Assembly (NCBI GenBank): GCA_034231615.1
Contig: CM067306.1
Coordinates: 32,853,363-32,917,362 of the forward strand
DNA length: 64,000 bases
Reading direction: 5' to 3'
DNA from: Meghimatium bilineatum
Taxonomy: Eukaryota > Mollusca > Gastropoda > Stylommatophora > Philomycidae
Positions 1-64,000 of this stretch are shown piece after piece (the first letter of the stretch is position 1; every line of letters begins with the position of its first letter). The position numbers were made by a program, and so were the translations under genes. A model generated the notes under the pieces. That model searched no databases. It saw only the letters and a list, made by a program, of their open reading frames with translations, and was not told where the DNA came from.

Positions 1-199
1 GACAGTTGTGTATTTCCATAGTCCAGTGTACAGCATACCTCAGCAGCAGATTTCTGTTAGCTGCAGTTAACTTTTATTTGCTGATCAAGAAATAACTTTG
101 TTGAGCTACGAGTCACTTTACCCAATAAATGATTAATTACAGCAGTAGTGATTTTTCATAAATGTTGTAGTGTCAATGATTTTACATAGATCTGCACTA

Positions 200-545
200 A
201 ATACACACAATCTGCAGTAAACTTGTGACAGCTGAAAAGGCATGCTTGCGCAGAATCCTAGGAATATCGCTAAGAGATAGATTGAGAAATGAAGACATTA
301 GCTTAAGAACCGGTACCACTCTAATCTTGGAATATATTAAGAGACAACAGATAAAATGGTTTGCACACATCAGCAGACTACCACCAGATAGCATACCACA
401 GCAAGCTATGCTACACAGATACAGTGAAGACAGACCTAGGGACCGACCATGAAAACTATGGACCACTGAAATAAAAGAGGCGACAAACTCCACAATATAC
501 TCAGCATACACGAGGGCCATCTCAAGAAAACTCTTCTACCCCTGA
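200..545 (+). mobile_element. LINE reverse transcriptase C-terminal remnant
   Basis: The plus strand reads the conserved region after the RT domain of non-LTR retrotransposons: a CLRRILGISLRDRLRNEDI stretch, then IKWFAHISRL and a basic RPRDRP segment, matching the usual 'RRILGI...RNEEI...IKWFGH...GRPR' tail. A stop falls right after RPRDRP. There is no intact element, endonuclease or RT core. It is a dead 5'-truncated copy in an intron or 3' flank. Confidence 0.75.
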
Positions 546-1889
546 CACTGAAAGGCAACAAAGGGTTTAATGAATAGATATTTAGATACCCACAATTCAT
601 GTGATGTATTGTCACCAATAATGTAAATGAGTGCACAGCAACTGTATAGACACCCTGTACCCCTTAATTAAAATGATAATGACACTACAATCAATCATGT
701 GTCATGTGAAGTGGTGCAGCCAATCATGTTTCTCCACAAAACTCTGTCTGTTGTTTTGTTAATACGTTCAGGTGGTGACAACCCATAGATAACAGTATAC
801 CGGTAGTTTACAATCAAGTATATACCCCGGTAATCATAATTTTGTAGTAGTTTGTGACATCACTCTGCTGGTTCATTTTTCGATTAACGAAATGGCTGCC
901 ATATCGATGCTTTCGAATGATAAGAAAACAACACAGCTTCTGTCTCCCTTGAGATACAGATGTATAGAGTTTGGGGGGGGGGATCATATCTCTAACCCTA
1001 CACCTAAAAAACATCTCCCCTCCCCGCTTGTGCTAAATTCTAGGATCATCCCTTCTCCTCTGATGCGCAAACATGGTATTAAATCGTGACATAATTTAAT
1101 TTCCATTAACATTAGCCATTTTGACATAATTTAATTGACAGCACATCAATTGTGCATGCAATAACATACTGGGAATGAATGTGTGCATAATATCTAACTT
1201 CGCCCACATTCCGTAACCAGGCAAAATATGTGGTAGGCATGCATTCAGGGAAAGGACTAACAAGTCTGACAGAAGAATGATGAGTTAGTCTTCCTAGAAA
1301 TATGTGCTGTGCTCCTGGTAGGACATGGTAATCCTGGGATACTCGTGCACTGAAATTCCTCCCTTCAGGGACTAAACATGCATCCATAAACCCCCATTAC
1401 ACTTCTATGCCTTGTAGAACTTATAGGAGTATGGGTGTTGTCTCAGTTACACAACTGAGAAGAATCTGTTCCTTAGATAGAAAGGCTGTGGGCTGTCAAG
1501 AGCATCCTGCTCACGGCTATAGAGATTATTTCATTAACATCCTCATCATATTTCATCACCTAGATAAGTGAATAAAAGTTAACTCTACTGCTTACAGTAA
1601 TCTGCTGAGGTACATTGTAACTGAACCAATACACAACTATCAATGGTGTCATATTCAGAACATATATTTCATTTTGAATTCAGTATACAATGACTTTAGA
1701 GACACCATATATACTTAACATATTTGCCTGTTTCTTTCTCTCCTTCTGTCAATCTTCATGAAACAACCGCCCTATAGGATAAATCAAACTAGTGATAATG
1801 TAATCTTAATTGCCTTTATTCTGAAAATTTGCACTCATATAACTAGGCAATGTGTGTGTTGAATAGGCTTATGTTTACAGTAAACTTAC
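541..1889. other. Intronic sequence, mostly unrecognised
   Basis: No exon, retroelement or tandem array is evident apart from the inverted-repeat arm at 1781-1845. A 91-codon open stretch on the minus strand (1387-1112) has no recognisable motif and no splice context linking it to WASHC2. Confidence 0.4.
1781..1845 (-). repeat. Inverted-repeat arm, partner at 2350-2411
   Basis: The reverse complement of this stretch matches 2350-2411 closely (shared core TTTCAGAATAAAGGCA, then TTAAGATTA and ATTATCACTAGTTT). The two arms lie on either side of the WASHC2 exon 1890-2033 in opposite orientation, so the pre-mRNA could fold the exon into a loop. They are probably two copies of one short dispersed repeat. 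Confidence 0.75.
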
Positions 1890-2033
1890 CTCTTTCTTGG
1901 ATGTATGCTGTGAAGGTTTGCTAGAGAACAGTGGCTCTGCACTTTCTTCCTCCTCGTCGTCATCAAATAAGGAGGCGTTGTTTTTCTTCTTCTCTATCGA
2001 CTGCGAGGTTGGTTTGCTTGTGCTGTCAAAGAC
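1890..2033 (-). CDS. WASHC2: WASHC2 exon (most C-terminal in window)
   Basis: A 48-codon exon, phase 0 at both ends. The acceptor is ATTTCTAG before GTC TTT GAC and the donor is GAG|GTAAGT. It encodes VFDSTSKPTSQS, a lysine run, then NNASLFDDDEEEESAEPLFSS and KPSQHTSKKE. The pair SLFDDDEEEE...EPLF is a canonical LFa motif (L-F, acidic run, L-F), the retromer-binding module of the FAM21 tail. The leading VFD may close a motif begun in the previous exon. Flanking introns carry an inverted repeat (1781-1845 / 2350-2411). The transcript continues below position 1890, but no further exon is visible before the window edge. Confidence 0.9.
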
Positions 2034-2099
2034 CTAGAAATTATACAAAACATGTTCTCATAGTTTATATTTTTTCAGTACACAATTACTATTACTCTT

Positions 2100-2500
2100 T
2101 TGTAACTGTTCTCAAACTCCCGTAGATTAGCAGAATATAGTCCAGAGAACGGAATGTGTTGTCATGATTTACAGCTTGGCTGTTATATCTGCATCTTTCA
2201 GTCTGACAAATCCAGCTTCAGTATGGCTTTTGGATCAGTTTAACCTACTATGGGATGGGGCAGTCAACTCCACCCCTAAACCTCCTTAGTCAACTCGAGC
2301 TATATGCAAGCCAGGTAAAAGATATTTCAACACACAAATTGTCCAAATATATGAGCGAATATTTTCAGAATAAAGGCATTTAAGATTATATTATCACTAG
2401 TTTAATTTGTTTTTTTAATTAGTTCAATTATCACTATTTCAACTAGTTCAAAGCAGGTAATAGTGTTGCTATTCTTTTCTCCCCTGTCAGGCCCTGGAAA
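2100..2500 (-). mobile_element. SINE family A copy, split by a ~140 bp insertion
   Basis: Family A is a ~280 bp retroposon seen many times here. Read on the minus strand it runs from a GGGCCxGGCAACAC-like head through 'CATGACACAACGCATTCCGTT' to 'GCAGGAGTTTGAGAACGAA' and a (GAA)n tail. This copy covers 2105-2312 and resumes at about 2455-2500 (GTTGCTATTCTTTTCTCCCC). The interruption contains the inverted-repeat arm 2350-2411. Confidence 0.65.
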
Positions 2501-2734
2501 CACATGGATGACAGTTATTAAATATCTTTAGACATTTTCTTGAATTTAGTGTAGTTTTTTGTTTGTTTTAATGCAACCTCGTAACAATTTTTGAGAGTTC
2601 AGCTAGTATACCAGTGGATGAAAGAAGGATTCGAGCATTATAAAAAAAGTGATGCTGCTGCAGACATTTGTTAAGAATTAGCTATATAGAACACAAGACA
2701 AATATATTTGTCCAGTAGCAAATATACAAACTTG

Positions 2735-3100
2735 CAGGTTATCAAGAACCACTTTTTTGCAGTGGTGAAACTGGTAGACTTGTTTGGTTTGGACATGTAG
2801 CAATATGTGACTTTATAAAATTATTTTGCAAGGAACAGTCAAGGGTGGAAGAAGGAGAGGAGAACAGAGAAAATCCTGGATTGATAGCATCAAGTAATGG
2901 TTTGGGTGTGATTTTTCTACACTTATCCAAATGACTACGGATAGAGATGTTTGTAGAGCTTTATGTGCTGATGTTTCCAGCATGGCACCCCTGCAAACCC
3001 TGATGGGTTGTTATTATTATTATTATTATTTATTATTATTATTATTAATTATTATTATTATTATTATTGTTGTTGTTATTATTATTATTATTATTATACC
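2735..3100 (+). mobile_element. LINE 3' end with (TTA)n tail
   Basis: The plus strand resembles the 3' coding end of a non-LTR element. The 'GACTTGTTTGGTTTGGACATG' region parallels RWFGHV, and AAGGAACAGTCAAGGGTGGAAG encodes KEQSRVE, the usual 'GTVEGGRRRG' region. It ends in CATGGCACCC...CAAACCCTGATGG followed by about 95 bp of (TTA)n. Close relatives lie at 29296-29560 (+) and 49100-49830 (-). Frameshifted and dead. Confidence 0.7.
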
Positions 3101-3189
3101 AGTAGATGGTGGTTTAAATCTGTGAGCATTAAATTTTCTTACAACCATGTAAGATCCGGTTATGTGACAGAAAAGTATAGAGCATGTCT

Positions 3190-3275
3190 CAGATAGCCGG
3201 AGTACCAAGTTCAAATTCTGTCTTAGTAGTGCATCTGGACCAGTCAGAAAGCAATGGCAACCTACTATATGTATA
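3190..3275 (+). mobile_element. Possible tRNA-derived SINE head
   Basis: AAGTTCAAATTCTGTC resembles a pol III B box (GTTCAAATTC) about 30 bp after ATAGCCGGAGTACC. The body is not otherwise matched to the better SINE copies, so this is tentative. Confidence 0.3.
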
Positions 3276-3299
3276 CATTGCTTATAAAATAACCAGTTT

Positions 3300-4240
3300 A
3301 AAAATGCTGAGTTGATTGCAACATCCTGAATAGGATATGCTTCCACTCGGAAGGAGGTCTGGAAATCCACGGGAATACTTAAAAACCACTCTGCACCAAG
3401 TGCCACATCTTCCATGAGAGTTATTATCACTCACAGTAATAGCTCTCAATAGACAATGTAAAGAATAGTGCCATGTTGTGGTGGAGTCTAAAGTGTAGGC
3501 ATTGATCAGCAAGAATTCCAAGGAAGGGGACATGATTATATACACGGATGGTTCAGTTGTTAGGCATGCACATACTGCTTGAGCCTTCACAGTTAAGTCT
3601 GTAGGGATGACAATCAAAGTGGAGAGTTATGAGTTTTCTGTGACTACAAGCAGCATGACTATGAAGATTATGGCAGTAACAAAGGCTTTAAACTAGATGA
3701 GTACACAGAGGGCAACTCATGTCTGCATCATTAGTGACTCGATTAGCATGATCAGAAAAATACAAATGGGTTGCATTTAAGAACAGTGGCTTGAAGCAGT
3801 CAAGAGGTCAAAGTTGGAATGTGTCACATTCATTTTCATGTATGGTCATGTGGGTGTACATGGCAACGAGAGAGCAGATTGGATGGCTTGTACTGTTACA
3901 GTGTCCAGCGGTAGAGTAATGGATCATGCTGACATTTTTAATTCCTTACTAAAATCAACACAGGCAAATCAAGTTAGTAGTGTTATAATTATAATTAATG
4001 AGGATGATGCTTCCTTTTCCATGTCCAGAATAAATTAACTGGGTTTGAAATGTAGAGCTGCCAGAAATTAGTGCTAATGTGGGCTTAGGAGAATGTAAAC
4101 CAACAAAGAACTGAAACTGTCAGTCAAGTCATTGTTTAATGGTAGATATACTCAATTGGAGATTGGAGCATCTATGAATATGTTTGGAGTGCAATGATGA
4201 TAACCCAATGACTAACTACCAGTAAATACCACCAACAACA
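3300..4240 (+). pseudogene. Decayed LINE RNase H domain
   Basis: Plus-strand reading gives the RNase HI landmarks of a retrotransposon: IYTDGS (3538-3555), a degenerate MKIMAVTKAL segment where the catalytic Glu should be, IISDSISMI (~3730) and HVGVHGNERADWMA (~3847-3890). Several stops (TGA near 3580, TAG near 3690, TAA near 3780) break it. The His/Asp block is best preserved. Non-functional. Confidence 0.7.
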
Positions 4241-4287
4241 AATGTTAGGACTCAATGCTGAAAAATTGAGTTTGTGACAGTCATAAA

Positions 4288-4445
4288 TTACTATAGTGCA
4301 TTCATAAATAGTTGTCCACCGATATTGTCTATTTTCTCCGTAATTACAAAGCGTATAAGCTTCATATTTTGCATGAGTGCTTTATTTCATAACCACTTTT
4401 ATTTTCTAGATTGAACAGATTTATCGCAGCATTAATATTTCTAAA
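4288..4445. repeat. Dispersed repeat, second copy at 24288-24480
   Basis: Shared blocks are TTCATAAATAGTTGTCCACC, GTAATTAC, AGCGTATA, CTTCATATTTTGCA and TTTCATAACCAC. Both copies are plus strand, about 85% alike by eye. No terminal repeats or coding sequence seen; possibly the end of a DNA transposon. Confidence 0.6.
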
Positions 4446-4519
4446 ATGTAAACATTATTAATATTTCTAAAAAGTAAAGTTTTCCCTGTTTCACACCATT
4501 GAGGTGCATTTGGGGAACA

Positions 4520-4735
4520 CCATATTAGGCCCGTATTTTTTTATTGATCTGGAATACCTGAGGATCTTTGCTGATGACTTTCCCAGAAGATCTGGTACCC
4601 ATTTTCTTTGGCTGGGTCGACCTAGGAGCTATTTGTGATTTTAAAATATTTCCAGTTGAACTGGAAATTGAACCTTGAATCACCCTAGCAGGAAGCCAGT
4701 TTACTAACAACTGAGCTATCGGGTGGGCCATTAAT
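4520..4735 (-). mobile_element. tRNA-derived SINE
   Basis: The minus strand starts GGCCCACCCGATAGCTCAGT (A box), then AAGGTTCAATTTCC (B box), then a body with GGTCGACCCAGCC and AATGGGTACCAGA that is also present in the SINE at 8081-8355. The shared body with a different tRNA-like head indicates one SINE superfamily with distinct subfamilies. Confidence 0.7.
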
Positions 4736-4919
4736 CTTTCTAAGCCATTGAGTAAATCTTAAACATATAAAAAAGTTGGAATATCTTCCCCATCAAAAAT
4801 GAATGTCAAATAAACACTAAACTAGAGCTGAAAGTAGAACTACATATCCTGGCACAGGGAACAAGAGTGAAATACTCAGGGTTTTATTATCATCATTACT
4901 ATCAACATCTTTACCTCAC

Positions 4920-5540
4920 AAGATCAAAGTGAATGACACAGTATTAAAACAGGTCCACCAATTCAAATATTTAGGTACAACGATTACAGCTGATGGAAGA
5001 AGTTCAACAGAAATAAGAAGCAGAATAGGACAGGCAAAAACAACATTCAGAAAAATGAAAAATATATTATGTAATATGACCTTGTCATTAGAGGTGAGAA
5101 AGAGAGTTCTGCAGTGCTATATAGCCCCTATACTAACATATGGGTGCGAGTCTTGGACAATAAACAAACTGGAAAGTGGAAAATTAGAGGCAACAGAGAT
5201 GTGGTTCTACAGAAGAATGCTGAGAATACCATGGACTGCCAGAAAAACTAATGTGGAGGTGTTGAAAGAGTCAAATGTGAAACAGACCTTAGTCAACAAT
5301 ATAAGAAAAAGGCAATCTTCTTTTTTTGGCCACTTCATGAGACAGACTGGTTTGGAGAACAGTCACAACAGGCAAAATTGAAAGCAACAGAGACAGAGGG
5401 CGACAACGTGAGAAAATATTAGACAGTTTGAGAACCTGGCACGGCAAGGAAACAACAACGACTTTGATACATAATACTGTTGTCAGAGAGCTGTGGAGAG
5501 CCATGACCGCCTACGCCGGCCGGCATGGCACCTGATGATG
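4920..5540 (+). mobile_element. LINE reverse transcriptase C-terminal region
   Basis: A 150-codon open stretch from 4929 encodes FKYLGTTITADGRSSTEI, then IGQAKTTFRKMKNI, ILTYGCESWTINKLE and MWFYRRMLRIPWT, the standard thumb / C-terminal region of RTE-, CR1- or Jockey-like ORF2. It ends with SSFFGHFMRQTGL, then a shifted frame ending near LWRAM...GRHGT at ~5490-5535. RT catalytic motifs are absent because the copy is 5' truncated. Clade not assigned. Confidence 0.85.
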
Positions 5541-5934
5541 ACTATCAACAGCAGAATGGAAACAGATATATCAAGCAGAACAGGGCAGAGGCTATGTGTT
5601 CATTGAAAACTGGATAGCGATGTTATCAAACAGAACAGGGCAGAAGCTATGAGCTCAATGAAAACTGGGCAGAGCCGTATGTTTTCAGTGGTGGTGGGGG
5701 AAGGGGGGAGATAATTTTAAGAAATATCCTTTGCCTATTTTGTGCATAATTCTTTCTTTTTCAGGAGATTTTTTTTACCTTTTTGTAGAAAAACGTTAAA
5801 GTGGCAGTTTTACCAGAACTTTGGCTAAATTTCAAGTACCAAAAGTTATGTTAATCTACTTGCTTGAAATTGAGAGACATTGTAACAAAGTGTGTTTCTG
5901 AACACAGAAGAAAAAACATATAGAAACTGAATAA
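5541..5934. other. Intron with a dispersed G-run repeat
   Basis: 5560-5660 has a two-copy direct repeat (AACAGGGCAGA...TATG...CAATGAAAACTGG). 5690-5860 resembles repeats at 17126-17350, 23080-23240, 24160-24290 and 48550-48740 (G-run, 'TTTTACC...TTTTTGTAGAAAAACGTTAAAG', then TTTC-AGTACCAAAA). It looks like one old dispersed family of unknown class. Confidence 0.45.
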
Positions 5935-6880
5935 CAACAACCATCACTACAGCTACTACTACTACCATTAATACCACTACCACCACTACTACTACCACAA
6001 CTACTATCATTATCACTATTACTACCATCACTACTAATACTACTACTACCACCACTACCATTACTACTACAATTACTACTAATACTACTACTACCATCAC
6101 TACTAATACTACTACTACCAATACTACTACTACCACCACTACCATAATTACTACTAATACTACTACTACCATCACTACTAATGCTACTACTACCACCACT
6201 ACCATTACTACTAATATTACTACTACCATCACTACTAATACTACTACTACCACCACTACCATTACCACTACAATTACTACTAATACTATTACTACCATCA
6301 CTACTAATACTACTACTACCACCACTACAATTACTACTAATACTACTACTACCATCACTACTAATACTACTACTACCACCACTACAATTACTACTAATAC
6401 TACTACTACCATCACTACTAATACTACTACTACCACCACTACCATTACTACTACAATTACTACTACAGTGGAATCCCGTTATGACAACGTGATCCAGACT
6501 GACAAAATTTGTATGTAATATTTGAAATTCGCTATATACTATACACATAATATGGAATAAATATAATTGGGATTTTGTGAAAAGTGTTGTTATACTGGGA
6601 AATAAGTTATAAAACAATACATTATAGAGGGATTCCACTGTACTACTACTACTACTACTATTACCACTACCACAATTACCACTAATACTACTACTACTAC
6701 TATTATTATTTTTATTATACTACTACCAATACCATTACCACTACTACTTCTACTACTACCACATCTACTACTACTACCACAACTATTACTACTACAAGTA
6801 CTACTACAGCAATTAGTACTACTATACTACTACTACCACCACTACAACTATCACTACTACTGCTACTACCTCCTCTGTAA
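5935..6880. repeat. ACT/ACC trinucleotide array with 57-bp higher-order unit
   Basis: Degenerate (CTA)n/(ACC)n sequence. Within 6180-6460 the pattern CCACCACTACAATTACTACT recurs every 57 bp. Because 57 and 3 keep phase, several frames stay open over 100-260 codons (poly Ser/Gly, Val, Leu/Pro). These are not genes. The array is interrupted at 6466-6640 by a MITE. Confidence 0.9.
6466..6640 (+). mobile_element. pogo/Tigger-like MITE
   Basis: A 175 bp element with terminal inverted repeats CAGTGGAATCCC(g)TTAT and ATAGAGGGATTCCACTG, flanked by the TA duplication typical of Tc1/mariner-pogo elements (6464-6465 and 6641-6642). No coding capacity. A second, inverted copy lies at 15869-16060. It sits inside the trinucleotide array, so it is younger than the array. 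Confidence 0.85.
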
Positions 6881-7039
6881 GTTGGCAAACACAAACCTTA
6901 TTTTCTTTTCTAGTCTCAGCAATACTTCCACCAGCCAACGATGTAACAGTTGATTTCTCACTGTGATAGACATAACAAATTCAGTTGATTATACAAGACA
7001 TCTCTGCTAAATTGAGACACACTACAGTAACAATTCACA

Positions 7040-7306
7040 TTGCTTCTTCTGTGTCCATTCTCAAACTCATGGATGTAGTCCATAGAATGGAATCTATTGT
7101 GTCATTGTTTACAGTTTGGTTACAATATCCAAATCTTTCAACCCAACACATCTGACTTCAACATGGCTTCTGGGTCAATTTGATACACTATGAGATGGAA
7201 TAACCAACCTCCACCCCTAAACTTCATTAGTTGCTATTTACAACATGCATGGCAGGTCACAGCGTTACCATTATTTGCTTCTCTTTCAGGCCTGACAACA
7301 CAGGTG
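7040..7306 (-). mobile_element. SINE family A copy
   Basis: Reverse-orientation family A: GCTTCTTCTGTGTCCATTCT (tail side), 'CTCAAACTCATGGATGTAGTCC', AATGGAATCTATTGTGTCAT, and at the other end GCATGGCAGGTCACAGCGTT...CTTTCAGGCCTGACAACACA. Old, roughly 80% like the 59041-59330 copy. Confidence 0.7.
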
Positions 7307-7339
7307 ACAGAATATACAATTCATTTGAATCACACAATT

Positions 7340-7660
7340 ATCTTGAGTCAGTAACGCAGTTATGTGGAGACATGCAAATTTGTTGAATCATACAAATATA
7401 GGAGTCATACAATTATATTTAGTTAGTCATGAATTTATGTCAAGACATAAAAAGATCTTGAGTCACACAATTATGTTGGATAAGTCATACAATTATGTTG
7501 AGTCACACTTTCATATTGAGTCACACAATTATGTTGGATAAGTCATACAATTATGTTGAGTCACACTTTCATATTGAGTCACACAATTATGTTGGATAAG
7601 TCATACAATTATGTTGAGTCACACTTTCATATTGAGTCACACAATTGTATTGAATTTACA
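7340..7660. repeat. Minisatellite, 58-bp unit built from ~18-bp motifs
   Basis: The basic motif is TTGAGTCACACAATTATG. A 58-bp higher-order unit recurs with TTGGATAAGTC at 7476, 7534 and 7592. The same motif resumes at 8729, so this and the 8729-9241 array are one array split by the hAT relic. Confidence 0.85.
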
Positions 7661-7744
7661 CCATTAAATATATTACAAAATTGTTCATTGCGAATGTATA
7701 AAGTAAAAATACAAAGCAAAAATAACAAAATAATGTGAAAGATG

Positions 7745-8728
7745 AGTCTGATACATTTTAAAAAGTTTTTTATATCTGGTTCAACTGTCGTTAAAAACAG
7801 TCATAAATCGCAATGCTTAGTTATATGTAATTTGTTGTTTTCCTTAGACAGAAAATTTGATACAACACTAAACCCACTCTCAGCCAAATAGGAAGTTAGA
7901 AATGCAATAAATAATGGCTGCACTATTTCCCATAATCCAGGGTTGAGCGATGGTATTGATTTCTGAAGCAAGAACTTTTAGTATCCACTACAGCATTTTA
8001 ATTTTAGTTCTTCATTTGTTGCGAGTTCTATAAGTTCCTCTTCTAAATTTGATGATCCTGCTGTGTGTACATATGAGAAACTGAAGGGGAGCCACGTTAG
8101 TGCAGTGGTTAGTGCACTGGCTTCGCATATGAGTGGTCCTGGGTTCATTTCCCAGCAAGGCGGAAATGTTTTCAGATCACAACGGCTCCCAGGTCGACCC
8201 AGCCTTAAATGGGTACCAGATTAATCCGGGAAGTAAAGACTGCGAGGGAGAGGAGATGGCTACCGCCCACATTTGCAGAACCTATGAAATGTGAGATCGC
8301 TAACATCTCACACCCCTACGGCATTAATAAATGCTATGGGTTACTTTACTTTACTTACATATGAGAAAGGATCTAGAACCCAATTTGGTATATTCATGTT
8401 TAGAATATCCTTGAATCACTTATTCAAATCAGCATGGAGAACCTTCAAGTGTTGGCAGTATGTAAGTAAATCTTCCTGTTTAAGAGATATTTCTGATAAA
8501 TTTGAAAAGTGGCTATATTCCCCAAGTCTAAATTCCGCTTGAATAGAAAAAGTTTCTACACAAAAGCGGCAATAATGATTTTGTTTTGTTTTAATTAAAA
8601 TAAATTAACTCCTTTGTAATTGTGGATTGACTTCAGTAAATATTCTATATAGGCCTGTCAAATAAGCGATATCATTTTTTAATGAAATCAGGTTGGCTGT
8701 CAATCCGTTGTCCCTGTTTTCTAGGAAT
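7745..8728 (-). pseudogene. hAT transposase, C-terminal half, decayed
   Basis: Minus-strand translation (with frameshifts) gives AYLTGLYRIFTEVNPQLQ (8680-8620), EYSHFSNL, CQHLKVLHADL, IPNWVLDPFSYV (8400-8360), then after the SINE interruption HTAGSSNLEEELIELATNEE, and FLTSYLAESGFSVV...LSKENNKL (7900-7830). This is the order of a ZBED/FAM200-type hAT transposase, ending in the Dimer_Tnp_hAT dimerisation domain. The same family occurs at 12060-14565. The catalytic N-terminal half is missing. A SINE (8081-8355) breaks the frame. Confidence 0.8.
8081..8355 (+). mobile_element. tRNA-derived SINE with 13-bp target duplication
   Basis: A 275 bp element bounded by the exact duplication TACATATGAGAAA (8068-8080 and 8356-8368). 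The head has pol III boxes (GTTAGTGCAGTGGTTAGTGC; GGGTTCATTTCCC). The body has GGTCGACCCAGCC and AATGGGTACCAGA. The tail is (TTTAC)n. It inserted into the hAT transposase relic. The perfect duplication suggests a fairly recent insertion. Confidence 0.92.
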
Positions 8729-9241
8729 AAAAAGATCTTGAGTCACAATTATGTTGGATAATTCATACAATTATGATGAGTTACACTCTTATATTGAGTC
8801 ACACAATTGTATTGAATCATACAATTATATTGAGTCATAAAAATATATTGACATAAGCAATTATATTGAATCATACAAATATATTGAGTGATACAATTAT
8901 ATTGAGTCATATAATTATATTGAGTCACATAATTATATAAAGTCACTCAGTTATATTGAGTCATTAAATTGTATTGAACTACACAAATTATATTGAGTTA
9001 TACAAATAGATTGAGTCATACAAATATATTGAGTCCCTCAATAATAGTGAGTCATACAAATATAGTGAATCATACAATTACATTGAGTCACTCAGTTATA
9101 CTGAATCATAAAATTGTATTGAGCTACACAAATTATATTGAGTCCTACAAATAGATGGTGTTATTCAATTATATTGAGTCATACCAATTACATTGAATCA
9201 CACAACTGTCTTGAGTCATACAAATAATCTCATGTTACATG
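8729..9241. repeat. Minisatellite of ~18-bp ATTGAGTCATACAATTAT units
   Basis: About 25 degenerate copies of TTGAGTCATACAATTATA. It starts with AAAAGATCTTGAGTCACAAT, which also begins the 7450 segment, supporting a single ancestral array. Open frames through it (MTQYNC-type repeats) follow from the 18-bp period. Confidence 0.85.
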
Positions 9242-10400
9242 ATTCTTCTTCTTCTTTCGTTCACTTGAAACATGTCTATATCTGTAATTCTGTCTCCTTA
9301 ATAAAACTCACTGTCTTTTGTAGTTCATACAGTGTCCCATAGAGCTTTGATTCCAGTGTTGTTTCCTCTGGCCAATATGTCTGCCTCAGCGTTTCATGCT
9401 CAGAACACTCTTGAAGTATATGTTTGGCACTCTGTGCTGCCTGTCCACATGTACACATGGCCATGTTGCCAATCTTGAACTTTGTATACATGTGACTGCG
9501 GAGTCGGTTGTGTCCTGTTCTGAGGCGTAGAATTATAACTTGTTCTGATCTGTTCATAATGTGATAGTCATCTTGTGTTGGCGTTTGTGGCTTTCTTATT
9601 GACTTGATCATCTGTTTTTTCTGATGGTAGGTGATTGGTATATCTGGTTGGTCTTCGGCAGCACCTTCCTTAGCCAGTTGGTCTGCTTTTTCATTTCCTG
9701 GTATTCCACAGTGAGAGGGTATCCACTGCATGGTTACCCTATACTGGTAAGACAATTCGCTAAGTAATTTTTTCAAGTCTGTTAGTTTTCCAGACTGGAG
9801 AGCTTGAAGTACTGACCTTACATCTGTCAGGAATACCACAGGCTGTGGGCCAGAGATGGAGTTCAGCAGTTTTTTTAGCTGCCACACTAATTGCCTGGAT
9901 TTCTGCATCATAATTATTGCAGAATTTTCCATCGGTGTTCTGATTGTATCTCTAGGCTTGTGTGGATATTCTATATATACACCTGCACCTCCATTCCTCA
10001 CAGCATTCTGTGCTGATCCATCTGTGTACACTCTGACCCATATATCTTGTGGATATTCCTCATCCAGGAAACTGAGGGTGACTGTCCTTCGCTGCACACT
10101 GTTCTGTTCGTCTTCGCTTAGTATTCCTTTCACATGGGTCTGAATGTATATTGGCATTCCATGGCTTTCACTCCATGGGGTTGGTTCTGGTACAGACCTT
10201 AAGGGGCTGTCAACTTCAGGTAGGTCTGTAAGTTGTCTACGGGGTCGTTTAGCTTGATGGATAAAGCTGCTCCTTTTCAGTCGTCCCATTGCTAGATTTT
10301 CGAATCTTTCCTTCATTGGATGACTTGGCATACACTGGAACTTTTCTGCTTGAATTAGTACTTTTGTGTCTCTGCGTTTGCCAATGTTACATGATAATTG
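9242..10400 (-). mobile_element. LINE 3' end with RNase H domain, (GAA)n tail
   Basis: The reading frame 10331-9276 (351 codons) covers a linker, then RNase HI: VRVYTDGSAQNAV (catalytic Asp), FLTDVRSVLQAL (Asp), WIPSHCGIPGNEKADQLAKE (His/Asp). A C-terminal CTCGQAAQSAKHILQEC zinc-knuckle-like segment and a conserved tail ending in TELQI follow. The element ends at 9242 with (TTC)n on the plus strand, i.e. (GAA)n in its own sense. The segment around 9860-9930 is read out of frame: the catalytic-Glu block NYDAEIQAI lies in the next frame, so two indels compensate and the enzyme is dead. A near-identical truncated copy is at 27963-28370. Confidence 0.88.
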
Positions 10401-10515
10401 ATAAAATCTTTGACTTTAACGAGTTAGTTTGTACTTAGTAACAAGTGTCTAGATCTTCTGTTGTTGAATATATGCAATACCATGTATCAGAGACCAACCT
10501 TTCTACAGATCTCAC

Positions 10516-10602
10516 TGTTGTTGTGAAGAAACTGCTGTCATCATCATCATCATCAGCATTATCAAACAAGCTTCCTCCGCTAGGCTTCACTACGTCTGTT
10601 TT
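10516..10602 (-). CDS. WASHC2: WASHC2 exon, LFD module
   Basis: A 29-codon exon, phase 0 at both ends. The acceptor is CACTCTCCACAG before AAA ACA GAC and the donor is ACA|GTGAGA. It encodes KTDVVKPSGGSLFDNADDDD, two more Asp, then SSFFTTT. L-F-D followed by six Asp and F-F is a classic FAM21 LFa-type motif. A decayed look-alike is at 11761-11838, and another SLFD peptide lies at 16403-16490. This is the penultimate recognisable exon in the window. Confidence 0.88.
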
Positions 10603-11120
10603 CTGTGGAGAGTGATAAATTGAGTTATGACTGAAGGTTATCATAAGTGCACACCAGACAAATCTATTGGTGTTCAGATCCTTGTCATAATAAATTCATA
10701 GGAGTATAAATACACATGACAGTTCCAGATCAATGATGATTTATCAGTCTATATACACATGCGGTTGTGTCTGTGGTTCTCACCAATGGCCCACTAGAGA
10801 AACCACCCATGCAACAGAAATCCTTAGTAGACATGCCGTTATATTGAGGTTATCTTCTTATAGAAGCTTCATGGTACGTTATCTACACAATTCTACTTTT
10901 ATTTTGTTGTTGAAATGTGTTTCATGTTTGCTTGAATATTTGTACACACCCTCTGTGATTTAGAGGGAGCCAGAGATGTACTGTGCATCACAGGAGAGGA
11001 GGAAACTGACAGCACTGATTTTTCCTATGGCTGAGACCCATCACAGAGGCACAGTGACTCAGGATGTGACAATCCTTTTGACTTGAACATTTGGTTGCAT
11101 GCCTGGAGCAATAGAGAAGT
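10603..11120. other. Intron; dispersed repeat at 10775-10890
   Basis: 10775-10890 (GTTCTCACCAATGGCCCACTAG ... GATAACCTC-type block in reverse) matches the reverse complement of 42322-42450. Shared words include CATGCAACAGAAA, TTATATTGAGGTTATCTTCT and TATAGAAGCTTCATGG. Nothing else recognised. Confidence 0.55.
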
Positions 11121-11124
11121 TCAG

Positions 11125-11340
11125 CATAACCAGTAGTCATTTGGTGGCAGAGAATGAGCACAGTGAACCCTATCTTGGCTAAAGTGGCTAGGAGCAGTGC
11201 ATAGGTTGAAACCTACCTTCCTGATGGTGTGATAGTTATTCTCTGGCTCTGGGTGGGATGAAAATCCACAGACTTCCCAGCAATATAATGCCATTGGGTC
11301 AAAGGGCATGAGCCCATAGACCACTGGATCAGCAACCAAC
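11125..11340 (-). mobile_element. tRNA-like SINE
   Basis: The minus strand starts with (GGTT)n, then GATCCAGTGGTCTATGGGCT (A-box-like) and GTGGATTTTCATCCCACCC (B-box-like), with a body up to TTCTCTGCCACCAAATG. Class inferred from the box spacing only. Confidence 0.45.
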
Positions 11341-11399
11341 CAACCAACCAACCATCAGCCTATATCTATTATGTTTCTCTTCACATGCTGCTCCAATCT

Positions 11400-11660
11400 C
11401 TACACCAATCTCATGAAGTCTTGAGAAGCAACTATGATTCACGCTATTGAAAATCTTCTGAGCGGATGAAGTCCCTCAATGCATTAACTATGTCAGATCA
11501 ATCCATTGATGTACATATTAACACTGTGGTCATGCTCGTCAGTGTATCAGCTTGCTCATTACCCTCAATACCCACATGTTCCGGCACATATTTAAAAATG
11601 AAAATCTTGCAAGCCATCTATATGACCATAACAGAGTTCAAGGTGTTTTCTCATGCTGAT
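11400..11660 (-). pseudogene. LINE RNase H fragment
   Basis: The minus strand reads KYVPEHVGIEGNEQADTLTS, the His-x-Gly...Asn-Glu-x-Ala-Asp block of retrotransposon RNase H, then a tail similar to plus-strand 53030-53180. Isolated and 5'/3' truncated. Confidence 0.75.
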
Positions 11661-11760
11661 TGGCTGTATCACTGCTGACCAAATGATTTAATAATGAGGA
11701 ATGGGTTCCTGTAAGTACAACATACTTTTTGCAATTATGACAGAACCCATTGAGGTAAAC

Positions 11761-11838
11761 TGAAGATTGATAAATTGTTGAACTATAATAGTATCTATCA
11801 TCAGTGTTATCAAACAGGCTGTAACTACTGGACTTCTG
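11761..11838 (-). pseudogene. WASHC2: Candidate or decayed WASHC2 LFD exon
   Basis: The minus strand after GCAGACAG reads QKSSSYSLFDNTDDRYYYSS, then TIYQSS before a possible GTTTAC donor: 26 codons, phase 0/0, which would fit between the 17824 and 10516 exons. It mirrors the functional SLFDNADDDDDD exon 1.2 kb downstream, but most of the acidic run is lost (Arg-Tyr-Tyr-Tyr). A duplicated exon that has decayed is the likeliest reading; a real divergent exon is possible. Confidence 0.3.
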
Positions 11839-12059
11839 CTGTCTGCAAAGCATAGGTTCCCAAACTTTTTTGGGCCACCGCTCCCTTTGCAAGACATAAA
11901 TATTGTAACGACCCCTCCCCCCCCCAATTATAAGTTTTCGGCTGCCGTTTGATATTATCAACGTAAATAGCAACTACAGGTAATGATACATTGCTGCTTA
12001 TACAGTTAAATTATTGATTATTAAAAAAGTAGTGGTCAATTTGTGCTTCATCTTGAACA

Positions 12060-14565
12060 CAGTTATTGCTATACCAGTTTCGAAAGGAACATAACACAAA
12101 TGTAAAGATTGTAAAGTGTATGCTCGAATAACATTATGAACAATTTAATACAATGATTTAAATATGAAAATTTGAAATACATATTAAGAAGTTCCTCTTG
12201 AATAAAAGTTTCAATAGAAGTTTCCACAAAAAAACTTAAATAATGTTGCTTTTTTTTTGTTTTAATTAAATTCAATTCATCATCTTGTAATTGTGGATTG
12301 ACTTCACTGAATATTTTATATAGGTCTGTCAAATAAGCAATGCCTTTTTTTTATGTAATCAGGTTGGCTGTCAATCCATTGTCTCTGTATCTTTTGAAAG
12401 CCAAAGAACTTCTATGAGATCCAGCAAACAAAATAAATCCTCACTACAAAGTTGACTAAACAATCTGTCACTCAATGAATTGTTTTAATCTTGTTGACTG
12501 CTCTAATAACATAATGGGGTGAGGTAAGCAGGCATTCATTTAAATTCTTTGCAACCAAATGTTGACGATGAAGTACACAATGAGGTACACAATATATAGC
12601 GATAGATTTGGTACTGCTTGTTTCAAGAGAGCTATGAAACCCTTTTGCCGCCCTGTCATTGCTGGAACACCATCATTAGCAGCAGACAAAATATTAGAAT
12701 AAGAATGTCTTTCTCTTGAAAAAAAAAAATATTCATGTTATTAAATATAGATTCTCACTTTGTGTCCATTTTCAAGTTTTTAGCAAATAATAATTCTTGA
12801 CAAAATCAAAATTTTTCATCTTTTATGAATCGTATGTATGATATGAGTAGTGCTTCATTATTTGGTTGAGATAATTCATCGAGTTGAATGAACAATTAGC
12901 ATGTCTGCAAATAATCGCACAATGATTTTTCAACATCTCCACCCATTTCATCGATTATACTTTGCACTGCATTATTTCTCAAAGGAATATTGCGGATGAT
13001 ATCAGACAATGGATTTAAGGAGTACGGTAATGACTTCTTTTACTGCTGGCAAGATTAATTCCTCATCAAATCTGTGTAGTGTTCTAGTTTTTCCTATTAA
13101 TAATGAAATATTATAAGAAGCTTGTAATCCGTCAGTATGGGGTGCAAAGGGACCGCATTGCTCTCGGCGGACCCAGGGTTAGCAGATAACCAAGATCCCA
13201 AATGTACCTCCTCGCGGTGCATCCTGGAAACAGAAATACAGCAGATCGAGCTGATTCTGGCCAAATCATTTGGGGATCGTGTCCGATAATGTGGAGGTAG
13301 CAGATGGAAAGAGATTTGAATGCATAAAAGACAGACAATATCTCCAACACCACTAGTAACACCACATACAGCGACACTGTCGACATAGTCCGAACATTGG
13401 AGGGGTGGCCAATGAAAAAAGCGTGAAAAAGTGGATGCATGGCGAAAGACAGATAGATTTCATAATAAGTACAATGGAAACAAAAATGAAATGGCAGAAC
13501 AGCGCTAGAGGGCAGCGCAAACTGCAAACAGATGGTGGAAACGATTACGGAAATTGGAACTACAAGCTCTGTCAGCTCGCGACGAGCTTCTAGTTACTTG
13601 ATTTCTTTATAGGCAGAGACCCATACCCAATAATGGGCGTCTAGCAAAGCAAAAAGAACTGGCCTAACTCTAATGTCGAGTCTTCCTATACCGGAAACAT
13701 GCTCGCAAAGAGAAAGGGTGCGGTAACCGATAGGCTCAGGCAAGAAAGGGACAAAGATGGCAGTCCTGGCCCAACTCTACTGTCGAGCTTTCCTATACCG
13801 GAAATACACTTGCAGAGAGAAAGGGTTCAGTACCTAATGGGCTCAGGCGCTATTGGGACAAGGTCGCTCAGCTCGAGAACGTCTTGCTCTCAAACGTGTG
13901 GTGTGAGACTCGAACTTGGGCAAGCGGTTCACGATGTCGGTGAATGACACCTCGGCTAAAAGGGCGAAAGAGCCAGGGTCCAACTCTTCTGTTGAGTTCT
14001 TCCTCTTAATGAACCAGTCTTACAGATGAGAAACGGTTCGGAACCCGATGGGCAAAGGCACAGTACGTCCAATTACACGAGGCAAGTTCATAGACAGTGG
14101 AACACCTCGTGCGAGACAGACGTGAGCAAAAATCGTCTGGGCGAAGAGTCACCACAAACATGCGTGCCTGGCGACAGATAGGGAGGCTGTCACAGGCTAG
14201 GGTAGCCCACCCGAATTGTCAAGGCATGTCGAAATCGGATGTGCTAGGCCTATAAGGCGCATAACGGTAAAGGTAAAAAAAGGTAATCACGCTCCCAGTG
14301 GAAATCACACGGATATCCGTGTTTGTTACAATGGAGCGAAGGAAAAAAAATCCGTCAGTATCATGTTTAGTGGAAGACGCAAAATGTTTTGATATATTTG
14401 GACGCTTAAAATGTTTTTCTTCAAGTACTTGAAAATAGGATAAATCTTTATTCTTTTTTTGTCAGAATGCATTTTAGTCAAATGCTCTTGTAGCCTAGAT
14501 GGCTTTATTCCTTCATTTGAAAATACTTTTGACAAATTGAGCAAATAGGTAATAATTGGTTCATA
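12060..14565 (-). pseudogene. hAT transposase (ZBED/FAM200 type), broken
   Basis: In minus-strand order: a BED-like finger SNEGIKPSRLQEHLTKMHSD (14530-14470); then, after the retroinsertion, NILSAANDGVPAMTG (~12690-12640), KGFIALLKQAVP, CVPHCVLHRQHLVAKNL (~12590-12545), NSLSDRLFSQLC (~12480), and YLTDLYKIFSEVNPQLQDDE (~12330-12270). These are the landmarks of an hAT transposase up to the middle of the RNase H-like fold. Frame changes and stops occur between the blocks. The C-terminal dimerisation domain, present in the 7745-8728 relic, is not seen here. Confidence 0.8.
13139..14348 (+). mobile_element. 1.2 kb retroinsertion with 13-bp target duplication
   Basis: The insert is bounded by AATCCGTCAGTAT at 13126-13138 and 14349-14361 and ends in GGAAAAAA, implying plus-strand retroposition. 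It is GC-richer than its surroundings. It carries a ~100 bp unit three times (about 13660-13765, 13766-13865, 13968-14075), each with AACTCT...GTCGAGT-TTCCT and a GAGAAAGGG/GAGAAACGG word. No enzyme domain is recognised, so it may be the 3' end of a LINE with a repetitive 3' UTR, or a large SINE-like element. Confidence 0.7.
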
Positions 14566-14885
14566 GAAGATTGAATAAATCCATATTTCAAATACTCAAT
14601 ACCGTACTGTCGACATTTCTCTTTAATTCAGACATAATGAAGTAATACAATTTGCTACAATATTCACAAAATAAAAGATTTAATGTACACTTTTTATGAT
14701 TTCACTTATGAATCACACTTTCGACTGATGATTATTGGAAAAGAACAAAAAAATAATGAATAATATTCCTAAACAACTGGTATTTATAAATTTTAAATGC
14801 AGCCCGAATCGACTTGCATGCATTGACTTGTTTGCAATAGTCTGGCCTATAGAAGCATCTCTGCATAGCAAACTGTGATGAACTT

Positions 14886-15740
14886 ACAACGACCTAGATT
14901 AGACCACTCTATGATGATGTTCGTCCGTCGTGATCGACGATGACCAAAAACTCAACCATAATAATAATAACAATAAATAATAAAATAATAAAGTTAATAG
15001 TGCGTTTTTAAATGACTAGCAAGTCCAATGCGCGCACAAAATGTTCTTTTACAGAATTGACAACAATAGAATGTATCTGTGTGAGGTTGAGATGTTTTTT
15101 CTTTTCTACGTGTCCGCTTCTGTCTTGCAGTTTCTTGTCTGAATTCTTCTGCCGCTAGTGCTCCCGTTCTAATGCTGTAACGCCAAGCCGTTCTATCCTG
15201 AGCGAGGCTCTCCCAAGCACCTACGTCAATGGACCACTCTATACATGACAGGTATCGGACTGGATGTATAATATTTGATAGTAGAAAAAGACGTTTCATC
15301 ATCATCGTTTAACATATTCTTTCCAGAACGTAATCTTCTTTATAGACCTTCTGAACACCTCGTGATCCTGGGCGAGTTGACCTGCTTCCTCCTGGGACAT
15401 GTTTAAACAGTCAGATATATCGTTTGTCCATCGTTGTCTTGGGCGGTCTCTTTCTCTGCTGCCGTTTACTCTGCCTTCTGCTATTAGACTTTCCATGCTG
15501 TTATGTCACTTTAGATGACCAAATAAGTTCAACTTTCTTGTTATGATGTTATTTAGGAGCCAGACCTCTTCGACGTTTAATAATTGTAATACTTCTTTGT
15601 TTGTCTTTTTTGCTGTCTGTGGTAATGCAACATTTTTCAGTAGTATCTAAATTCGAAGGCGGAAATATTCTTTACCACTGTTTTATTTAGAGTCCAAGCC
15701 TCACAGCTGTATTAGATGACGCTTATGGAGGATATATTTT
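14886..15740 (-). mobile_element. LINE 3' tails with C2H2-type end and (TAA)n
   Basis: Minus strand 15305-14994 reads DVGAWESLAQDRTAWRYSI, a basic linker, then C-x2-C...ARIGLASHLKTHY, the terminal zinc-finger-like block of many metazoan LINE ORF2 proteins. It is followed by the 3' UTR CGTCGTGATCGACG region and a TTA-rich tail (14957-14993). Directly upstream, 15496-15302 reads SRERDRPRQRWTNDISDCL...ITFWKEYVKR, the end of a different LINE, so two truncated tails lie end to end. Relatives of the second are at 25972-26165 and 58972-59040. Confidence 0.78.
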
Positions 15741-15868
15741 AGTTTGTTTGTCTTTCTCTTTAAAATTGATTATTTTTACTCTAAAATTTCTTGTTTATTT
15801 CTGAGAAATACTGACAAGTCCAAAGGCTTCGGGATATGGTGTGAAACAATCTGTTGTTCTTATTTATG

Positions 15869-16060
15869 TTGTGGAATCCCTCTATACCGCCTTCTTTTTA
15901 TAACATTTTCCCTATATAACAACACTTTTCAAAATCCCCAATTATATTTATTCTTTAGTATTTATACTGTATAGGCCCCATATAGCGAGTTTCTTTGTTG
16001 ACATAGGCCTACATATTTTGTCGTTGGTCTGGATCAAGTTGTTATAATGTGATTCCACTG
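15869..16060 (-). mobile_element. pogo-like MITE, inverted second copy
   Basis: The reverse complement aligns along its length with 6466-6640: CAGTGGAATCACATTATAAC, AACTTGATCCAGACC, ATAAATATAATTGGGGATTT, GAAAAGTGTTGTTATA, AGAGGGATTCCAC. A TA follows at 16061-16062. The left terminus is eroded. Carried inside the hAT element 11851-16402. Confidence 0.82.
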
Positions 16061-16402
16061 TAACTCGTTCATAGACAGAAAATTGCAGTAGCAATTATAC
16101 TTATGATTGTAATCAGCTCAATTGCAAAACAAAAGATCAAAGAGGCTTGGATTAGCTTTTAGATACTTTTGATGCCGATCGCTTATACGGGAGCTGTCAA
16201 CACACCTGAAACATCAAAGAGCAGTGATGACATAACTATTTCAGAGAAGATACAATACCTCGTCCATTTCAAAATAGTGGAAGTGATACACCTGTATGAG
16301 GAGATATTTTGCCGAGGAGCCACCCCCTATACCGCATTAATTTTTTTCTTAACCCACTATCGCCCCCCCCCCTCGAGGTACCGCCCACTTTGGGAACCTA
16401 TG

Positions 16403-16490
16403 ATGTGAAGCCTAATACATTAGCCTTATCAAACAGGCTCCTCGTCGAGGCCAACTCCTTGAATTGGAGATGGGAATAGTCCAGCTAACA
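16403..16490 (-). pseudogene. WASHC2: SLFD-containing exon-like remnant beside hAT end
   Basis: After the possible acceptor TCTCTGTTAG the minus strand reads LDYSHLQFKELASTRSLFDK, then ANVLGFTS, running straight into the hAT terminus. The nucleotides TTATCAAACAGGCT are shared with the 11761-11838 remnant and nearly with exon 10516-10602. It may be another copy of the LFD exon on the other side of the transposon. Weak: no acidic run follows the motif. Confidence 0.22.
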
Positions 16491-16689
16491 GAGACTGAAA
16501 ACTATGATTGGTCAGAATCAATCACTGATGCTGGTCGAAGATACCAGGCCGAGAGGCGCACCAGCAACCTTGGCCACGCAACGTGACTAGATAACATGTC
16601 TTCACAATAAACATACAAAAACTTCACGATATATATGATATGCTGAAAACAAATGTGCTAGGCCTATATAGTATAAATTAAATGATAGT

Positions 16690-17125
16690 TACAAGCAAAT
16701 GAGGACCATCATCTACTCTATTACGAAAGTCAACCAACAAAAAGACAACGATGACTATCTTTGACAGAACTGAGCACGTTACCGTCTTCCATGTCAAGAC
16801 AGGACGCAACAGACTAAACAGCCATTTAAATAGATTGATTCCATCACCCATGTGTCCATGTGGGCAGGCAGCATAAACCACGGAACATTTCCTGCAAGAC
16901 CGCATTACACTAAACCAGTTGTGAGAGGGGCACTGGCCCAGAGAGACAGATAACCACGGAAAGCTGTATGGGAGCACAGAGGCGCTTTCAAATACAACAG
17001 CATTTATTAATCCAACTTGCTGTGTAGACATGTTAAACCGTATGGTAGTCTTGCGGAACTTTCAAAAACACCAGCATTTTCTAGACTATCTGTGTAAATA
17101 TATTACTGTGAACGAGAAGAAGAAA
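16690..17125 (+). pseudogene. LINE RNase H C-terminal remnant
   Basis: The plus strand reads FHVKTGRNRLNSHLNRL, CPCGQAA-stop-TTEHFLQDRITLNQL, GHWPRETDNHGKLYGSTEAL and TTAFINPTCCVDML, matching the C-terminal part of the 46800-47535 element. The 3' end is GTGAACGAGAAGAAGAAATG, a short (GAA)n tail. Two stops break it. Confidence 0.82.
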
Positions 17126-17823
17126 TGACAGCCCAATGTACTTCAAGCAGGGCCTAAGATACGTTTTGTTTAACTAAGGAGATGTGGGTTATACCTAAGA
17201 GAATGGCCATTCGTTCGTTTTCATGTGTAATTCCCGCTTCTTGCTACGAAATTTGCTTACCATTTTGTGAAAAATCGTTAAGGGAGGGATTTTATCCCCG
17301 TTTATATGAATTCCTAGTTCTAAAAATCATGTTCTGATTTGCTAAGGGTGGGGGTTTGAACCTCAACTCACACCTTATCTACGCGCTAGGCTTCATGCTA
17401 TTTGGTAGAAATGATATGAACAATATGTGCAGCAGGTTATTTGATAGTTTAAAGAAATAGAAGCTACTCATGATAGCACAAGGAATTGACAATAGAATAT
17501 TCATTGTGTCACGCAATTTATTCTTTATAATTATTAGAAAATATACAGAAATATCAACAAAGAGCAGATGGATTTTCCATCTTGTGCAACGATGCGTATT
17601 TCTAATCATGACAAAGAGTTGCAAGAAATGAGCGCACATAGGTGCCAAAACAAGAGTTATCAATCAATACAGAACCGGAACACATGAATGACAAACACAA
17701 TATGAAATCGGAGCACCTACAGACATGTCTACAGAGTGGTATAATGGTGATCTGATGACTAGGAAACTATCGCGGCTTATCAATAATTTTTTTAATTACC
17801 GTAAAATCTTAATAAATGCTTAC
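17126..17823. other. Intron with a dispersed G-run repeat
   Basis: 17126-17360 is a copy of the family also at 5690, 23080 and 24160 (GGGCCTAAGATA, TGTGAAAAATCGTTAAGGGA, AATTCCTAGTTCTAAAAATC, GGGTGGGGGTTTGAACC). The remainder to 17823 is unrecognised. Confidence 0.5.
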
Positions 17824-17902
17824 CTTGTTATTAAGTTGTCTAGATGACAAGTTTCTTTGGTGGCTTCCAGTCAAACTGTTTCCACCTTTATCAGATGGTT
17901 TA
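17824..17902 (-). CDS. WASHC2: WASHC2 short basic exon
   Basis: A 79 bp exon. The acceptor is GTTTTTCTTACAG and the donor is AAG|GTAAGC. It enters in phase 2 (AG|T from the exon ending at 40744) and leaves in phase 0, which fits both neighbours. It encodes KPSDKGGNSLTGSHQRNLSS, then RQLNNK. It has no LF motif; it is a Ser/Lys-rich linker between LFa modules. Support rests on strong splice sites plus phase fit across a 23 kb intron, so confidence is below that of the LF exons. Confidence 0.65.
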
Positions 17903-18029
17903 CTGTAAGAAAAACGAAAACAATACTAATGTCTCTGCATACCAAATTGTGAGGAACCACATCAACCTAAAACAAACCGTTCTAGAGAGCTTCAAAAACA
18001 AATATCAGACTACTACCAAAGACGGATAT

Positions 18030-18172
18030 GTTAGGCCATTGACCCAAAAAATGGCGACACAATCCATTTCAATTCTCTGGACTACATCCTACTAGAAATC
18101 TAATAAGACCGTTGTCCCACTAGAGAGATCCTGTGTGAGTTTGAGAATGAACAATGAAGAAGAAGAAATATC
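18030..18172 (+). mobile_element. SINE family B copy
   Basis: GGATATGTTAGGCCATTGAC, ATGGCGACACAATCCATTTC, TCTCTGGACTACATCCTACT, GTTTGAGAATGAACAATGAA, then GAAGAAGAAG. Family B shares the 3' half with family A but has a shorter head. Confidence 0.8.
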
Positions 18173-18399
18173 AGACTGGATGCAGCATAGTGATTGACGG
18201 CAGAGAGAAGAAAATGTGTCTTCATTTTAGTCACAGATGTAGGGAAAAGAAATATAGAGCATGATGCCGTGTGTAATCAGATACTGAAAGGAGAACAAGG
18301 GAGCAAAAAAAAAAAACAACACTGGTATCTGCCACGCATGCAGGGCCGAAATATTCCTCAGTCAATTTTTTTTTTGAGTGGGAGGGGGGCACCTTAAAA

Positions 18400-18806
18400 A
18401 ACGGTCACTCGCTCACTTTCGTGTATATCTTTTTTTCCCGGAGAAAGTTTATGATCTTTTTTCCCCAGAAATACTCTTCGTCTTAATTCTGGTTCGAAGT
18501 TTAACATGTTTAGTAAGAAGGCAAATATGCGTTGATTGATAAACATTGCTGTATTTGAAAACTTATCAAGACTCCCATACAGTTTAGCATATCTACACAG
18601 CAATTTCGGGTTCCTTGATAAATGTTGTTGCCTTTGGAAGCTCCTCAAGGGTCCATACAGTTTAACTTGTCTTCACGATAAGTTCGATTTTCTTGATAAA
18701 TGTTGCTGTATTTGAAAGCTCCTATACACCTTTCTGTGGATATTCGTCTCTGTGGGCCAGTGTTAGTGTAATGCAGTCTTGCAGGATATGTTCCGAGATC
18801 AATACG
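18400..18806 (-). mobile_element. LINE 3' end with triplicated C-terminal unit
   Basis: Minus strand: from about 18806 the CATATCCTGCAAGACTGCAT (ILQDCI-type) region runs into MYGSLDKFSNTAMFI-like sequence. The last ~80 bp (AGTTTAACATGT...TTTGATAAATGTTGCTGTAT...CTCAAGG) occurs three times between 18500 and 18730. The same unit is amplified seven-fold at 54119-54668. Confidence 0.7.
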
Positions 18807-18965
18807 TTAATACAATACGTGCAACACGTTCGCATTTGTAGTAATTAATAAAAAAATTAATACAATACGTGCAACACGTTTTCATTTGTAGTAATTACTA
18901 AAAAAATTAATACACTACGTGCAACACGTTCGCATTTGTAGTAATTACTAAAACAATTAATCCAT
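18807..18965. repeat. 50-bp tandem repeat, three copies
   Basis: TTAATACAATACGTGCAACA starts at 18807, 18857 and 18907. Units are near identical (TTCGCATTTGTAGTAATTAC). The first begins exactly where the LINE remnant ends. Confidence 0.9.
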
Positions 18966-19130
18966 ATGACTTTTTTTTTTTAAAGAAAAATTATAAAAAA
19001 ATGTGTGGGTTTTTGGAGGAGGCCGTATCAATACGGAAAATCCGTACTAGTTGACACCTATGATATAAATAGAAAGAATAAATGTGCACAGAGAGATAGA
19101 CCAACAGAAAATGACAGAGATATAAAGATG

Positions 19131-19620
<490 letters not shown>

Positions 19621-19669
19621 ACATGTAAACAGAAAGAGACATTAACATGCCGTGTCGACATTTCTATCA

Positions 19670-20080
19670 AAATGTCTTCATCACGTAATAGGGGTTCTAT
19701 CCATAAATTACGTCAACAAATTATTGAACATTTTTTGTTTTTGTTGTCCATCTCCATCCATTCGCACCTTTTCAACAAACTGTCAAATATTCATGGAAAC
19801 TATCACCAGCTAATCTTTTTTTTAAACAATTTTCAAGTTATCATCCAACTTTTAAAAAACAAAAATGTGCAGAAGTACGAAAACGTACATCTTTGGTTTC
19901 CTTTTTTTTTTTTAGAAAAATGTTTCAAATTAAAATAATTGTATGGCTTCATAGAAACGGTGTTGTTGATGTTACTTCTTTTATCAACCCCCCCCCCCCC
20001 CCTTTCATTTGTCAACAACTCTCACACTTCTTAACTCCTCTTCCCCCTCCCCCAAATTGTTTTACGACGGTAATGTAAAA
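19670..20080. repeat. Dispersed repeat with TCCATAAATTACGTCAAC
   Basis: The motif GGGGTTCTATCCATAAATTACGTCAACA opens the block, and CCCCC-rich sequence with TTTGTCAACAACTCTCAC closes it. The same type of start is at 20676 (GTCCATGAATAACGTCAACA). Such ends are common on short DNA-transposon derivatives in invertebrates; superfamily not assigned. Confidence 0.5.
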
Positions 20081-20675
20081 TATGCACAGGAACAAGAAAT
20101 CCTTGAAGCACACGAACAGACTTAAAATCTGGCAGCACAGTTCTCTACTAGTTTATATTACCATCATCTGGGACGCCAAATCACTACAACCACGCCCGGG
20201 ACGTCTGCCTTATGCAACAATGGAAGCCTGTATACATCTTGTTTCTACTGGTTGCTGCCAGATATAACCATCCTGTATGGGCGTATCAAATATTCTTACA
20301 GACAAAAACACGTTTTAAAAGAGTGTTAACCAGGGGGAGTCTCCTACAACTTGTCTATTGAGACGTACAGCGCAGCTCTGTTAGATGCACAACACGCGGT
20401 CTTCTTGATTTAAATAAGGTCATGCTACTGCTTCATAAAAAGGAGTCGGTTGTCAAGAAGCGTTGTCATGATGTCCCGTCCTTGAATATTTTTCATGAGT
20501 ATAGCAAAATACAAATGTATGAGCCTTCTGCAGAATAAGCTTGCGTGCTAATCTCACTCATTGTCATTTAGCTTTACTTATCCGACGTGTTCCGTGCTGT
20601 TCGCTGGCTGGCGACACAAGTAGGCATACAATCACAGCGACTAATAATTATAATCAGTCGTATCGGATAAGGGGA
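20081..20675. other. Intron, unrecognised
   Basis: No repeat partner, splice-supported ORF or element ends found. Short open stretches of about 60 codons are not convincing. Confidence 0.35.
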
Positions 20676-20938
20676 ATGTCCATGAATAACGTCAACAATG
20701 TTTTGTCAACTTTTGAACCCCACCTTCTCAAGTTAAGAAACTGTTAAGAATTTAGCGGTCCTCCCTGCCTAAATATACACTAAAAATGCCCCACCTCCTC
20801 ATCACGTTAATACACTTTCAAGAATTTAGATCTCCCTGCATAAATATACACTAAAATACCCAACCCCAACCCTCTCGTGTTAATAAACTGTCAAGAAAGT
20901 AGTGACCTTCCCTGCCTAAATATACACACAAAATATCC
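20676..20938. repeat. ~70-bp tandem repeat interrupted by a TIR element
   Basis: Units share ACGTTAATAAACTGTCAAGA and TCCCTGCCTAAATATACAC: about three copies at 20740-20938 and a fourth at 21851-21925. The intervening 905 bp is a transposon insertion, so the two parts were once continuous. Confidence 0.85.
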
Positions 20939-21843
20939 GGTACAGTACAAGTAGATGCCACCACACCGTTCAGTATTTTAATCCCAATTTTTAGATAGCC
21001 ACTCCGCATGACAATTCACTGATATTCGTTGCAACAATAACAAATATGGCTGCTACTAACACAAACATGACGGTTGACATTATGAGTCTCCCATAACACG
21101 CGCAGAAATAGGTTGCGATTCTACAGAGCAGTACAATACTACCATTTGAAATTTTCCGTAGTATTCATTTCTTCTGCGCGCTACGAACTAAGGGGGGGGG
21201 GAGCAGGTGGTGTCTCTCAGTGCATAGCGCGAAGAAATATTGATTGGCATTTGTTTATCAACGCGTTAGGTAGGGTAGGTAGGTGCTGAATTTACTTATC
21301 CTTTGCAGAAGCGCGCTACTTTCAACCAGCGAGCAACGTCCAAGTAGGCTATTTCAGGACACACAACCAAAAAGTGTCAGAAGAAGTCACAGATATCCCT
21401 AAAGTTAAGACACCTAAAGTTTCACGTGTTGCGCATGTAGGTAGTTAATGAGTTTGACTCTCTTTTGGAGAGGCGTGGTCCTTTCAACCAGCGGAAAAAG
21501 TCCACTTAGGTTATATCAGGACACACTACCATAAAATATTAGAGGTAACAAATACCCCAAGCTTTTAATAATAGCGTGACACATCTATACACCATCTTTA
21601 AAGCTATCATGAAAAATGTATGTGGATATCAAGGCTAACAGAAACAGACATCGCGTTTGACGCTATTCTCGTTGTTATTAAATATTAGTTGTCCCAGTAA
21701 ATAGTGTTCCATATATTTTATTATTTCTAATTGTGTACATTGTATTATTTTGTTGTATCCTTTTGTACCCTAGTTACGGGAAAGTTTCGTTCCGCTCAAT
21801 ACTGTTCCGCTAAAAATTTGGTGGTGTCTACTTGTACTGTACC
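20939..21843. mobile_element. 905-bp TIR element with 7-bp target duplication
   Basis: Termini are GGTACAGTACAAGTAGA and its exact reverse complement (a 17-bp perfect core; about 24 of the first 26 bases match). The flanks are AATATCC on both sides (20932-20938 and 21844-21850). Inside, a ~65 bp direct repeat (CTTTCAACCAGCG...AAGTCCACTTAGGTTAT type) occurs at about 21318 and 21480. No ORF of note, so it is non-autonomous. Superfamily unassigned; a 7-bp duplication is unusual for hAT (8) or pogo (2). Confidence 0.87.
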
Positions 21844-21850
21844 AATATCC

Positions 21851-22904
21851 AACTCCTCACGTTAATAAACTGTCAAGGAAGGATTTAGTGACTCTCCTTG
21901 CCTAAATATACAAAATATAACCCAACAAAAAAACCACACAAAAAAAACAGAGGATTCCAATGTTATCAGATGTTTCGAGAAAAAAGTTTAATTCAAACAA
22001 TTTAAATGCTATATATTTTTTTAAATTTGAGATTCGGACGCTGCGTGCACCATAGACGAGAGCAAGACCTTGTCTTTGAAAACAGCAAACCTAGTCTAAC
22101 TCGACTATCGCGGTTGCCCAACACCGCTCATAGAGAGAGAATTGGGATTATTACTCAAGGGCACCGAGAGAAATGATGTCTTTCTTACACGACATGTGTT
22201 CGCCGACTGCGCTACTCATTCGTGCTAGGCGCAATCTACCTACTTCTTTAGGTGATAAATGCAATGGTGAAGAGTCAAAACACAGGCCTCGTGCCTGACC
22301 ATGGATTGGAAGGGCATCACAAGTGGACGAGGCAATCGCGTAAGAAATGTATAGGTTAAATCCCTGATCCCCCCCCCCCCCCGGACGTGTTTAGCAAAAC
22401 AGCATAAAGATAGAATATATTATTTCTGGAACCTAGAAACACGAAAGATGATATGAAATGGTCTTCCTAAACGAGGAACAGTTCGCTGTCTGTGAAACGC
22501 CTCGTCGAAGGAAAGATGCACAATGGGTGACCCTGGCAAATTATCAGCTCATCCCGTCACATATAGGTATTACCACATCTCAGTAGAAAGCTTCATCAAT
22601 AGGCATTGCACTAAGTCGAAAGCTGAGTCTCCTGAGTATGAAAGAAAGCTCAGAGAAACGAACCCAATTCACATAAAGTAAGAGCAAGCTACTCCAAATT
22701 ACTGGGGATATCAAACAAACAACATATTTATATATACATATAGAATACCGTAACAATGTTCAGTTGTGGAAGTGAATATTGGATAATAAACAAGGAGACA
22801 AAAAGTCACACATAAGCCACGGAAATATTAGCCCGTAAACAAAGGGAGATCCTGTTCAAACCCGACACATTTTATTTTTTTTTAGAAAAATAGAACATAA
22901 CAAT
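21851..22904. other. Intron, mostly unrecognised
   Basis: After the residual tandem unit (to 21925) nothing clear is seen. A C-run occurs at 22370-22382. 22200-22340 is relatively CpG-bearing but has no open frame. Confidence 0.35.
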
Positions 22905-23078
22905 AAGGGACAATACCGCCGAAGACGGATGTGAGGGGTCATTGGCGCAAATAAAACGGCGACACAACGAATTTCCATTCTCTGGACTACATCCCTCTGG
23001 AAATCTAGTAGGATCATGGTCCTGCTATAAGAAAGATTCAACGGGAGTTTGAGAATGAACGCTGAAGAAGAAGAAGAA
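22905..23078 (+). mobile_element. SINE family B copy
   Basis: ACCGCCGAAGACGGATGTGA, GGCGCAAATAAAACGGCGAC, TCTCTGGACTACATCCCTCT, GTTTGAGAATGAACGCTGAA, then five GAA triplets. A well-preserved copy. Confidence 0.85.
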
Positions 23079-23079
23079 G

Positions 23080-25118
23080 AATCAGGGCCTTAGATATGAT
23101 TACCATAAGGACCTAAAAATTTCATCCGTCTGTTTTTGTGTGTAAATTTCACTATTTGGCGGGAAAGTTCTTTTAGCTAAATTCCTAGTACTAAAAGTAA
23201 TGCTCAGATTTTCTAAAAAAAATGGGGGGGGGGGGTTTAACAATATAAATCCCCTTATCTACGGGTCTTATAACAATAGATATACGGAAGGAAATATAAT
23301 TGTAAAAAGATTTAACTCACTGAACCCCCTACCCCTGTCGATTTTCCGAAAATTTATATCAACAAATCCACACAGCAAGAAGGTAAGCTGCTATTTTTAA
23401 TTGTCTTCCTCATTGCCCCCCCCCCCTTTTTTTCTGTCCTTCAAATTTATCTACTATCATGTGGAGATTTTCCGGACGTGCGGCATTGAGACAAATAATG
23501 CTGCAATATATTTAAGTATATATGACAATTGCGCTGGAAAGTGGGCGTCCTAAGCTATAGCTTATGTAGCTTATATGTAAATCCTGCACTGATTATCAGG
23601 AACACATGCAGTGGCGGATGTTAGGTGTTCATTCATGAATAACCAAATCAACTAATTGGATGTGCGGAGGAGAGTTCCTCGTCGATTAGAAAATCATGTT
23701 GACTAATCCGATTCATTTGATTCAGCGTCAAAAGTGATGATGTTTGATTTTTTCCGTGGGTTTCATTTTTCTATCGACACAGGGTATATACAGTGATCAA
23801 GGCTAATCAAGTAAAATGTCAAATAGCGTCACTTTAGAGTGATACTCGAATGATGTTCATGTGACTGTATAATTGACACCGGACTCGGTTGAGGGATGTT
23901 AATTGTTACGAGTAAAATTTTGACATACAGAAAGTAAAAGAACCGTTTTTGGTCATGCGCAGCTGAGAATAAGGTTGGCTGACGTGTGACAAGCAGACAC
24001 CTTGATATATTTCAATGTCCCGAATATGTATTGCGAGGAAGTCCCAGAGAAATCACTTTATTCTTCTTTCTTTTCGCATTATACCCATGTATGCATGCAG
24101 CGTCAGGAGAGTTCTCCCAATACGGAATTATTGTTGCTTCATATATGTTTGTTTTCGCGGAGAAGGCCGTAGATGTGATTATCTTAAGGAGGGAGTTTTA
24201 CCTAAAAAAAAATTATTTAAAGACATTTGAAGATCTTTTGTGAAAAATCGCTACGGAAGGGATTTTTTTCTGATAAAGTTCCTATAGTGTGTTCATAAAT
24301 AGTTGTCCACCTATATTTACATTTTTCTATGTAATTACTGAGCGTATAGACTTCATATTTTGCACGAGTGCATCATTTCATAACCACGTTACAGATTTTT
24401 GATTTTCTATTATCTATATTGAGCGGATTTATTGCAGCAGTCGCTACGAATGTCGTTTTTTAGGTAGTAGCGATTTTATTGTATGTGGAAAATAAATTTT
24501 ACAGTAATTGCATGTATAGGCGTATCCGTATATCTTTCATAGCGTGGGTAAAAATTAAATATTTTTATCTTTCGATAATTTCGATAAAAATTCGAGAATT
24601 TTTCTTTCGTTGCTTTGAGAATATATGCAACGAGATATAAAGTTAATAGTGAAACATTTATGAAATAGTATTATTGTGCGTGAAAATTTTGTAATACGAA
24701 TAATTATTCTTCTGTGTTCTTGTTTATAATATCATTTGTTTAAAAAAAAAGTACTAAACGTCATATTCTAATCTGCTATACAAAAAAAGAAGGGTTGGGG
24801 GTGTTTTTATGTTGTTTTCTTCATTGGGGTTGGAATAATAGCGAAATATCAGTGGAATAAAAACTCTACGGACCTTTGTATAAATTAGAAAATACAGTCA
24901 TGTTTCTAGAAGAGACAAAACTTCAGATATAAACAAACTCTAAACGAACAAAAGAAGGAGAGAGAAAGAGACTAGACATTCATAGCAAAGCACGCAAAAG
25001 TGTCAACAACGAAATTGGTTGTCAAATATAGGGAAGGATTTTTACAGATTTCTGATCGCATAAGAAGACAGAAGCAGGCAACATCGTGTCGTCACAAATC
25101 TTCTTTCTCCGTTGACTT
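23080..25118. other. Intron with old dispersed repeats
   Basis: 23080-23240 and 24160-24290 are copies of the G-run family (GGGCCTTAGATATGATTA; AATTCCTAGTACTAAAAGTA). 23535-23591 is a truncated copy of the hAT MITE at 30896 (AAGCTATAGCTTATGTAGCT, ending TAAATCCTGCACTG). 24288-24480 matches 4288-4445. 23992-24243 has an 85-codon open stretch of no recognisable family. 24480-25118 is unrecognised. Confidence 0.5.
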
Positions 25119-25971
25119 CAGTTTTGATTAAACCTTCCTAATCTGCTATTTTGTATTTTTACTCAATCTTCTCCCTTGCATCTTCACTAAATATTATATT
25201 TTATATCTCAATTAAATCTTCTACTTTCTTGTACCTCAATTAAATCTTCTACTTTCTTGTACCTTAACTAAATCTTCTACTTTCTTGTACCTCAACTAAA
25301 TCTTCTACTTTGTTGTACCTCAACTAAATCTTCTACTTTGTTGTACCTCAACTAAATCTTCTACTTTCTTGTACCTCAACTAAATCTTCTACTTTCTTGT
25401 ACCTCAACTAAATCTTCTACTTTGTTGTACCTCAACTAAATCTTCTACTTTGTTGTACCTCAACTAAATCTTCTACTTTCTTGTACCTCAACTAAATCTT
25501 CTACTTTCTTGTACCTCAACTAAATCTTCTACTTTCGTGTACCTCAACTAAATCTTCTACTTTCTTGTACCTCAACTAAATCTTCTACTTTGTTGTACCT
25601 CAACTAAATCTTCTACTTTTTTGTACCTCAACTAAATCTTCTACTTTCTTGTACCTCAACTAAATCTTCTACTTTCTTGTACCTCAACTAAATCTTCTAC
25701 TTTCTTGTACCTCAACTAAATCTTCTACTTTGTTGTACCTCAACTAAATCTTCTACTTTTTTGTACCTCAACTAAATCTTCTACTTTTTTGTACCTCAAT
25801 TAATTGTTCCCCTTCCCTGTATCTCAACTTAATTCCAGTCTCAAATTCCAGTATTGTAGCTCAACTAAATCTTCCACTTTCTTGTATAAACTAAATCTTC
25901 CACTTTCATGTATCTCCATTAAATCTTCCCCTTGATTGTATATCAACTAAATATTCCACTTTATTGTTCAT
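25119..25971. repeat. 28-bp minisatellite, first block
   Basis: About 21 near-identical copies of CTCAACTAAATCTTCTACTT plus TCTTGTAC, with degenerate flanks. Variants at the TTCTTG/TTGTTG position alternate in pairs, hinting at a 56-bp dimer as the amplification unit. It continues at 27050 after a LINE fragment. Confidence 0.92.
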
Positions 25972-27050
25972 CATGTGATATATTCTTTCCAGAACGTGGT
26001 CTTCCTTATGGATTCTCTGAACACTCACGATTTTGTGCGAAGTGACCTGCCGTAGTTAGAGACATGTTTAAGCAATCATGCACCATCGTTGTCTTAGAAG
26101 TCATCTTGCTCTGACGCCGTTAACTCTGCATTCCGATATTAATTGTTCTATGATGTTATGTCTCTTTATCCACTTTATTTATCTCGAACAAGACACATCA
26201 TAGAACAACAACTAAGTCCAGCCCAGTTTGGTTTCAGAAGAGGAGAAGGATGCACAGATGCACTATTGACAACTAAGCGAAAATGCTATTGAATATGACA
26301 AAAAGCTAAACATCATCTTTGTCGACCAAGAAAAAGCGTTCGACAGAATAAACAAGAGACATACTATGGGAGACGTTAGACGTATACCGAATCAAGGGAC
26401 AATTACTACACAATATGAAAGCATTATACAAAAAATATCCAAGCAAGGTGAGAACAACAGATGGAATATGAGAACCATTCACAACAAAAACAGGAGTCAA
26501 ACAGGGATGTGTGCTGTCGCCTATTCTATTCAACGCCTACACAGACAGAATTATAAAAGAAACACAAAATGAGATATATAACGAAATAACAGAGAATAAA
26601 CAACTTAACAACGAACCCAATGAACTGCTTGTCGCTGACGATCAAAGCATCATACATGATGACGAAGAGAAACTCAAAATTGCATCAACCCAGTGTCAAA
26701 AATATGCAATATGCAATAAAATATGCAAAAAATATACAAAAAATATGCAATAAATACAACATGCGGATTGTAACACAAAAAACATAAACTAAGCAAATAA
26801 CGAGATAAACAGATACTTAAACATCCAAATAGAGAACACAAAAATAAAACAAGTCAAAGAGTTCAAGTACCTAGGAAGTATCTTCCCAGAAGACGGTCGA
26901 CTGAACAGAGAGATACTAGAAGTTAAAAGGCAAATGCTATGACATACCAGCTGTCACCTTTGCTATTGCACCCAAAAATCAACATGGAAGTAAAGAAACA
27001 AATGATTAAGAGCATCTTTAAACCAACACTGTGCTACCAATGCCTTCTAT
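25972..27050 (+). pseudogene. LINE reverse transcriptase core, broken
   Basis: 26200-27040 (+) reads AQFGFRRGEGCTDALLTT, NIIFVDQEKAFDRI (catalytic Asp block), KTGVKQGCVLSPILFNAYTD, LLVADDQSII (the F/Y-A-D-D box as V-A-D-D), then VKEFKYLGSIFPEDGR and IKSIFKPTLCYQC. Several frame changes and stops. 25972-26165 is a minus-strand 3' LINE remnant (ATATTCTTTCCAGAACGT...) like that at 15303. Both lie inside the 28-bp array. Confidence 0.82.
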
Positions 27051-27475
27051 CTCAACTAGACCTTACATTTTCGTGTATATTAATTAAATCCTCAATTTTC
27101 CTGTAACTCAACTAAATCTTACATTTTCTTGTACTTCAACTAAATCTTTCACTTTTATGTGCTTTCACTAAATCTTCCATTTTCTTGTATCTCTAATAAA
27201 TCTTCCATTTTCTTGTATCTCTAATAAATCTTCCATTTCCTTGTATCTCTAATATATCTTCCATTTTATTGTATCTCTAATAAATCTTCCATTTCCTTGT
27301 ATCTCTAATATATCTTCCATTTTATTGTATCTCTAATAAATCTTCCATTTCCTTGTATCTCTAATATATCTTCCATTTTCTTGTATCTCTAATATATCTT
27401 CCATTTTATTGTATCTCAACTAAATCGTCCACTTTATTATACCTCAACTAAATCTTCCATTTTCTTGTATCTTGA
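27050..27475. repeat. 28-bp minisatellite, second block
   Basis: About 15 copies of TTGTATCTCTAATAAATCTT plus CCATTTTC. The 27230-27400 part is a 56-bp dimer (AATAAATC...TTTCC / AATATATC...TTTTA) repeated at least three times. Confidence 0.9.
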
Positions 27476-27963
27476 TGAAACGTTTTTTCACCTTTTGCAC
27501 CATCGCGTTCAGGTTTATTAACCATCGACAACATGCAAGGAGGCCATGCCACTACCAACACCAGACATCGTTGATGAGATAACTTAATATAGGTCATCAT
27601 CAGCATCTTGAACGAACCCGTTAGTTCATACGTAAGAGGTTCATACTCCACTGAGATCAAAGCCTTAAGTTCTTTCTCAATAAGCATCCTCGTCCAACTG
27701 TATCTACCTCTACTCGCATTAGTCTTGCTGAGCTTGTGGTCACTCTTAACTTCTTTGATTTTGATGGGCACGTCTTCGACCAGATCAGTGGGTAGACATG
27801 GGCACCAAGATGGAACCCAGCTATACCTGCTTGTTTTTTGGGCCGCCATGAGCACCAGGAATGGGAGTTCTATGGTGGGCGCTTCCCATTGATGTTCCGT
27901 AGGTGATGGGAATAGTATCACTGACGTGGCTGAGGCTGATATGTCACGCTTCATACACTTCAT
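27448..27963 (-). other. Orphan 171-codon open frame
   Basis: An open frame of 171 codons on the minus strand, one of the longest here outside repeats and LINEs. Its 5' end is a few bases from the LINE tail at 27963. The peptide has no motif I recognise (e.g. FPSPTEHQWEAPTIELPFLV, KIKEVKSDHKLSKTNASRGR). Its 3' end reads into the 28-bp array. It could be an exon fragment or retroelement piece of unknown family, or chance. Confidence 0.25.
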
Positions 27964-28370
27964 TGATTCTTCTTCTTCTTCTTTCGTTCACTTGAAACAT
28001 GTCTATATCTGTAATTCTGTCTCCTTAATAAAACTCACTGTCTTTTGTAGTTCATACAGTGTCCCATAGAGTTTTGATTCCAGTGTTGTTTCCTCTGGCC
28101 AATATGTCTGCCTCAGCGTTTCATGCTCATAACACTCTTGAAGTATATGTTTGGCACTCTGTGCTGCCTGTCCACATGTACACATGGCTGTGTTGCCAAT
28201 CTTGAACTTTGTATACATGTGACTGCGGAGTCGGTTGTGTCCTGTTCTGAGACGTAGAATTATAACTTGCTCTGATCTGTTCATAATATGATAGTCATCT
28301 TGTGTTGGCGTTTGTGGCTTTCTTATTGACTTGATCATCTGTTTTTTCTGATGGTAGGTGATTGGTATTC
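27963..28370 (-). mobile_element. LINE RNase H tail, truncated near-identical copy
   Basis: Nearly identical to 9242-9650, from the (TTC)n end through TELQI, CTCGQAAQSAKHILQEC and RSEQVIILRLRTGHNRLRSH to TYHQKKQMIKSIRK, then abruptly unrelated at about 28370 (5' truncation). Only a few base differences, so both insertions are recent or the family was recently active. Confidence 0.9.
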
Positions 28371-28496
28371 CACCAAGTAAGTAACTTGGGATCTTTGTTA
28401 CTTTTAATATTTTATGGTAGTGTGTCCTGATATAACCTAATTGGACTTTGTCCGCTGGTTGAAAGGGGACTGCGATTCTTCCCATTCTTCTTCTTC

Positions 28497-28512
28497 TTAT
28501 TATTATTATTGC

Positions 28513-28544
<32 letters not shown>

Positions 28545-28556
28545 ATTATTATTAAA
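28497..28556. repeat. (TTA)n microsatellite
   Basis: About 60 bp of TTA/TTAT repeats following CTTCTTCTTCTTA. Confidence 0.9.
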
Positions 28557-28740
28557 CTAACGCTGAAATGCAGCACCAGGAATAGATGTCATGAAGTACG
28601 AGTGCCTAAACAGAAGAAAGAATATGGAAATTGAGAAGATGGGCAAACATGTTTAGCTATATGCCAAGATATACAAAAATTGGTAGATGTGTTACCAAAG
28701 TAAAACATAAAACAACCTAACAACGAGATACAGGAACAAA

Positions 28741-28770
28741 CGACGTTTCGACTAAAAAGCCTTCATCAGG
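28741..28770 (-). ncRNA. Hammerhead-like ribozyme core (possible Penelope-type relic)
   Basis: The minus strand reads CTGATGA, A, GGCT-TTTT-AGTC (a 4-bp stem with U4 loop), GAAAC, GTC: the conserved hammerhead core order with a GUC cleavage triplet. Such minimal motifs occur in Penelope-like retroelements. Against it, stem I is not evident (the flanks are direct, not inverted, CAAACGAC repeats) and an extra A precedes stem II. Probably inactive. Confidence 0.35.
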
Positions 28771-28774
28771 ACAA

Positions 28775-29295
28775 ACAAACGACCACAATAACACAAATCT
28801 TACATGGAGACAAATATGGTTATAATAAGGAGGAGAGGAGGACAATAGCAGATAGGTAATGTAGGAAGAAAAGATATGGCGGAATGACAGGAGAGAAGAA
28901 GGTATGGGGAGAAGATAGCAGTAAGTAGGGAGGGGAAGTAGCCTGAAGAAAGTGAGATGGAAAAAGGAAAAGATATAGTAGCAAGTAAATTATAAGTAAA
29001 TTAAAAATACTTACCTCAAAAGTGGCAACAAAGAATAAATATTACAGACAAACAACCATAATGCAAAATGTGATGGTACGAGAGATCAGGTGGGAGAGAG
29101 AGCGAGAGAGAGAGCAAGAGAGAGAGGCCAAAAAGGCAGGAACAGACGAGGAAGAGCAAACAGCAGGAAGAGAATATGAGCAGATAATGGTGATATATGA
29201 GAATAAATTATTGCAATAACCTAACTGATGCAGCGACTTGTCAGAGCTCCTTACATTTGAATGATCACACACATCTGGTCTTCACTGTCCATTTT
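28775..29295. other. Intron, purine-rich, unrecognised
   Basis: AGAGG/GGAGAG-rich sequence and a short (GAGA)n at 29093-29125. Nothing coding. GGCAACAAAG near 29020 preceded by CTTACC looks donor-like on the minus strand, but no matching LF exon was found. Confidence 0.35.
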
Positions 29296-29560
29296 TTACT
29301 TTGTTGCCATCATTCAGATGGTTCGGTCATGTAACGAGACACGATCCACTTTTAAAAATTATTTTGCAAGCAACGGTCGAGGGTGGAAGAAGGAGAGAGG
29401 AGGACTGATAAAATCCTGGGCTGATAACAACAAGGAATGGTCTGGGCGTAATTTTTTTCTCTTCGAATGGCTGAGGATAGTGTTGTTTAGGGAGTTTTTT
29501 TGTACTGATGTATCTCGTGTGACACTCGTACGACCCTAACGGGCTATGGATCTTATTACT
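29296..29560 (+). mobile_element. LINE 3' end
   Basis: The plus strand reads RWFGHVTRHDPL-like (GATGGTTCGGTCATGTAACG), KIILQATVEGGRRRGGLIKS, WADNNKEWSG, and ends VTLVRP with TAACGGGCTATGG. Same family as 2735-3100 and 49100-49830. Confidence 0.78.
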
Positions 29561-30479
29561 ATATAATTAAGGGAAAAGTGTCTAAGTTCATGGATAATCT
29601 TTATATTTGCTCATGTTCTAATACGGACTTTTTTGGAGGGGATGGGGGTGAAGGGGGGGGGGGGTGATAAGATAATAGCGTGATAAAAGATTATATATGC
29701 TTACATCTCAATTTTTAGTTAAATTGTGAATATTTTAAAATCATCGAAGGATCATAGGTCTATCAATCCTTATAAAAATGGGCACCAGATGTGAGAAAGT
29801 AAAGGCCACAGGCTTGCTATGAACAACCAAACTGTCCGAGGATGTCCGGCCAGATGGAGAGAGCCGCAGTAACAACATCAAGTAGAGATAACTGGGATAA
29901 TGCACCATTGTTACTTGTCTAATAACTAACAAATAGTAAAACCAATGTAAAGCCCTTGTTTCTTTGTTTTCTGTTATTTCTTTTTACATTAATTTTATTA
30001 ATTGCTAGTTATTAGGCTTGATATAACTACATCATAAGGTATGCAGTTGGTCACGAGAAACACCGGTCTAACACCGTATTTCCCAAATAGGCCTATGACT
30101 CAATGGCGCGGGAAAAAGAAAACTTTTTATTTTTGCTTAACATCGTGGCATGGCAAAGTGTCAGCAGCTATCCTGATATAAAATAATTTAAAGAGTTGTG
30201 GAGATCCACGATCGCTAACGCCAGTCGGCATGGCACTTGGTAAAGAGAGTGAACCGGGAGTTAAAGACAAAACTCAGAGTTTAATTTGGTTAGGTAAAAT
30301 TATCTCTTATGGTGTGTGCGCTTTTTTTCAACCGCAGACGTTAGTCCAATTTACTCGTAGTTATATCTGAGCTTCGCAATCATAAAACAATAGTTAAAGT
30401 CGCGGTTCTGGTAATTCAGTCACCCCGACCTTCGTAGATATCCAGAATATTCTGCAAATAGACTACTACTGTAGTCTAG
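29561..30479. other. Intron with a tiny LINE tail
   Basis: 30188-30240 (GAGTTGTGGAGATCCACGAT...GTCGGCATGGCAC) is a LINE ORF end like 5490-5530. A G-run occurs at 29640-29665. The rest is unrecognised. Confidence 0.4.
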
Positions 30480-31390
30480 CCACTGTCTAGCAGTAGTCTA
30501 TTGTCTTTTCCCAGGTGGTTTGTGATCCACTCTTGCCGTTAAGGGTAGGGGTTATTGGAGCTCGAGCTTTTGTTCCAAGGCCAGATGTGTGGCCTCGGCT
30601 GTGCTATTATCATGTTTGTTAAAGATCTCCCTGACGTTTTCTATCCATCTTTTTTCGTGGTCTTCCTCTGGTTTTGTTCCCTGATCTCATTTGGTTATAT
30701 GCCTGTACGAGCAACTTGGCGTAATGCATTCTCATAATGTGGCCAAACCACTTGATCTGCAGCCTTTCTGTGTATTCTGTGCAAGGTGTTATACCTATTC
30801 TTTCCCTGTTGTCTTCATTTCGTAATTTATCAAGCTTGGTGAGTCATGAAGCTTTCCTCAAGCATTTCATCCTCATATGTCACCATCTTTCTGTACAGTG
30901 CAGGATTTACGTATAAGCTACACAAGCTATAGCTTAGGACCCCCACTTTCTTGGGGGCCCCAAAAAATCATATTTGGCAGTGACATATAGGCATAATATC
31001 TGGATTTATAAAGGACCCCATATCTCAAATAGCTTAGGACTTTATCAAGTCTAAATCCGGCACTGTTTCTGTAATGTGAAGATAGAAGAGACCAGGTTTG
31101 TCACTGGTAGCACATTGTTGGTAGGAATATACTGTAAATCGTTTATCTTTTAACTTCCATCTCGATCTTGGGATGAAGAAGTAGTGGTGACAGTTGGTAT
31201 GTTACTGCATTTGCCTTTTGACATCTCGTCTCTATCTCCCTATCAAGGTTTCCAGTTTCTGTGAAAATACTACGGAGATATTTGAACTCTGATACTTGTT
31301 TTACTCTATGTTATCTATCTGTATGTTTAGTGGGCTCGGTTTTCTGCATATTTTCATAATTTTCCGTCTTTTATGTATTAATCTTCATAT
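30480..31390 (-). mobile_element. LINE reverse transcriptase C-terminal remnant with MITE inside
   Basis: Minus strand: MVTYEDEMLEESFMT (~30893-30850), then GITPCTEYTERLQIKWFGHI (30795-30735), RMHYAKLLVQAYNQMRSGNK and a basic segment (30730-30640). This is the tail order of an RNEEI...IKWFGHI-type LINE, as at 200-545. A hAT MITE (30896-31065) splits it. Upstream 31074-31390 continues with LINE-like but unassigned sequence. Confidence 0.72.
30896..31065. mobile_element. hAT-type MITE with perfect 8-bp target duplication
   Basis: 170 bp, beginning CAGTGCAGGATTTA and ending TAAATCCGGCACTG, flanked by TTTCTGTA on both sides (30888-30895 and 31066-31073). CAGTG-type ends and an 8-bp duplication identify hAT. 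No coding capacity. A truncated copy is at 23535-23591. Confidence 0.95.
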
Positions 31391-32029
31391 ATTTTCTACT
31401 TGTTGAAGATAGTGAGCTAGCAGTACTCTATTTGCAGAATCTTCTGAGTTGTTCTGAACAAGAATAATTGTTTGTATATTTTTAAAATGGCGACCTCCTT
31501 GTTGTCGAAGTTGGTTATTGTAAACTGCCAATGGCAGTGGATTATTAAATGAAACCACGATTGAGTCATGAAAAAGGATACAAAAAGCGAACCACTTCGG
31601 TTGTTCAAAGTTTGTAAGTTACATGTAAAAATGATCATAAAATACTGAACAGAGATTTTGAGAACTCGTAGGCGACGTAGATAAGTAAAGTTTACAATTT
31701 TCAAAACATAGTCACAATGAATGACAATCACATACTCACATAGGTACTTGGACAAAATCTTCAAAATAATGCTACATAATTACAAATAATATAGTTACAT
31801 TGCAGTTCAATGATACCTCAACCAAGTCTGTACGTCAACCTTGAAAAAAGTTACGAATTTTTTTCGAATTAATAATTAATTTCACATCAAAATAGTTGTA
31901 TGAAACATAAAAAATATAAATAAAACTTGTGACCACAAAATGCAGGCAAGCTGATAATTTTAAAATTATCTTTGTTATTTTCAATAATACTAACTATAAA
32001 TAATACAAACTATAATTTTTTTTTCTTGA
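31391..32029. other. Intron, AT-rich, unrecognised
   Basis: No exon-like or repeat signal other than general AT richness. A 115-codon minus-strand open stretch (31764-31417) has no recognisable motif. Confidence 0.35.
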
Positions 32030-32575
32030 AGACAAGACGCATCTATCCCATTTATGTAACTTTCAGAAGCACGCAGAACTAATTAATATTAAAAAATGGC
32101 AGCTAATTAGCATATTTAAAATATAAAAATTAATTATATAGCAATTAAATATATTTAAATACCACATAGTATATATATATTTTTGTGTTCGTAAAGGCAA
32201 GATAGATCTATTGATCACATTTCTGTAAGTTTCAGATGCACGCAGAACTAATTAATATTAAAAATGGCAGCTAATTAGCATTATTAAAATGAAAATAAAT
32301 TATATTGCTATTTAGTACAATAAAATACAGCAGAAAATATATATTTTTGTGTGCGCAAAGACAAGACGCATCTATTGATTACATTTGTCTAATTTTAATA
32401 TGCACACAAAAATAATTAATATTAAAAATGGCAGCTAATTAGCATAATTGAAATAAACTATATAACTATAAAATATAATAAAATACCACAGAAAATATAT
32501 ATTTTTGGGTTCACAAAGGCATGACGCATCTGTTGATTACATTATGCTAATTTTCATATGAAATTAGGGTTAATA
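32030..32575. repeat. ~166-bp AT-rich satellite-like repeat
   Basis: About three and a half copies. The ATGGCAGCTAATTAGCAT word recurs near 32098, 32266 and 32430 (spacing 168 and 164). Each copy also has CAAGACGCATCTATTGATTA-type and ATATATATTTTTGTGT segments. Divergence between copies is about 20%. Confidence 0.88.
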
Positions 32576-33316
32576 AAATCCACATTGGCGGTTAATTTGC
32601 ATAAATAACATTACATTGAGTAATTAAATATTTTTGTAGTTATAGTTTGTAGTTATTAATAATCGATTAATGCATTCTGCGTCCAGCAACCAATCAGAAG
32701 CACTAACTCATTTCATTGTTAAACTGAACAGAGTATAGCTAAATATCCCGAATGTCATCCCCGAACAGTTTCTGCTTACCGCATTTACCCATTTAACCTA
32801 TGTATACAAAGTGTACAGAACAAAAGCCAGACAGCGATTGCATCATAGCAGAGTATTATAAATAACGTGAAAGAACAATTTGCCGCGGTGTAAAATAATA
32901 ATGCAAAACAATGAAAAGATAACTGAGTGTTATTATATGGCAGGCAAAACGTGGAAACAGAGTAGACCATATGACTTTTTTGCTAATCACTGGAAATGCC
33001 CACAAATCGACTTTTCGACCAAATAGTGATTATCAAGAATACGGCATAACAAACGACGAGTAAATGTCATTACTATCCACGATAACATACCAGAGCCAAA
33101 AGTAAAAAGGGCAAATGTCGGAATCCCAGAAGAATATGAATGATAACTGGAAATGTAAAACCTGGAAGGCTACAGATGAAACAAAACAAACAGAATATTG
33201 AAAGTGCACAACAGTTTCCAGTGTACAGCAAAACTTTATTCATATGTTTCCGAGTTTCTCCTGTCGGAATACAGTTTTTCTGCACCTGTTACATATTATT
33301 GTTATCATGCAGTTAT
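32576..33316. other. Intron, unrecognised
   Basis: No element ends, tandem structure or coding signal. 60-90-codon open stretches on both strands lack motifs. Confidence 0.35.
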
Positions 33317-33775
33317 GAGAACAGAGTGGGGGTATTGAGGAGTGCAGCCTACACATCTGGGCCAACTAGTTCATCAATCATCAGTCTTCGGTCAGATCTG
33401 AGAACAGATTGGAAGTATTGAGGAGTGTAGCATATACATCTGGGCCAACTAGTTCTTCAGTCTTCGGTCAGATCTGAAAACAGAGTGGAGGTATTGAGGA
33501 GTGTAGCATACACATCTGGGCCAACTAGTTCATCAGTCTTCGGTCAGATTTGAGAACAGAGTAGGGGTATTGAGGAATGCAGCATATAGATCTGGGCCAA
33601 CTAGTTCATAAATATTCGGTCAGATCTGAGAACAGAGTGGAGGTATTGAGTGTAGCATATACATATGGGCCAACTAGTTCATCAATCTTCGGTTAGATCT
33701 GAGAACAGAGTGGAGGTATTGAGTGCAGCATATACATCTGGGCCAACTAGTTCATCAGTCTTCGGTCAGATCTGT
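33317..33775. repeat. ~76-bp tandem repeat, six copies
   Basis: GAGAACAGAGTGGAGGTATT starts near 33317, 33400, 33476, 33552, 33628 and 33701. Each unit also contains CATCTGGGCCAACTAGTTCA and CTTCGGTCAGATCT. Indels make the spacing 73-83. Confidence 0.92.
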
Positions 33776-33886
33776 TGATCCATCTGCAGTGATGGCACAT
33801 CTAGCAGTCCTCCCACTTAGAGTCAGCCACAAAAGGACAAAGTGGAAATGTTTGTTGATCTGCATCTCTTTGTCATCCGTGGGCAC

Positions 33887-34480
33887 CATGTGACAGAAGA
33901 TCAAAGTAATAGAGACAAGACATGTAGTGACAATGATTGCTTTCGCAAGTGACAGGCTGCCGGCACATCCCATGTGACAGAAGATCAAAGTAAGTAATAG
34001 AGACAAGACGTGCAGTGACAATTGTTGCTTTCGCAAGTGACAGGCTGCCGGCACATCCCATGTGACAGAAGATCAAAGTAAGTAATAGAGACAAGACATG
34101 TAGTGACAATTATTGCTTTCGCAAGTGACAGACTGCCGGCACATCCCATGTGACAGAAGATCAAAGTAAGTAATAGAGACAAGACATGCAGTGACAATAA
34201 TTGCTTTCGCAAGTGACAGACTGCCGGCACATCCCATGTGACAGAAGATCAAAGTAAGTAATAGAGACAAGACATGCAGTGACAATGATTGCTTTCGCAA
34301 GTGACAGGTTGCCGGCACATCCCATGTGACAGAAGATAAAAGTAATAGAGACAAGACATGCAGTGACAATGATTGCTTTGGCAAGTGACAGGCTGCCGGC
34401 ACATCCCATGTGACAGAAGATCAAAGTAATAGAGACAAGACATGCAATGACAATGATTGCTTTCGCAAGTTGCTGACACA
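33887..34480. repeat. 84/88-bp tandem repeat, seven copies
   Basis: CATGTGACAGAAGATCAAAG starts at 33887, 33971, 34059, 34147, 34235, 34323 and 34407. The 88-bp units carry an internal AAGT duplication (AAAGTAAGTAATAG vs AAAGTAATAG). Shifted open frames with the same peptide on the minus strand follow from the period. Confidence 0.94.
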
Positions 34481-34799
34481 TTCCTCAACTTTTCTTAATC
34501 GCCTGGAAAGAAGTTAGTGGGCCTATTCTTTGCACCTTGAGCTAGAAGTCCAGATACCGATTGCCACAAGCGCGGCTTTCCTTCAGGTGCTTAGTAGGTT
34601 TCAGCTAGAGAAAAGCATTGCCATCAGAGCACTTTCATAGTTAGTAGTAGCTGCGCGACTACTCTTAATATTCCTACAACTCTGCATCCTGTGATCTGTG
34701 GGTGACTTATGTCTGTGAATTGTGACACATACAAATGTGTCGTACTTGTGACATACATGTCATTATTTTCTGTTGCGATAAACTAATATTGAAAATATA
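34481..34799. other. Intron, nothing recognised
   Basis: A short unique stretch between two arrays. Confidence 0.4.
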
Positions 34800-35190
34800 G
34801 TGTTAATGAGTGTGTGGGCATATGATGGAGTGTATGCAAATACACGTGTGTGAGATTGTGAGTGAATAAGTGTGTGTGAATGAGTGCGCATGTGAGGGAG
34901 TGTATGCGTGATTGAGTGTGTGAGGGGAGTGAATGAGTGTGTGTGGGGAGTGCACGTGAGTTAATGGGTATGTGAGGGAGTGAATGTGAGGGGTGTGAAG
35001 GAATAAGTGAATGTGTGAGTGCATAAATGAGCGTGTGAGGGACATAACGAATGTGTGAGTGAGTGAATGAGTGGGTTTGATTTAATGAGTGGATTATAAT
35101 ATGAGTGTGTGGGGGATTAGGTAAGTTAGTGTTTGAGTTAGTGAATATGTGAGTGAGTGTATGTGTGTGTGAGTAAGTGTATGAATTATA
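34800..35190. repeat. Degenerate GTGAGTGAATG-type microsatellite
   Basis: GTGTGTGAGTGAATGAGTG-like sequence over about 390 bp with no fixed long period. Confidence 0.85.
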
Positions 35191-35819
35191 ATCTTGCAGG
35201 TAATAATAGAAAAGGAAGACAAACTGAAACACGAATTAGAATCTCGCCAACTTTAGAAAAGAAAAGTGGATGGAAACGTGGATTAGAACAGATGTAGCAA
35301 ATATAAAACTTAGTCCTACAATAAAGTTTGAACACTTAAGTACAACAGATGAGCAATATGATTTATGCTGCCAGTAAAACTTACCGGATATCTAAATAAA
35401 ACAAGCATCATCGACCTTGATGAAATAAACCACAAGACGTTATTAAACCAAACGTACAACCTAACACAATATCGTGTACATTCTGTAGCACGAACGGTAG
35501 ATGACCTTGCGTGCACCTATAAACTGATTGCCAGGCCAAACCAAGGCTGGAATTGGCGCGCAGCTTCATCCAGTTTCACGCGTGCAGTGCAGATTTTGGT
35601 AAACATGCTCGCGCGTTGTAATTCTTCTACGGACCTACAACGCCAGCCTCATCTCTGTGGTTGAACTCCCACACATGTCAATGTTCTCACACCTGAGTCT
35701 GGCAGGAAGGAAAGGATTTAGCTCTCAGAGTGTGTGCTATTATCTAACAAATAACAAGATGGGGCAGAGAGTAATGAAGAGAGTAACGTAAATCTGTGAA
35801 GAAGGGAACGAAAAACGCA
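35191..35819. other. Intron, unique sequence with a 99-codon open stretch
   Basis: 35365-35664 (+) is open but has no recognised domain, and WASHC2 runs on the other strand. No splice context supports it. Confidence 0.35.
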
Positions 35820-36890
35820 ATTAACAAAGAACAATGGGAGGCTGAATGAACAAAGAAACAATGGAAAGCTGAATTAACACAGAAAAAATTAGCAGCTAAA
35901 TTAACAAAGAAACAATGGGAAGCTGAATTAACACAGAAAAAAAATGATCAGCTGAATTAACAAAGAAAAAAATGGAAAGCTGGAGCAACCAATAGAAAAA
36001 TGGGAGGTTGAAGTAAGAAAATGAAAATTGGAAATTGAATGAACAAAGAGAAAAATGGAAAATACAATTATTCAAGAGAAAAATGGACATTGGAATTAAC
36101 CAAGAGAACAGAAATAAAAGAAAAACAAAGAAATTAAATAAAAAGAAATGAAAGAAACTCAAAACGATAGAGTAACAAGAACTCAAACAAAAGTGAAGGA
36201 AGAGAACACAATAGAGGAAAGAAATTCAAACACAAGAGAAGGGAACTCAAACAAAAGAGAGGAAAGAAACTCACTCAAACAAAAGAAAGAAAAGATAACT
36301 TAAACAAAAGAAAGGAACGAGAACTGAAACAAAAGAGAGGAACTTAAGCAAAAGAGAGGAAGGTAACAAACGAAAGAGAGGAACAAAAACTCAGACAAAA
36401 GTGAGGAACGAAAACTCAAACAATAGCGAGGACAGAGAACTCAAACAAAAGAGAGGAGAGAGAGAGCTCACACAAAATAAAGGAAATTGAACTCAAACAA
36501 GAAAAGAAAATGTTAACTTTATCAAATGTTTCTAGAAGCTCACACGGGATATTAACGTCAAGTATTTTTCCCTTGCACACAGCCATGAACACGTTAAATT
36601 GAACTTGTTTTTCCACGCACATCTATAGTAATGTTAACTTCAAACTTCAACTAATATATCCTTACACATACACTTCTGAAAAATGTCAAATTCAAATTCT
36701 GTTCTCTTACAAATTCATGTATGTAAATGTTAACTTCAATTACTGTGTCCTTACGTATTCATTTATGGAATTGTTAACTTCAGGTATAATGACATCACAT
36801 GCTCACTTATGTAAATGTTAACTTCGACTAATATGTCCTTACACACTCACTTAAGAATTGTTAATTTCACCTGTTCTTTTTACGCACATG
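35820..36890. repeat. Purine-rich degenerate tandem repeats
   Basis: 35820-36060 has ~28-bp units with AACAAAGAAACAATGGGAAG. 36180-36480 has ~24-bp AACTCAAACAAAAGAGAGGA units. 36490-36890 has loose ~45-60 bp units with TGTTAACTTCAA and a TGTCCTTACACA word. Confidence 0.75.
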
Positions 36891-37249
36891 CCGACTTTTA
36901 ATATTTCTAGTGTGCTGAGATGAAGGTGTCTATCTGGAAGAAGTCTCCGGGGCAAGTTTTAACACGCGTGCGTTATAGGCATGCGTATTCAGAATTGGCA
37001 TCATTCTCATAAATATGGCCGACTAGCAAAGAATGCAGAGTGTAAGACTTAAGGACGAGTCAAGAATGTAGACATCTTGCAGATAAAATGTGAGATCAAA
37101 GATGGGTTGCGCCCGTGTGAAATCGGGGCCCGAAAGAAGAGCAGAGAATAGCAACGCTGTTACCTGTCATGCATATCGTAGGAGGCGACTGATGAGGTTT
37201 TGGGCTGTGGTTGAATGTACTATCTATAGAGGATAAAAGTTAACACAGA
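36891..37249 (+). other. Intron with SINE family A fragment
   Basis: 37130-37215 (GCAGAGAATAGCAACGCTGT, CATGCATATCGTAGGAGGCG, GAGGTTTTGGGCTG) matches the head of family A. The rest is unrecognised. Confidence 0.5.
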
Positions 37250-37850
37250 AAAAAATGTTCATACTTTGTATTTCGTACGGTGGCGATGTACAATGAATGA
37301 CGTTGGTGATGACTGTGAAAAGGTATGGTGGTGACTAACAGTGAATGACGATGGTGATTGACAGTAAATGACGATGGCGAAGAACTGTAGTGGGTGACAA
37401 TGAATGACGATGGAGAGGTACGGTGGTGAGTGACAGTGAATGACGATGGAGAGGTACGGTGGTGAGTGACAGTGAATGACGATGAAGAGGGATGGTGGTG
37501 AGTGACAATGAATGACGATGGAGGGGTACGGTGGTGAGTGACATTGAATGACGATGAAGAGGGATGGTGGTGAGTGACAATGAATGACGATGGAGAGGTA
37601 CAGTGTTGAGTGACAATGAATGACGATGGAGAGGTACGGTGTTGAGTGACAATGAATGATGATGGAGAAGTACGGTGTTGAGTGACAATGAATGATGATG
37701 GAGAAGTACGGTGTTGAGTGACAATGAATGACGATGGAGAGGTACGGTGGTGAGTGACAGTCAATTACAATGATAGAGATGGACGGTAATGAATCATAGT
37801 GAGTGCCGAAGTAGAGGTATGGTGGTGTGACAGTGAATGACCATTATTTT
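37250..37850. repeat. 36-bp minisatellite
   Basis: About 15 copies of GTGAGTGACAATGAATGACG plus ATGGAGAGGTACGGTG. A 36-bp period keeps frames open (a 12-residue repeat on the minus strand); not a gene. Confidence 0.93.
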
Positions 37851-38077
37851 CTTTGTCATCCTCTGCTCTTTTCACCTTGACTGTTCCCTGAAGGATTATT
37901 TTGATGGATAATTGTGTGGCTTACCAAACCATGCATACTTTGATGAAAGTGGCTGGCCAAGACTTTCAGCTGAAAGATTCTGAATCACTGAAAGTTGGCT
38001 CTTCTTTGGTCATTTTGTCATGCCCCTGCAGCAGCTATTTTAAAGGAGAATTACAACTACATTTCCATTTCTCTTTT

Positions 38078-38995
38078 ACATTTCTACATTGTCTTCCACT
38101 ACTCCAATCTCTACATTGTCTTCCACTACTCCAATCTCTACATTGTCTTCCACTACTCCAATCTCTACATTGTCTTCCACTACTCCAATCTCTACATTCT
38201 CTTCCACTACTCCAATCTCTACATTATCTTCCACTATTATTATCTCTACATTCTCTTCCACTACTCCAATCTCTACATTGTCTTCCACTACTCCAATCTC
38301 TACATTGTCTTCCACTACTCCAATCTCTACATTGTCTTCCACTACTATTATCTCTACATTCTCTTCCACTACTCCAATCTCTACATTGTCTTCCACTACT
38401 CCAATCTCTACATTGTCTTCCACTACTCCAATCTCTACATTGTCTTCCACTACTCCAATTTCTACATTATCTTCCACTACTATTATCTCTACATTCTCTT
38501 CCACTACTCCAATCTCTACATTGTCTTCCACTACTCCAATCTCTACAATGTCTTCCACTACTCCAATCTCTACATTCTCTTCCACTACTCCAATCTCTAC
38601 ATTATCTTCCACTATTATTATCTCTACATTCTCTTCCACTACTCCAATCTCTACATTGTCTTCCACTACTCCAATCTCTACATTGTCTTCCACTACTCCA
38701 ATCTCTACATTGTCTTCCACTACTATTATCTCTACATTCTCTTCCACTACTCCAATCTCTACATTGTCTTCCACTACTCCAATCTCTACATTGTCTTCCA
38801 CTACTCCAATCTCTACATTGTCTTCCACTACTCCAATTTCTACATTATCTTCCACTACTATTATCTCTACATTCTCTTCCACTACTCCAATCTCTACATT
38901 GTCTTCCACTACTCCAATCTCTACATTGTCTTCCACTACTCCAATCTCTACATTCTCTTCCACTACTCCAATCTCTATATTCCCCTCCATTACTA
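38078..38995. repeat. 27-bp minisatellite with 378-bp higher-order unit
   Basis: About 33 copies of CCACTACTCCAATCTCTACA plus TTGTCTT. Variant units (ACTATTATTATCTCTACATT) mark a 14-unit higher-order block: ACATTATCTTCCACTATTAT at 38221 recurs at 38599, exactly 378 bp apart. At least four frames stay open for 300-420 codons because 27 is divisible by 3. No start context, domain or splice support. Confidence 0.95.
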
Positions 38996-39650
38996 GTTTA
39001 CCAGTATATTTTCTTCTATTTCTTCAATCACTATATTCCCTTCCATTTCTCCAATCTCTACATTCCCTTAAACTATCTATTCCAATCTCTATATTCCCTT
39101 CCATTTTCCCAATCTCTATATTCCCTCCCATTACTGGACTATATTCCCTTCATTTATTACATTATATAAACTTCCCTTTCTTGTCTTCTCTTCAATATCT
39201 ACATTCCCTCCCTATTCTCCAATATCTCCCCATTGTATATGTATAGAAAAATGTACATATGGGAAAACATATGTATTGGAAAGTATATGTATGGGGAAAG
39301 TATGTGTATGGTAAACTGTGTGTATGGGAAAATATAGGTATAGGGAAAGTGTATGTATGAGAAAGTATATGTATGGAGAAAGTATATGTATGAGAAAGTA
39401 TATATATGGAGAAAGTGTATGTATGAGAAAGTATATGTATGGAAAAAGTGTATGTATGAGAAAGTATATGTATGGATAAAGTGTATGTATGAGAAAGTAT
39501 AGGTATAGGGAAAGTGTATTATGAGAAAGTATATGTATGGAGAAAGTGTATTATGAGAAAGTATATGTATGGAGAAAGTGTATGTATGGAGAAAGTGTGT
39601 ATATGGGAAAGTATATGTATGAGAAAATATATGTATGGAAAAGTATAGGT
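38996..39650. repeat. Degenerate repeats ending in ~33-bp GTATGTATGAGAAAGTATAT units
   Basis: 38996-39235 has decayed relatives of the 27-bp unit (CAATCTCTATATTCCCTTCC). 39240-39650 has about 12 copies of GTATGTATGAGAAAGTATAT plus GTATGGAGAAAGT. Confidence 0.85.
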
Positions 39651-39874
39651 ATTGTATTTATGGGGAAAATTACGTACAGGAATGAGTACATATGGAAAAT
39701 AACATGTATGGCAAAGAAAACACATGGGGAAAGAAATCAAGTGAAAAATAGACTCAAAACAAAATGAAAAGTGACTTAAAAAACATTTATATTTTGCTCC
39801 ACAACAATTACGTGCAATATAACTCTAGTATCCTTTTGTGCAATGGGGATATATCTCTCTAGATTTCGTACCCA

Positions 39875-40245
39875 GAGTACCCCAACTATTAGTGATGTTC
39901 AATGCTTTGAGATGAATACCCCAACTGTCAGTGATGTTCAATGATTTCAGATGAAGACCCAAACTATCAGTGATGTTCAATGCTTTGAGATGAATACCCC
40001 AACTGTCAGTGATGTTCAATGCTTTGAGATAAAGACCCCAATTATCAGTGATGTTTAATCTTTCAGATGAAGACCCAAACTATTAGTGATGTTCAATGCT
40101 TTGAGATGAATACCCCAACTGTCAGTGATGTTCAATGCTTTGAGATGAAGACCCCAATTATTAGTGATGTTCAATGCTTTTAGATGAAGACCCCCAACTA
40201 TCAGTGATGTTCAATGCTTTGAGATGAAGCCTCCAACTTAGAGGA
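39875..40245. repeat. ~40-bp minisatellite
   Basis: About nine copies of CCCCAACTGTCAGTGATGTT plus CAATGCTTTGAGATGAATA. Confidence 0.92.
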
Positions 40246-40439
40246 GGTAAAAATACCGAATTATATCAATGAAATACTGTGGGGACTTCCAGAACAGGAA
40301 ATCCTCACTATGTATATATGTTATCTACTAGGGGTTTATCATTTCATGGTGGTTGGTCTGATAGACCACCGGTGATATGTTCAGACCTTTCACTGTGAAC
40401 AGATATCACACTGCAAACCAGAAGAAGAAAAAGAAAACA

Positions 40440-40620
40440 GAACATAAGAACTAAGAGGAAAAAAGGACAATATCACTGTTACCAAAAGAACACAAAAGCT
40501 AAAGGAAAAAAGGACAGTATTACTGTTACCAACAAAACACAAAGGTTAACAAAAAAGGACAGTATCACTGTTACCAACAGAATACAAAATAATAAGGGGA
40601 AAAAGACAGTATTACTACTT
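40440..40620. repeat. ~47-bp repeat, about four copies
   Basis: Units share AAAAAAGGACAGTATTACTG and TTACCAACAAAACACAAA, with indels. Confidence 0.75.
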
Positions 40621-40743
40621 GAATATAGGTTAGTCTGTTAAAAGAAGTCCTTAATACAAATTAATGGAAATTCTCCCATTATAAGTTCACATCTATGACC
40701 CTTGAAATTGTAAACAGAAATTACATATAACTAGAGAACTGAC

Positions 40744-40934
40744 CTCTCTGACTGAGACTTGGATGTAAAAAAGTCATCATCACTATTTCTGTCATCAGCG
40801 AAGATGCTACCAGCACGAGAGTTTTTGGCTCCATCTGCTGCATTGTTAACTACCGTAGATCCTGCTTTGGATGAGGCTGGAGGTACTGCAGTTGTATATT
40901 TATTGCTGTCCTCTGACTCGCTTTCTTTGTCTTC
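40744..40934 (-). CDS. WASHC2: WASHC2 exon, IFADD/DDDFF module
   Basis: A 191 bp exon. The acceptor is TTTTCCTCCCAG and the donor is AG|GTCAGT. It enters in phase 0 and leaves in phase 2. It encodes EDKESESEDSNKYTTAVPPA, then SSKAGSTVVNNAADGAKNSR, AGSIFADDRNSDDDFFTSKS and QSER. SIFADD...SDDDFF is an LFa-like motif with Ile-Phe and Phe-Phe anchors; FAM21 tails tolerate such variants. It precedes the longest intron in the window (23 kb, to 17902). Confidence 0.85.
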
Positions 40935-40999
40935 CTGGGAGGAAAAATGTACAGGTCAAAGCAGACTTTAAAAATAAGGTAGATTAAAATGTACTATTT

Positions 41000-41520
41000 A
41001 AAATTGGTATTATATACAGTAGATGGTAAACAGATGGTAGGTGGTAAATAGATGATAGGTGGTAAAACAGATAGTAGGTGGTAAAACAGATTGTAGGTGG
41101 TAAAACAGATAGCAAGTGGCAAATAGATGATATGTTGTAACACAGATTGTAGGTAGTTCTTCTTCTTCTTCTTCAGTGTTCATTCTCAAACTCCCACTGG
41201 ATATCTCTTGTAGCAGGACCATGGTCCTATTAGATTTCCAGAAGCATGTAGTCCAGAGAATGGAAATGCGTTGTGTCGCCGTTTTATTTGTGCCAATGGC
41301 CCAGCACATCCGTCTTCGGCAGTGTAGGTAGTAAATATATGACAGATTTAATAGATGGTATATGGTAAAATAGATGGTATGTGGTAAAACAGATGGTAAG
41401 TAGTAAATAGATGGTAGGTTTTATAGATGGTAGGATATAAAACAAATTGTAGGTTTTATAGATGATAGATGGTAAACACACAGTATGTGGTAAAGAGATG
41501 GCAGATTTTGTAGATGTAGA
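41000..41520. repeat. ~20-bp AGATGGTAGGTGGTAAATAG array split by a SINE
   Basis: Degenerate copies at 41020-41158 and 41323-41520. The interruption is the family B SINE at 41159-41322. Confidence 0.85.
41159..41322 (-). mobile_element. SINE family B copy with target duplication
   Basis: A full unit of 164 bp: minus strand from CTGCCGAAGACGGATGTGCT through ACGGCGACACAACGCATTTC to GTTTGAGAATGAACACTGAA and (GAA)n. TGTAGGTAGT flanks both ends (41149-41158 and 41323-41332). The flank is itself repetitive, so part of that match could be chance, but it defines the family's length and tail. Confidence 0.88.
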
Positions 41521-42904
41521 TGGCACTGTAAACAGAGGAAAGGTATTGTAGTAATGTGATAAACAAATGGAATGCATTGAGATGGTTTTCACTATAAAAT
41601 GAGTGTAAACTCAAGAAACCAAGTTCTAATGTACAAAACGATGTAGAGACAGTCACTCATGAATCACTCTCTAAACCCACAGCAGTTTCTGCATACCCAT
41701 ATAACCAAAAATTTAAGGCCGCTACACGTACAGTCTCCAGAGAATGAGTTGCCAATGATGGTGATGATTATCAGGGTTGTCAAATTGTTGGTTAAAAGAA
41801 TAGGCAAATTTTAAAACTGTATATAAGCTACTAAAAACATGCTGAATATTCAAGAATTGAACCTTTCTATACACTTCTATTACCTCCCTCCAATTATCAG
41901 CATTTCATATTCATTTCACAATGACAAACAAATATATGCTATTGCTATCTTCATTTTAGTTGATCTAATGATAATTTGAACGTCTTAGTTTTCTCTAGAC
42001 ATGATAGCAAAAAACTCAGCATTTTTGTGCAAAGTAAAATCATTTATCATACTTTTCTTGATTCTTGATTTAGAAACTGGCCTGACAGCATGTGGGGCAT
42101 TCCCATAAGTGCTCCGCCCTCTGTTCCAGCAGCCATTCGACTCGATGGTGTTTCGAGTCTAATGTTGCCGAAACAGACGTCAACATCAGGGCACAACTCT
42201 GGCCCTTTTGACAGGTTTCTTTGTTGTTCCGCTCACCCACACCGTGCCCGTAACTAGTTCAAGCACAACATTGGCCTGTCGGAACAACATGGTAACTGTT
42301 ATCGAAGGTTATGACTATGGGATTGTATAGATGACGTGCCATGAAGCTTCTATAAGAAGATAACCTCAATATAAAGGCATGTCATCTACTAAGATTTTCT
42401 GTTGCATGGTTGGTTTGTCTAGTGAGCCATTGGTGAGACCAACAGATGCAACCGCATGCGCAAATAGGTATACTTTTCACTATGTAGTAACTAGATTTCA
42501 AGTTAAATTATTGTCCCATCTATTATCTAGTGCTTTTGTTATCACTACATTTCTGTTCTTATTATTTGTTATATCAGATTTATCAAAACAAATCCCACTT
42601 AGACATCCTGAGAAAAGTATTATGAAATACCTGTTTGTAACATGCACTCTTCATTCTACATGTATACATTGAGTAGAATAAACAGTGCTTATAAACTAGT
42701 TAATATCAACAAAAGAACCTGCCACACAATTTGTAGCCAAACTTAAACCAGAAAATATGAAAAAATAGATATGAAATGTTTTAAAAAATGGCCAGAAATA
42801 ACAAATTTTATTGCCAGCAACTTTGAAAAATGACCAATATGGCAACCCTAATGATGATTTTATGTAGAAGGATTATAGATGGCAGTATGTGGTAATATAC
42901 TCAC
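41521..42904. other. Intron; dispersed repeat at 42322-42450
   Basis: 42322-42450 is the inverted partner of 10775-10890 (GCTTCTATAAGAAGATAACC, GTTGCATGGTTGGTTTGTCT). 42060-42310 contains GC-richer sequence with TCTTTGTTGTTCCGCTCACC and TGTCGGAACAACATGG of unknown nature. The rest is unrecognised. Confidence 0.45.
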
Positions 42905-42997
42905 TTCCTCTGAAGATGCCACCTCCTGCTGCTTCTTCAAAGCTACCACAAATGGATTAGGACCACTGCCAAACATGGATACAGCACCAGGTGGAAG
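42905..42997 (-). CDS. WASHC2: WASHC2 exon, GAVSMFG block
   Basis: A 31-codon exon, phase 0 at both ends. The acceptor is GTTTACCTAACAG and the donor is GAA|GTGAGT. It encodes LPPGAVSMFGSGPNPFVVAL, then KKQQEVASSEE. The P-x-G-A-V-S-x-F-G block recurs in exon 49954-50025 (LPKGAVSVFGA) and matches the P-A-G-A-V-S-V-F segment of vertebrate FAM21 tails. It sits between a long charged exon and the IFADD exon. Confidence 0.88.
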
Positions 42998-43051
42998 CTG
43001 TTAGGTAAACAAACAGGTAGGTGTGCATTTATTGAGTGCAATGAATAAATA

Positions 43052-43640
43052 TTGTACTTGATATCATATACAGGACATGCTCACTATATGACAAGCTGTA
43101 CTACCTGTACATGTTACATTATGTGTGAGTCACAATATGTAAATGTCATATTCTGTATGACTCAAAATCTGTGTGTCACATTTTATATGAATCATAATCT
43201 GCACATCCTATTTTGTATGTGTCAAAATCTGCAAATGTTCCATTTTATATTAATCATAAAAGGCACATGTCACATTCTGTATGAATCACAATCTGCATGT
43301 CACATTCTATATGAGTAACCATCTGTAGATGTCCCATTAAGTTTGTACCACAATCTGCATAAGCCAGTCTGTATGTGTCACAATCTGTATGTGTCACAAT
43401 TTTTAAGTGTCACAATTTTTATGTGTCACAATCTGTATGTGTCAAAATCTGCATGAGCCACAATCTGCATGTGTTAAAATCTTAATGTGTCACGATATGT
43501 ATGTGTCACAATCTGGATGTGTCACAATCTGGATGTGTCAATATCTGCATGTGTCACAATCTTTATGTGTCACAACTTTATGTGTCACAATCTATGCATA
43601 TAACAACATTTATGTGTCACATCCCATATGAGTAACAAAT
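43052..43640. repeat. ~20-bp TATGTGTCACAATCTGCATG array
   Basis: About 25 degenerate copies. Met/Cys/His-rich open frames here are artefacts. Confidence 0.85.
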
Positions 43641-43819
43641 TGTCAGACGTGTTATTCAACTACCCTAGCAGGTTCATTTGTCTGTCCATCTCACAATGAT
43701 ATCTTTCTTCAACTACCCTAACAGGTTCACTTGTCTGTCTATCTCACAATTATATCTATCCGCCAACATTCACTCACACATGCATACAGACACACATATG
43801 TATACATCCCCTTTCTCAC

Positions 43820-44061
43820 CTTCCTCTCATTGGTCTGCTTTTTCCTCATCCTGTCCTCCTCCAGCTTCTTCTCCTCCTCCACCTTGCCCTCCTCATACCC
43901 CTCAACAGTCAGACCCACGTTGCTGTGAGATTTCTTCTTGGTCACCCCAGCAGTTATTGATCCAAACAGATCACTTTCTGCATCATCATCCTCATCATCA
44001 GCAAACAGATCTGATTTCTTGACCGTCGATGTTGTCCCAGACTTTAAACTTTGGACATTTT
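43820..44061 (-). CDS. WASHC2: WASHC2 large LFa exon with charged helix
   Basis: A 242 bp exon. The acceptor is CATTTCTCTAG and the donor is AAG|GTGAGA. It enters in phase 1 and leaves in phase 0. It encodes ENVQSLKSGTTSTVKK, then SDLFADDEDDDAESDLFGSI, TAGVTKKKSHSNVGLTVEGY, EEGKVEEEKKLEEDRMRKKQ and TNERK. DLFADDEDDDAESDLFG is a textbook LFa motif (two L-F pairs, acidic spacer) expected to bind VPS35. The last third is a highly charged Glu/Lys/Arg stretch likely to be helical. This is the longest exon in the window. Confidence 0.92.
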
Positions 44062-44639
44062 CTAGAGAAATGTAAAACTATACACATTAGCGCATTCTAT
44101 TAAATTGATTTTCTACAATATTATTAGATTTTCTTTTACATTGTTTAATTATGCAGCATGTACATAAAAACATTCATGCTTCTACACACTGTGCCACCGT
44201 TTACCATTCTATCTATCTATATTACCTATCTATCTATCAATCAGCAAGAGGTAGGAAGAGATACAAGTGGGAGAGAAACATCATGAGATACATCAAGATA
44301 TGAACAAGTTAAAGCCTGACAAAGTGCACCACCAGGGCAAGAAATGGGATGTTGGAGGTCCGTTGCAGCCAACCCTTGTTACAAAGATGGCACTTGATGA
44401 TGATAAATATTGCTTCAGTGCTGAATACCGGGTATAGGACAGAAACCAGAACTCTCCAATTTGAGCAATGTAATGCTACTGTACGTAGTTTTTACATATA
44501 GTTTTTACATACTCTCTTTGATAATTGTTCTGTGAAGAGTTAATCTTGCTCTTTCTCTCCTTCTTTTGCCATCTGGTACCTATTGTACTGGTTGTAATGG
44601 CAATCTATTTTCTTTCACTCTAAGTATATGTTCCACCTG
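44062..44639. other. Intron with (ATCT)n
   Basis: (CTAT)n at 44205-44240. 44250-44400 resembles a LINE 3' end (GTACGTTGCAGCC-type words, TGGCACTTGATGATGATAAA) but is too decayed to assign. Confidence 0.4.
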
Positions 44640-44970
44640 TTGTCAGAACTGAAAAGGGAGCAAAGAATAGTGATACTTATTCTTTTTTTTTCAACAGCAT
44701 GAAAAAATATATCATGGTTGCCATAAACATCTTACTACCAGCAATGCATGTTGTAAGAGGCTAAATAAGGAGGTTCTTGGGGTGGAGTTAGCTGTCCTAT
44801 CCCATTGAGAGTCAAAGTGCCCCAGAAGTCATGCTGCAGCCCGATGTGTTAGGCCAATAGGTCTAGGTATTGCAGTTAAGCTGTAAATCATGACACAATG
44901 CATTCTGTTCTCCAGACTACATCCTGTTAATCTGCAGAAGTTTGAGAATGATTGCAGAAGAAGAGTACAT
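44640..44970 (+). mobile_element. SINE family A copy
   Basis: Native orientation: AAAAGGGAGCAAAGAATAGT, GCATGTTGTAAGAGGCTAAA, GGGGTGGAGTTAGCTGTCCT, CATGACACAATGCATTCTGT, CTCCAGACTACATCCTGTTA, GTTTGAGAATGATTGCAGAA, GAAGAG. An insertion of ~70 bp (44670-44745) lies near the head. Confidence 0.8.
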
Positions 44971-45049
44971 ATCCAATATATCCTACCTTCCCCATATTCT
45001 ATTTATATCAAGCATCTTCCCAATGGTAATTTATCTCTGTGAAACATCG

Positions 45050-45190
45050 ACTCAATGCCGAATTGAGTGTCGGACCATTGGCATAAATAAAACGGATACA
45101 CGACACATTTCTGTCCTCTGGACTACACCCTGTTAGAAATCTTGTTATCCTGCTATAAGAGAGATCAGGTGGGAGATTGAAAATGAACAC
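45050..45190 (+). mobile_element. SINE family B copy, 5' eroded
   Basis: TGTCGGACCATTGGCATAAA, AAACGGATACACGACACATT, CTCTGGACTACACCCTGTTA, TAAGAGAGATCAGGTGGGAG, GAAAATGAACACACAAAAA. The tail has drifted from GAA to A-rich. Confidence 0.7.
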
Positions 45191-45229
45191 ACAAAAATAA
45201 TTAATAAAGCAGCAACAACAAAATTGTTT

Positions 45230-45400
45230 CTTTTAAAGCTTCAAAAGGATTTGAGAACATTATAAACATCAAGAAAGATGGATCCAGACGTGTTAAGAAC
45301 ATCAAACAACGAAGAGGGCTGGCTCCTAAACAATATTATAAAAAGTAAACTGAGGTTCTTTGATCATATAAAGAGATATATTTGTGTGTATGTTTAGCCT
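45230..45400 (+). mobile_element. LINE tail fragment
   Basis: The plus strand reads NIIKSKLRFFDHIKRYICV, the (R)W/FFGHI region of LINE ORF2. Truncated on both sides. Confidence 0.5.
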
Positions 45401-45755
45401 TTAGGACCCGTGCGGCAACTTTATTCACCGACATATCCCATTCTCTGGTTAGCGAGCAGCGAGTATATTTTCCGCCGTAGACCGCAGTTGTTAGGTACAT
45501 TTCAATCAATTAAAAATCTCCAATATTTAATATTTTTTTCACCAGATTGATTAAATCTGGCATTTTATTCAATTTACTGCCTTTTCCAGCAGTTTCAGTG
45601 GCAACCATATGCCTAATGTCACGTAAATATCGATATTTCTGTAACATATTGATAATTTCAAATAAAAAGCATCGCCATGATGGTAAATTCTGTTTTATAG
45701 GCGTATATTTTATCGAATTTTCATTAAAATTATTATGGATAACATTGATGACAAT
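45401..45755. other. Intron, unrecognised
   Basis: 82-86-codon open stretches on both strands without motifs. Confidence 0.35.
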
Positions 45756-46145
45756 CATATCCCTGACATGGAGATTCTCTATGGCAGAATCACTCCCTGG
45801 ACATTGAGATCCTCAATGGCAAAATCACATCCCTGACTCTGAGGTCCTTGATGGCAAGAACACATCCATGATGCAGAGATTGTTGATGGCAGGGTCACTT
45901 CCCTGAAACTGAGGTCCTCGATGGCAGGATCACATCCCTGACATGGAAGTCCTTGTTGGCAGGATCACATCCCTGGCACAAAGATGGTAGGATCATATCC
46001 CTGAGTCAGAGATTCTTGATGGCAGGATCACATCCCTGAGTCAGAGATTCTTGATGGCAGGATCACATCCCTGATCGGAGGTCCTCGATGGCAGGATCAA
46101 ATTCCTGAATCAAAGTTCCTTGATGGCAGGATAACATCCCTGATA
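45756..46145. repeat. ~36-bp minisatellite
   Basis: About eleven copies of GAGGTCCTCGATGGCAGGAT plus CACATCCCTGA. Confidence 0.9.
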
Positions 46146-46347
46146 AATATAAAATAGAAAACATCTATGCCTTGTTGATCAGGTCTCAATATCATTGTGC
46201 TGGTCACATCGACTGCATGCCATAAGAGTGTCTTCCAAAGAGTTTGTTCTATGGTGAACTATGTGCAGGTATGAGTTAAAGTAGAATCTAGAGAAAATGT
46301 TTGAAGGACTATTTGAAAATCTCTCACGCACTGTAATATTGACAGAA

Positions 46348-46640
46348 GTAAATACAAAGTTAAAAGTTACTGAATATAGCCAAACTATCAATATAAATAA
46401 ATCAGAAATAACAATAAAACAAAGAACAAAGACAATTTTCAACGAGTCGGTTCTATTGGGACCTTTGTCAAGAAACAAAAACCAATTAAGACAACACAAC
46501 TATAAAAATACAATCAATATTGACAAATCGAATGATATATTGAAACTTGTCTTTGTTCTTTGTTTCATTGTTATTTCTGATTAATTTATATTGAAGGTTA
46601 GGCTATATTCAGTAACCTTTATAATTAACTTCGTATTTAC
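46348..46640. repeat. Large inverted repeat (hairpin), ~86-92 bp arms
   Basis: 46348-46433 (GTAAATACAAAGTTAAAAGT ... AAACAAAGAACAAAGAC) is the reverse complement, about 90% matched, of 46549-46640. The loop is ~115 bp. Either strand's RNA would fold stably. No target duplication was identified; it could be a foldback MITE or a local inverted duplication. Confidence 0.88.
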
Positions 46641-46799
46641 CTCTTATTTGTCTGGTTACTGCAGCACTTTCAATTTTGTCAGACATCCTCCAATATTTTG
46701 GTTATTTGTAATATTGACATAAAAATTTGTAAATTACAGCTCTTAACCACCCAGCCTAGCGTGACCAGATTAGAGCAGGTAATAAATGCTTTAAACAGA

Positions 46800-47535
46800 A
46801 TATAACACAGCAAGTCATCTTCTTCTCAATCACAGTTTAACATCTCTACACAGCAATTCCAGTTTTCTGAATGCTGCTGTATTTGAAATTTCCTCATTGC
46901 TCCCATACATCTTTCTGTGGATATCTGTCTTTGTGGGCCAGTGATTCTTCCTTAGCTGATTTAATGTAATGCAGTCTTGCAGAACATGTTCTGCTGTCTG
47001 TGTTGCATGCCCACATGGACACAGAGTTAATGGAACCAGTCTTAGTCTATTTACATGGCTGTTTAGTCTGTTGTGTCCTGTCCTGATGTGGAAGATGATA
47101 ACTTGCTCAGCTTTGTCAAGATAGTTGTCTTTTGGGTGGTTGACTTTCCTAATAGCTTTGATGGAGGTCCTCTTTTCCTGGTAGGTGATTTCTTGGTATT
47201 TTTGTTCTTGTATTACTTCATTTTTTGCCAGCTTATCTGCTTCTTCATCTCCTGGTATTCCACAGTGGGATGGTATACACTGTAGTACTACCCTTCTTTG
47301 GATGCTCACTTCTTGTACAGCTTCCTTCAGGTCTGGCAGTTTATCACTGTCAAGGGCTTGTAGGACAGACATTGCATCAATAAGAAACACCACATTTTGA
47401 CATTGGCGTGTTGTGTTTTTAATTATTTTTGCAACAATGCTTAGGGCCTGTACTTCTACAGAGTACTTGGAGCAGATGACTCCGGTTGATGAGCATATGG
47501 ATTCATGTTTTTTTTCTGGATATTTTATGTGCACT
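46800..47535 (-). mobile_element. LINE RNase H domain and 3' end
   Basis: An open frame of 234 codons, 47534-46830: VVHIKYPEKKHESICSS, then CSKYSVEVQAL (catalytic Glu), FLIDAMSVLQALDSDKL (Asp), CIPSHCGIPGDEEADKLAKN (His/Asp), HIRTGHNRLNSHVNRL, LCPCGHATQTAEHVLQDC, ending LELLCRDVKL. It ends with GTGATTGAGAAGAAGATG, a short GAA tail. Upstream (higher coordinates) the RNase H start is replaced by a 44-bp tandem array grown from its own coding sequence. Truncated; the first catalytic Asp block is missing. Confidence 0.88.
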
Positions 47536-47915
47536 ACAGAACCTCAGTTGTTCATTGCTCTGGATATTTTATGTGCACTACAGCACCTCAGTTGTTCACT
47601 GCTCTGGATATTGTATGTACACTACAGCACCTCAGTTGTTCACTGCTCTGGATATTTTATGTACACTACAGCACCTCAGTTGTTCACTGCTCTGGATATT
47701 TTATGTACACTACAGCACCTCAGTTGTTCACTGCTCTGGATATTTTATGTACACTACAGCACCTCAGTTGTTCACTGCTCTGGATATTTTATGTGCACTA
47801 CAGCACCTCAGTTGTTCATTGCTCTGGATATTTTATGTACACTACAGCACCTCAGTTGTTCACTGCTCTGGATATTGTATGTACACTACAGCACCTCAGT
47901 TGTTCACTGCAACTG
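47505..47915. repeat. 44-bp array derived from LINE RNase H coding sequence
   Basis: Nine copies of CTCTGGATATTTTATGTACA plus CTACAGCACCTCAGTTGTTCACTG at exact 44-bp spacing (TGGAT at 47561, 47605 and so on). In minus sense a unit reads ...GGTGCTGTAGTGTACATAAA ATATCCAGAG, i.e. the G-A-V-V-x-I-K-Y-P-E stretch that begins the adjoining RNase H frame. 44 is not a multiple of 3, so frames rotate and three staggered open frames show the same peptide every 132 bp. Confidence 0.93.
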
Positions 47916-48133
47916 ACTCATTGAAAGAGACAAAAATGAAAGAAGTCAAATTGTTTTTCCTCCCTACCTACTTTATTCCTGCTCACACTGCAACAGGTTT
48001 TTCAATATCAAGCTGACTTTCACTTGCGAGGCACAAACATCATTATCATCAATTATTAAAATCAATTCACTATTTTCATGATTTTATGAACAATCCTGGT
48101 AAAAAAATAATGAAGATGGAGAGATGATATTAC

Positions 48134-48229
48134 CTTTCTTAGATGGTCCAGATTTTTCTGTTGACTCACCAAATAAATCATCACCTTCTTCATGATTGTC
48201 AAACAATCCTGTTTTTGTGGCATCATTAA
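48134..48229 (-). CDS. WASHC2: WASHC2 LFa exon
   Basis: A 96 bp exon. The acceptor is TTTGTTTTGTAG and the donor is AAAG|GTAATA; phase 1 at both ends. It encodes (V)NDATKTGLFDNHEEGDDLFG, then ESTEKSGPSKKG. GLFDNHEEGDDLFGE is a canonical LFa motif with a short acidic spacer. The minisatellite 48240-48480 starts 10 bp upstream of the exon, within the polypyrimidine/branch region. Confidence 0.92.
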
Positions 48230-48239
48230 CTACAAAACA

Positions 48240-48480
48240 AAGAAATCATTATGATAGGACGTATTATATACAACAGAAATAATTGTGATAGAAGATATGA
48301 TATATGACAGAAATCATTGTGATAGGAAGTATGAGATATGACAGAAATCATTGTGATAAGAGGTTTGAGATGTGACAAATCATTGTGATAGGAATTATAA
48401 TATATGACAGAAATCATTGTGATAGGAAGTATGATATATGACAGAAATCATTTTGATAAGAAATAAAAATACGACATGAG
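48240..48480. repeat. ~34-bp minisatellite next to an acceptor
   Basis: About seven copies of GATATATGACAGAAATCATT plus GTGATAGGAAGTAT. It lies immediately upstream (minus sense) of exon 48134-48229 and so occupies its branch-point region. Confidence 0.9.
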
Positions 48481-48779
48481 AAAGTGAAATTTATTGTAAT
48501 AAAAGGTGTAACATAAGACAAGGTATAAAATGAAACAAGGTATAACAGGAGACAAGGTTCCCTTAGGGAATCAAAACATAACTTTCAGTACCCGGAACTT
48601 AGCTAAAAGGTTGGTAAACAACCCCCTCCCCCTTTATGGTATTCTGCATATACATAAAAGGTCATCAAAAATCTACTGACAAAAGATTTGCAATGAAAAT
48701 GACAGTCTGAAAACCCAATCTTTTTTTTTTAAACACCCTTTCCTACTGATAACGTATCTACTTCCCTGCATGGGGCAGA
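48481..48779. repeat. Dispersed G-run family copy, reverse
   Basis: 48550-48740 in reverse resembles the 5690/17126/23080 family (CATAACTTTCAGTACCCGGA, ACTTAGCTAAAAGGTTGGTA, CCCCCTCCCCC). Confidence 0.5.
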
Positions 48780-49095
48780 CAAGTTTATTGTGATAAAAGA
48801 TATAACATGGGACAGAGAAGTTCATTGTAATAAAAGATATAACAGGGACAGAGAAGTTCAATGTGATAGAAGGTATAACATGGGACAGAGAAGACAATGT
48901 GATAAAAGGCATAACATGGGACAGAGAAGACAATGTGATAGAAGGTATAACATGAGACAGCGAAGACAATGTGATAGAAGATATAACATGGGACAGAGAT
49001 GTTCATTGTAATAAAAGATGTAACATGGGACAGAGAAGACAATGTGATAGAAGGTATAACATGGGACAGAGAAGACAATGTGATAGAAGATATTA
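48780..49095. repeat. ~39-bp minisatellite
   Basis: About eight copies of GACAATGTGATAGAAGGTAT plus AACATGGGACAGAGAA. Related in wording to the 34-bp array at 48240 (GTGATAGAA), so both may descend from one unit. Confidence 0.9.
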
Positions 49096-49099
49096 TAAC

Positions 49100-49830
49100 C
49101 AAAATGTGATCCATAACCATCATGGTCGTAGGGGTGCCACACTGGATGGATTATCAGTACAAAAAAGCCTTCCAAACAACTCTATCCTCAGCCATTTGGT
49201 GGAGTGTAGAATAATCACATCCAGACCATTTATTGGTGTTATCAATCCAGGATTTTCTCTGCCCTCCTCTCCTCCTTCTACCCTTGACTGTTCCTTGCAA
49301 ATAATTTTAGAAAGTAAGTCCATGTCTCATTACATGTCCAAACCAAACAAGTTTACACCGTTTCACCAAATGTGGTTCTTGATAACCTGCAAGTTTGTTA
49401 TTTGCTGCCAGACACATATATTTGTCTTGTATTCTACATAGCTAACTCTTAACAAACATCTGAAGCACTTGTTTTCAAAAGCCTGAATTCTTATTTCTGT
49501 GTCTGCATTGAGTGTTGAACTTTCACATCTGTATAAAAGTATACTTAGCACTAGCGATCTGAATAGATTAGATTTACTGTAATACTGATCTTATTTTTCC
49601 AAATCATATTCAACCTTGCCATGGCAGCCATCACCATCTGGAATCTTAGCTGAATCTAATTTCTGAAGTTGCCATCATCACATATTTGCGGCTCGAGATA
49701 TGTGAAGGTGGTAACTTCTTCAAGGTTGTGACCATTTAACCAGATATTTGTAGGATCTTGCTTGGTTTCACTAGTCACCAATATCTTGCTTTTATCAATG
49801 CTAATTTCCATGTCATATTTTATATTTTAA
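49100..49830 (-). mobile_element. LINE reverse transcriptase C-terminal remnant
   Basis: Minus strand: MEISIDKSKILVTSETKQDP (~49812-49753), LNGHNLEEVTTFTYLEPQIC, SILLYRCESSTLNADTEIRI (49540 region), QAFENKCFRCLLRVSYVEYK, then after frame shifts KEQSRVEGGEEGRENPGLIT and VAPLRP at the 3' end. Standard thumb/C-terminal order. RT catalytic core absent. Same family as 2735-3100 and 29296-29560. Confidence 0.82.
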
Positions 49831-49953
49831 TTGAGAAAGTACAACATGTGACAGAGATGTCAATGTGATAGAAGGTATGCCATGACACAGAAATAATTAT
49901 CACAAAAACTACTTGTCATAACTAGTAATATATATTTAAATCTAAAATCTCAC

Positions 49954-50025
49954 CTGCACCAAATACAGACACAGCACCCTTTGGTAAGATCTTGCCACTT
50001 TTGGTCCTGGGTCGAGTGTCTACCA
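49954..50025 (-). CDS. WASHC2: WASHC2 exon, GAVSVFGA block
   Basis: A 72 bp exon. The acceptor is AAAATCTCACAG and the donor is CAG|GTGAGA; phase 1 at both ends. It encodes (V)VDTRPRTKSGKILPKGAVSV, then FGAG. Vertebrate FAM21 has a matching G-K-x-I-P-x-G-A-V-S-V-F segment in the same relative place (after the GGLFSGxKG(L/I)FDDD block), making this one of the most diagnostic exons. A related block is in exon 42905-42997. Confidence 0.9.
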
Positions 50026-50104
50026 CTGTGAGATTTTTAGATCACAAGACAACGATATTCTGAGCAAGGTCACAGACATATATCTCAATATGCAACTTAC
50101 ATGT

Positions 50105-50480
50105 TCTCATCCTTACTTACTCTGTATGCAAACCTCTTCACTATCGTAATCACCATCATGATCACTGCCACCGCCACCACCAACATATTCTTCATCATCA
50201 TCATCATCATCATCATCATTATCATTACAATTACCATCATTACCTTCATTATCATCACCACAACCATCAGCATAATCATCACCATCATTATAATCACCAC
50301 CATCACATCACAATCCTCATTATCGTCATCCACATCACTATTATCATTACAGTCATTACCATGACCACCATCATCATTATCCATCACATGCACCATCATT
50401 ATATAATCACCATCATCATTGCCACCACCATCATAATCTTCATCATTACTATCCCCATCATTATCATTACAACTATCATC
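50105..50480. repeat. (ATC)n / (ATT)n degenerate microsatellite
   Basis: CATCATCATTATCATTACC-type sequence for ~350 bp. Asp/Met/Val-rich open frames here are not genes despite resembling acidic WASHC2 tails: no LF pairs and no splice phase fit. Confidence 0.92.
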
Positions 50481-50639
50481 ATGACCATTATCATCCAGCA
50501 GTATTATGAACACACACAAAAAACTGTTAACACTGCATTTCCCCCATTAGTGAGTTGAAGGGAGGTTTCGAGTGGCTTGTGTGATAGAGACAACATGCCT
50601 TTGCTGTCGCTACATTATGTTCAGGGTGAGTTTTTACTC

Positions 50640-50745
50640 TACACTGTGACAGAAAAAACCCAGTCCTTGCGGGGAATTGAAATCTTGACCTCACAGGTGT
50701 GAGACCAAAGCTCTAACTTCTCGGCCATGTGCCACACAGCAATCT
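50640..50745 (-). mobile_element. tRNA-derived SINE head
   Basis: The minus strand reads CACATGGCCGAGAAGTTAGAGC (A box TGGCCGAGAAG) and AAGATTTCAATTCCCCGC (B box), about 30 bp apart. tRNA(Leu/Ser)-like with GTTAGAGCTTTGGTC. The body is short. Confidence 0.6.
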
Positions 50746-50949
50746 ATCACCTGCAACATCATCAGTATCTTAATCGTAATCATCCATAACCATCATCATA
50801 ATAAACATCTATCATCTTCATCATGACTGGTTGGACAGACTGACCAATATACCACACATTTTAGAATCAACCAAGGGAGCTAAATAAACAGTAGGCGTTT
50901 TGAAAGGTGGAAGTATGTTTTCAACCTCAGAAGCTTTTAGAAGATACCA

Positions 50950-51190
50950 TCTTTTTTTCTTCTTTGCTCTCAAACTCTTGCAGATTAGCAGGATGTATTT
51001 TAGAAAAAGAATGTGTTGTGTCATGGTTTACAACTTCACTGCAATATCTTAACACTTAGGTTGAACACATCTGATTTCAGCATGGTCTCCAAGTTATTTT
51101 AACCTATGAAATAGGACATTATCCCAATACCTCCTTAGTCACCTCTTATGACATGTATAGCCAGCCACAGTATTGTCTGCTATTTGGTCC
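50950..51190 (-). mobile_element. SINE family A copy
   Basis: Reverse orientation: TTTTTTTCTTCTTTGCTCTC, AACTCTTGCAGATTAGCAGG, AGAATGTGTTGTGTCATGGT, CACATCTGATTTCAGCATGG, CTTATGACATGTATAGCC. Confidence 0.78.
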
Positions 51191-51819
51191 CAAAAGGAGG
51201 CATTCCAGTGCAGTAGTATCACAGGATCATAACATCATGCCAGGAACAAAGCTTATACTTCTGGGCTGACTATTTCATTATTCTTGTCAGATTTTCCTTT
51301 GGAAAATCTTTTTCACATATGTGGTCCACACCTAGCACTCAGCTCTCACTTGTGTCTTCCAGCAGTTGTCAGCAATTTGCAGCGGCCACACCTCAGTAAG
51401 TGCTGACAGGGCTGTATTTGTAAGGGCTGTATTTGTAAGTCAAAGGGCTCGGTAAGGGCTGTATTTAAGGGCTCGGTAAGGGCTGTATTTGTAAGTCAAA
51501 CCAGGGGAGGTTAACCGAGGGGTTCTGGCCTGGAGGTAAACACGGGGTATGCCTGCCAAAGCATGAAAAGACTGGATACGGAGGACAGTGCAGATGAAAC
51601 ATCTGATGTTCAATGGGCTGGAAGGCACTTGCCATTGTTGTGGAATGAAATGGGCTTTGTGAGACACGTAGAACACTCTGGTCATCCACTGCATTCTGGT
51701 ACATGTTCAGTCATCTTGTCTAGATTTATCCTGCCACTGGAACACTGTTGGATCAGGAAGAGAGAGTGTGGTCGATAAATTGCGCAACTCCTCCAAACTT
51801 TAAACAAAATTCAGTGCTG
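51191..51819. other. Intron with a short tandem block
   Basis: 51410-51500 has about four copies of GTAAGGGCTGTATTTGTAAG. The rest is unrecognised; short open stretches lack motifs. Confidence 0.45.
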
Positions 51820-52280
51820 GTCATTACTCAACTATCATCATCCACCATTGTCAACTTACACAAGTCCTGTGGTGATGGGGAAGTGGCAAACCAGAAAGTA
51901 TGGTTGGCTCCCGCAAGGCAGGAGGATAGAAGAAGCATTTTTAAACACTCTTAATACATCATTGACTCACTTTAAATTAAACACAAATTCATGGGAGAAT
52001 CTTGCACAAGACAGATTCGACTGGAATCAAGGGTGATGCAGCTGCTGCAGAGAACATCAGACATCAAGCTGCGCAATAAAAATGTGCTAGAAGAAAAGCA
52101 ATAGCTGTTCATTGTCCTACAGACTCCTCCCACACATGCCCAGTGTGGTCTGCAATACCAAGCACATATAAGACTTATTAGTCACAGTCGGGCACACCGT
52201 AGACATCATCATTTTCATAATCATCCCAGTTGAGCTGAATGGTTATCGTCGACTTTGATGGACGAACAACTGTAGCATAC
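51820..52280 (+). mobile_element. LINE 3' end with zinc-finger-like terminus
   Basis: Plus strand: LNTSLTHFKLNTNSWENLAQ then DRFDWNQG (51945-52036), frame breaks, then IRLISHSRAHRRHHHFHN (52170-52225), the H-x3-H end of the LINE C2H2 block, and the 3' UTR GTCGACTTTGATGGACGAAC. A dead 5'-truncated copy ending ~125 bp from exon 52406-52526. Confidence 0.78.
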
Positions 52281-52405
52281 TGGTTTGTCTGGTAGCCACT
52301 GGAAAGACACCAGATTTTTCACAAGTGAATGCCTCAAATAAAACCGAAGCTAAACATTGTGACTTGGAATTTACCACACAGACCTATGACATTATATCGG
52401 ATTAC

Positions 52406-52526
52406 CTTTATTCTTATCGTCTGTGATCTCATCTTCCTTATCTTCAAAAACGGCCTCCTCTTTCTGACCAGATTTCTTCCTATGTGTTTTAGCTGATGGT
52501 TGATCTACATCACCAAACAAGTCTCC
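52406..52526 (-). CDS. WASHC2: WASHC2 exon starting GDLFGD
   Basis: A 121 bp exon. The acceptor is ATTATTTGTTTCAG before GGA GAC TTG TTT and the donor is AAAG|GTAATC. It enters in phase 0 and leaves in phase 1. It encodes GDLFGDVDQPSAKTHRKKSG, then QKEEAVFEDKEDEITDDKNK. DLFGD is an LF anchor; VFEDKEDE resembles a degenerate partner. Oddity: the acceptor plus the first 13 exon bases are repeated four more times upstream at 69-76 bp spacing (52527-52870). Those upstream copies shift frame (+1) if used. Confidence 0.9.
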
Positions 52527-52870
52527 CTGAAACAAATAATATTGTCTTACATGGGAATATAAGATTGAGATCTCCACTACACATACACACAAACAAGTCT
52601 CCCTGAAACAAATAATGTCATACATGGAAATATAAGAGTGACATCCCACCTCTACACATACACACAAACAAGTCTCCCTGAAACAAATAATGTCATACAT
52701 GGAAATATAAGAGTGACATCCCACCTCTACATATACACACAAACAAGTCTCCCTGAAACAAATAATATTGTCTTACATGGGAATATAAGAGCAACATTCT
52801 CCCTCACACAAACAAGTCTCCCTGAACCAAATAATATTGTCTTACATGTTGATCTAAGAGTGAGATCTCC
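52527..52870 (-). repeat. WASHC2: ~75-bp array duplicating the exon's 3' splice site
   Basis: Exon-boundary words (AACAAGTCTCC|CTGAAACAAATAAT on the plus strand) occur at 52526 (true exon) and at 52602, 52677, 52752 and 52821. On the minus strand each reads ATTATTTGTTTCAG|GGAGACTTGTTTG, with CAG conserved in all five; the farthest has GGTTCAG. Each copy is followed by GTGTGTATGTGTAG, which offers a GT donor after GGA GAC TTG TTT. The amplified unit thus spans intron and the first 13 nt of exon. Confidence 0.93.
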
Positions 52871-52924
52871 CACACTCCCACAGAAACAAACATACAGAAT
52901 TATTTGCATTCTATCAGTCTTGGA

Positions 52925-53180
52925 CAGGGATGACGCATAGACTCCACAAAATTAAAGCGAGAGTCATCCACCGTCAATGGAGGGGAGTTATTGACACAAT
53001 CTATAACCAGAAAGATCACCTTTTTATCTGTGCCAGGACCTGAGGGTGTTAAAGTTAATGATTGAGCTGATACACTGGAAAGCATGACCATAGTGTCAAT
53101 CAATCAATTGATCTGACATAGTTAATGCATTATGGAACCTCATCTACTCACAAAATTCTCACAAGTGTGAATCATGATCG
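52925..53180 (+). pseudogene. LINE RNase H fragment
   Basis: 53030-53160 on the plus strand matches the reverse complement of 11470-11600: AACTATGTCAGATCAAT and GGTCATGCT-CAGTGTATCAGCT. Reading gives a degenerate KVND-stop-ADTLESMTIV in place of EGNEQADTL. Short and dead. Confidence 0.55.
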
Positions 53181-53711
53181 CTTTCAAGACTGTAGGAGAT
53201 TGATATAAATTACGGAACAGCCCATAAAGAGGAATATAATAGACATACAAAGAGACTATTCAGCATTAAACTGGAGTTGTCGGTCGCTAGACTTTGATAT
53301 ATTTATTGAGGCAGGTACCGGAGCACATATGGACTTGTTTGGTGTGCATTATAACCTGCAGTCATAACTCATAACTTCTATATACATAGACAGCACAAGT
53401 CACAGAAAGGGGTGGATGTTACTATAAATTGTCAGGATTTCCTCTTTGAATCAATTCTCAAAGAAAACAAATAACATCTCTAGGATAGTTTGAGCACTGA
53501 TCTCATGAAGCGTAACTTATCTTGGGATAAAACAACGTTTCCCATGATTTTCATTGATTGACAGCACGGATTATACGTAAAACGACAAATGATTAGTCGC
53601 AGTGAGATCAGCATACAGGACTACTCTGGAGAAAAACTTAGCAAACACTGCACGGGGAAATATTGACTATTTGTAACAACCAACGCTATTTGTGATATCT
53701 GCTTTTCCATT
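53181..53711. other. Intron, unrecognised
   Basis: No repeats, element ends or exon-like signals. Confidence 0.35.
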
Positions 53712-53965
53712 TTATATACCCAGACGGTCATGGATGAACCCACTCTACCACAGATTGGGAGTTAAAGCCATCAAGCCCATCTCTAACCAGAGTTTATAAA
53801 TACCCAGATGGTCATTGATGATCCCACTCTACCACTTATTAGGTGCTGAAGCCATCAGACACCCACTTCTAACCAGAATTAATATATACCCAGATGGTCA
53901 TGAATGAACCCACTATCATTGATTAGGTACTGAAACCAGCAGGCCTACCTTTAATCAGAATCTCA
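53712..53965. repeat. ~85-bp tandem repeat, three copies
   Basis: TATACCCAGATGGTCAT starts near 53715, 53800 and 53885. Each copy contains GAACCCACTCTACCAC and CCATCA-ACC words. Divergence ~20%. Confidence 0.85.
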
Positions 53966-54118
53966 TGCAAAGAATTTGGAATCTCCATTATTCTCCGTAA
54001 CATTTACAGAGAAGAGTGACAAGAAATTTCTAAGTGGTTAAGAAATGGTTAAGTGCCATGTTGTTAATTACAATATTGTTCCAGGAGATTCCAAACTTGT
54101 GACTTCCTCTTCTCATCT

Positions 54119-54668
54119 GCAGTTTAACATATCTACACAGCAAGTTCAGCTTTTTTGATAAATTCTGCTGTATTTGTAAGCTTCTCAAGGCTCCCATTCA
54201 GTTTAACATGTCTACACAGCAAGTTCAGCTTTTTTGATAAATACTGCTGTATTTGTAAGCTTCTCAAGGCTCCCATTCAGTTTAACATGTCTACACAGCA
54301 AGTTCAGCTTTTTTGATAAATTCTGCTGTATTTGTAAGCTTCTCAAGGCTCCCATTCAGTTTAACATGTCTACACAGCATCTAGTTTTCTTGATAATCGC
54401 TGCTGTATTTGTAAGCTTCTCAAGGCTCCCATTCAGTTTAACATGTCTACACAGCATCTAGTTTTCTTGATAATCGCTGCTGTATTTGTAAGCTTCTCAA
54501 GGCTCCCATTCAGTTTAACATGTCTACACAGCATCTAGTTTTCTTGATAATCGCTGCTGTATTTGTAAGCTTCTCACGGCTCCCATTCAGTTTAACATGT
54601 CTACACAGCATCTGGTTTTCTTGATAATCGCTGCTGTATTTGAAAGCTCCTTAATGCTCTCACATATT
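54119..54668. repeat. 77/79-bp array derived from a LINE 3' end
   Basis: AGTTTAACATGTCTACACAG starts at 54121, 54200, 54279, 54358, 54435, 54512 and 54589. The first three units are 79 bp, the next three 77 bp (AGTTCAGCTTTTTTGATAAA vs ATCTAGTTTTCTTGATAATC), so two subtypes amplified in succession. The unit matches the last ~80 bp of the RNase H LINE coding end (46838-46910) and the triplicated 18500-18730 segment. Confidence 0.92.
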
Positions 54669-54804
54669 TTAACATGTTTCTACCAACCTCATCATATGCA
54701 CACAAAGAGCACATCTCTGTACCAACTTCATCATATGCACACAAAGAGCACATCTCTGTACCAACCTTATCACATGCACACAATGAACACATCTCTCTAC
54801 CAAC
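54669..54804 (-). repeat. WASHC2: 39-40-bp array duplicating the exon's 5' splice site
   Basis: The boundary words TACCAAC|CTCATCAT (plus strand) occur at 54805 (true donor), 54766, 54727 and 54687. On the minus strand these are GATGAG|GTTGGT, GATAAG|GTTGGT, GATGAA|GTTGGT and GATGAG|GTTGGT. The intervening sequence is open and encodes VGREMCSLCACDK, VGTEMCSLCAYDE and VGTEMCSLCAYDE. Use of the second or third donor adds 39 or 78 nt in frame; the fourth (118 nt) shifts frame. Confidence 0.93.
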
Positions 54805-54917
54805 CTCATCATCATTATCATCATCATCAAAGATTCCTTTGCTGCCAGAAAACAAGCCTCCAGACGTGCCAAAGAGGGCATCCTCATCTGTTCTCTCACT
54901 CTCCCCAAACAAATCAC
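54805..54917 (-). CDS. WASHC2: WASHC2 exon, DLFGE / GGLFSGSKGIFDDDD
   Basis: A 113 bp exon. The acceptor is TTTTTTCAATAATAG and the donor is GATGAG|GTTGGT. It enters in phase 1 and leaves in phase 0. It encodes (G)DLFGESERTDEDALFGTS, then GGLFSGSKGIFDDDDNDDE. The block T-D-E-D-x-x-(L/P)-F-G-x-x-G-G-L-F-S-G-x-K-G-(L/I)-F-D-D is almost identical to a segment of vertebrate FAM21, the strongest single identification in the window. The donor is a weak GTTGGT and is repeated three more times downstream, so 5' splice-site choice may vary. Confidence 0.95.
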
Positions 54918-55114
54918 CTATTATTGAAAAAAGAACATCATTCATTCTTAACATTTATTTAATGCCTTTTTGTAAGCTCATTTAACTAAATTACATCAAT
55001 CTTCTTACACTCACTTACCCCTTACTTCATATGTACTCTGACCCCAAACTTTCTATAACTTACAGCCTCCTAAATTCTCACATGATCCCTCCTGCTTCCA
55101 GTATTATTACAAAC

Positions 55115-55400
55115 CTAGGTCACCCGGGTGTTGCCAGGGCCCAAAAGGGGAGCAAAGAATAGCAACACTGTTTACCTTCCATGCATGTCATAAGAGACGA
55201 CTAAGGAGGTTATGGGATGGAGCTGGCTATTCCATCCCATATAGGGTCAGTGACCAAAGCCCTGCTGAAGTCGGTTGTGTCAGGCTGAAGGGTGCAGATA
55301 TCGCAGCAATGCTGTAAACCATGACACAATGCATTCCGTTCTCTGGACTACATCCTGCTAATCTGCAGGAGTTTGAGAACGAATGCAGAAGAAGAAGATA
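55115..55400 (+). mobile_element. SINE family A, good copy
   Basis: Native orientation: GTTGCCAGGGCCCAAAAGGG, GAGCAAAGAATAGCAACACT, CATGCATGTCATAAGAGACG, GGAGGTTATGGGATGGAGCT, AGTCGGTTGTGTCAGGCTGA, CATGACACAATGCATTCCGT, CTCTGGACTACATCCTGCTA, GTTTGAGAACGAATGCAGAA, GAAGAAG. Defines family length near 285 bp. Confidence 0.88.
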
Positions 55401-55479
55401 TTACAAACCCCAAACTTCCTGCAATCTCATACACCCACTCTCATACATAGGGTGTCTACAAAGTCAAAGTTCACTCATT

Positions 55480-56010
55480 TACATTGGTGGTGGTAAAGAC
55501 CCTATTCTGATACAGACACAGATTCGTAGGACAGGTCATGTGGTACGATCATCAACTGTCAAAGATATTTCTCTATGGTGGAGTTACAGAAGGGTATACA
55601 TCTTCAAGATGACCATAATAAGTGCTACAAGGATTCATTAAAGATCTCACTGAAAGCCTTTGAAATAGACCAAGATACATGGGAAGAACTTGAATGAAAT
55701 AGAGCTACATGTCGCTCTATAGTTTTAAAAAAAGTGTATAATCTTGTGAAAAGAGGAGAAATGCAGCAGCTCAACAACAGAGAGCAGCTAGAAAGTCACA
55801 GGTAGACCAAAAACTATCTACAGTGGTCATCCCATGTTCGAACTGTCCAAGAATATTTGTGGCCAGAATGGGACTTTTCAGCAATCTATGAACTCATAGT
55901 CATGGACATAGCTCTAACTGATTTTCAAAATGGATGTAAGAAATTGTCATCATCCTCATGTGATGGACGAACAACAACATTGGTGATCACACTACTTCAT
56001 ATGAATTGTG
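55480..56010 (+). mobile_element. LINE 3' end with C-x2-C...GLFSNL-TH block
   Basis: Plus strand, several frames: RRTGHVVRSSTV, CYKDSLKISLKAFEIDQDTW then EELE, NLVKRGEMQQLNNREQ, VVIPCSNCPRIFVARMGLFS, and the 3' UTR CATGTGATGGACGAACAAC. Standard order of the LINE tail seen also at 14886-15305, 51820-52280 and 61410-62050. Dead. Confidence 0.8.
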
Positions 56011-56239
56011 ATCATTTAGTGTGTATCTGTGTGACATCATTGCATAGTGACTTCATAGATATGCAGTACTTTCACCGAACACACCTTATACTCTAAATAA
56101 CATCCAAATATCACAAACTATTATAACCTCCAAAGACTTACACTATTTACCTTCCATATTTATACAGAACCACCGCTCTCTACACTCTCACTACACTTAA
56201 ATGAATTATGACCACCAACACTTAAAGATAACTCATAGC

Positions 56240-57050
56240 TGCATGCACTTCAAGAAACTAATGACTGCCCACACTTGGCTGAGTTTATCAATGCCCAAAC
56301 TTTACTTATCTTATGACTACCCACACTTGACTGAGTAATCAATGCCAAAATGTGATTTATCTTGAGACTGCCCACACTTGGCTGAGTTTATCAATGTCCA
56401 AATATGTCTTATTTTATGACTGTCCACACTTGACTGAGTTTATCAATGCCCAAACTTGACATCTTAAGACTGTCCATGCTTAACTGAGTTTATCAATGCC
56501 AAAACATGATTATCCTATGACTGCCCACACCTGACTTATCTTATGACTAACCATGCTCGACTGAGTTTATCAATGACCACACCTGACTTATGACTAACCA
56601 TGCTCGACTGAGTTTATCAATGACCACACCTGACTTATCTTATGACTAACCATGCTCGACTGAATTTATCAATGATCACACCTGACTTATCTTATGACTA
56701 ACCATGCTCGACTGAGTTTATCAATGACCACACCTGACTTATGACTAACCATGCTCGACTGAGTTTATCAATGATCACACCTGACTTATCTTATGACTAA
56801 CCATGCTCGACTGAATTTATCAATGATCACACCTGACTTATCTTTTGACTAACCATGCTCGACTGAGTTTATCAATGACCACACCTGACTTATCTTATGA
56901 CTAACCATGCTCGACTGAGTTTATCAATGATCACACCTGACTTATCTTATGACTAACCATGCTCGACTGAGTTTATCAATGACCACACCTGACTTATCTT
57001 ATGACTAACCATGCTCGACTGAATTTCTTCTCAATGCCCACACTTGACTT
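56240..57050. repeat. 47/52-bp minisatellite
   Basis: About ten good and several degenerate copies of CTTATCTTATGACTAACCAT plus GCTCGACTGAGTTTATCAATGACCACACCTGA. GACTAACC spacing alternates between 52 and 47 bp because some units lack TTATC. It ends ~50 bp from the donor of exon 57100-57213. Confidence 0.92.
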
Positions 57051-57099
57051 AACATATGACTACTTATGTTTGACTGAGATGATGACTTAAAGAACAAAC

Positions 57100-57213
57100 C
57101 TTCTTCATCAATCCTAGAGTGTTTGCCTTTTCCCTTTCCTTTATCTATCTTTTCTCCAGCATGTTCTTTATCATGCTTCTTCCTTGTACTGTCTTTGTGA
57201 TGTTTTTCCTTAG
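57100..57213 (-). CDS. WASHC2: WASHC2 basic linker exon
   Basis: A 114 bp exon. The acceptor is TTTTTTTGTCCCCAG and the donor is GAAG|GTTTGT; phase 1 at both ends. It encodes (T)KEKHHKDSTRKKHDKEHAGE, then KIDKGKGKGKHSRIDEEG. Lys/His-rich, ending in an acidic turn, and placed as the K-E-K-K-E-R-R...D-D-E-E linker preceding the first LF modules in vertebrate FAM21. Low complexity, so identity rests on phase fit, position and strong acceptor. Confidence 0.82.
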
Positions 57214-57469
57214 CTGGGGACAAAAAAATACAAGTGCTTAGGAATATCAATAACAAATTAACAGCTCATTAGATCAGACATAGATACACTTCAAAATGAT
57301 GATGAGGACACACAAAATGATGATGAGGACACACAAAAAGATGATGAGGACACTGAAAAAGACAATGTACATGTTCAGAGAGTGATCGAAATGAGAGTGA
57401 AGAGGATAGACAGTGTCCACCTCTCTGGAAAGACAAGAAAATAATAATAAAACCCATAATCCATCAGGG

Positions 57470-57790
57470 TCGTAGAGGTCATCATATTGAGACATAACCA
57501 GTCAGGGTTGTAAGGATGTCACATTGAGACATTTGGTATAGTACGATCTCCACTCATCTCTATGCTCTACCATGTTCATGAGTTTGGAAAACTTCACACT
57601 CTGTCCTGTCCTTGATATGTCAAGGAATGTCTTTCTCTATACAGCAATGTCTTCTTCTGGTCACCAACCTATTTTCTTCCAACCTCCACTGTACTTTGAA
57701 GAACATCTCTTGTCATCGATTGATGTCTCATCACATGCTCGTACCACCAGAGTTTACAAAGTTTCACAATTGTTAACTGTGGTTCTTTTT
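57470..57790 (-). mobile_element. LINE tail from which the 63-bp array grew
   Basis: The minus strand reads RINEVVGQKEPQLTIVKLCK, LWWYEHVMRHQSMTRDVLQS, TVEVGRKQIG, the LINE region 'R-x-N-E-L-x-G-Q...R-W-F-G-H-V-x-R-H'. It continues to VTSLQP/VRPLRP-like 3' sequence near 57480. Three short GATGATGAGGACACACAAAA units lie next to it at 57292-57360. Confidence 0.78.
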
Positions 57791-58430
57791 GACCCACTAC
57801 TTCATTAATTCTATCAAGTACAAACACATTGGTCTTATGAGAATTGTCTCTTTGACCCACTACTTCATTAATTCTATCAAGTACAAACACATTGGTCTTA
57901 TGAGAATTGTCTCTTTGACCCACTACTTCATTAATTATGTCAAGTACAAACACATTGGTCTTATGAGAATTGTCTCTTTGACCCACTACTTCATTAATTA
58001 TGTCAAGTACAAACACATTGGTCTTATGAGAATTGTCTCTTTGACCCACTACTTCATTAATTATGTCAAGTACAAACACATTGGTCTTATGAGAATTGTC
58101 TCTTTGACCCACTACTTCATTAATTATGTCAAGTACAAACACATTGGTCTTATGAGAATTGTCTCTTTGACCCACTACTTCATTAATTAGGCTATGTCAA
58201 GTACAAACACATTGGTCTTATGAGAATTGTCTCTTTGACCCACTACTTCATTAATTATGTCAAGTACAAACACATTGGTCTTATGAGAATTGTCTCTTTG
58301 ACCCACTACTTCATTAATTATGTCAAGTACAAACACATTGGTCTTATGAGAATTGTCTCTTTGACCCAGTACTTCATTAATTCTATCAAGTACAAACACA
58401 TTGGTCTTATGAGAATTGTCTTTTTGAGAC
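57791..58430 (-). repeat. 63-bp (21-residue) array of LINE coding sequence
   Basis: Ten copies, GACCCACTACTTCATTAATT at 57791, 57854, 57917, 57980, 58043, 58106, 58169, 58237, 58300 and 58363. The one irregular step (68 bp) is a 5-bp insertion at ~58188 (GGCTA). In minus sense each unit encodes INEVVGQRDNSHKTNVFVLD plus one residue, and the last runs straight into the intact LINE context RINEVVGQKEPQL. Copies are almost identical. Confidence 0.94.
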
Positions 58431-58689
58431 ATTAATACCAGAAGAACCAGCAACTATTGGGAACACTGAGCTCATATACTTTTAGATGGCTGACGGAATG
58501 GTAAGCGGAGTATTTATGGGAATACCCTTTGTTCTGTGATACTGGTTCCTAATCAAGAATATTAATAACATCAGACTGAAAAGTTCAACCAGAGATAAGA
58601 AATGTAACAGGGCAAGCAAAGGCCGCATTCTGAAAAATTAAGAATATACTGTGTCATATGCCTTTGTCAAGAGAGTTCTTCTGTGCTAT

Positions 58690-58890
58690 ATAGAGCTGGA
58701 GAACAGTATGTGTTGTATCATGGTTTAAAGTTGAGTTGTGATATCTGTGATTTTTGGCTTGACACATCCAACTTCAGTGTGGCTTCTGGATCACTTTGAC
58801 CCTCTATGGGATGATACAGCCTACTCCACAACAAAAACCTTCTTAATCATTTCTCATGACATGAATGACAAGTCATAGTTTTGTTATACA
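58690..58890 (-). mobile_element. SINE family A fragment
   Basis: GCTGGAGAACAGTATGTGTTG, TATCATGGTTTAAAGTTGAG, GACACATCCAACTTCAGTGT, CTATGGGATGATACAGCCTA. Lacks the tail. Confidence 0.7.
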
Positions 58891-58971
58891 TTCTTCAATT
58901 TTAGGTTCAGACAATACGGATGGTATAGAGATGAGATGAGGGAGTGTGATCATAGTCACTGTTGTGTCAAA

Positions 58972-59040
58972 CGAAGTATTCTTTCCAGAACATTGTCTTT
59001 CCAATGAACTCCCTGAACCTCTCTCTATTTTGGGTCAAGC
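58972..59040 (-). mobile_element. LINE 3' remnant
   Basis: GTATTCTTTCCAGAACATTG and CCAATGAACTCCCTGAACC match 15303-15360 and 25972-26035, the (F/K)KITFWKEYVKR coding end. Confidence 0.6.
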
Positions 59041-59330
59041 AGCTTGAATTTTCTTCTTCTTCGTCTTCTGCGTTCGTTCTCAAACTCCTGCAGATTCACA
59101 GGGTGTAGTCCGGAGAACGGAATGCGTTGTGTCATGGTTTACAGCATTGCTGCAATATCTGCACCTTTTGGCCTGACACATCCGACTTCAGTATGGCTTT
59201 GGGTCACTGACACTATATGGGATGGGACAGCCAACTCCATCCCATAACCTCCCTAGTCGCTTTTACGACATGCGTGGAAGGTAAACAGTGTTGCTATTCT
59301 TTGCTCCCCTTTCGGGCCCGGCAACACACA
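59041..59330 (-). mobile_element. SINE family A, full copy
   Basis: Reverse orientation: TTTTCTTCTTCTTCGTCTTC tail, TGCGTTCGTTCTCAAACTCC, GGTGTAGTCCGGAGAACGGA, ATGCGTTGTGTCATGGTTTA, GGGATGGGACAGCCAACTCC, CTCCCCTTTCGGGCCCGGCA. It retains the CpGs, so it is the best copy here. It abuts a LINE tail at 59331. Confidence 0.9.
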
Positions 59331-59765
59331 GGCGAAGCATTTTCTAATAACATATTCATGTTATCTTTAATGTCGTCAGTCCATCTTCTTCTTGGTCTGC
59401 CTTTTCTCCTTTTACACAGTGCTCTGCCCTCCATAAATTGCCTTTCTAAACAGTCATGTCTCTTTATATGGCCAAACATGTGTAGTTTTCTTTTTGTTAA
59501 TGTGTTTAATAATCAACATTCTGCCATCTTCAATGTGTTTATAATGTCAGAGTTTCCCATTTTTTCCCTCCATGAGATTCTAAGTATCTTTCTGTAACAT
59601 TTCATCTCATAGGCGTTGATCTTCTTTGCCACTTGTTTATTTAGGGTCCATGTTTCACAGTCGTGTGCTGCAACCGGAAAAACAAAAGTTCTTAACATTA
59701 GCAGTTTCGTTTCCTTCTGTTGTTTTTTCAATTGTGTTATTTTACAATATACCATTGCCAATCTC
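59331..59765 (-). mobile_element. LINE tail with one in-frame stop
   Basis: The minus strand reads LLMLRTFVFPVAAHDCETWT, LNKQVAKKINAYEMKCYRKI, LRISWREKMGNSDIINTLKM, then a TGA after AEC, then in the same frame LHMFGHIKRHDCLERQFMEG and RRKGRPRRRWTDDIKDNMNM. Only that single stop (59513-59515) breaks about 150 codons, so the copy is comparatively young. RT catalytic core is absent. Confidence 0.85.
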
Positions 59766-59818
59766 CTTCTTATCTCTACGATGCAGTATTGTATTGATAA
59801 ATTTAAAAAAACACTTAC

Positions 59819-59960
59819 TCTTTTGTTCCACAGAATTCACTTTATGATCATCATCTTCACCTTCATCCCCCCACAATGTATCAGATGGTTGTTTGGATGC
59901 AGCAAGACCGAGTCGAGAAGACAGTTCTGATGTAAAGTCTTTGTGGATGCCTCCTGAAGG
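59819..59960 (-). CDS. WASHC2: WASHC2 exon, DFTSELSSRLGL block
   Basis: A 142 bp exon. The acceptor is TTTTATTTGTTCAG and the donor is AAAAGA|GTAAGT. It enters in phase 0 and leaves in phase 1. It encodes PSGGIHKDFTSELSSRLGLA, ASKQPSDTLWGDEGEDDDHK and VNSVEQK. F-x-x-E-L-x-x-(R/K)-(L/I) corresponds to the S-F-A-D-E-L-A-A-R-I segment of vertebrate FAM21 just before the LFa region, with an acidic GDEGEDDD run following. Order and phase agree with the following basic linker exon. Confidence 0.88.
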
Positions 59961-60729
59961 CTGAACAAATAAAATCCACCACATTTTGTTAAATAAAAAT
60001 TTGTACAGAAATTATATCCATAAAATGCCAGTAGAAATATGAGATGACATTATATAACATGGAATGACAGTATGAGTTGACATTAGAGATATCATATAAC
60101 AATAGAGACTTCAGTTCTGTTTACTGATGTCTGGTTTGTCTTAACTCTAATCACTTTCATCATATCAATCATATATGATTGATGGCACCCATGACATTTT
60201 TGATATCCCAGATGATCATTTTTGTTCATCAAATTTGACTTTTTTTTAAATTTAAAATTAGTAACTAATAGTTAAATTTATGATTCCAACTTTTAAAATG
60301 TTAATATTTCAGCATTTTAAACATTTAACACACATCATTCCAAACTTATGTCTCTCCTTTTTTTCGAATGCATCACAGTTTTCACTAACATTCTAGTCCT
60401 AGTCCGCAATGTAAGTTCACAATTTATAACAGATATCACACATACACCAACAAAACATACATCATTACATTCAGTAAGCATTCCTTTATTTCCACCAAAA
60501 TTATACATACAGCTTTAACAACAAAAAGTTATTGCATTTTCCAAATACCTTCCCTGAAATGCATGTAAGGGCAAAAAAGACTGCAGTGGAAGGTGAAAAT
60601 TACACATTTTAATGCGGCGTGGTGAAGGCTAATATTAAGACTATGCATTCAGACTTATGTAGAATGCCCAGGGGCATGTAACTGTTAAGAATTAAGGCAT
60701 CAGGGCAAGATATCTCTAAACCAGACCTT
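59961..60729. other. Intron, AT-rich, unrecognised
   Basis: No repeats or coding signals. Confidence 0.4.
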
Positions 60730-60945
60730 TCTATGTGCCTAATAGACAGTGGTGTTCAGCACTTTCTATGTGCCTAATAGACAGTGGTGTTCAGCACTTT
60801 CTATGTGCCTAATAGACAGTGGTGTTCAGCACTTTCTATGTGCCTAATAGACAGTGGTGTTCAGCACTTTCTATGTGCCTAATAGACAGTGGTGTTCAGC
60901 ACTTTCTATGTGCCTAATAGACAGTGGTGTTCAGCACTTTCTATG
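60730..60945. repeat. 35-bp minisatellite, six to seven copies
   Basis: CAGTGGTGTTCAGCACTTTC plus TATGTGCCTAATAGA repeats at exact 35-bp spacing (60747, 60782, 60817, 60852, 60887, 60922). Copies are nearly identical. Confidence 0.95.
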
Positions 60946-61189
60946 TTTCTGTGATCCAACCTTTTTCCTCAGATGTCCCTTGTCCCTGAAACCATGGATT
61001 CTAAATAACATTGTTGTTGTTTGTCCATCACATCACTTAATGATCATCATCATTCATTACATCAATTTTATGAAATTTAGTTAAACGTATGACCTTGTCT
61101 ATAAGTTTGTCTATCTGTCTATCTATTGATCAACAATGAGATATTCGTCAATAAATAAACAATGATAAGAACAACACAAACTTCCAGAT

Positions 61190-61410
61190 GCCATGTCAAA
61201 ACTATTCATATTAGAAGAACTAAAAGTATCTATAAGGAAATTAAAGGATAGAAAATCACCAGGACCAAACAATGTCACAGATGAAATGCTTAAGAACCTA
61301 GGACAGGCAGCAATTTACAAATTACTACAGATATACAACTATAGTTGGGAAACAGGCAATGTAACAGTCGTGGAGAGAAATGTTCATGTGTCCTATCATA
61401 AAGAAAGGCA
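61190..61410 (+). mobile_element. LINE reverse transcriptase N-terminal fragment
   Basis: The plus strand reads LEELKVSIRKLKDRKSPGPN, NVTDEMLKNLGQAAIYKLLQ and IYNYSWETGNV, the conserved 'A-I-x-x-L-K...K-S-P-G-P-D-x-(V/I)-x-x-E-M-L-K' start of LINE RT. It is cut off at ~61410, where an opposite-strand LINE tail begins. Confidence 0.85.
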
Positions 61411-62050
61411 AGGACAAACAGAAGCCAGTTTGTAGGTGTCTGATAAGCTCTATGATGGCTCTAAAGGTCCTTGGACAGTTTGGACATGGGATCATTACTT
61501 TCAATGGTGCTTGAACTGCCCGTAACTTTCTAGCTAGTCTTGGCTGTTGAACTGCTGCATTTATCATTTTTTCAACCAATGGTGCGCCTTTTTATTGCAG
61601 AGTATCATATTCTCTCGATTTTGATTCGAATCTTCTCATGTGTCATGGTTTATGTTCAATTTCCATGATATATCTTTAATGAGACCTTGTAATGTTTATT
61701 TTTTCCATCATGAGAGCTCACACCCTTATTTATCTCTCCATAGAGAAGTATTTTTGATAGACAGTAATCTAGCATATGTACTACATGACCTGCCCAATGA
61801 ATTCCAGAATAGTAGGATCAGAATAGTAGCACTGCTAGGGATACTAGCTTTTTCATGGACATTGGTATTCAGAATTTTATATTGCCATTCGATGTTTATC
61901 ACCTTTCTGAGATAAATTGTGTGAAAGTGATTGAGCTTTCTTATGTGATACCTATATAATGTCCATGTTTCACCAGCATACAACAGCACTGGAAGAGTCA
62001 CTGATCTGTTAGTTGTTAGATGGTAGTGCAGGCATGAATCAGACACTAGA
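61410..62050 (-). mobile_element. LINE reverse transcriptase C-terminal remnant
   Basis: Minus strand: TLPVLLYAGETWTLYRYHIR, KLNHFHTIYLRKVINIEWQY, NTNVHEKASIPSSATIL (61990-61810), then VQAPLKVMIPCPNCPRTFRA and IIELIRHLQT (61500-61440), a C-x2-C...H-x3-(H) block. Its 3' end meets the plus-strand RT fragment head-on and its upstream end stops 30 bp from exon 62081-62185's donor. Confidence 0.82.
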
Positions 62051-62080
62051 GTAGATAAGAAGAAAGAAATAAATACTCAC

Positions 62081-62185
62081 TCCTGCTTTCTGTTCTTCCT
62101 CCTCAGAATGTAAGACATCACTGTCATCCTCCGATATCTTTTTTCCTTTTTTAGCATAAAACATTTCCTCATCGCTGTTATCATC
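62081..62185 (-). CDS. WASHC2: WASHC2 acidic exon (first in window)
   Basis: A 35-codon exon, phase 0 at both ends. The acceptor is TTTCATAAACAG before GAT GAT AAC and the donor is GGA|GTGAGT. It encodes DDNSDEEMFYAKKGKKISED, then DSDVLHSEEEQKAG. It corresponds to the acidic D/E-rich stretch between the FAM21 head and the first LFa repeats. MFYAKK is an M-F variant. The sequence alone is low complexity; strand, splice sites and phase continuity with the PSGGIHKDF exon carry the call. Upstream exons encoding the head lie beyond 64000. Confidence 0.75.
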
Positions 62186-62339
62186 CTGTTTATGAAACAT
62201 AAAATATTTATTTCAGACAGCAGTAAAATTTATGGAAAAAAATTTGCCTAATCAAATATATCTATATTCTTTCAGCATCAATTACAGTGTATAGGGCCGA
62301 AACCAGTGCTCTCTAATTTGAGTGATGTGATACTATAGA

Positions 62340-62830
62340 CAAGACAGATTATTAGATCAGACAGAAATTTGTGGACAAGATAGTTTATTAGATCAGACAA
62401 CAGGTCCATAGGTAAGATATTAGATTAATAAATCAGAGAAAAAGTCAGTAGACAAGACAGATTAGACAGACAACAGGTTAATATTTAAATTATTAGATCA
62501 GACAAAAAAGCTAATATATAAATAGATTAATAGATCAAACAACAGGTCAATAGATAAATAGATTCTTAGATCAGACAAAAAAGTCACAACAGATAAATTA
62601 TATCAGACAAAAAAAAGTCATACATAAATAGATTAGACAAAAAAGTCAATAGATAAATAGATTTTGAGATCAGACAACAAGTCAATAGGGAAGATAGAAA
62701 GTGATAGAATATTAGATCAGCTAATAGATAAATTGTTAGATTGGACAGCAGATCAATAGATAAATAGATTATTAGATTAGACAAAAAAGTCATACATAAA
62801 TAGATAAAAAATTGATTATTAGATCAGATG
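62340..62830. repeat. ~35-bp degenerate AT-rich array
   Basis: About 14 copies of GATTATTAGATCAGACAACA plus GGTCAATAGATAAATA. Confidence 0.88.
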
Positions 62831-64000
62831 CAGACATTCAAATATGTTCATGTCAACCTTTTTATGCTCATGAGACAGAATGAGCTTTTTTGCGTGTAGT
62901 ATGGGGCTATTAAAAAATTGTTTTTAGCCCTTCTGAACTTTAACCTTCACCGCGCTTTGGTCAAGTGTGATTGACAAAAAAAAAGATGGCGGCTGTTTAC
63001 TGTTGTCGTGTGCACTCGCTCAATGAGACATCGTGCGAAATAGGCCTACCACAGCCGAATCACAGCTCGTATATAGTTCTGGTCATGCGCAATCGAGGCC
63101 GGGACATTCCCACTTCCTAAATGATTGTTGTAAAGATGTTGAGGTGGAAGATACACGTGTTATAACAATTAATCTGACCACATCTGTATACCGGTACGAT
63201 GCCATGATGGTTGATCTGTTCTATAGACCTTTCTTTCATCATATTTAGAATAAAATAACATTGAATGGTGGCTTGAATCATGAATTATTTAGTTTCACAG
63301 CAATGAATATACAGAATGTTGTGTTGGTTTGGGGACTTGTAAAGGTTTGATATCGAATATGTTGAAGTGGCACCAAAAAATGACTCTAAGCCTAAAATCA
63401 AAGAACGATTTTACTGCATTTCTACATGTTTTATACAGTTCCCCAGGCAATATTTTGATAATTTCGCAATGAAAGAACATAAATACAACAGATTTGCGTG
63501 TTATTTAGTGTACAGTGTTGCCAAGGAATTCGATAAGTAAGGTAAGTTATTTTTTACTAATTTTTTTTTTCTTTATTTGTTATAAAATATATGTTTTTTG
63601 GTGAAAAACGTCTTTACCACTTTCTCATATGTCTGGTATCACACACACACACGTACATAAATTACACCCATATATGCAGAATTCAATTCTTTATTTATAT
63701 GTGCAAATATTATTTAAATATCTTCAACAACCAAAAAATTATCACATTTTCAAAACAGTCACCATCAATAACGAAATTTTTAAAAAAAGAATCCGGTGGC
63801 AGGGAGACGTTTCGTATTTTTTAATCTGGCTTGCTAAAGGTTAAGTAATGTTATTCAAGATCTCAAACAATCCCGGTAGGCAAGAAAAAATTGGCATAGG
63901 GCAGAATTAATCCTAGAGGTCATATTCTGCCCACCACCGTGGTAAATGATTTATGCAGACAAAATATCCACACAAAAATCAGTGATAATAACAAATATGG
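62831..64000. other. Unique, partly CpG-bearing intron or boundary region
   Basis: No minisatellites or LINE remnants. 62930-63110 is GC- and CpG-richer than its surroundings and holds AAGATGGCGGC, a motif common at animal promoters. 63230-64000 is unrecognised AT-rich sequence. It may be an intron of WASHC2 or contain an unrelated regulatory element. Confidence 0.4.
62986..63120 (+). other. Small ORF of 44 codons
   Basis: The ATG in AAGATGGCGGC (purine at -3, G at +4, a strong initiation context) opens MAAVYCCRVHSLNETSCEIG, LPQPNHSSYIVLVMRNRGRD and IPTS, then TAA. Plus strand, opposite to WASHC2. No recognised family. It could be a first exon or a chance ORF in CpG-rich DNA. Confidence 0.25.

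Follow-up and report, generated by a model that had tools for sequence, protein, structure and literature searches.

Does a coding exon that ends in four in-frame copies of its own 5' splice site serve as a length-variable protein switch, or is it a tolerated by-product of a genome rich in minisatellites? This question is raised by a locus in Meghimatium bilineatum, for which the window (the whole stretch of DNA analysed, 64,000 nt; contig CM067306.1, positions 32853363-32917362) was examined together with searches of the 1.61 Gb genome (32 contigs). An earlier note on the window had proposed that the repeated donor of a WASHC2 exon could act as a splice and protein switch in an endosomal scaffold. 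The exons and arrays concerned are listed in Table 1, where, as in the text, a slash marks a splice junction.

The host gene looks like WASHC2/FAM21. A model of 27 predicted exons on the minus strand, extending over about 123 kb (window coordinates 81905 to -41160), was assembled from tblastn with a provisional human WASHC2 sequence, open frames, and splice-site scores from a PWM. With this query, nine minus-strand rows have E <=0.003 and many further rows are weak; the nine sit in the N-terminal exons, E10, and the C-terminal parts, and their order along the gene agrees with WASHC2. One N-terminal exon gives E = 1e-13, and the E value of E10 bears out the identity that the earlier note had assigned to the exon with the repeated donor (Table 1). 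The seeds for E8, E9, and E15 were taken from open frames and not from tblastn rows. E1-E15 join in one stop-free frame of 578 residues, and nine further exons join likewise; the three joins that follow E15, E24, and E25 were left open. To fit the phase, sites 67240 and 2022 were chosen although 67260 and 2033 score better or equally. Stretches of LF and acidic residues, read by eye, are repeated in the joined exons, and the gene thus has the many LF-acidic-LF motifs in the tail that are a trait of WASHC2/FAM21. No Pfam model scored above its cut-off for the WASHC2-like exons, two joined blocks, or the array peptide, and the joined E10-E11 had no PDB match at E up to 10; the name WASHC2 therefore rests on tblastn with this query. 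The model has three to four exons of the GAVSVF/GAVSMFGG type (E12, E20, E22, and E24; window coordinates 50025 to -23332), which suggests exon duplication.

Table 1. Exons, candidate donor, and minisatellites at the repeated splice junctions (window coordinates)
Feature	Position	Strand	Evidence
E9, predicted exon, …HSRIDEEG, donor AAG/GTTTGT, phase 1	57100..57213	-	Open frame, splice scores, phase agrees with E10
E10, predicted exon, GDLFGESERTDEDALFGTSGGLFSGSKGIFDDDDNDDE, ends at donor 1 (54805)	54805..54917	-	tblastn E 2.3e-6, splice sites, phase
39-bp minisatellite, exon end and GTTGGT donor four times	54681..54812	-	TRF, boundary matches
Fifth in-phase donor candidate, TAT/GTGAGA, takes in the whole array	54664	-	In phase, PWM score similar to donor 1
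77-bp minisatellite, 7.2 copies, intronic, directly downstream of the 39-bp array	54120..54677	-	TRF
About 75-bp minisatellite, acceptor TTTGTTTCAG/GGAGACTTGTTTG five times	52507..52867	-	TRF, sequence matches, frame
E11, predicted exon, GDLFGDVDQPSAK…, phase 0 in, open only from acceptor 52526	52406..52526	-	Splice sites, frame

E10 takes phase 1 from E9 and passes phase 0 to E11. We take the corresponding stretch of human WASHC2 to be LFSGGKGLFDDEDEESDLF, with no insert at the position of the array (the E10 part was matched by tblastn and the E11 part by eye), and donor 1 is therefore taken as the probable ancestral donor.

The boundary GATGAG/GTTGGTA is copied four times on the minus strand. 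TRF reports an array of period 39 with 3.4 copies and 90% matches, and its span covers donor 54805; a minisatellite does lie across the exon-intron boundary, as had been proposed. The last exon bases of copies 1 to 4 are 54805, 54766, 54727, and 54688. The first three agree with the earlier note, which had placed the fourth at 54687 and the copies 39-40 bp apart; the fourth is one base further, and each step is exactly 39. The note had also held that each copy keeps the last exon codons and the donor. GTTGGT is indeed present in all four, preceded by GAG, AAG, GAA, and GAG, respectively, but copy 3 has lost its -1 G. The array is open in the frame of the exon, where it translates as VGREMCSLCACDK, VGTEMCSLCAYDE, and VGTEMCSLCAYDE, and this frame stays open to 54604. 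Quadruplication of the donor in frame, at 13 residues per unit, is thus upheld: use of copies 1 to 4 would add 0, 13, 26, or 39 residues, and since the unit length is a multiple of three and the E11 acceptor is in phase 0, the longer forms would keep the frame. The units of the neighbouring 77-bp array and those of a 78-bp array at 18536-18723 are alike by eye and are perhaps parts of one dispersed element.

All the evidence for the copies comes from one assembly of one individual, and they could in principle be a product of mis-assembly. However, they have diverged from each other (33, 34, and 38 of 39 bases identical between pairs), and like arrays are found at many places in the genome, so that an artefact is very improbable. 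The sequence GATGARGTTGGTA, with at most one mismatch, matches four times in the window, each time in the donor array (100 shuffles: mean 0.24, maximum 2). A search of the 1.6 Gb genome with 54640-54960, which ignores very common words, returned the locus itself and one 47-base match (86%) to the GAT-rich exon end. Apparently, tandem duplication carried a growing 39-bp minisatellite over the 3' border of E10, leaving the four in-frame donor copies that are observed.

Which of these donors the transcripts use is here inferred from the sequence and from human reporters. U1 snRNA pairing of copies 1 to 4 is -8.2, -7.9, -4.1, and -8.2 kcal/mol, and that of 54664 is -4.4; the corresponding PWM scores are 1.48, 2.28, -1.67, 1.48, and 1.62. 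Copy 3 is a poor donor by both measures. Among the 23 GT dinucleotides from 54854 to 54607, only copies 1, 2, and 4 and 54664 have PWM scores above 1, and all four are in phase 0. The gene's 25 other predicted donors span -4.3 to -12.3 kcal/mol; donor 1 beats 16 of them in pairing and is the sixth lowest of the 26 by PWM. GTTGGT is also the predicted donor of E16, at 10499. RNA folding gave a mean unpaired value of 0.38-0.40 at all five sites, and does not discriminate between them.

In human reporter libraries (PMC6783452), the first of two tandem donors is mostly used when both are set to consensus. In both cases donors in line compete, and the natural contexts in that study have them 2-77 nt apart, whereas the competitors at the WASHC2-like exon are three to four tandem copies made by a minisatellite. 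Because the first of equal tandem donors is favoured there, 54805 is most likely the main donor. Most junctions would be expected at donor 1, copy 2 would be the likeliest minor site, and low-level use of copies 2 and 4, perhaps also of 54664, would lengthen the protein by 13, 39, or 47 residues. Alternatively, 54688 or 54664 could be the main donor, and the exon would then be constitutively longer and the protein would carry a Cys-rich insert of 39 or 47 residues. Such an exon has an open frame available, 54688 equals donor 1 in sequence and U1 energy, and 54664 is similar to it by PWM. Yet the first-donor preference runs against this alternative, as do the insert-free human protein noted above and the break that an insert would make in a predicted binding motif, and a constitutive insert is quite unlikely.

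This motif lies at the E10-E11 junction itself, which interrupts IF-DDDDNDDEGD-LF, where eight of the ten residues between IF and LF are acidic. The LFa motif is given as L-F-[D/E]3-10-L-F (PMC7093645), and the 21 LFa motifs of FAM21 differ in their affinity for VPS35/VPS29 (PMC4110399). Like such a motif, E10 and E11 together encode an acidic-rich spacer between two residue pairs; unlike it, they have I in first place and N and G in the spacer, and the exact pattern is not matched at the junction, which is LFa-like only. An insert of 13, 26, 39, or 47 residues would separate the two halves, with donor 2 stretching the spacer to 23 residues, and the longer forms would presumably weaken one of many LFa-type binding motifs.

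The position of the junction within the LFa-like motif, the common phase and open frame of the four copies and 54664, and the comparable strength of copies 1, 2, and 4 are consistent with a selected switch, in which donors 1-4 would be used in regulated proportions and the 13-residue Cys modules would tune or silence the split motif. However, open 39-bp frames are common: 48% of random ones in the gene are open, as are 33 of the 63 frames in 21 arrays with periods of 30-48 divisible by 3. An open in-frame array is therefore remarkable only weakly. Additionally, units 1 and 3, identical at 34 of 39 bases, differ by three replacement and two silent changes in a hand count, which together with the first-donor preference speaks against a selected module, and six of the seven junction-copying arrays described below, among them the one at the acceptor of the intron after E10, are out of frame. 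The length-variable switch proposed in the earlier note is thus unlikely.

The acceptor of the intron that follows E10 (54804-52527) is multiplied as well, so that a single intron has its donor four times and its acceptor five times. The E11 acceptor is the last of five copies of the junction (Table 1), of which four are exact and one has one mismatch; their first exon bases are 52821, 52752, 52677, 52602, and 52526, in steps of 69, 75, 75, and 76. The reading frame is open from 52526 only, and the other four copies run into stops. A genome search with the acceptor array returned only its own locus. The chance that the two splice sites of the gene lying in arrays are the two ends of one intron is about 0.019, a coincidence noticed after the fact, and this value of about 0.02 leaves room for a common cause.

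The multiplication of both ends, together with the low PWM rank of donor 1, would suit a redundancy buffer, in which extra sites are retained because they make a poorly defined intron easier to recognise. Against this, strong donors are multiplied too (two in the survey below, with scores of 7.9 at L068 and 6.1 at L140), donor 1 has the better U1 pairing in 16 of 25 comparisons, and the extra acceptors would give stops if used; a buffer is improbable. The arrays also resemble intron gain by tandem genomic duplication, as described in PMC4974935, in that a stretch with splice signals is duplicated in tandem. There, however, the duplicated piece becomes an intron, whereas here the borders of an existing intron are multiplied. 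As an origin of this intron such gain was rejected, since its ends carry unrelated arrays (39-bp and about 75-bp), each copying one border. The reporters also say less about the acceptor side: acceptors of the same strength showed no order preference in PMC6783452, and the acceptor array is therefore left unexplained by that study. Choice of the last among five near-identical acceptors is not predicted by it, and acceptor arrays are the harder case.

Around the WASHC2-like gene, 159 arrays (period >=10, score >=50) cover 44,307 of 257,000 bases (17%), and the window holds 50 arrays covering 14,394 bases; the period is divisible by 3 in 62 of 163 non-overlapping arrays. At 20.1% of 1500 random gene positions a 24-mer recurs at >=18/24 within 600 nt, which is the level shown by the E10 donor itself (18/24), and similar sequence close by is common in this gene. 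Splice sites inside arrays are few, at 2 of 52 predicted sites against 11.4 expected from random gene positions (lower tail 3.3e-4). An enrichment of arrays at splice sites was accordingly rejected; splice junctions are spared by arrays, not targeted. Within 0, 20, 50, 100, and 200 nt of an array lie 2, 4, 10, 18, and 29 of the 52 sites, against expected counts of 11.4, 12.8, 14.8, 18.0, and 22.9, with an upward lean only at 200 nt (P 0.06). The proximity and 24-mer counts used 67260 and 2033, and the proximity count also 52527 for 52526, which leaves the two in-array sites unaffected. Other repeats of the window include a perfect (TA)58 tract at 19133-19248 and a 34-bp array at 48229-48462 (minus strand), which ends 12 nt short of the predicted E13 acceptor and enters its polypyrimidine stretch. 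Two retroelement-like open frames on the minus strand match RNase H, one above the Pfam cut-off (9276-10415) and one below it (46830-47543).

Exons of two other gene families were surveyed elsewhere in the genome. There were 105 matches to PF08393 (dynein) and 67 to PF00063 (myosin head); 80 and 40 of these, respectively, were retrieved with 250-nt flanks. With the exception of L103 and L104, matches containing stops were passed over. As the splice site we took whichever GT or AG scored best close to the edge of each profile match, although match edge and splice site may differ, and in some cases two matches may come from a single exon (L028 and L050 are in equal-length open frames 620 nt apart). 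A site was flagged if >=16 of 20 bases recurred within 150 nt and the GT or AG was retained. This rule flagged 9 of 240 sites in the 120 dynein and myosin exons; random flank positions recurred nearby in 80 of 1200 cases, but as no kept GT or AG was demanded of these, the two figures are not like-for-like.

After the sequences had been read, 5 of the 240 sites were counted as having tandem copies of the site itself, all of them out of frame. A dynein acceptor in L051 (plus strand, 125-270) recurs as TTCCAG/ATTCTATTTTCT and like sequences four times, in steps of 37, 35, and 37. In L068 (plus strand, 177-600) a single dynein exon has both its donor and its acceptor twice (35 and 44 bp apart, respectively), the acceptor copy covering the intron side and two exon bases. 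The myosin exon end CTTGTTAGAAAAG/GTAATC of L115 (plus strand, 397-602) occurs five times, in steps of 35, 35, 43, and 43, and this array reaches well into the exon; in L140 a myosin donor occurs twice, 14 bp apart. Under the same rule the WASHC2-like gene has 2 of 52, for a total of 7 of 292 predicted sites, and these data suggest that about 2% of splice sites in the genome may have tandem copies beside them. The frame is kept in one of the seven junction-copying arrays, namely the WASHC2 donor array, where about one third would be expected by chance.

Several other loci were set aside. Three were borderline: at L133 a GTAAG-like intron side repeats with period 33, at L119 the acceptor-like copies are degenerate, and at L100 there is a 21-bp pair with AG/GTAT; a laxer rule that includes them gives 8 of 240. 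The array of L102 begins at the donor without copying it, that of L120 lies just after the donor, and at L139 an AG-bearing array stands upstream of the true acceptor, which is itself not copied. The donor flag of L090 (16/20, one copy) was likewise not counted, its sequence having been read on the acceptor side only. In reverse-complement coordinates, the 33-bp array of L133 extends from the myosin donor (430-683) and repeats the GTAAG-like core about eight times, and the 35-bp array of L139 (about 105-210), made of acceptor-like TATTCCAG/ATATTAC copies, ends about 40 nt upstream of the myosin acceptor.

In L051, L068 (donor), and L115 it is the exon-side copy that we take to continue the conserved motor protein. 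Therefore, the remaining copies resemble decoys ignored by the cell, and this would be the simplest reading for the WASHC2-like exon too.

A precedent exists for the donor side. Turri, Cuin and Porter reportedly described in 1995 a minisatellite that provides multiple splice donors in an interferon-induced transcript, which we take to be that of human IFI6, with a 12-bp unit. In that case the 5' splice site is reportedly repeated by a minisatellite at the end of an exon, and choosing another donor adds whole units to the protein; the WASHC2 array likewise has a unit that contains the 5' splice site at an exon end. It differs in gene and in unit size (39 bp and 13 residues, against 12 bp in IFI6), and in that the acceptor of its intron is repeated as well. 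Additionally, use of the extra donors is reported to have been shown for IFI6, whereas the WASHC2 copies are candidate donors read from sequence. The donor array, formed where a minisatellite has expanded over a splice junction, is thus a variant on a type already described. The open-licence literature, covered mostly as titles and the first parts of abstracts and with subscription papers mostly outside its scope, yielded no genome-wide account of junction-copying arrays.

Overall, we consider it reasonably probable that the array is a tolerated by-product of a minisatellite-rich genome, with donor 1 mainly used, and not a selected switch, with the counterpoint that the PWM gives copy 2 a slightly higher score than copy 1. 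It would then exemplify something that recurs in this genome, where arrays engulf a donor or an acceptor, in frame or not. We propose that such arrays may be tolerated because splicing still selects the copy on the exon side. More tentatively, and short of an even chance, junction-multiplying minisatellites may form a genome-wide class that affects donors and acceptors and even both borders of a single intron (WASHC2) or a single exon (L068), with the spliceosome reliably picking the exon-side copy among near-identical sites.

The interest of the donor array is more as a member of a genomic class than as a protein switch. For the WASHC2-like gene, donor choice would decide whether one LFa-like predicted binding motif stays intact. 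A donor-multiplying minisatellite is on record for one human gene, to which this locus adds an intron with both ends multiplied. If the class is real, then the genome is a ready collection of loci at which identical splice sites compete, the in-frame WASHC2 array among them, and it would steadily supply new exon ends. If RNA confirms this, such arrays would offer natural tests of choice among identical splice sites, acceptors included, and repeat growth would be a route that feeds alternative exon ends.
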